A stretch of DNA of 20,163 nucleotides, taken from the IMG/VR virus record IMGVR_UViG_3300044611_000234, positions 1 to 20,163 of that record; one strand, written 5' to 3'. The stretch's first letter is position 1; each line of letters opens with the position of its first letter. This DNA comes from a virus. Below, piece by piece: positions 1 to 20,163 of the stretch. The notes beneath the pieces were generated by a model. The model did no database searches, was not told the DNA's origin, and worked only from the letters and a program-made list of their open reading frames with translations. Both the position numbers and the translations under genes were made by a program.

Positions 1-1061
1 TTTAATGCCTCTTCGTCATTTTTAAATTGTGCTTCTGCAAATCTTGGGTCTATTGCAAGCAGTGAAGTCAATGTGTTCCATTTACCTTCTTTATGCAACC
101 TATCCATGATAGGAACAACTTCTTGCAATTTTGGTATTAAATTGTTTCTAAGTTGATTTTGACCAACAATTTCTTTTGCTGGTGCTTTTCCGCCCTTTTC
201 ACTTTTTAGGGTTGCTAGTGCTAATGCTTGGTCTCTAGCAAGTTTTGCTCTCGCATCTGCTCGTCTTTCACGTTCTTTAGCCTCTTCTCTGCGATTTGCT
301 TCTTGTGCATTACTATTGATAAGTCCAGCAACAGTGTTTACATCATTTTTTACTCTACGGACATTTTGAAGAACAGCAATATCACCTTGATTTAAACGCA
401 TAGCTTTTAAAACTGGAGACTCAGCTTGTGCCAAAGCCATAGTGACCATCAAGTCACCCTTTTCCTTGTCGTATTTCTTGACTTCCATAGCCTCTGTTAA
501 CGCTTTTTCTAGCGTGGCTACTTTTGCTTGCATGGCTTTAAAGTTCTTATCAAACTCTATTTGTTCTTTCTTGTACAGGTCTGCTCTACCTTTTTGGTAA
601 CCTTCCAACATGCCATTCATGGCATACATAGAACGCTGTGCATCACTCTTACCAACAAGCATTCCAACAATGTTGATGAGCGAGAACATAGCCGCTAAAT
701 CTGTCGCATTGTCTTTGGTTGGCACAAAAGCCATATTAGACATTTCTTCACGGGCTTGCTGTAGAGTTTGTCTCTCTGGCATAGCCTGTACTTCCTTAGA
801 AAACCTATCTAAGTTCTCTGATTTTATCTTTGCTTCTGTAGCTTTTTCTTCTCTTTCTGCTTGTTTAATAGCAATCTCACCTTCTGCTACTTTTAAAGCT
901 GCTTGCGTTTCTGCATCGTTTAATTCACTCAATACAGGGCCAATTTCAGCACCTCCAATCATGCCTTTGGGTGTGGGTTCAGGTTGTACCAATGCTGCCG
1001 TTTTAGGTAACTTTGGCATAACTGGCATCTTTGTGATGTCATTAAGAGCAGAGGTAGCCAT
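1..1061 (-). CDS. Large coiled-coil protein, probable internal virion (ejection) protein, 3' end cut by window edge
   Basis: An open frame runs from an ATG at 1061 to the left edge without a stop, giving 353 residues of a longer protein. Two ATGs lie in tandem (1064 and 1061). I chose 1061 because GGAGG sits six bases upstream of it; the 1064 ATG overlaps the previous gene's stop (TAATG) but lies only three bases from GGAGG. Residues about 45-100, 155-200 and 250-290 are rich in Glu, Lys, Ala and Arg and look like long helices or coiled coils. Residues about 120-150 (DLAAMFSLINIVGMLVG) form a hydrophobic patch. Last of three large genes after the fibers, it fits the slot of a P22-type ejection protein that leaves the head with the DNA. 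That role is inferred from position and composition; no enzymatic motif is visible in the part present. Confidence 0.8.
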   Translation of the reverse strand, partial: MATSALNDITKMPVMPKLPKTAALVQPEPTPKGMIGGAEIGPVLSELNDAETQAALKVAEGEIAIKQAEREEKATEAKIKSENLDRFSKEVQAMPERQTLQQAREEMSNMAFVPTKDNATDLAAMFSLINIVGMLVGKSDAQRSMYAMNGMLEGYQKGRADLYKKEQIEFDKNFKAMQAKVATLEKALTEAMEVKKYDKEKGDLMVTMALAQAESPVLKAMRLNQGDIAVLQNVRRVKNDVNTVAGLINSNAQEANRREEAKERERRADARAKLARDQALALATLKSEKGGKAPAKEIVGQNQLRNNLIPKLQEVVPIMDRLHKEGKWNTLTSLLAIDPRFAEAQFKNDEEAL

Positions 1062-1063
1062 CA

Positions 1064-2101
1064 TTAGCCTCCAGTTGTTGTTGTCTGTGTTGTTTGAGTA
1101 ACTGTAGGCGTACCTGACAAAGTACGCATGATGTTGTTGAAGTAGCTAGAGGTCAGTTGATTTGCATACTGGTCAGCTTGCAAACCTGTTCTGATAGCAC
1201 CAAGAGCAATTTGGTCACCAATACTGGTCAGCTTCATGCCGTAATCACTTTGCTGTTGCAGTAATTGATTACGAATAGCCTCTACCCTAGCGGCAGTCTG
1301 TTGTGCGCCTACGCCACCACGGGCAGAAGCAGCTTGTGCGGATTGTGCTTGTACAGCTTGTAACTGCTGTCTGGCAACGGGTGTGAGTTCACCAGCCTGT
1401 GCTTGACGCTGTAACTCTGCACCCTTTTGCAAGTAAGGAGCGGCAAGAGCTTCCATTTCTTGTCTGCCACGTTGACCTTGTTGTGCTGCTTTTCTGGATG
1501 CTCTCTCACCAAGTAATGCTGACACACCAGCTGTTCCTAAACGTGTCAAATCACTTTTTTCAATACCCAAACTTTTTGCTAAATCAGCATACCGCTGACC
1601 TAGCGTCTTGCTTTCAGGCTGGAAAGGCTGGGCAATGGTGCTTCTGTCTTCCACGGGAGGCAAGCCAGCACCGTATCCTTGTGCGCCGTACAAAGCGGCT
1701 CTGTCTGGTGAACCTATAGATACTTCTGGCACAGGCTGAACTTGTGGAGGAGCCATAAAAGAAGAATAGTCTGGCTGAGAAAAAATCCCACCTACTGGAT
1801 ATAAATCAGTACCTTCTATATTAGATGGCGCAGATACAGACATCGTTGTGGGCGATTCTTGTACTGGGTTTTGCATGTACTCAAAAGCATTTGGGTCAAC
1901 GTATTCAGCCTCTGGAACATAATAAGTAGGAATACCTGTTTGTGGGTCAGGCATACCGCTACCGCCTCTGTCTTTCAGCAGTTGTGCTTCTTCAGGGGTG
2001 ATGTACGCAAGCATGTGGTTTTCAGGTGCTTTTGCTTGCAGCAAACGAGCAATCTGGCGCACATCTGCACCGACACGGGTCATGTTTTTAAGTGTTGCCA
2101 T
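1064..2101 (-). CDS. Gln/Ala-rich probable internal virion protein
   Basis: A 345-residue protein. Its ATG follows the previous stop directly (TAAATG), with AGGA six bases before. The N-terminal 50 residues are helical and basic. Residues about 50-150 are Pro/Tyr/Ser-rich and probably disordered. Residues about 155-320 are strongly helical and rich in Gln, Ala and Arg (for example LLQQQSDYGMKL). The tail ends in a Thr-rich run and GG. There is no signal peptide or catalytic motif. It lies between two other candidate ejection proteins, so a role inside the virion, perhaps in DNA ejection, is the best inference. The Gln/Ala-rich helical region is of a kind common in phage internal proteins. It could also be an accessory protein of the short tail. 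Confidence 0.8.
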   Translation of the reverse strand: MATLKNMTRVGADVRQIARLLQAKAPENHMLAYITPEEAQLLKDRGGSGMPDPQTGIPTYYVPEAEYVDPNAFEYMQNPVQESPTTMSVSAPSNIEGTDLYPVGGIFSQPDYSSFMAPPQVQPVPEVSIGSPDRAALYGAQGYGAGLPPVEDRSTIAQPFQPESKTLGQRYADLAKSLGIEKSDLTRLGTAGVSALLGERASRKAAQQGQRGRQEMEALAAPYLQKGAELQRQAQAGELTPVARQQLQAVQAQSAQAASARGGVGAQQTAARVEAIRNQLLQQQSDYGMKLTSIGDQIALGAIRTGLQADQYANQLTSSYFNNIMRTLSGTPTVTQTTQTTTTGG

Positions 2102-3466
2102 TTACAGTCCTAACGCATCTTTAAGACGCAAAGATTCTTCGTTCCACACGGTTGAACGCTTTTTACCTGATTCTTTAGATTCAATTTCACCCGCTCCACG
2201 ACTTGATGTCAAGCCAGTTGTTGGTAGCGGTGCGCCAGAAGACAGATTCAATCCTTGAGCCAAAGGAGAACCTGAAGTTGGAGCTACACCCGTAAAGTAC
2301 ATGCTTGGTTTGATGGTTTTGAGAGGTGCTTCTTTTGCTGGTTTCTCAGCAACAGGCTGATTTTCTTCTACGATTTCTCTTTCACCAGTAACTTTCACTT
2401 CTGGCAAGCTGTCAGTTTCCCGCTGTGCTGTAACTTTCACTTCTGGCAAGCTGTCAGTTACTGTAAAAGGCAAGACGTTCTCAGGTGCGCCTGGCTCCCG
2501 CTTTGCTGTAACTACAATTTCACCGCCTGGTTTGGATTGACCAGGCACACTGACGCTAGGTTTTGAGACAGTTGTAGATGTGTAAGGCAATACATTTTCA
2601 GGTGCGCCTGGTTCCCGCTTTGCAGTGACTTTCACTTCTGGCAAAGTACCAGCAGGTTTTGATGTTGGTTTTGTCACAGTTGTAGATGTGTAAGGCAATA
2701 CATTTTCAACCGCACCAGCTTCTCTACCAGCAGTAACCCTGATTTCACCAAGCTGGTTTCCAGCATCTGTCATTGTTCCTGTACCTGCATCTGCAAGTTG
2801 AGTACCTGGCTGTGCTTTGCTGGTATCTACCAATTTTTGTGCGTCAGCAGCAGCTTGTTGTTCAGGTGACAGTGTTGCTTTGTAAGCGTTGTCTTTGTAG
2901 TTCTGGTATCCCACATTTGCCAAATCAATCAACTGTGTATTAACAGCAACATTGATAGCTTCTTTAACGTTACCGCCAGTAGCTATGAAAGTACCTACGC
3001 CTTTACCAGCAGCAGTACCAACACCTGTGGTTTTGCCAAACTCAGTAGAGCCAACAGCATCTCCAACACCTGCACCAATACCACCAGAAACAGCATTTCT
3101 GATAATGTCTTCTGGTCTACCACCCGCAACAACAGTACCTGCGGCAGAACCTGCGGCAGAACCAATAGCGGAGGAGCCTGTAGAAGTTGCTGTGCTGATG
3201 CCAACAAAAGAAGTTACACCAGAAACAGCACCTGCTTTAAGAGAATCTTTCAATGAATTACCTTGAGCTAATGAACTAGCGGTAGTAATGGCAGCAGAAC
3301 CTGCGGCAGTAGCGGCAGCGGCAGAAGGAGCCGCCACACCAAGCGTTGTCAGAATAGAGTTACCAATAGCTGGAATCAATGCTGGATTGACAATGGCAAT
3401 AACAACAAGAGCAACTGCTGCTACTTTTTTGAATGCGGATTTAACTTTTCTCCAAAATTTACCCAT
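2102..3466 (-). CDS. Ala/Gly-rich membrane-active probable ejection protein with TonB-plug-like repeats
   Basis: A 454-residue protein; AGGAG lies six bases before the ATG. Residues 1-15 are basic and amphipathic (MGKFWRKVKSAFKK) and lead into a hydrophobic segment at about 16-45. Residues 45-175 are a long Ala/Gly/Ser/Thr stretch with small-residue spacing like glycine zippers (GSAAGSAAG, GGIGAGVGDAVG), suited to membrane insertion or pore formation. Residues 241-364 carry five copies of a motif of the form E[VI]xVT[AG]xRE, at 241, 277, 316, 342 and 356; three are followed by a spacer of the type PGAPENVLP. The tail is polar with a basic patch near 433-437 (ESGKKRSTV). Position after the fibers and this composition suggest an injected internal protein that helps DNA cross the envelope. 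The family is not recognised, so the function is inference. Confidence 0.8.
   Translation of the reverse strand: MGKFWRKVKSAFKKVAAVALVVIAIVNPALIPAIGNSILTTLGVAAPSAAAATAAGSAAITTASSLAQGNSLKDSLKAGAVSGVTSFVGISTATSTGSSAIGSAAGSAAGTVVAGGRPEDIIRNAVSGGIGAGVGDAVGSTEFGKTTGVGTAAGKGVGTFIATGGNVKEAINVAVNTQLIDLANVGYQNYKDNAYKATLSPEQQAAADAQKLVDTSKAQPGTQLADAGTGTMTDAGNQLGEIRVTAGREAGAVENVLPYTSTTVTKPTSKPAGTLPEVKVTAKREPGAPENVLPYTSTTVSKPSVSVPGQSKPGGEIVVTAKREPGAPENVLPFTVTDSLPEVKVTAQRETDSLPEVKVTGEREIVEENQPVAEKPAKEAPLKTIKPSMYFTGVAPTSGSPLAQGLNLSSGAPLPTTGLTSSRGAGEIESKESGKKRSTVWNEESLRLKDALGL
2375..2746 (-). repeat. Coding tandem repeats: five VTAKRE-type motifs
   Basis: This stretch encodes residues 241-364 of the 454-residue protein. 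The five motifs read EIRVTAGRE, EVKVTAKRE, EIVVTAKRE, EVKVTAQRE and EVKVTGERE, spaced 36, 39, 26 and 14 residues apart. The DNA is also repeated: a 30-base identical segment occurs at 2388-2417 and 2430-2459 (offset 42 bases). The unequal spacings and near-identical DNA suggest recent expansion by unequal exchange. Confidence 0.85.
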
Positions 3467-3467
3467 G

Positions 3468-3758
3468 TCATGCTCCTATTTCTCTAGATGCAAGCATCTG
3501 TTCTGTTATCTTGCCCATAGTTGAAAACACAGCCAAAGATGGGTAATCAACCTTCATGTCCAACTCATCTGGTTCTACCAACTTGCTTGCAACAGCTTGC
3601 TCTTTAAAGACAGGATACAAAGTCCTATCTTTAATAACAGCATCAGCCATCTGACCAACCCTTACAAGCACTTCAGGCGAAACGCCGACACTGGCAATAT
3701 ATTCTTTGATACCTTGCTTTGCTTCAAACATCTGTTTGTTTGACGGTTTTGTTGCCAT
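3468..3758 (-). CDS. Small hypothetical structural-region protein
   Basis: A 96-residue protein; GGAG lies six bases before the ATG and the ATG begins one base after the previous gene's TGA. It reads as a mostly helical soluble protein without a membrane segment, cysteines or a recognisable catalytic motif. The N-terminus is basic (MATKPSNKQMFEAK), followed by amphipathic helices and a charged middle (VEPDELDMKVDYPS). It sits directly before the large ejection-type protein, so a chaperone or accessory role to it is possible but not shown. I do not recognise the family. Confidence 0.75.
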   Translation of the reverse strand: MATKPSNKQMFEAKQGIKEYIASVGVSPEVLVRVGQMADAVIKDRTLYPVFKEQAVASKLVEPDELDMKVDYPSLAVFSTMGKITEQMLASREIGA

Positions 3759-3759
3759 G

Positions 3760-4098
3760 TCACACTCCTAAAGCTGTTGCTATCTGTTGATGAATAGTCT
3801 GGTGAACACCAATCCAGTCATAGAAATCTTCTTCCACATTCCAGTCACTATCGAGCAACTGGAAGGGATTATCCAAGCCTAGAACACTTGCCAGACGCTG
3901 ATGCTCTTGGTTATGCACAAACAGCCAGTCATCCAAGTTATCGTAGTCAGCATCTGTCAGAGGATACTTCTGCACAGCAATACCGTTGTCACCCAAGATT
4001 TCGTAGAACAACTGATGCTGCACACCGTTTTCAAACAAAAACTCTCCCAGTCCGTCTTTATCACCGAACTTTACGTATGAGAGAGCCTCCATGTTCAT
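3760..4098 (-). CDS. Three-repeat His/Trp motif protein of unknown function
   Basis: A 112-residue acidic protein that starts inside the previous stop (ATGA). AAGG sits ten bases upstream of this ATG; a second ATG two codons later is further away. The protein is built from three degenerate repeats of about 38 residues: EFLFENGVQHQLFYEILG at 19-36, DWLFVHNQEHQRLASVLG at 57-74 and DWIGVHQTIHQQIATALG at 94-111. Conserved positions are an acidic residue, an aromatic (Phe20, Trp58, Trp95), a His-Gln pair (His28, His66, His103) and Leu-Gly at the end; repeats two and three add a second His (His62, His99) four residues earlier. The linkers are Asp-rich. No signal peptide is seen. It may be a small structural or assembly protein of the fiber/tail region. 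I do not recognise a named family. Confidence 0.8.
   Translation of the reverse strand: MNMEALSYVKFGDKDGLGEFLFENGVQHQLFYEILGDNGIAVQKYPLTDADYDNLDDWLFVHNQEHQRLASVLGLDNPFQLLDSDWNVEEDFYDWIGVHQTIHQQIATALGV
3766..4044 (-). repeat. Triple degenerate repeat, about 38 residues per unit
   Basis: This stretch encodes residues 19-111 of the 112-residue protein. Shared pattern: acidic, Phe/Trp, Leu/Ile, two residues, variable, His or Asn, three residues, His, Gln, then a helix ending in Leu-Gly. Unit spacing is 38 and 37 residues. The repeat is visible at protein level only; the DNA has diverged. Confidence 0.75.
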
Positions 4099-4319
4099 GG
4101 TTTGTCTGCCTTTGCATCTAGCTTGTTGAAGATTTGTTTGAGAATATCTTTGATTTCAGCGATGTCAGAGCGGTAATCATCTTTTGCCACATATTCTTTA
4201 GGTAGTTCATTTATCTTGTCCTCCAGTTTCTGTATCTGTCTTGTCGTGTTGTTGAAGACATAGACAGCGAGAAAGCCAGCAATGCTGACCACGATGTTGA
4301 AGATTTGTTGGTTATCCAT
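4095..4319 (-). CDS. One-pass membrane protein with C-terminal coiled coil (holin- or spanin-like candidate)
   Basis: A 74-residue protein. Residues about 8-24 (NIVVSIAGFLAVYVFNN) form one hydrophobic membrane segment. Residues about 27-72 are charged and helical with heptad-like hydrophobics (IQKLEDKINELP, IAEIKDILKQIFNKL). The ATG follows the fiber gene's TGA by one base, without a clear ribosome binding site, so translation is probably coupled. Small proteins of this design near the end of phage structural operons are sometimes holins or lysis accessories, but no endolysin gene lies in this window. Topology (N-out, C-in or the reverse) cannot be read from the sequence. Membrane location is well supported; a lysis role is a weak inference. 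Confidence 0.8.
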   Translation of the reverse strand: MDNQQIFNIVVSIAGFLAVYVFNNTTRQIQKLEDKINELPKEYVAKDDYRSDIAEIKDILKQIFNKLDAKADKP

Positions 4320-4320
4320 G

Positions 4321-5004
4321 TCAGACAGCGTAGTACGGGACTTTTACTACCACCCCGTTAAGGTTGACTTGCATGAATCCAGCAGGTTGCAGAGGCAAAC
4401 TTGCTATGCCGTATGTCGCTGTTGCTGTCGTATTTCCTGTGAAATTGAACACAGCAGCGTTGGTTGTGCCACCAAGAATGGTGACGTTTTCCAGTGTCAG
4501 GTTGCCTACGTTAGAAACAGAACTACCAAGAGTCAGGGTAGTGTTACCTAACACCACGTTGGAATTCTGTAGGTTGCTGTTACCTATAGCAATAGTGACG
4601 TTAGAAGCACTTGTCAGTCTGCCTTGCTGGTCTACGGTAAAGGAGGCTACGTTTGTAGCACCACCGTATGTACCTATAGTCACAGCAGTGTTGGCAAGAG
4701 ATACAGTCCCTGTAGAGGTGATAGGGCCACCTGTAAGCCCTGTACCTGTGGCTACGTTACTGACATAGATAACCTCAGAGTTATCTACCTTTTGCCACAC
4801 AGAGCCGTTAAACACACACCAGTCACTTACTACCCAGTCTGTGATGCCGTTAAGGTTGGTAGAGCCAGAAACAGACACAACATAGTAGTCCCCTTTCGTA
4901 CCTACGCTAGAGGTAAGGGTAGGGTCGTTGGTAGCGGCATCCCACGTACCTTTGTAGTTAAGTGCGCCTACAACATTGAGGGAGGAACTGACTGTTTTTA
5001 ACAT
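4321..5004 (-). CDS. Tail fiber-like protein
   Basis: A 227-residue protein; GAGG sits six bases before the ATG. Residues about 12-76 form a compact aromatic module (NYKGTWDA, KGDYYVVSVSG, WCVFNGSVWQKVDN) of a kind common in phage fibers and other receptor-binding proteins. Residues 86-140 are Gly/Thr/Val-rich beta sequence with FTVDQQGRL, a motif often seen in fiber shafts. Residues 140-190 hold Asn/Thr/Val-rich strands such as GNLTLENVTI, which resemble the N-terminal region of the 548-residue fiber encoded upstream. The C-terminus is short and hydrophobic. It probably forms part of the adsorption apparatus. Whether it is a second fiber, a fiber tip or a baseplate spike cannot be told from sequence alone. 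Confidence 0.8.
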   Translation of the reverse strand: MLKTVSSSLNVVGALNYKGTWDAATNDPTLTSSVGTKGDYYVVSVSGSTNLNGITDWVVSDWCVFNGSVWQKVDNSEVIYVSNVATGTGLTGGPITSTGTVSLANTAVTIGTYGGATNVASFTVDQQGRLTSASNVTIAIGNSNLQNSNVVLGNTTLTLGSSVSNVGNLTLENVTILGGTTNAAVFNFTGNTTATATYGIASLPLQPAGFMQVNLNGVVVKVPYYAV

Positions 5005-5012
5005 GGTTTACC

Positions 5013-5342
5013 TCATGAACCATCGCCAGGTGTCACGTAGATAGTAGCGTTGCTACTAGCGGTAATGCCTGTGAAGTAAGCGTTAGGCACGAAAGAGAGA
5101 ATCTCATCTGTACCTGGCAACAGTGGAATAGATGTGCCTGTGGTAGTAATGACTGCGGCATTACTGTTTGCACTAGCACCATCTGAGCCATAACCTAGAA
5201 AGACAGTAACAGAACCAGCATTGATGATGCGGTACTGATTACCACCAAGCGTGGTAGATACGGCTTGTACAGCAGTAGGTGCTGTTGTAGCCGCTAGGAA
5301 TGTGACAGTGTTACCTGTCCTTGTAAATGCTTGAATTCCCAT
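5013..5342 (-). CDS. Small beta-rich structural protein
   Basis: A 109-residue protein rich in Thr, Ala, Val and Gly, with no Cys or His and almost no Lys. Strand-like stretches (NTVTFLAATT, YRIINAGSVTVFLGYG, SIPLLPGTDEILSFVPNAYFTGI, ATIYVTPGDGS) suggest a single beta-sandwich domain. Its ATG overlaps the previous stop by one base (TAATG), with only a weak GAG upstream, so translational coupling is likely. Similar small beta proteins occur in phage heads and fibers as decoration or fiber-tip proteins. Sitting between two fiber genes, it is likely a virion component. It shares character, though not obvious homology, with the two small proteins after the capsid gene. Confidence 0.75.
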   Translation of the reverse strand: MGIQAFTRTGNTVTFLAATTAPTAVQAVSTTLGGNQYRIINAGSVTVFLGYGSDGASANSNAAVITTTGTSIPLLPGTDEILSFVPNAYFTGITASSNATIYVTPGDGS

Positions 5343-5551
5343 TATTTACTCGCATCTTGTAGAGGTTTAAGGTCTTCTGTTGTCCAGAAATCCTTGGCAA
5401 TCATGATACGCAGATGCTCTTTGTTACGAGCCAAGCAGTCAGCCCATTCAGCATCGTCCATGAGTTCAGGTTGCCCTGCGTTAATCAGGTTGACCGAATC
5501 CATTGCGGCAGAGTAGTGCTGTGCGATTTGTTCTGGTGTGATGTCGTTCAT
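5342..5551 (-). CDS. Small acidic hypothetical protein after the fiber gene
   Basis: I place the start at the ATG at 5551 (69 residues) because AAGGAG lies seven bases upstream. An ATG two codons earlier (5557) overlaps the fiber stop as ATGA but is only one base from the Shine-Dalgarno, too close. The protein is helical, acidic and soluble (NDITPEQIAQHYSAAMDS; LMDDAEWADCLARNKEHL) with one Cys and no membrane segment. Small helical genes just after fibers can encode fiber-assembly chaperones, but no family signature supports that here. Unknown function. Confidence 0.75.
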   Translation of the reverse strand: MNDITPEQIAQHYSAAMDSVNLINAGQPELMDDAEWADCLARNKEHLRIMIAKDFWTTEDLKPLQDASK

Positions 5552-5553
5552 GT

Positions 5554-7200
5554 TCATGCTCCTTGTAATGCGGCTATTTGTGCTTTTGCTGTATCAAGTT
5601 CAGCTTTGAGTTCTTGGATGGCTTTGATACACAAAGAAACCATATTTCCATAAGCTAAGGCATCTGGGCTTCCGTCTTCGGCATATTGCACAAACTCTGT
5701 CAAACCAGCGGCATGGACTTCTTCAGCAATTAAACCCCCAAATACTGTTTCGCCATCGTTTGCGCCTTTTCCTTTATAGGTAACAGGTCGAAGTTGTAAA
5801 ACTTTTGTAATGCCATGTGTTGCATTTTGCACATCACGCTTGTATTTGAGTGATGAGGTTGAACGAATTATTTGACCAGCAGATGTGACAAACACATTTG
5901 CCGCACTACCCGTAGTGCTGACGTAAACTTTTGGCACAAACAAATCTTTGTTGCTGTCTAAATACAAGTTTGGATTCCCATCCCCATCAGACAGCACGAT
6001 GTAGTTGCTTGCTGTGCGAATGTCTAAGCCGCCTTGGTTGCCGTTGTAGCCGCCAAGGATGGTATTTTTAGAGCCTGTGGTCATTGATGCACCAGCGGAG
6101 CTTGCCGCAGACACTCCAATAAAAGTGTTGTTGCTACCAGTGGTAAGAGAAAATCCAACAGAGTGCCCGATGAGGGTGTTTCTTTCTCCGGTGGTAACGG
6201 AAGCTCCAGATTGCGTACCAACAAAGGTATTGACGCCTGATGTTGCGGCATAACCAGAAGATTGGCCAACAAATGTGTTGCCTGCGCCCGTCTGGTTTGT
6301 ATACCCCGCCTGATAACCTACAGCAGTGTTGTTGGAGGCTGTGGTGTTGGCTTGAAGGGCTTGGCGACCAAGCGCCACATTGGCAGAACCTGTGGTGTTT
6401 GCGTACAGTGTTTGATAGCCGCCAACTGCCAGATTGTCTGTGCCTGTTGTATTTGAGTACAACGCTTGATAACCAACAGCTACAAGTGTAGCGCCTGATG
6501 AGTTTGAGTAACCCGCCTGATAACCAACAGCAGTGAAATACAAGGCATTGTTTGTATATCCAGCTTGGAATCCAACTGCAACACCTTGTGCGCCGCCAGT
6601 TGTGCCACTATACAACGCCTGATAACCCACAGCAGTGTTGCTGGAGGCTGTGGTGTTGGAGTAAAGAGACTGAGAACCCAGAGCAGTATTGTTTGCACCT
6701 GTGGTGTTGCCGTCCAAAGCGTAAGCACCAAACGCAGTAGGAGTTCCAGTTGTGTTGGCTCTTGCGGCTCTGAATCCAACCGCAGTAACATCTGCCGCTG
6801 TAGTCGTGGCTTCAGCGGCTCGGTTGCCAACTGCAACATTTTCAACACCTGTCGTATTAGCCGCCAAAGCACTAGCACCCACCGCAGTGTTGGTAGACAC
6901 AGCACCTGCGCCACGGCCTACGGTGAGGCCTTGTATCGTTGTTGCCGTACCAGCTATAGTTGCATTACCTGTAACAACAAGCGTAGATACATTTGCAGTG
7001 CCACTGACATTAGCACCAGTAACAGTTACATTACCACTGCTGATAGTGACGTTAGTAAGCGTCACATTACCAAAAGAAGTTACTGTGTTACCTAGCTGTA
7101 CAGCGGTATTACCGATAGTAACAGGGGTAGCAAAGTTGGTATCTAGTTGCGATAACGGAATTGCCGAAGTCGCAGTACCGAAAATATTAGGAACAGCCAT
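5554..7200 (-). CDS. Trimeric tail fiber/spike with YadA-like beta-roll repeats and C-terminal S74 chaperone domain
   Basis: A 548-residue protein; GAGG lies seven bases before the ATG. Residues 1-20 (MAVPNIFGTATSAIPLSQLD) form a short N-terminal region that may anchor to the virion. Residues 25-100 are Asn/Thr/Val-rich beta shaft. Residues about 103-385 hold many tandem units of about 17 residues of the form NTAVGxxALxxNTTGxx, as in left-handed beta-roll heads of trimeric adhesins. Residues about 449-530 match the peptidase S74 intramolecular chaperone: SSLKYKRDV (Ser449/Ser450 and Lys454 as likely catalytic pair), LRPVTYKGK, FGGLIAEEVHAAG, then a C-terminal helix (CIKAIQELKAELDTAKAQIAAL). 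In this family the domain assists trimer folding and cuts itself off. The mature fiber would then end near residue 448. Host recognition is the expected role. Confidence 0.92.
   Translation of the reverse strand: MAVPNIFGTATSAIPLSQLDTNFATPVTIGNTAVQLGNTVTSFGNVTLTNVTISSGNVTVTGANVSGTANVSTLVVTGNATIAGTATTIQGLTVGRGAGAVSTNTAVGASALAANTTGVENVAVGNRAAEATTTAADVTAVGFRAARANTTGTPTAFGAYALDGNTTGANNTALGSQSLYSNTTASSNTAVGYQALYSGTTGGAQGVAVGFQAGYTNNALYFTAVGYQAGYSNSSGATLVAVGYQALYSNTTGTDNLAVGGYQTLYANTTGSANVALGRQALQANTTASNNTAVGYQAGYTNQTGAGNTFVGQSSGYAATSGVNTFVGTQSGASVTTGERNTLIGHSVGFSLTTGSNNTFIGVSAASSAGASMTTGSKNTILGGYNGNQGGLDIRTASNYIVLSDGDGNPNLYLDSNKDLFVPKVYVSTTGSAANVFVTSAGQIIRSTSSLKYKRDVQNATHGITKVLQLRPVTYKGKGANDGETVFGGLIAEEVHAAGLTEFVQYAEDGSPDALAYGNMVSLCIKAIQELKAELDTAKAQIAALQGA
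6046..6894 (-). repeat. Fiber beta-roll repeats, about 17 residues (51 bases) per unit
   Basis: This stretch encodes residues 103-385 of the fiber. Units carry AVG/ALG/FVG at about 17-residue steps (near residues 106, 123, 140, 156, 173, 190, 208, 224, 241, 258, 275 and onward). The DNA is visibly repetitive; words such as taaccaacagc and gtggtgttg recur. This also creates long open shadow frames on both strands. Confidence 0.85.
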
Positions 7201-7201
7201 G

Positions 7202-9196
7202 TTAGAACCTCACTCTTAATTCATGTTCAAACTCAATCGTGTTGACAGTTAGCGCAGGGTCTGTGCTAGTCATTGTCAACCCCAAATACTTACCATACTG
7301 TTGTGCATCTGACTTGTACAAGGCATACCCCGCACTCGTCAACCAGCCTATTGTCGTAGAAGAATTGTTCACCCACGTAAGCGTAACATTCTGATTGTTA
7401 AACCAAGTCACACTGTTGTTAAGGGTGTACACAGGGCTAGAACCACTCTCACTATCCACGGTTACATTGAACGTACCGCCTGTAGTAAGAGTAGCCTCAA
7501 TACCAAACTTCAGAGCCTGTTTGGTACGGATAGGGTCACGCATAGGGGACAGAGAAGTCTGTATTTCAGAAGCCACATTTGCAGTTGCATCTCCATACAA
7601 ACGGAAAAGTGCTGTGTCTGTCACACCGTACAGGTTAATTAAGCCACCAACAGGGGCAGAAGAAACGTACCGCAACGCACCCTGGCTGGTGATAAACCAC
7701 TTCTTCTCAAAAAACACGCACTGTACAAACCTGTCTCCCGTAGTTGTGGGGAAAGTAGGCAATAGGTAGAAGTTAAAAGCCGCACACAGGATGTTGTTGA
7801 GCAAGACTTGACCAGCAGTTACAGGCTTGGTGAAGTCGATGTAGGGGAAAATACCATCAAGTTGGTCAGAAATCTTGCTGGTTGTTGAGCCTACAAGGGC
7901 ATACACCCCGTAGTTATTCATGAACAAAACAGAGCGGAAATAAGGGAAAACAGCGTATTTCAGCTTGCTACCAACAGACGCAGACACGTTTGTGTTGGTA
8001 AACAGGGTATCCCCTGTATTTGTAATCCTCACATCTGAGAAGACGTTAATACTGTCTTCACCGTAGATGTACAGGAAGTTGTTGGCAGACACCATGTGCT
8101 GGATATTGCCACGCAGGGTTGAGTCAGAAATAGTCTCAGCACCAGCAGAAACAGATGTGAAGTCGGTAGGGCTGGTAGCAGAAGAGAAGGTAACTGTACG
8201 CCCTGTAGAAATCCAGACACGACCAGAGAAGGTAGCAACACTGGATATTTCTTCTAGGTTAGGCACACCTATCACAGTGGCATTTGCGTTTCCTGAAGGT
8301 GTAGGTGGAGCAGCTATCGTGACAGTTGGGACACTTGTAAAGTTATTCCCCACATTTGTCATGATGACTTCTGTAACAGCGTTACCAAACACAATAGCTG
8401 TCGCAGCGGCATTAGCACCGCCTCCACCCGTGATAGTCACAGCGGGAGGAGAAGCAGGGTCATAGCCAGAACCACTGTTGGTTACCTGTATGAAGAGTGC
8501 ACCTTTAGTGAAAGTCAGCAGTTGGGCAATAGCGTTAGCACCACTACCACCCCCGCCTGTGATGGTTACTGTAGGTGCGGCTGTATATCCACTACCACCG
8601 TTGGTAACAGAAATAGCAGATACCGCATTTGCTGTAATAGAGGCTTCTGCCGTAGCTTGTGTACCATTTGTCTGGTTGGGAGCAGAGATAGTTACTGCTG
8701 GCGCAGAGGTATAGCCTGAACCTCTGGAGGTCAAACCTATCCTGCCGACACCACCAACGTTGAGCAAATCAGTGCCATCCCAAGTAAAGAGTCCTTTATT
8801 GGGGTCACCGATAAATACTTCTTCATTCTTCCACTGGGCGATAGACACGTTGGCAGACGAGAACGTGCCTGTCACACCAACATTGCCAACAGTGCCTGTA
8901 TCTATGATTACGTATTGCGCTCTACCATCTTGCTGGAAAGCCAACAAGTAGTCAGATAAGCCAAGATTGGTGTTGGAGAGGGTGGTTACGGTGTTGCCAA
9001 ACGAGATAGCGTTATTGCCACCATCTTTGAATGTGACTTGAGCAGGGACAATCTTGATGTTGCCAAACCCGATAGGCATGGCATTCTCAATCCAAGAGAA
9101 CTCCTCATCATCAATGGCTGTCCTGTTGGACTTGGTGTTTAAGCCCTTGAAGTTCTTATAGACAGCATAAGATTTCTTTTGCTCTGCTGCTGCCAT
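7202..9196 (-). CDS. P22 gp10-like tail hub / DNA stabilization protein with inserted GSGY repeats
   Basis: A 664-residue protein whose ATG follows the previous TAA by two bases; no ribosome binding site is apparent, so coupling is likely. The N-terminus ([26 protein letters not shown]) is typical of phage hub proteins that begin with a 'gGlntk...' segment. The body has propeller-like beta blades ([74 protein letters not shown]). Residues 152-312 hold an insert of four Gly-rich repeats with [17 protein letters not shown]. The C-terminal 120 residues are beta-rich. Following the gp4-like adaptor, it fits the P22 gp10 slot, closing the portal channel after packaging. The assignment rests on order and sequence style; the insert is probably exposed on the tail surface. 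Confidence 0.75.
8261..8743 (-). repeat. Four GSGY-type repeats in the hub protein, about 41 residues per unit
   Basis: This stretch encodes residues 152-312. Unit cores are [56 protein letters not shown] and [18 protein letters not shown], beginning about 41 residues apart. The fourth has lost GSGY. Gly-rich repeats of this type recur in many phage virion proteins; here they interrupt the propeller-like sequence. Confidence 0.85.
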
Positions 9197-9198
9197 GA

Positions 9199-10038
9199 TT
9201 AGAAGGTAGAGTAGGGGTCAGGGATTCTGCGTGTGTACACAGAGTTCAACACCGCTTGGATTTGCTTGGCATACTCTTGCTTGTATATCTCAGCTTCTCC
9301 ATAACTCTGTTCTTTGTACTTGGCTTTGTAAGCCGCATAGAAAGCTACAGGCGTGGTGTAGGGGTCTTGAATCTGGTCATTAGCGTTGGGCGTATTCAAA
9401 CTTAACGCAGTAGGCAAGATAGTGCTATCTATCTCTACGACATACGACTGGTCAGGGACAGGGCCAACGTAGATGGTGTTTTGTCCGTAAACAGAGAAAC
9501 ACACGGGTCTGCCGACATAGTTCTGCCAGTAACGCAGTTGAGCATTAAAGTTTGACCAGGGCAGATACCGCAGTGGAATACGGCTGTTACCCCAGTAAAC
9601 GTTGACGTTCAGGATGTCGAGTGTTGTGCCAGTAGCAATAGTGGCATAGGGGATAACTTCCGCAGGGCCAGAATATTGCAAACTGGCTGTGCCATCTGTA
9701 AAAGGGGTAGAAGGTGGGAAAGTGTAGCCAGAAGCGGGATAAGGTGGAGGTGTAGTACTGAGAACACCACCAGTTACAACTTCATAGATAAAGATGTTGT
9801 TGAATAAGAACTGACCCGCAGTAACAGTAGCACCCGCAGTCCAAACGGTTGCGGGTACTCCTGTACTAGAAATTGGAGTGGCAGTAATTTGCAGGGTACG
9901 TAAGCACCCAGTATCTCTCGCTACTCGCTCACGGGCATCGTTGATGTAGTCCGTTAGCTCCGAGGTTGACCAGAAGACAGAGTTTGCATCATGCAATAAC
10001 CGCTGTACTTCCGTGATGTAGGAAGAGAGAGTTGCCAT
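9199..10038 (-). CDS. Head-tail adaptor (P22 gp4-like position)
   Basis: A 279-residue protein; AAGG lies four bases before the ATG. The N-terminus ([37 protein letters not shown]) is the hallmark: a short helix, a 'lLhDa...wst.EL.dyIN.Ar..va.dt' segment seen in many phage head-completion proteins, then a basic helix. Residues 45-220 are beta-rich and Pro/Tyr-rich with strand pairs (PIPLSTG-type turns, [15 protein letters not shown]). Residues 225-265 return to helix ([34 protein letters not shown]), common at the end of such adaptors. It sits directly before the hub gene, as gp4 precedes gp10 in P22, and is longer than P22 gp4. The protein probably binds the portal ring and receives the hub. 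Confidence 0.72.
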
Positions 10039-10050
10039 GTTACCTTCATG

Positions 10051-10392
10051 TTATGCAACCCTCTGATTGACCTTTCCCCCAACGGATTTCTCAATCCGTA
10101 AGGGTACTACGCCAACCGCCGAGGGTAACGAGCGGTTCTTTGTTGGAGGCTCTGAAGAAATATACACCTTCTTCAGATTCTCCATTGCTTCTTCAAGTTC
10201 GCTGTGGAGTCGTATCATGCCCAACTGGACTAGATACTTCTCCTTGTCCTCATCTCCGTAACCAAGCATGTGCATGGCAGCAGGGACAGTCAATTCAACT
10301 GTCTTGCCGACAGGAAACTCATAACCGACATAGTGGTACTCAGCGTACAAGTCTTTGTCGGTGTTGTTGGTTACATAAACGAGGTCTGTCAT
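10051..10392 (-). CDS. Small hypothetical protein between capsid and adaptor genes
   Basis: A 113-residue protein whose ATG overlaps the previous TGA (ATGA). Residues 1-45 are beta-like (LVYVTNNTDKDLYAEYHYVGYEFPVGKTVELTVP). Residues 46-80 are helical and acidic (EDKEKYLVQLG, SELEEAMENLKKVY). The end is basic (PLRIEKSVGGKVNQRVA). No membrane segment, Cys or catalytic signature is seen. The location in the head-completion block suggests a connector or head-accessory role. I do not recognise the family. Confidence 0.75.
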   Translation of the reverse strand: MTDLVYVTNNTDKDLYAEYHYVGYEFPVGKTVELTVPAAMHMLGYGDEDKEKYLVQLGMIRLHSELEEAMENLKKVYISSEPPTKNRSLPSAVGVVPLRIEKSVGGKVNQRVA

Positions 10393-10799
10393 AGTGTTAC
10401 AACGTCACCGTACACAGTAATATCAACAGTGTTGTTTGCTGCTGCCGCTGTATTTACACACACAAACAAAGGACTTGTATAGATTTTTGTTGACGTATTT
10501 GCTGTCAACGCAAGGTCTTGATACAAGCCTGTGCCAGTAATGTTTGAAAGAACAGTTGCATTAGAAACTGCGTTTGCCAAGTTACCATCATTGCTTGTGA
10601 AGATGGTAACGTTGGCAGCGGCAACACTTCCGTTGGCATTAAAAGCAGTAATACGGCGAACGATGTAGCCAGTACCGACAGTAGCAATTGTTGCCACAGC
10701 ATTACCAGTGCTTCCCATCGCAACGGGAGGATTGGTAGAGCCAACAGCAAAATTGCCGAAACCGTCTGGGTACAGTGAGCCTACATGGTTTGCGTTCAT
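10389..10799 (-). CDS. Asn/Thr/Ala-rich beta-type virion protein (decoration candidate)
   Basis: A 136-residue protein; AAGGAGA lies a few bases before the ATG. It has no Cys apart from one near residue 113, few charges and many Asn, Thr, Ala and Val. Predicted strands (GTGYIVRRITAFNANGSVAAANVTIFTSND, KIYTSPLFVCVNTAAAANNTVDITVYGDVV) suggest a beta-sandwich. Two genes after the capsid gene, it may decorate the capsid or contribute to a head fiber. That role comes from position and composition only. It resembles in style the preceding 107-residue protein but I could not align them confidently. Confidence 0.75.
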   Translation of the reverse strand: MNANHVGSLYPDGFGNFAVGSTNPPVAMGSTGNAVATIATVGTGYIVRRITAFNANGSVAAANVTIFTSNDGNLANAVSNATVLSNITGTGLYQDLALTANTSTKIYTSPLFVCVNTAAAANNTVDITVYGDVVTL

Positions 10800-10808
10800 A
10801 CTGTCTCC

Positions 10809-11132
10809 TTAGCTTGTGTAGGTGCTGTTTGCATTGATACCACCATTGATGGTCAATGCAGTAACTGCACCTGCGCCAGCAATAGTAGATTGTGCAAACA
10901 CGTTCACGCCATCAGACAAAATCATGCCGCCAGTGTTGTTGGCAAGCAGAGTTGTGATGGATGAGCCGTTATTTGCAGTAATCACTACGTTAGCAGCGGG
11001 GAACAGCATATAAGTACCAGCAGGAATCACAGTGCCAGCGTTAGCGGCAGTCAGTGAAACATTGGAGAAGTAAGCACCAGCAGTGTTGGTGGTTGCATTC
11101 GCCAGAATGATTTTATTCATTGCTAAAGCCAT
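10809..11132 (-). CDS. Small beta-type virion protein directly after the capsid gene (decoration candidate)
   Basis: A 107-residue protein; AAGGAG lies eight bases before the ATG. It is nearly uncharged: after MALAMNKIIL it has almost no Lys, Arg, Asp or Glu and is rich in Asn, Thr, Ala and Gly (VIPAGTYMLFPAANVVITAN; GAGAVTALTINGGINANSTY). The PAGTYMLFP stretch and following strand suggest a small beta domain. Its position right after the major capsid gene is the usual place for a decoration or head-stabilizing protein, which is the best guess. No family assigned. Confidence 0.75.
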   Translation of the reverse strand: MALAMNKIILANATTNTAGAYFSNVSLTAANAGTVIPAGTYMLFPAANVVITANNGSSITTLLANNTGGMILSDGVNVFAQSTIAGAGAVTALTINGGINANSTYTS

Positions 11133-11144
11133 GTCTTTTTCTCC

Positions 11145-12146
11145 TTACAGTGAAAGGTAGTTGTAACCCGTCACCTTGGTCATGGCTTTGGGTTTGACGT
11201 TCACCAATTCGGCAATCATCAAAACCGCACCGACATAACCAATTTGCCAGTTGGGGAGAGTGGACTCAAAGCCTGTAAACACGAACGAACCTTGCTCATG
11301 GATGTACAGAGACAAGTAGTTAGTGTTCAGGAAGTACACAGTACCTTCTGGGCAGTAGGGGTCTGGATAGATAGGTACGCCAGCAACCATCAAAGCACGG
11401 AAAGCTGCTTGAGGGCCATTGGTTTCACCGTCAAAACCTGCACCTGGGGTGATAACGTATTGCTCTTGACCAACAAAGTCTTGAGCCAACAGTGTCCAAG
11501 TACCGAAACCGCAAACACCGAACGAAGGCATTTCAGCACCGTTTTTGACAGTACCAGAAATGTATTGCAGGATGTTTTGACGGGTTGGGTTCACAGAGCC
11601 AGCGGCATACTGTGAGGATTTCCACCAAGTGTAAGTACCACGGTCAATGTTGCCGTAAGTACCAGAGTTAGCAACAGCAGCGGGCAAGCCGATGAATTGT
11701 TGTGTATTGCTGGTGTTGGTGTACAAGGCAGTTGCCATTGCATCCATCATCACGTTGGTTGCATCGTTCATACGAGCTTCAATCAACGGAATAATGGCGG
11801 CATCTTGCTGAACTGCGCCTTCCATACCGAGGAACGGCACGGGAGAAATCATCAGTTTCAGGTCGAATTCAGCGTTGTAAGCACCTTGTTGGACTGACGG
11901 CTGGGCAAAAGAGCCACTGTAGTCAGACCATTGAGCGTTCACAAACTGTGCGCCTTGGACAGGAACGGTTACAGAAGACACACCGCCAGAGGCTGACTGA
12001 CTGTTGGCAATCAGAGCCGCCATCAAGGGCGTGGAGTTGTAAAGCTGGACAACCAGCTTGGGAATAAAGGCTCTACGAGTTACATAAGTCAGTTCATTGA
12101 ACTGTGCTGACCCTGTAGCTGGTAGGATGCCGCCGCCAATAGCCAT
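11145..12146 (-). CDS. Major capsid protein
   Basis: A 333-residue protein with the strongest ribosome binding site seen here (AAGGAGG four bases before the ATG), as expected for the most abundant virion protein. The N-terminal segment (FNELTYVTRRAFIPKLVVQLYNSTPLMAALI) and the beta strand after it (SVTVPVQGAQFVNAQWSDYSG) fit an HK97-fold N-arm and E-loop region. The middle (IEARMNDATNVMMDAMATALY) is a long helix matching the spine helix. The C-terminal half (YISGTVKNGAEMPSFGVCG, GVPIYPDPYCPEGTVYFLN, NWQIGYVGAVLMIAELVNVKPKAMTKVTGY) fits the A-domain. It follows the scaffold gene and lacks a fused protease or delta domain, so the scaffold is separate. Length is typical. Confidence 0.88.
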   Translation of the reverse strand: MAIGGGILPATGSAQFNELTYVTRRAFIPKLVVQLYNSTPLMAALIANSQSASGGVSSVTVPVQGAQFVNAQWSDYSGSFAQPSVQQGAYNAEFDLKLMISPVPFLGMEGAVQQDAAIIPLIEARMNDATNVMMDAMATALYTNTSNTQQFIGLPAAVANSGTYGNIDRGTYTWWKSSQYAAGSVNPTRQNILQYISGTVKNGAEMPSFGVCGFGTWTLLAQDFVGQEQYVITPGAGFDGETNGPQAAFRALMVAGVPIYPDPYCPEGTVYFLNTNYLSLYIHEQGSFVFTGFESTLPNWQIGYVGAVLMIAELVNVKPKAMTKVTGYNYLSL

Positions 12147-12180
12147 AAGGCCTCCTTACGTGGTTTAAAAAATTACCCTC

Positions 12181-12711
12181 TTACAACCCAATAGGACGTT
12201 GCGGTTTCCGCAGGTCATTGAGTGCATTCATAGCCTCATTCCGTGCAGCGGCGGCTGGATTCTTCCAATACTTGTTCAAGTCAAATTGCTTGACAGCACT
12301 TGGGTTGTATCCAGTTGAAGTAGGCACTGCTGCCTGTTTCATCCACTGATGGTACTCAGCCGCTGTTTCGTGGTTAGTGATACCACGCTCCAACATGATT
12401 TTTTCTACATCACCGACTTCAGATTCGTTAGAAATCAAACCCTTTTTCATCAAAGACTGACGGCGTTTTTGCAGTTCTTCAATCGCTTCTTTTTCCCGCA
12501 ACTTAGCTTCCAAGGCTTGCACACGGTCTTCCGAGCGGCTGACCGCACGGTGTGTGTAATCTTCAATGTCAAGTTCAGGGATAGGAAGGTCAGGCTTGAC
12601 CCGCTTGGTCATACGCAAGAAGTCTTTGCGAGTTTCTGGGTTTTCCGCAAGAGTTTGTGCAAGTGCCGCCAACTCATCACGGGCTTCTAAGGACAGATTT
12701 TCTAGTGACAT
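12181..12711 (-). CDS. Probable scaffolding protein
   Basis: A 176-residue, highly charged, mostly helical protein; GAGGG lies seven bases before the ATG. Residues about 56-95 (SEDRVQALEAKLREKEAIEELQKRRQSLMKKG) form a clear coiled coil. Residues 95-150 are helical with acidic patches. The C-terminal 30 residues (NPAAAARNEAMNALNDLRKP) are a basic amphipathic helix like those that contact the capsid protein in known scaffolds. It sits immediately before the capsid gene with a 34-base gap, the usual scaffold place. Sequence divergence between scaffold families prevents naming one; role confidence comes from position plus coiled coil. Confidence 0.75.
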   Translation of the reverse strand: MSLENLSLEARDELAALAQTLAENPETRKDFLRMTKRVKPDLPIPELDIEDYTHRAVSRSEDRVQALEAKLREKEAIEELQKRRQSLMKKGLISNESEVGDVEKIMLERGITNHETAAEYHQWMKQAAVPTSTGYNPSAVKQFDLNKYWKNPAAAARNEAMNALNDLRKPQRPIGL

Positions 12712-12732
12712 AAAGTTACCCTCTTTATACGA

Positions 12733-12915
12733 TTAAATTACACGCTTGCCATCGCCTGGCTTTTGGACAGCCATGCTGGACTTGTTCAGTTTATTGGGGG
12801 CACTCAAGCCACCAAACTGAGAAAAACGGGGGGTGTTGGTGACAACGCCATTTTGTTGGTTGTTGTCAGTTGGTTTGCGAGGTGCTGCTGCGCCACGTGG
12901 TTTGAAGAGTTCCAT
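12733..12915 (-). CDS. Small disordered basic protein
   Basis: A 60-residue protein; AAGGA lies six bases before the ATG. It is rich in Pro, Asn, Gln, Lys and Gly (LFKPRGAAAPRKPTDNNQQ; NKLNKSSMAVQKPGDGKRV) and has no hydrophobic core, so it is probably disordered. It lies between a Pro/Met-rich protein and the scaffold in the head-assembly block. An internal or assembly role is possible. I do not recognise it. Confidence 0.65.
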   Translation of the reverse strand: MELFKPRGAAAPRKPTDNNQQNGVVTNTPRFSQFGGLSAPNKLNKSSMAVQKPGDGKRVI

Positions 12916-12924
12916 TTTGGTTCC

Positions 12925-13383
12925 TTACATTGGGGGAGGGGGAGGCATACCGCCAGCGGGAGGCATACCAGGGATAGGTGCTTGAGCCATTGCTCTGCCT
13001 TCAGGGGTAGCACCACCCGCCTGTGGCAAGGTTTGCAGTAACTGGAGAATTTCAGATTGCTGTAATTCGTCAGTTTTGCCTTTTTTCTGACCAATCAAAC
13101 CGCTAAGTGCCCGAATAGCGTTGAGGGTTTTCTTACCCTCTTCTGAAACGGAGCCAAAAGCGGGAAGGGATTGCTCAAGCAAATCAATAGCCATACTTAT
13201 GTTAATAAGTGCAGCTTCCTTATTTCCCATCTTGGGTTCTGGAGTGGACATGGGAGAAGCCATTGGAGGAGCTTCAGGAGCTTCTGCATCCATTTCTTCT
13301 GGCATCTCATTAGGGGTGGGTGCGCCTGCAGCCGCTTGGCTGCCTCGCATTAACTCCATCAACTTATCTGGTGGAACACTCAT
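12925..13383 (-). CDS. Pro/Met-rich head-region protein
   Basis: I place the start at the ATG at 13383 (152 residues) because AAGGAG lies five bases upstream; a GTG two codons earlier at 13389 overlaps that Shine-Dalgarno and is unlikely to start. The ends are low-complexity: residues about 20-50 (APTPNEMPEEMDAEAPEAPP) and 130-152, ending in GGMPPPPPM. The middle (ALINISMAIDLLEQSLPAFG; LNAIRALSGLIGQKKGKTDE) forms two or three amphipathic helices. It is the first gene after the promoter at 13401-13429. It could act with the scaffold in head assembly; such a role is inferred from position only. Confidence 0.75.
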   Translation of the reverse strand: MSVPPDKLMELMRGSQAAAGAPTPNEMPEEMDAEAPEAPPMASPMSTPEPKMGNKEAALINISMAIDLLEQSLPAFGSVSEEGKKTLNAIRALSGLIGQKKGKTDELQQSEILQLLQTLPQAGGATPEGRAMAQAPIPGMPPAGGMPPPPPM

Positions 13384-13400
13384 AATCACTCCTTGCCGTG

Positions 13401-13429
13401 TTTGTAACCACTTACAAACATTTTGTCAA
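13401..13429 (-). promoter_or_regulatory. Sigma70-type promoter with a perfect palindrome over the -10 and spacer
   Basis: On the minus strand TTGACA (consensus -35, at 13424-13429) is followed by a 17-base spacer and TACAAA (at 13401-13406; four of six -10 bases). The perfect palindrome TTTGTAA-N4-TTACAAA occupies 13401-13418, covering the -10 and most of the spacer. A binding protein there would block the promoter, so it resembles an operator. It would drive the scaffold-capsid segment. Start would fall near 13394, a short leader before the AAGGAG of the next gene. Confidence 0.6.
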
Positions 13430-13434
13430 TAGGT

Positions 13435-13459
13435 AGAGGGCATTTTTTGTCAGCCCTCT
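13435..13459 (-). other. Seven-base-pair hairpin upstream of the promoter
   Basis: AGAGGGC at 13435-13441 pairs with GCCCTCT at 13453-13459 with an 11-base loop. On the minus strand it follows the 24-residue gene's stop and precedes the promoter. No T-tract follows, so it is not a standard terminator; it may be a processing or pausing structure. Confidence 0.45.
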
Positions 13460-13466
13460 GTAGACA

Positions 13467-13541
13467 TTACTTACGACCTTTACGGGCTTTGCGTCCCATA
13501 CGAGCCATTTTTGGAGCCATTTTTGCTTTTCCGTACATCAT
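13467..13541 (-). CDS. 24-residue very basic micro-protein
   Basis: An ATG pair at 13541 and 13538 opens a 24-codon frame ending in TAA at 13467-13469. The peptide begins MMYGKAKMAPKM and ends GRKARKGRK, with repeated Lys/Arg and several Met. AAGGA lies five to six bases before the first ATG. A proper start signal, strand and operon placement support it as a real gene. Its charge suggests binding to DNA or RNA or to an acidic capsid surface; function is unknown. It is too short for usual gene finders. Confidence 0.6.
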   Translation of the reverse strand: MMYGKAKMAPKMARMGRKARKGRK

Positions 13542-13558
13542 GATATTTCCTTTTACAA

Positions 13559-13582
13559 GGCCACCTCAAAGGGGAGGCAGCC
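13559..13582 (-). other. Nine-base-pair hairpin (with two G-U pairs) before the 24-residue gene
   Basis: On the minus strand GGCTGCCTC pairs with GAGGTGGCC around a CCCTTT loop, including two wobble pairs. It is followed by CTTGTAAAAGG rather than a T-run, so terminator function is doubtful. It could slow ribosomes or protect RNA ends. Confidence 0.4.
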
Positions 13583-13588
13583 ACACCC

Positions 13589-13602
13589 TTTCCTTGCGGA
13601 AA
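13589..13602 (-). other. Small GNRA-loop hairpin
   Basis: On the minus strand TTTCC-GCAA-GGAAA forms a five-base-pair stem with a GCAA loop, a GNRA-class tetraloop. It lies in the 68-base gap after the 13-residue frame. Short, so it could be chance. Confidence 0.35.
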
Positions 13603-13609
13603 TCTTGAA

Positions 13610-13651
13610 TCAACGGCGGCACTTACGTGAGCTTTTTGTCTTCATGTTCAT
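13610..13651 (-). CDS. 13-residue basic micro-frame coupled to the gene before it
   Basis: ATG at 13649-13651 overlaps the TGA of the 60-residue gene (ATGA), with GGGAG six bases upstream. It encodes MNMKTKSSRKCRR, then TGA. The start signal and coupling match neighbouring real genes, and the peptide is Lys/Arg-rich like the 24-residue one 70 bases on. Very short frames arise by chance, so this is tentative. Confidence 0.35.
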   Translation of the reverse strand: MNMKTKSSRKCRR

Positions 13652-13830
13652 CTTGAACTCCCATATTGTTTGCGGTTAGAGTCACGTTGACTCCTTCCGT
13701 AGGAGGTTTTATACCCTGTTTGACGCATTGTCAAGTTGGGTGGTGCTTCATTCCTTTTCAAGGAGGCAGTGTCTACCCGTGGTTGGTCAGCCGTAGGCTG
13801 TGTCATGCCAGTTGTGTTTGGAGCCATCAT
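13648..13830 (-). CDS. Small polar protein coupled to the portal gene
   Basis: A 60-residue protein, rich in Thr, Pro, Arg, Asn and Gln (TQPTADQPRVDTASLKRNEA; YGRSQRDSNRKQYGSSR), with a strongly basic C-terminus and no hydrophobic core. Two ATGs are in tandem: 13830 overlaps the portal stop by four bases, and 13827 has better spacing from AAGG. The protein is probably disordered. It begins the run of small basic products at the portal-scaffold junction. Unknown function. Confidence 0.65.
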   Translation of the reverse strand: MMAPNTTGMTQPTADQPRVDTASLKRNEAPPNLTMRQTGYKTSYGRSQRDSNRKQYGSSR

Positions 13831-15473
13831 CCCACCTTTTTCAAGTCTGGTTTACCTTCTGCCTTTGGAGGTTGCATTTGTTGCATTTGCTGCTGCATAG
13901 CCTGTTGAGCTTCTTGCTTTTCTTCTGCTTTTTTGAGTCTATCTAACAACAATTGTTTCATTGGCGGCTCAATCATGTCAAGCAAGGACTCTTTGTCGAT
14001 TACGCCAGCTTGGAACAACTCAAACGCCATCTTGCGGCTGTCTTCCATAAAGATGGGTGAATTTGAATGGGCATCCACCTTCACCACAAAGTCACGGGTA
14101 AACTGGTCGGCAATGAATTTCAGTCCAAGTGCGTCTGTGTAGTGGGTGTTATCGTAGACCTGCATACATTTCAGGTACAGGGTAGCCATCTTTTCTAGGC
14201 TGTCTTCAATAACAAGGGCACGTTTCTTGGCTCGGCTAGAACCCAGACGGGCAAGTTGGGAAGCGTGACCAGAAGAACGGACACCTGCTTCACCACGGCC
14301 TTGCAAGACGCTGACGATACCAGATGCCTCTTCAAACATCAGGTCAACTTCACCAATCTCACGGAATAAATCAGGTGGAATAGTTGGTGCTAACTTCTCG
14401 ACTTTAGCGTTTGGCATGTCGGTTGCTAGCAAGCCACCAGCACGGTTGAGAGCAAAGTTCTTCTCATCCAAAATGCCTGTAAAGCCAATCAGGGCGGTAG
14501 GTGGGCTGACTTGTTTGGACAGCAAGTCCAAGATTTCCGTCATTCGTTTGTTGCGTAACTGCTGGAGGTAGACCAGACGCTGAACCTCGGACGCACCCCA
14601 GTAGTAGTCGTACAGGGGGTTGGGGCAGATTTGGATGAAAGGCAACTCACCTTTCAAGAACATGCTCTCGCCAGAACGGTCATAGATGATGACGTTGGGG
14701 TCGGCTTTGGTTACAACTTGGTAATCTTTGGTCTCGTCATTCCACACCCAGAGTTCAATCATCTCGATGGTGTCTTCGGAGACTTGGGCTTTGTAGGTGG
14801 GGTTTCCCGACAAGTCTAGGTTGACGTTACCGTACATGGTCGGGTTGGTTTGGGACAGGATGATGCGTTGGATGCCACTGGCAATCTCGGTACGCTCATG
14901 CTGCGAGGACATGACCCGTTTGACGATGGCATCTCTGTCTGGGTGGGAGTAGAGTCTGTCGAACAACTCGGACTTGGTGATGTAGTAGGAGTGGACAAGG
15001 GCTTCTTGCCTGTCAGTGTAGGCACTGTCTTCACGCAGTACGCCAATACAGGCGGGTTCCACCATGTAGGGGTGGATGCCGTTGTTGATAACGAGTTTGA
15101 CAAAGGTTGAGTTGTAGCAAAGTGACCACGTGACTGCGGTTGAGAACACTTGGTCAGCGTTACTATTGAGCCATTCGTCATTCAGAGCTTTGCTCAGAGT
15201 CGGAACCTTAATCTGCTCGTCCTCGGAGACAGCCGCACCCGTGTGGATAGAGAACTTGGTGGTTTCTGCTGAGTACAGGAACGAGGTCAGTTGGTCAATG
15301 TGCGGATAAATCTTGTTGTAGATGGCGGGTACGTCATCAGGAGCGTTACCAAACAGGTAGTAGCTACGTAAGGATGAGTAATCGACTTTACGTTGCTCAC
15401 GGCTGACGAGACATTTTTCTATCAAGTCGAGATAGAACTGTTCTCTAGCAATCGGCTCTTTAGGTATTCTCAT
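13827..15473 (-). CDS. Portal protein
   Basis: A 548-residue protein whose ATG overlaps the previous TGA (ATGA), with AGGTGAG just upstream. Residues 1-70 are helical (REQFYLDLIEKCLVSREQRK; VPAIYNKIYPHIDQLTSFLYS), the usual start of portal wings. The central region has beta stretches (YMVEPACIGVLREDSAYTDR; IIYDRSGESMFLKGELPFIQICPNPLYDYYWGASEVQRL) and a helix-loop (EASGIVSVLQGRGEAGVRSSGHASQLA) seen in portals near the channel region. The C-terminus is a charged helix ending in Gln/Met-rich sequence (QAMQQQMQQMQ) and a basic tail, like a portal barrel or crown. The twelve-subunit ring would sit at one capsid vertex and bind the terminase. Family match is from sequence style and location. Confidence 0.85.
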   Translation of the reverse strand: MRIPKEPIAREQFYLDLIEKCLVSREQRKVDYSSLRSYYLFGNAPDDVPAIYNKIYPHIDQLTSFLYSAETTKFSIHTGAAVSEDEQIKVPTLSKALNDEWLNSNADQVFSTAVTWSLCYNSTFVKLVINNGIHPYMVEPACIGVLREDSAYTDRQEALVHSYYITKSELFDRLYSHPDRDAIVKRVMSSQHERTEIASGIQRIILSQTNPTMYGNVNLDLSGNPTYKAQVSEDTIEMIELWVWNDETKDYQVVTKADPNVIIYDRSGESMFLKGELPFIQICPNPLYDYYWGASEVQRLVYLQQLRNKRMTEILDLLSKQVSPPTALIGFTGILDEKNFALNRAGGLLATDMPNAKVEKLAPTIPPDLFREIGEVDLMFEEASGIVSVLQGRGEAGVRSSGHASQLARLGSSRAKKRALVIEDSLEKMATLYLKCMQVYDNTHYTDALGLKFIADQFTRDFVVKVDAHSNSPIFMEDSRKMAFELFQAGVIDKESLLDMIEPPMKQLLLDRLKKAEEKQEAQQAMQQQMQQMQPPKAEGKPDLKKVG

Positions 15474-15976
15474 TTTCTCACCTGTAAGTTTTCATGGTCT
15501 GCCATGTAGCTGGCGGCTCTTGGGCCTTGCAAGTCTCCCGCAGCTTTTGGATTTATGCCCACAGATTCTCCGTTAACAGACTTAAATTGTCCACCTAGCA
15601 CGGATTTCATGCTGATATTTGACCCGCCACCCCAGATTACGGAGTCACCAGGGCGGGTTTGCTTCTGTTGTTGCTGGTTTTGGGCTTGCATAGCGTCTGT
15701 AGCCTCGGCAAACTGCTTGTCTGTCAGCTTATTCTTACGTTTCATGTAGCCAGTCTGGTGTTCACCAGCTTTTGTGGACTTGATGTCCGTCATGTCGTAC
15801 TCAATAGCCAGTTGTTTCAAGTTATTGTCGGTTGCAGACGTTTTTGGTGACCTTGTGCCCACAGGTTTGAGGTGAACTACGGATAATTCCCCTTTGCAGT
15901 TCTTCATAGGGCATGTAGGCTCCCAAGCCTCAAAAATACCGTGGTTTGTGCAGTAATAGTCTCTCAAAATACCCAT
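15470..15976 (-). CDS. Small Cys/His-knuckle protein before the portal gene
   Basis: A 168-residue protein; AGGGGG lies five bases before the ATG. The N-terminus (YYCTNHGIFEAWEPTCPMKNC) has Cys9, His12, Cys22 and Cys27, spaced like a zinc knuckle. Residues 40-105 are basic and helical (KLTDKQFAEATDAMQAQNQQQQKQ). The C-terminal half is Gly/Ser-rich and less ordered (VIWGGGSNISMKSVLGGQFK). It may bind DNA or help packaging, but no named family is clear. It starts two bases after the preceding gene's stop and overlaps the portal start by four bases, so it is translated with them. Confidence 0.75.
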   Translation of the reverse strand: MGILRDYYCTNHGIFEAWEPTCPMKNCKGELSVVHLKPVGTRSPKTSATDNNLKQLAIEYDMTDIKSTKAGEHQTGYMKRKNKLTDKQFAEATDAMQAQNQQQQKQTRPGDSVIWGGGSNISMKSVLGGQFKSVNGESVGINPKAAGDLQGPRAASYMADHENLQVRK

Positions 15977-15978
15977 TT

Positions 15979-16368
15979 TTACCCCCTTAGTGCTTCGTCA
16001 AGTGAAATTTCGCTGTAATCGTGCCTGTTTGTCATCCCAACCTTGATTTTTATGCCGTCAGAGGTGACTTGTAACCCCATTTTTGGCATGTAAACGGGCT
16101 GAGATTCTTTCCTGTAGTCCACATAGCGGGTGTTATCCCGCCTTTTCATAATCTTTACATTCCCTGCTTTCCACTGTTGGTAGGCTTTACTGACCCTTGT
16201 TTGCACTCTGGCGGTCAGTGGTTCTGTGTTGTAGATGAAAACATCGTGGAAATGACCGTGACTTATACCCGCAAGTTCGCAGAAAAGGGCGATAGAGATG
16301 CCTCTTTCCTTGTCAGCGTAGAACCGCTGCATGTGTTGGGTGAGTTCACGCTTGGATAGAGGGGTCAT
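15979..16368 (-). CDS. Small basic protein with helix-turn-helix-like stretch (small-terminase candidate)
   Basis: A 129-residue protein; GGAG lies seven bases before the ATG. Residues about 20-70 (GISIALFCELAGISHGHFHD, then TARVQTRVSKAYQQWKAG) look like a helix-turn-helix: 'ialFcelAGIShghFhd' resembles the two helices and turn of the lambda-repressor type. The C-terminal half is beta-like and basic (VYMPKMGLQVTSDGIKIKVG). No obvious terminase small subunit precedes the large one, so this protein is a candidate for that DNA-binding role, though its place after the large subunit is unusual. It could instead be a local regulator. It overlaps the upstream gene by 23 bases. Confidence 0.7.
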   Translation of the reverse strand: MTPLSKRELTQHMQRFYADKERGISIALFCELAGISHGHFHDVFIYNTEPLTARVQTRVSKAYQQWKAGNVKIMKRRDNTRYVDYRKESQPVYMPKMGLQVTSDGIKIKVGMTNRHDYSEISLDEALRG

Positions 16369-17152
16369 ATTTGTACTCCGCTGTATAACCTTGGCTTTCC
16401 ATCCAGGTCATAAACTTCATTTCACCGTGGCTGAAACGGGGGTCGGCAGGGACAACGATGTGGTTATCCGTCACCAGCTTCCTTGTCTGGGCGTGGTGAC
16501 CCAACAAAGTCCCGAAATCAAAGTCATCTTCGTGGAATCCAAGCCCGACATACTCAATACTGAAATGTTTGGCAATGTCGATAGGACAATATTTGTACCC
16601 ATAACCTTCAAGGACGGGCTTCAGAATGGCAGACAACTGAGCATCTTCATTCCAGCCGTGTATCTCGTTGCTGTTCAGGTGCATGATGCCGTGCTTGTTA
16701 CAGGCTTCTAGGAAACGCTTGCTACGTAGGGAAAACCCACCATTCTGAACAACAGAAACAGGCTCTGTGGCTTGTGTCCACGCAAACTTCAGGTACAGGT
16801 GACCGTCACCAAAAGCGCAGTGTGAAGGTGCGCCTATGTAGTCATAGTCATAGTATTCAGGTTTAAAGTTATTTCCGTTAAGCACCCAACCGTCATCTTG
16901 GACAATCAGGCAGAAGTCTGTTTCTATGTACGAATACAGACTGTGCATGGTAAACAGGGAATACCCTAAGTAATCTATGGGGTGGCAACGCTTCCACTCT
17001 ACGCCTTCTGGCATGTTCTCTGGCTTTTCAACAGAGATGAGCAACCCACGGCTACCTGGCAACTCCCGCACAGACCTGACGATGGAGGGCAGGGCAGAGG
17101 CTCCGTTGTTGTGTCCGTAGATAGACACGATTGTAAGTTGGCTGTGGTTCAT
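16346..17152 (-). CDS. DUF5672-type glycosyltransferase-like protein
   Basis: A 268-residue protein; its ATG overlaps the terminase stop (ATGA). It carries the features I associate with the DUF5672 glycosyltransferase-like family: an N-terminal strand and loop (LTIVSIYGHNNGASALPSIV), FCLIVQDDGWVL at about 80-91 with the acidic pair Asp86-Asp87 in QDDGW, DYDYIGAP at 102-109, NGGFSLRS at 137-144 and EDAQLS at 169-174. In GT-A-like enzymes such acidic pairs bind metal and nucleotide-sugar. No signal peptide or membrane segment is present, so it acts in the host cytoplasm or on virion proteins. Likely to add sugar to a phage or host target; the acceptor is unknown. Its place between terminase and portal is unusual for such a gene. 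Confidence 0.78.
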   Translation of the reverse strand: MNHSQLTIVSIYGHNNGASALPSIVRSVRELPGSRGLLISVEKPENMPEGVEWKRCHPIDYLGYSLFTMHSLYSYIETDFCLIVQDDGWVLNGNNFKPEYYDYDYIGAPSHCAFGDGHLYLKFAWTQATEPVSVVQNGGFSLRSKRFLEACNKHGIMHLNSNEIHGWNEDAQLSAILKPVLEGYGYKYCPIDIAKHFSIEYVGLGFHEDDFDFGTLLGHHAQTRKLVTDNHIVVPADPRFSHGEMKFMTWMESQGYTAEYKYDPSIQA

Positions 17153-18903
17153 TGTCCGTACATTCCGATGCGTTTGAGGTAGTCACTGACGTTTCTTCCT
17201 ACAGCGATTTGTTCAGGGCTGTAGGATTCTTGAGCTTCACTGACATGTCGTGACAGTTTGTGAGCTATCAAGCGAGGCTGAATCTGTTCGGCATAAGCAA
17301 CGGCAGCAAGGGCAGAGGCAATCACACGGTCATCTTTACCACGACCAGGTGCGCCCAAGAAACCACCTTCTCGCACGATACCTTTCATCTCTTCTAGGGT
17401 ATCCATGCTGAGAATGCCCATCATGCCCCGCTCAAAATAGTCTTTCATGTACTGCAACATGCGTTCTTTACTGTTGGCAGTGGTGAGGTAACCAATACTG
17501 TTGGAGAGGCCTCCAAGGGTGTCGTTACGCCTCCAGATGTAGTTGGTCATGCTACCCAGTACATCCATCAAGTCCCGCCCTGTAGCCCCGCCCATAGAGG
17601 TTGCCAAGCGTTTCAAGTTCCGCAACTCGTTAATCACGGCCTGACCTGGCCCGTTAACTTCAAGGTTAAGGGTTGAGTTCTTGTATGCGCCAGCAAGGTG
17701 GGCGATAACCCACGCAAACTGGTAGGTGTTTAATTCCGAGGTGGCAAACTCAGCAACTTGGTCAAGCCCATCTGCGTAGCATCTGTAGACTTGGATACAG
17801 AATCTATCTGCCCAATCAGAACTACCATAAGCGGGGTCAGCACCAATAACGTAGTAAGCAGAATCAATAGGCTCTTCCCATACCTTGAGAGTACCGAGTC
17901 TCTCAGTAGATTTAAGAACCTCTGTATCTTGGAAGAGTTGTCCGAAAGCATATCTGTAGTAATCACATTCTGTAGTCTTACTCTTCTTGGCAGCTTCCGT
18001 ACACCGTGTGTGCGAGAAGAAAGAGGAACCTGTCATCACAAAGGCATAGTCCTCAGTGGGTGGAAACTCTTGATACATCAGGGCATCGTCCTTGATACCT
18101 TCTGCCATCTTCCACCGCCACCAAGCCATCTGCCGAGAGTTAATCTCAAAGCCGTAGAGCTTCTTAATATCCTTGTGCCACTCTTTCTCCTCCCCTGTTA
18201 ACTTCCCATCCCAGTACACCTTGTAGATGTTGGAATCAGCAGGGACTTGGTAGTACTCATTACGCCACCAGCCACAGAAGATGGCACGTTGTGTCTTTGC
18301 TCGTTTGGCAGTCTTATACATGTCGTGGAACATGTTGAAGCCTTGAGCCGTACTCTCAAACATGTACAGCCGTTCTGAGTTCTTTTCAGCAAGAGAGGCA
18401 ATCAGGGACGCTAAACCTTCTTCATTTCCCCAAGAAGCCGTTTCTGTACCGTGAAGGTAAGTAATCGCCTTACCTTGCCCCAGTCGAGACTTATTACCTG
18501 CAATCTGATAGAACAGTCTTGACCTGTTTTTAAGAACCATTTGGTTTCTGTTGTGGGCAACAAGCGGAATCTTGTACTCTTTGGGTAAACCTTCCATGTA
18601 CATAGCAAGAGTACTTCTGAACATGTCCCTGTTCTCTTCTGTATCCGCAACCAACGTGCCTTGCCATCCAGGATGTGTGAACTGCCAGTAGAGGTCAAGA
18701 GCCAAGGAAATAGTGGTGATACCAAGCTGCCTACCTTTAAGGATGACAAAGAAGTGGATGTCATTGTCTAGTCCCTTTTGTATCTCTTCCATGACATAAG
18801 TCTGAGTCCCCAGCAGGTTGGTCATCTTTTGAAGACCCTCTTCTTTTGTTTCCACCTTTAACTCTGCACAGAACTTATAGAATTTTTTTAAGTCGAAATT
18901 CAC
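17149..18903 (-). CDS. terL: Terminase large subunit
   Basis: A 584-residue protein starting with GTG at 18903; AAGGA lies eight bases upstream and the start overlaps the HNH stop (GTGA). Motor: Walker A-like KGRQLGITT at 56-64, catalytic acidic segment HGTETASW with Glu154, and coupling motif FESTAQG at 183-188. Nuclease (RNase H-like): GADPAYG with Asp356, LEVNGPG with Glu415 and GKDDRVIA with Asp524/Asp525. All key residues are present, so the enzyme should cut and pump DNA through the portal. Length is normal for this class. No known packaging-mode signature could be read reliably (headful versus cos). The C-terminal 40 residues are probably the portal-binding region. Confidence 0.95.
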   Translation of the reverse strand: MNFDLKKFYKFCAELKVETKEEGLQKMTNLLGTQTYVMEEIQKGLDNDIHFFVILKGRQLGITTISLALDLYWQFTHPGWQGTLVADTEENRDMFRSTLAMYMEGLPKEYKIPLVAHNRNQMVLKNRSRLFYQIAGNKSRLGQGKAITYLHGTETASWGNEEGLASLIASLAEKNSERLYMFESTAQGFNMFHDMYKTAKRAKTQRAIFCGWWRNEYYQVPADSNIYKVYWDGKLTGEEKEWHKDIKKLYGFEINSRQMAWWRWKMAEGIKDDALMYQEFPPTEDYAFVMTGSSFFSHTRCTEAAKKSKTTECDYYRYAFGQLFQDTEVLKSTERLGTLKVWEEPIDSAYYVIGADPAYGSSDWADRFCIQVYRCYADGLDQVAEFATSELNTYQFAWVIAHLAGAYKNSTLNLEVNGPGQAVINELRNLKRLATSMGGATGRDLMDVLGSMTNYIWRRNDTLGGLSNSIGYLTTANSKERMLQYMKDYFERGMMGILSMDTLEEMKGIVREGGFLGAPGRGKDDRVIASALAAVAYAEQIQPRLIAHKLSRHVSEAQESYSPEQIAVGRNVSDYLKRIGMYGQ

Positions 18904-19430
18904 AGCAGGTATCCTTTGCTTTGCATGAAGACCACAGGGTCTTTAGCTGATTTGGTTAAGTTGCACGAAGGGCATAACAACTGAAGGTTGTTGAATTCGT
19001 GCTTGCCACTTTTTGACAAAGGCTTGATGTGGTCGATGTGATATTTGACAAGCTCTTGTTTGCAAACAGTGCATTTATTCCTTTGTAGGCTTCGTAGCTT
19101 GCGGATGTCTGATAAAGGTATGTGGGTGGGTAGCCCAGCGGCTCTACGTTTGTGCGTCTTGAGATTCCATAGTTCCTTGTTTGATTCGTAGTATTGCTTT
19201 TGTTGGGCAAGAAGACGTTCTCTGTTTTCACGGTAATACTCCTTCGCTCTTGCCGCCTTGCGTTCTTTAATCTGCTCTTTGGTTTGCAAGTACTCTTTAG
19301 CTCTTTGTTTTTTGGTTTTTTCGTAGTGGCTTTTAGAACAACCAACACACATGTTGGTGCTGACGTACCTAAGACCGTCATGCCCTTTGCCGCAGACTGC
19401 ACCCAAATAAGTTCCTGATGATTTACGCAT
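18900..19430 (-). CDS. HNH endonuclease, packaging-associated
   Basis: A 176-residue protein. It has an N-terminal Cys/His cluster (Cys13, His17, Cys28, Cys31), then a long basic helix region at 35-95 (KERKAARAKEYYRENRERL) and an HNH nuclease at 117-165: Cys120-x2-Cys123, HIDH with His131, Asp133 and His134, FNNLQ with Asn147/Asn148, and CPSCNLTK with Cys153, Cys156, Asn157 and Lys160. The second and third Cys pairs probably bind a structural zinc. Free-standing HNH proteins beside large terminases are known in phages and take part in packaging (the HK97 gp74 system). It is coupled to the terminase gene by GTGA. No ribosome binding site precedes its ATG, and a promoter-like element ends near it. 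A homing-endonuclease role is the alternative. Confidence 0.85.
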   Translation of the reverse strand: MRKSSGTYLGAVCGKGHDGLRYVSTNMCVGCSKSHYEKTKKQRAKEYLQTKEQIKERKAARAKEYYRENRERLLAQQKQYYESNKELWNLKTHKRRAAGLPTHIPLSDIRKLRSLQRNKCTVCKQELVKYHIDHIKPLSKSGKHEFNNLQLLCPSCNLTKSAKDPVVFMQSKGYLL

Positions 19431-19436
19431 GAACTC

Positions 19437-19466
19437 ATTTTAGTTTCAATCTTTTGTCTCTGTCAA
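19437..19466 (-). promoter_or_regulatory. Sigma70-type promoter candidate ahead of the HNH gene
   Basis: Minus strand: TTGACA (consensus -35, at 19461-19466) - 18 bases - TAAAAT (five of six -10 bases, at 19437-19442). The -35 contains the TGA stop of the upstream small gene. Predicted start lies about seven bases after the -10, near 19430, at or next to the HNH ATG, so the transcript might be nearly leaderless. Confidence 0.5.
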
Positions 19467-19687
19467 AGTTCATCTAGATTCCAGTTAAGAATGTCGCCAG
19501 CAATACGCTTGTTCTTGGCACACGCTATCAATTCCTTGTAATGTGTGGGCGAATACTTCTCTTTCCATTCAGCCGCTAACTTAATCTTCTGCTTCTTGTT
19601 AGTGCAAGACAAGGCTCTGTATATCTCTCGCTGAAACCGAATACGACTCTCCCGTAACGCCATCCTCGTATCCAACCCTATATCCAT
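19463..19687 (-). CDS. Small basic hypothetical protein
   Basis: I place the start at the ATG at 19687 (74 residues) because AAGG lies nine bases upstream; a GTG at 19708 would give 81 residues. The protein is strongly basic and helical (MALRESRIRFQREIYRALSC; KLAAEWKEKYSPTHYKELIA; CAKNKRIAGDILNWNLDEL). It overlaps the neighbouring 71-residue gene in another frame by about 89 bases, which is a lot; one of the two could be misread, although both look like normal proteins. It may bind nucleic acid. Unknown family. Confidence 0.6.
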   Translation of the reverse strand: MDIGLDTRMALRESRIRFQREIYRALSCTNKKQKIKLAAEWKEKYSPTHYKELIACAKNKRIAGDILNWNLDEL

Positions 19688-19814
19688 ATTCCACAGCCTT
19701 CTCAACACTTATAGCCATCATGACCATCATCTGCTCCGTACGGGCAAGCTTAGTCATCAGGTCTGCATACGCATCCCGTAACTCATCCTCACCCATCCAA
19801 AACGATTCATCCAT
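19599..19814 (-). CDS. Small hypothetical protein overlapping the next gene
   Basis: A 71-residue protein; its ATG follows the previous TAA directly, with GGAG ten bases upstream. Residues 1-40 are helical and acidic with Met-rich hydrophobics (DELRDAYADLMTKLARTEQM; VMMAISVEKAVEYGYRVGYE), the second half is Ser/Gly-rich. It has no known motif. Its last 30 codons share DNA with the next gene in a different frame. Confidence 0.6.
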   Translation of the reverse strand: MDESFWMGEDELRDAYADLMTKLARTEQMMVMMAISVEKAVEYGYRVGYEDGVTGESYSVSARDIQSLVLH

Positions 19815-20036
19815 TTAAGACGTTCTCCACACCCTTACCTGGTCACCCTCTGTCTTTGCAGTAAACACCCTACCCAACCGCTTACCAGCCCTGTAATTGG
19901 CATTCAACACCTTAGCCCTTGCCTCTAGCGGTACACAGAAACTGTCACCCACATCCATGTCTTCATACGGATAGGCATAGACAACCCTCGGCTTGGGCAT
20001 CTGTACTCCACTCTCCAGCACTAACTCTGTAATCAT
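19815..20036 (-). CDS. Small hypothetical protein, first gene after the promoter
   Basis: A 73-residue protein; GAGGGG lies five bases before the ATG. The middle YEDMDVGDSFCVPLEARAKV and the end FTAKTEGDQVRVWR follow a 'mdvGDSF.vP...F..k.eg..vRVWR' pattern that recurs in small phage proteins of unknown function. It has no membrane segment or catalytic motif and is probably a compact soluble domain. It is the first gene of the apparent operon and may act early in head morphogenesis or as a regulator. Confidence 0.72.
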   Translation of the reverse strand: MITELVLESGVQMPKPRVVYAYPYEDMDVGDSFCVPLEARAKVLNANYRAGKRLGRVFTAKTEGDQVRVWRTS

Positions 20037-20062
20037 ATTAACCCCTCTACTGATAACTCCAT

Positions 20063-20089
20063 AGTATAGATAAAAAAAGGGTTAGTCAA
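20063..20089 (-). promoter_or_regulatory. Sigma70-type promoter candidate at the head of the operon
   Basis: Minus strand: TTGACT (five of six, at 20084-20089) - 15 bases - TATACT (five of six, at 20063-20068). The 15-base spacer is shorter than optimal; using TACTAT as the -10 gives 18. The -35 lies inside the 3' arm of the terminator hairpin. Confidence 0.5.
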
Positions 20090-20100
20090 CAGACCAACCC
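20072..20100 (-). terminator. Rho-independent terminator for transcription entering from the right
   Basis: Minus strand: GGGTTGGTC pairs with GACTAACCC (one G-U pair) around a TGTT loop, followed by seven T residues. Stem (nine pairs), small loop and T-run are as expected. It would end upstream transcripts before the structural operon begins. Confidence 0.75.
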
Positions 20101-20163
20101 CAAAGCAACTGCAAAAGCACTCTAGCAGAAAATCTAATTTTTTTTATGGGGGGCGAGAAGTGG
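20101..20163. other. Short non-coding edge stretch
   Basis: No gene or clear signal is visible in the last 63 bases. It holds a T-run at 20138-20145 and a run of six G at 20148-20153; neither sits next to a stem. The rest of the upstream region lies outside the window. Confidence 0.5.

Follow-up and report, generated by a model that had tools for sequence, protein, structure and literature searches.

The window, i.e. the whole stretch of DNA analysed here, is an IMG/VR virus record of 20,163 bases. Pfam and PHROG matches assign the terminase to 17149–18903 (-), the portal to 13827–15473 (-), the major head protein to 11145–12146 (-), an SU10-type adaptor to 9199–10038 (-) and a tail protein that ends in an S74 chaperone to 5554–7200 (-). 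Positioned after the tail genes in this gene order is an open reading frame from the ORF list (2102–3466 (-)) that encodes a protein of 454 aa, probably an internal phage protein that is injected. It starts with a hydrophobic N-terminal stretch (residues 7–42, 3341–3448 (-); maximum 2.45 in Kyte–Doolittle windows of 19 residues), and hydrophobic stretches are visible within residues 7–60. The Gly/Ala-rich core (residues 46–200, 2867–3331 (-)) consists to 67% of Gly, Ala, Ser, Thr and Val and is helical in a model of very low confidence. Five copies of a short motif sit in a Pro-rich stretch, and the protein ends with a C-terminal tail (residues 436–454, 2105–2161 (-)) that contains VWNEESLRLKD and recurs in two distant relatives, as shown by the alignment with L031 and by the sequence of the L272 protein. 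In the structure model, with a mean pLDDT of 31.9 and thus a confidence too low to establish disorder, the motif region has neither strand nor helix; this part of the protein is apparently unfolded.

The gene shows traits of an ejection protein (location after the tail genes, hydrophobic and Gly/Ala-rich segments), though these are non-specific. The first-pass annotation had described a membrane-active start and a Gly-rich core in an ejection-like protein; the hydrophobic and Gly-rich parts are indeed visible, but no family match to a known ejection protein was obtained from Pfam or PHROG. For this protein Pfam gave nothing at E up to 10 and PHROG nothing better than E 0.42, and a PDB sequence search with the full-length protein and with the repeat region was likewise negative.

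The repeated element is a short linear motif, x-E-[VI]-x-V-T-A-x-R, which the protein contains five times as [LG][PG]E[VI]xVT[AG]xRE between 2375 and 2752 (-). The copies read LGEIRVTAGRE (residues 239–249, 2720–2752 (-)), LPEVKVTAKRE (275–285, 2612–2644 (-)), GGEIVVTAKRE (314–324, 2495–2527 (-)), LPEVKVTAQRE (340–350, 2417–2449 (-)) and LPEVKVTGERE (354–364, 2375–2407 (-)). Copies two and three are also recognised by a DNA pattern for E[VIM]xVTAKRE, which occurs twice in the sequence and in none of 100 dinucleotide shuffles. When residues 201–440 were shuffled, one copy of E[VI]xVT[AG]xR arose in 7 of 20,000 trials and two copies in none, so the five copies are not due to chance; the five EIVVTAKRE-like copies reported before are thereby confirmed far above the level of shuffles. 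The repetition is partly due to duplication, as DNA units of 30 nt and 80 nt recur.

A protein search in IMG/VR revealed four close relatives of the 454-aa protein. Two of them have five motif copies (L002, L003), one has three intact copies and an altered one reading EIVVKAKR (L004), and one has three (L005). A distant relative (L031; 35% identity over a BLAST segment and 32% when aligned with the window protein) lies in a gene order that resembles that of the window and contains two standard copies and a degenerate one. The search with the terminase led to two environmental complete genomes with 74–75% identical terminases (MW202825 and MW202753). In MW202825 a 616-aa protein (L272, 14522–16372 (-)) adjoins the homolog of the 112-aa neighbour of the window protein; it carries TLPEVEVTAERE and TLPEVEVTADRE together with a variant copy TLPEVEVTAES and has a similar C-tail. 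That record annotates the homolog of the window protein as 'ribonuclease E', a name for which no support was seen here. MW202753, a near relative of the window phage, has no motif-bearing ORF. The N-terminal halves of the window protein, L031 and L272 differ greatly and the motif copies and the C-tail are kept. In these three proteins (window 2105–2161 (-)) the kept tail reads VWNEESLRLKD or VWNIESLRTKD and may be a docking or packaging tag. In cultured phages tblastn gave nothing useful with the full-length protein, with its repeat region or with a consensus peptide; one of these searches had weak matches at chance level, as did a search of plasmids.

The window protein contains the N-terminal signature of TonB-dependent transporters (TBDTs), [L/E][P/E]E[V/I]xVTAxR, and its repeats had been called TonB-plug-like. 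A profile of the 32 residues downstream of the motif was built from 44 TBDT-like N-termini among the genome matches; these are 53 in-frame sequences minus nine dropped by eye (L058, L073, L078, L079, L091, L092, L108, L130 and L132) and thus outnumber by two the 42 in which Plug was matched. On this profile the segments after the five copies reached 0.9–4.0 bits, and shuffled window segments equalled these scores in 14–71 of 200 cases; eight TBDTs shown for comparison reached 12.4–32.2 bits, which are upper bounds because they belong to the profile. True homology, i.e. a captured piece of a TBDT plug domain, could appeal to a second profile of motif plus downstream region, which gave 9.3–28.3 bits on the five copies, though through the motif itself, including the neighbouring copy where one segment holds two. 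Against it stand the scores downstream, the lack of Pfam and PDB matches of the window protein and the result that none of the 44 phage clusters with the motif matched the Pfam Plug domain (PF07715) at E up to 0.01. Plug homology was therefore ruled out at the sensitivity used, and we regard it as hardly credible. The likeness of the window copies to TBDTs stops after about ten residues, which agrees with one of the two results that the first-pass annotation had named as refuting its idea, a lack of plug similarity past nine residues; the other, absence of the motif from other phages, is clearly contradicted by the counts below. As a statement on homology the earlier label was wrong, whereas the claim of a short motif shared with envelope receptors was correct and holds more broadly than the first-pass annotation could know, namely in many unrelated phage proteins.

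Recurrence in other phages had been proposed as a test in that annotation, and it was found well above two permuted controls. Peptide patterns were scanned as DNA over IMG/VR, in-frame meaning that a match lies in the longest reading frame at the spot. The counts that follow include some identical or near-identical contigs: PEVxVTAKR was found at 15 loci (14 in the longest frame), LPEVxVTAxR with a CTN leucine at 28 loci (25) and the same peptide with a TTR leucine at 37 loci with 39 matches (28 in the longest frame; 23 of 32 without repeated contexts). Controls of equal composition with two residues swapped yielded 6 loci in one case and 9 in the other, with 1 and 3 of them, respectively, in the longest frame. 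If the arginine was not required (TLPEVxVTA), 64 loci with 65 matches were obtained; 30 matches are in the longest frame, and if each context is counted once, 22 of 49. In these contexts R or K occupies the expected position in 18 of 22 in-frame cases versus 1 of 26 others, one context being left out as the frame ended. The second wording of TBDTs, [DE]E[IM]VVTAxR, occurs at 33 IMG/VR loci, mostly in the longest frame. Over 46 phage instances the codons of the fixed motif residues vary freely, and therefore selection acts on the peptide; a mobile element at the DNA level was ruled out by the same variation. The residue before the arginine is T in 5 of 46 phage copies and in 22 of 44 TBDTs. Phages more often have D, P, S or K there, which means that their motifs were not recently copied from TBDT genes. 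Genomes with the motif amounted to 1 of 398 in Bacillota and 4 of 200 in Pseudomonadota, counts that each include a seed genome picked for its match and are too sparse to be compared. A selected short linear motif is likely, and the wider idea that phages carry a motif resembling that of envelope receptors is better supported than expected.

All fetched viral loci, repeated fetches of the same contigs included, contain 100 in-frame ORFs of at least 60 aa, and after masking of the motif the carriers form 44 BLAST clusters. A few of these are inter-related (L031 with the window family, perhaps L208 with L213). A PHROG scan covered 38 of the 44 clusters, leaving out those of L020, L022, L187, L195, L231 and L260, and in 19 of them a PHROG with an assigned function was matched at E up to 0.01. 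Of these, 18 are virion, ejection or lysis proteins, a proportion to be read relative to the background share of these classes among PHROG-annotated genes; the remaining one is a DNA polymerase (L018) and probably a chance match. The clusters of L022, L231, L260, L289 and L301 are unconvincing, and some clusters are probably due to chance. According to PHROG the carriers comprise tape measures (L013/L303, L302/L297/L290 and L282, weakly L038 and L298), baseplate hubs (L033 and relatives, L197), a tail tube (L291), a DNA transfer protein (L039), endolysins or amidases (L305/L011, L211 and L212) and other virion or tail structural proteins (L010/L206, L285, L036, L040 and L044, weakly L045). Pfam results agree in kind. 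Each of two related tape measures contains two motif copies, and in L297 one of the two is degenerate. The partners of two loosely homologous pairs (L013 and L303 among the tape measures, L011 and L305 among the endolysins) have different wordings that lie in similar regions but do not share an alignment column.

When cultured phages were searched for homologs of the carriers, the motif was mostly absent or no match was found. All six annotated hub homologs that were retrieved begin within a few residues of the hub domain and have no motif (a seventh record is unannotated), and two tape-measure homologs are likewise without it. Two minor observations concern the carriers. The motif-bearing virion-type proteins of L031, L036 and L038 share a recurrent short string (YADGG, YDEGG or YADSG). 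An ORF of 110 aa in L037 (4219–4548 (-)) has a hydrophobic stretch followed by PSLPEVVVTAQRLPP and could possibly encode a small periplasmic phage protein that holds the motif in the envelope.

With the same pattern GTDB genomes yielded, among the matches listed (80 loci), 53 longest-frame ORFs, of which 42 carry Pfam Plug when scanned from 30 residues before the motif onward. One motif-bearing TBDT aligns from inside the motif to BtuB at VVTANR, including chain 2gsk_A of the complex of BtuB with TonB. The Ton box of BtuB covers about residues 6–12, and the arginine of the motif would lie outside of it and have a plug–barrel role in BtuB. By this indirect alignment via a TBDT query, the core of the window motif corresponds to the Ton-box segment rather than to the folded plug.

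In the literature, the Ton box is described to add to the C-terminal domain of TonB as a parallel strand, with local secondary structure being more important for binding than single side chains, and to be found also in TonB-dependent colicins (PMC11658791). The bond between Ton box and TonB is reported to be mechanically strong (PMC5413942), and 'DQVVTATR' was proposed as TonB box of a Pseudomonas BtuB (PMC6118199). In pyocin S5 a TonB box of nine residues in the disordered N-terminus is reported to be required for binding of TonB1 (PMC7064778).

The window motif has the same core as the Ton box of TBDTs like BtuB and FhuA (ExVVTAxR compared to TLVVTANR of BtuB), and it is also short, strand-forming and probably flexible. 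Unlike TBDTs, the window copies have no plug or barrel downstream, and up to five of them are located deep inside the protein and not at a mature N-terminus, with a TonB binding that is putative. With the TonB boxes of colicins and pyocins (e.g., pyocin S5, PMC7064778), the motif shares its setting: a stretch resembling a Ton box sits in a probably disordered region of a protein that is no transporter and that reaches the periplasm, presumably so in the case of the window protein. This likeness is one of description and not of sequence comparison, and those boxes lie at the N-terminus, mostly occur once and have demonstrated TonB binding. L039 belongs by profile to the family of P22-type DNA transfer or ejection proteins (phrog_770) and has LPEVVVTADRE at ORF residue 45; the P22-like record MW202867 contains a protein with 98% identity to it. 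The window gene is similarly placed after the tail genes, but in contrast with P22-type ejection proteins its product matches no such family.

Our best single guess for the partner, held tentatively, is TonB or a TonB-like protein. The motif would be a Ton-box-like strand, gained many times in linkers of phage delivery and lysis proteins, probably for β-augmentation with TonB or a similar envelope protein; binding and function we infer from sequence. Such gains would have occurred repeatedly, in linkers and terminal regions of phage proteins that are not related to each other and work in the cell envelope or across it. Two common wordings of the motif, LPEVxVTAxR and EEIVVTAxR, correspond to the start of TBDTs, where the Ton box is included. 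The putative contact with TonB could anchor or pull an injected protein by means of the proton-motive force; alternatively the motif could sequester TonB. Avidity would be higher with several copies. The recurrence above both controls (28 loci, 25 in frame, against 6 with 1 and 9 with 3), the return of both TBDT wordings, the kept R or K, the free codon use, the virion, ejection or lysis nature of 18 of 19 carrier clusters, the Plug domain in 42 of 53 bacterial matches and the alignment to BtuB speak for the Ton-box reading, and TonB boxes outside TBDTs have precedent in colicins (PMC11658791) and pyocin S5 (PMC7064778). Against it count the many homologs without the motif (all six hubs, two tape measures and MW202753), the arginine kept in phages, which would lie outside the Ton box and need not be retained by a pure TonB-binding motif, the differing residue before this arginine and the endolysins and tail tubes, which have no obvious use for TonB.

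A quite possible, if not favoured, explanation is a real selected short linear motif with another partner. This would be a phage structural protein (strand docking in assembly), another periplasmic domain that accepts an additional strand, e.g., TolA, or else a protease or chaperone, and the resemblance to TBDTs would stem from shared β-strand chemistry. Tail tubes, tape measures and endolysins share no known single step with TonB, the residues preferred around the core are particular to the phage copies, and R or K is kept in 18 of 22 in-frame contexts. However, a separate motif need not recur in both wordings of TBDTs, and a single phage-encoded partner is unlikely because the carriers span many phage kinds (44 clusters). 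We consider it improbable that the copies are convergent β-prone linkers without specific partner, i.e. Val/Thr/Ala-rich segments of low-complexity linkers, multiplied in the window protein by slippage and recombination. The DNA repeat units, the changing copy number in the window family and the many homologs without motif agree with it, but peptides permuted at equal composition occur much less often and usually not in frame, R or K is conserved with free codon use, and the copies are kept in L031 and L272 though the rest of the N-terminal part differs.

The occurrence of the motif in many unrelated phage tail, DNA-delivery and lysis proteins suggests, but does not yet prove, that phages borrow the handle with which bacterial outer-membrane importers grip TonB. 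A bolder version appears doubtful: many tailed phages would have gained independently Ton-box mimics, some in tandem, in injected or envelope-breaching proteins (tape measure, hub, tail tube, ejection proteins and endolysins), and would use the TonB–ExbBD motor and hence the proton-motive force for genome delivery or anchoring, or would block TonB. The crossing of the periplasm by phage DNA and ejected proteins and the energy need of some infections are poorly understood. A motif that TBDTs have in common with many phage proteins of delivery and lysis, themselves unrelated, points to a specific host partner and provides a sequence handle for the discovery of further examples. Should the partner be other than TonB, the frequent gain of ten residues of this kind in non-homologous virion proteins would still call for an explanation. 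Searches for VTAKR, EVVVTA, VVVTATR and TonB boxes in phage proteins showed nothing describing this motif in the library searched (PMC9586334 included), and within this literature its presence in phage delivery and lysis proteins is not in print.

Motif copies were seen also in small bacterial ORFs. In a gammaproteobacterial genome (L073) an ORF of 134 aa contains LPEVTVLAGR and LPEVVVTASR, with no Plug recognised by eye. Two small non-transporters from candidate division WOR-3, encoded by ORFs of 139 aa (L058) and 162 aa (L091), contain about three copies each, those of L058 being more degenerate and those of L091 reading EEMLVTAPR, PEVVVTAPR and PEIVVTAPR.
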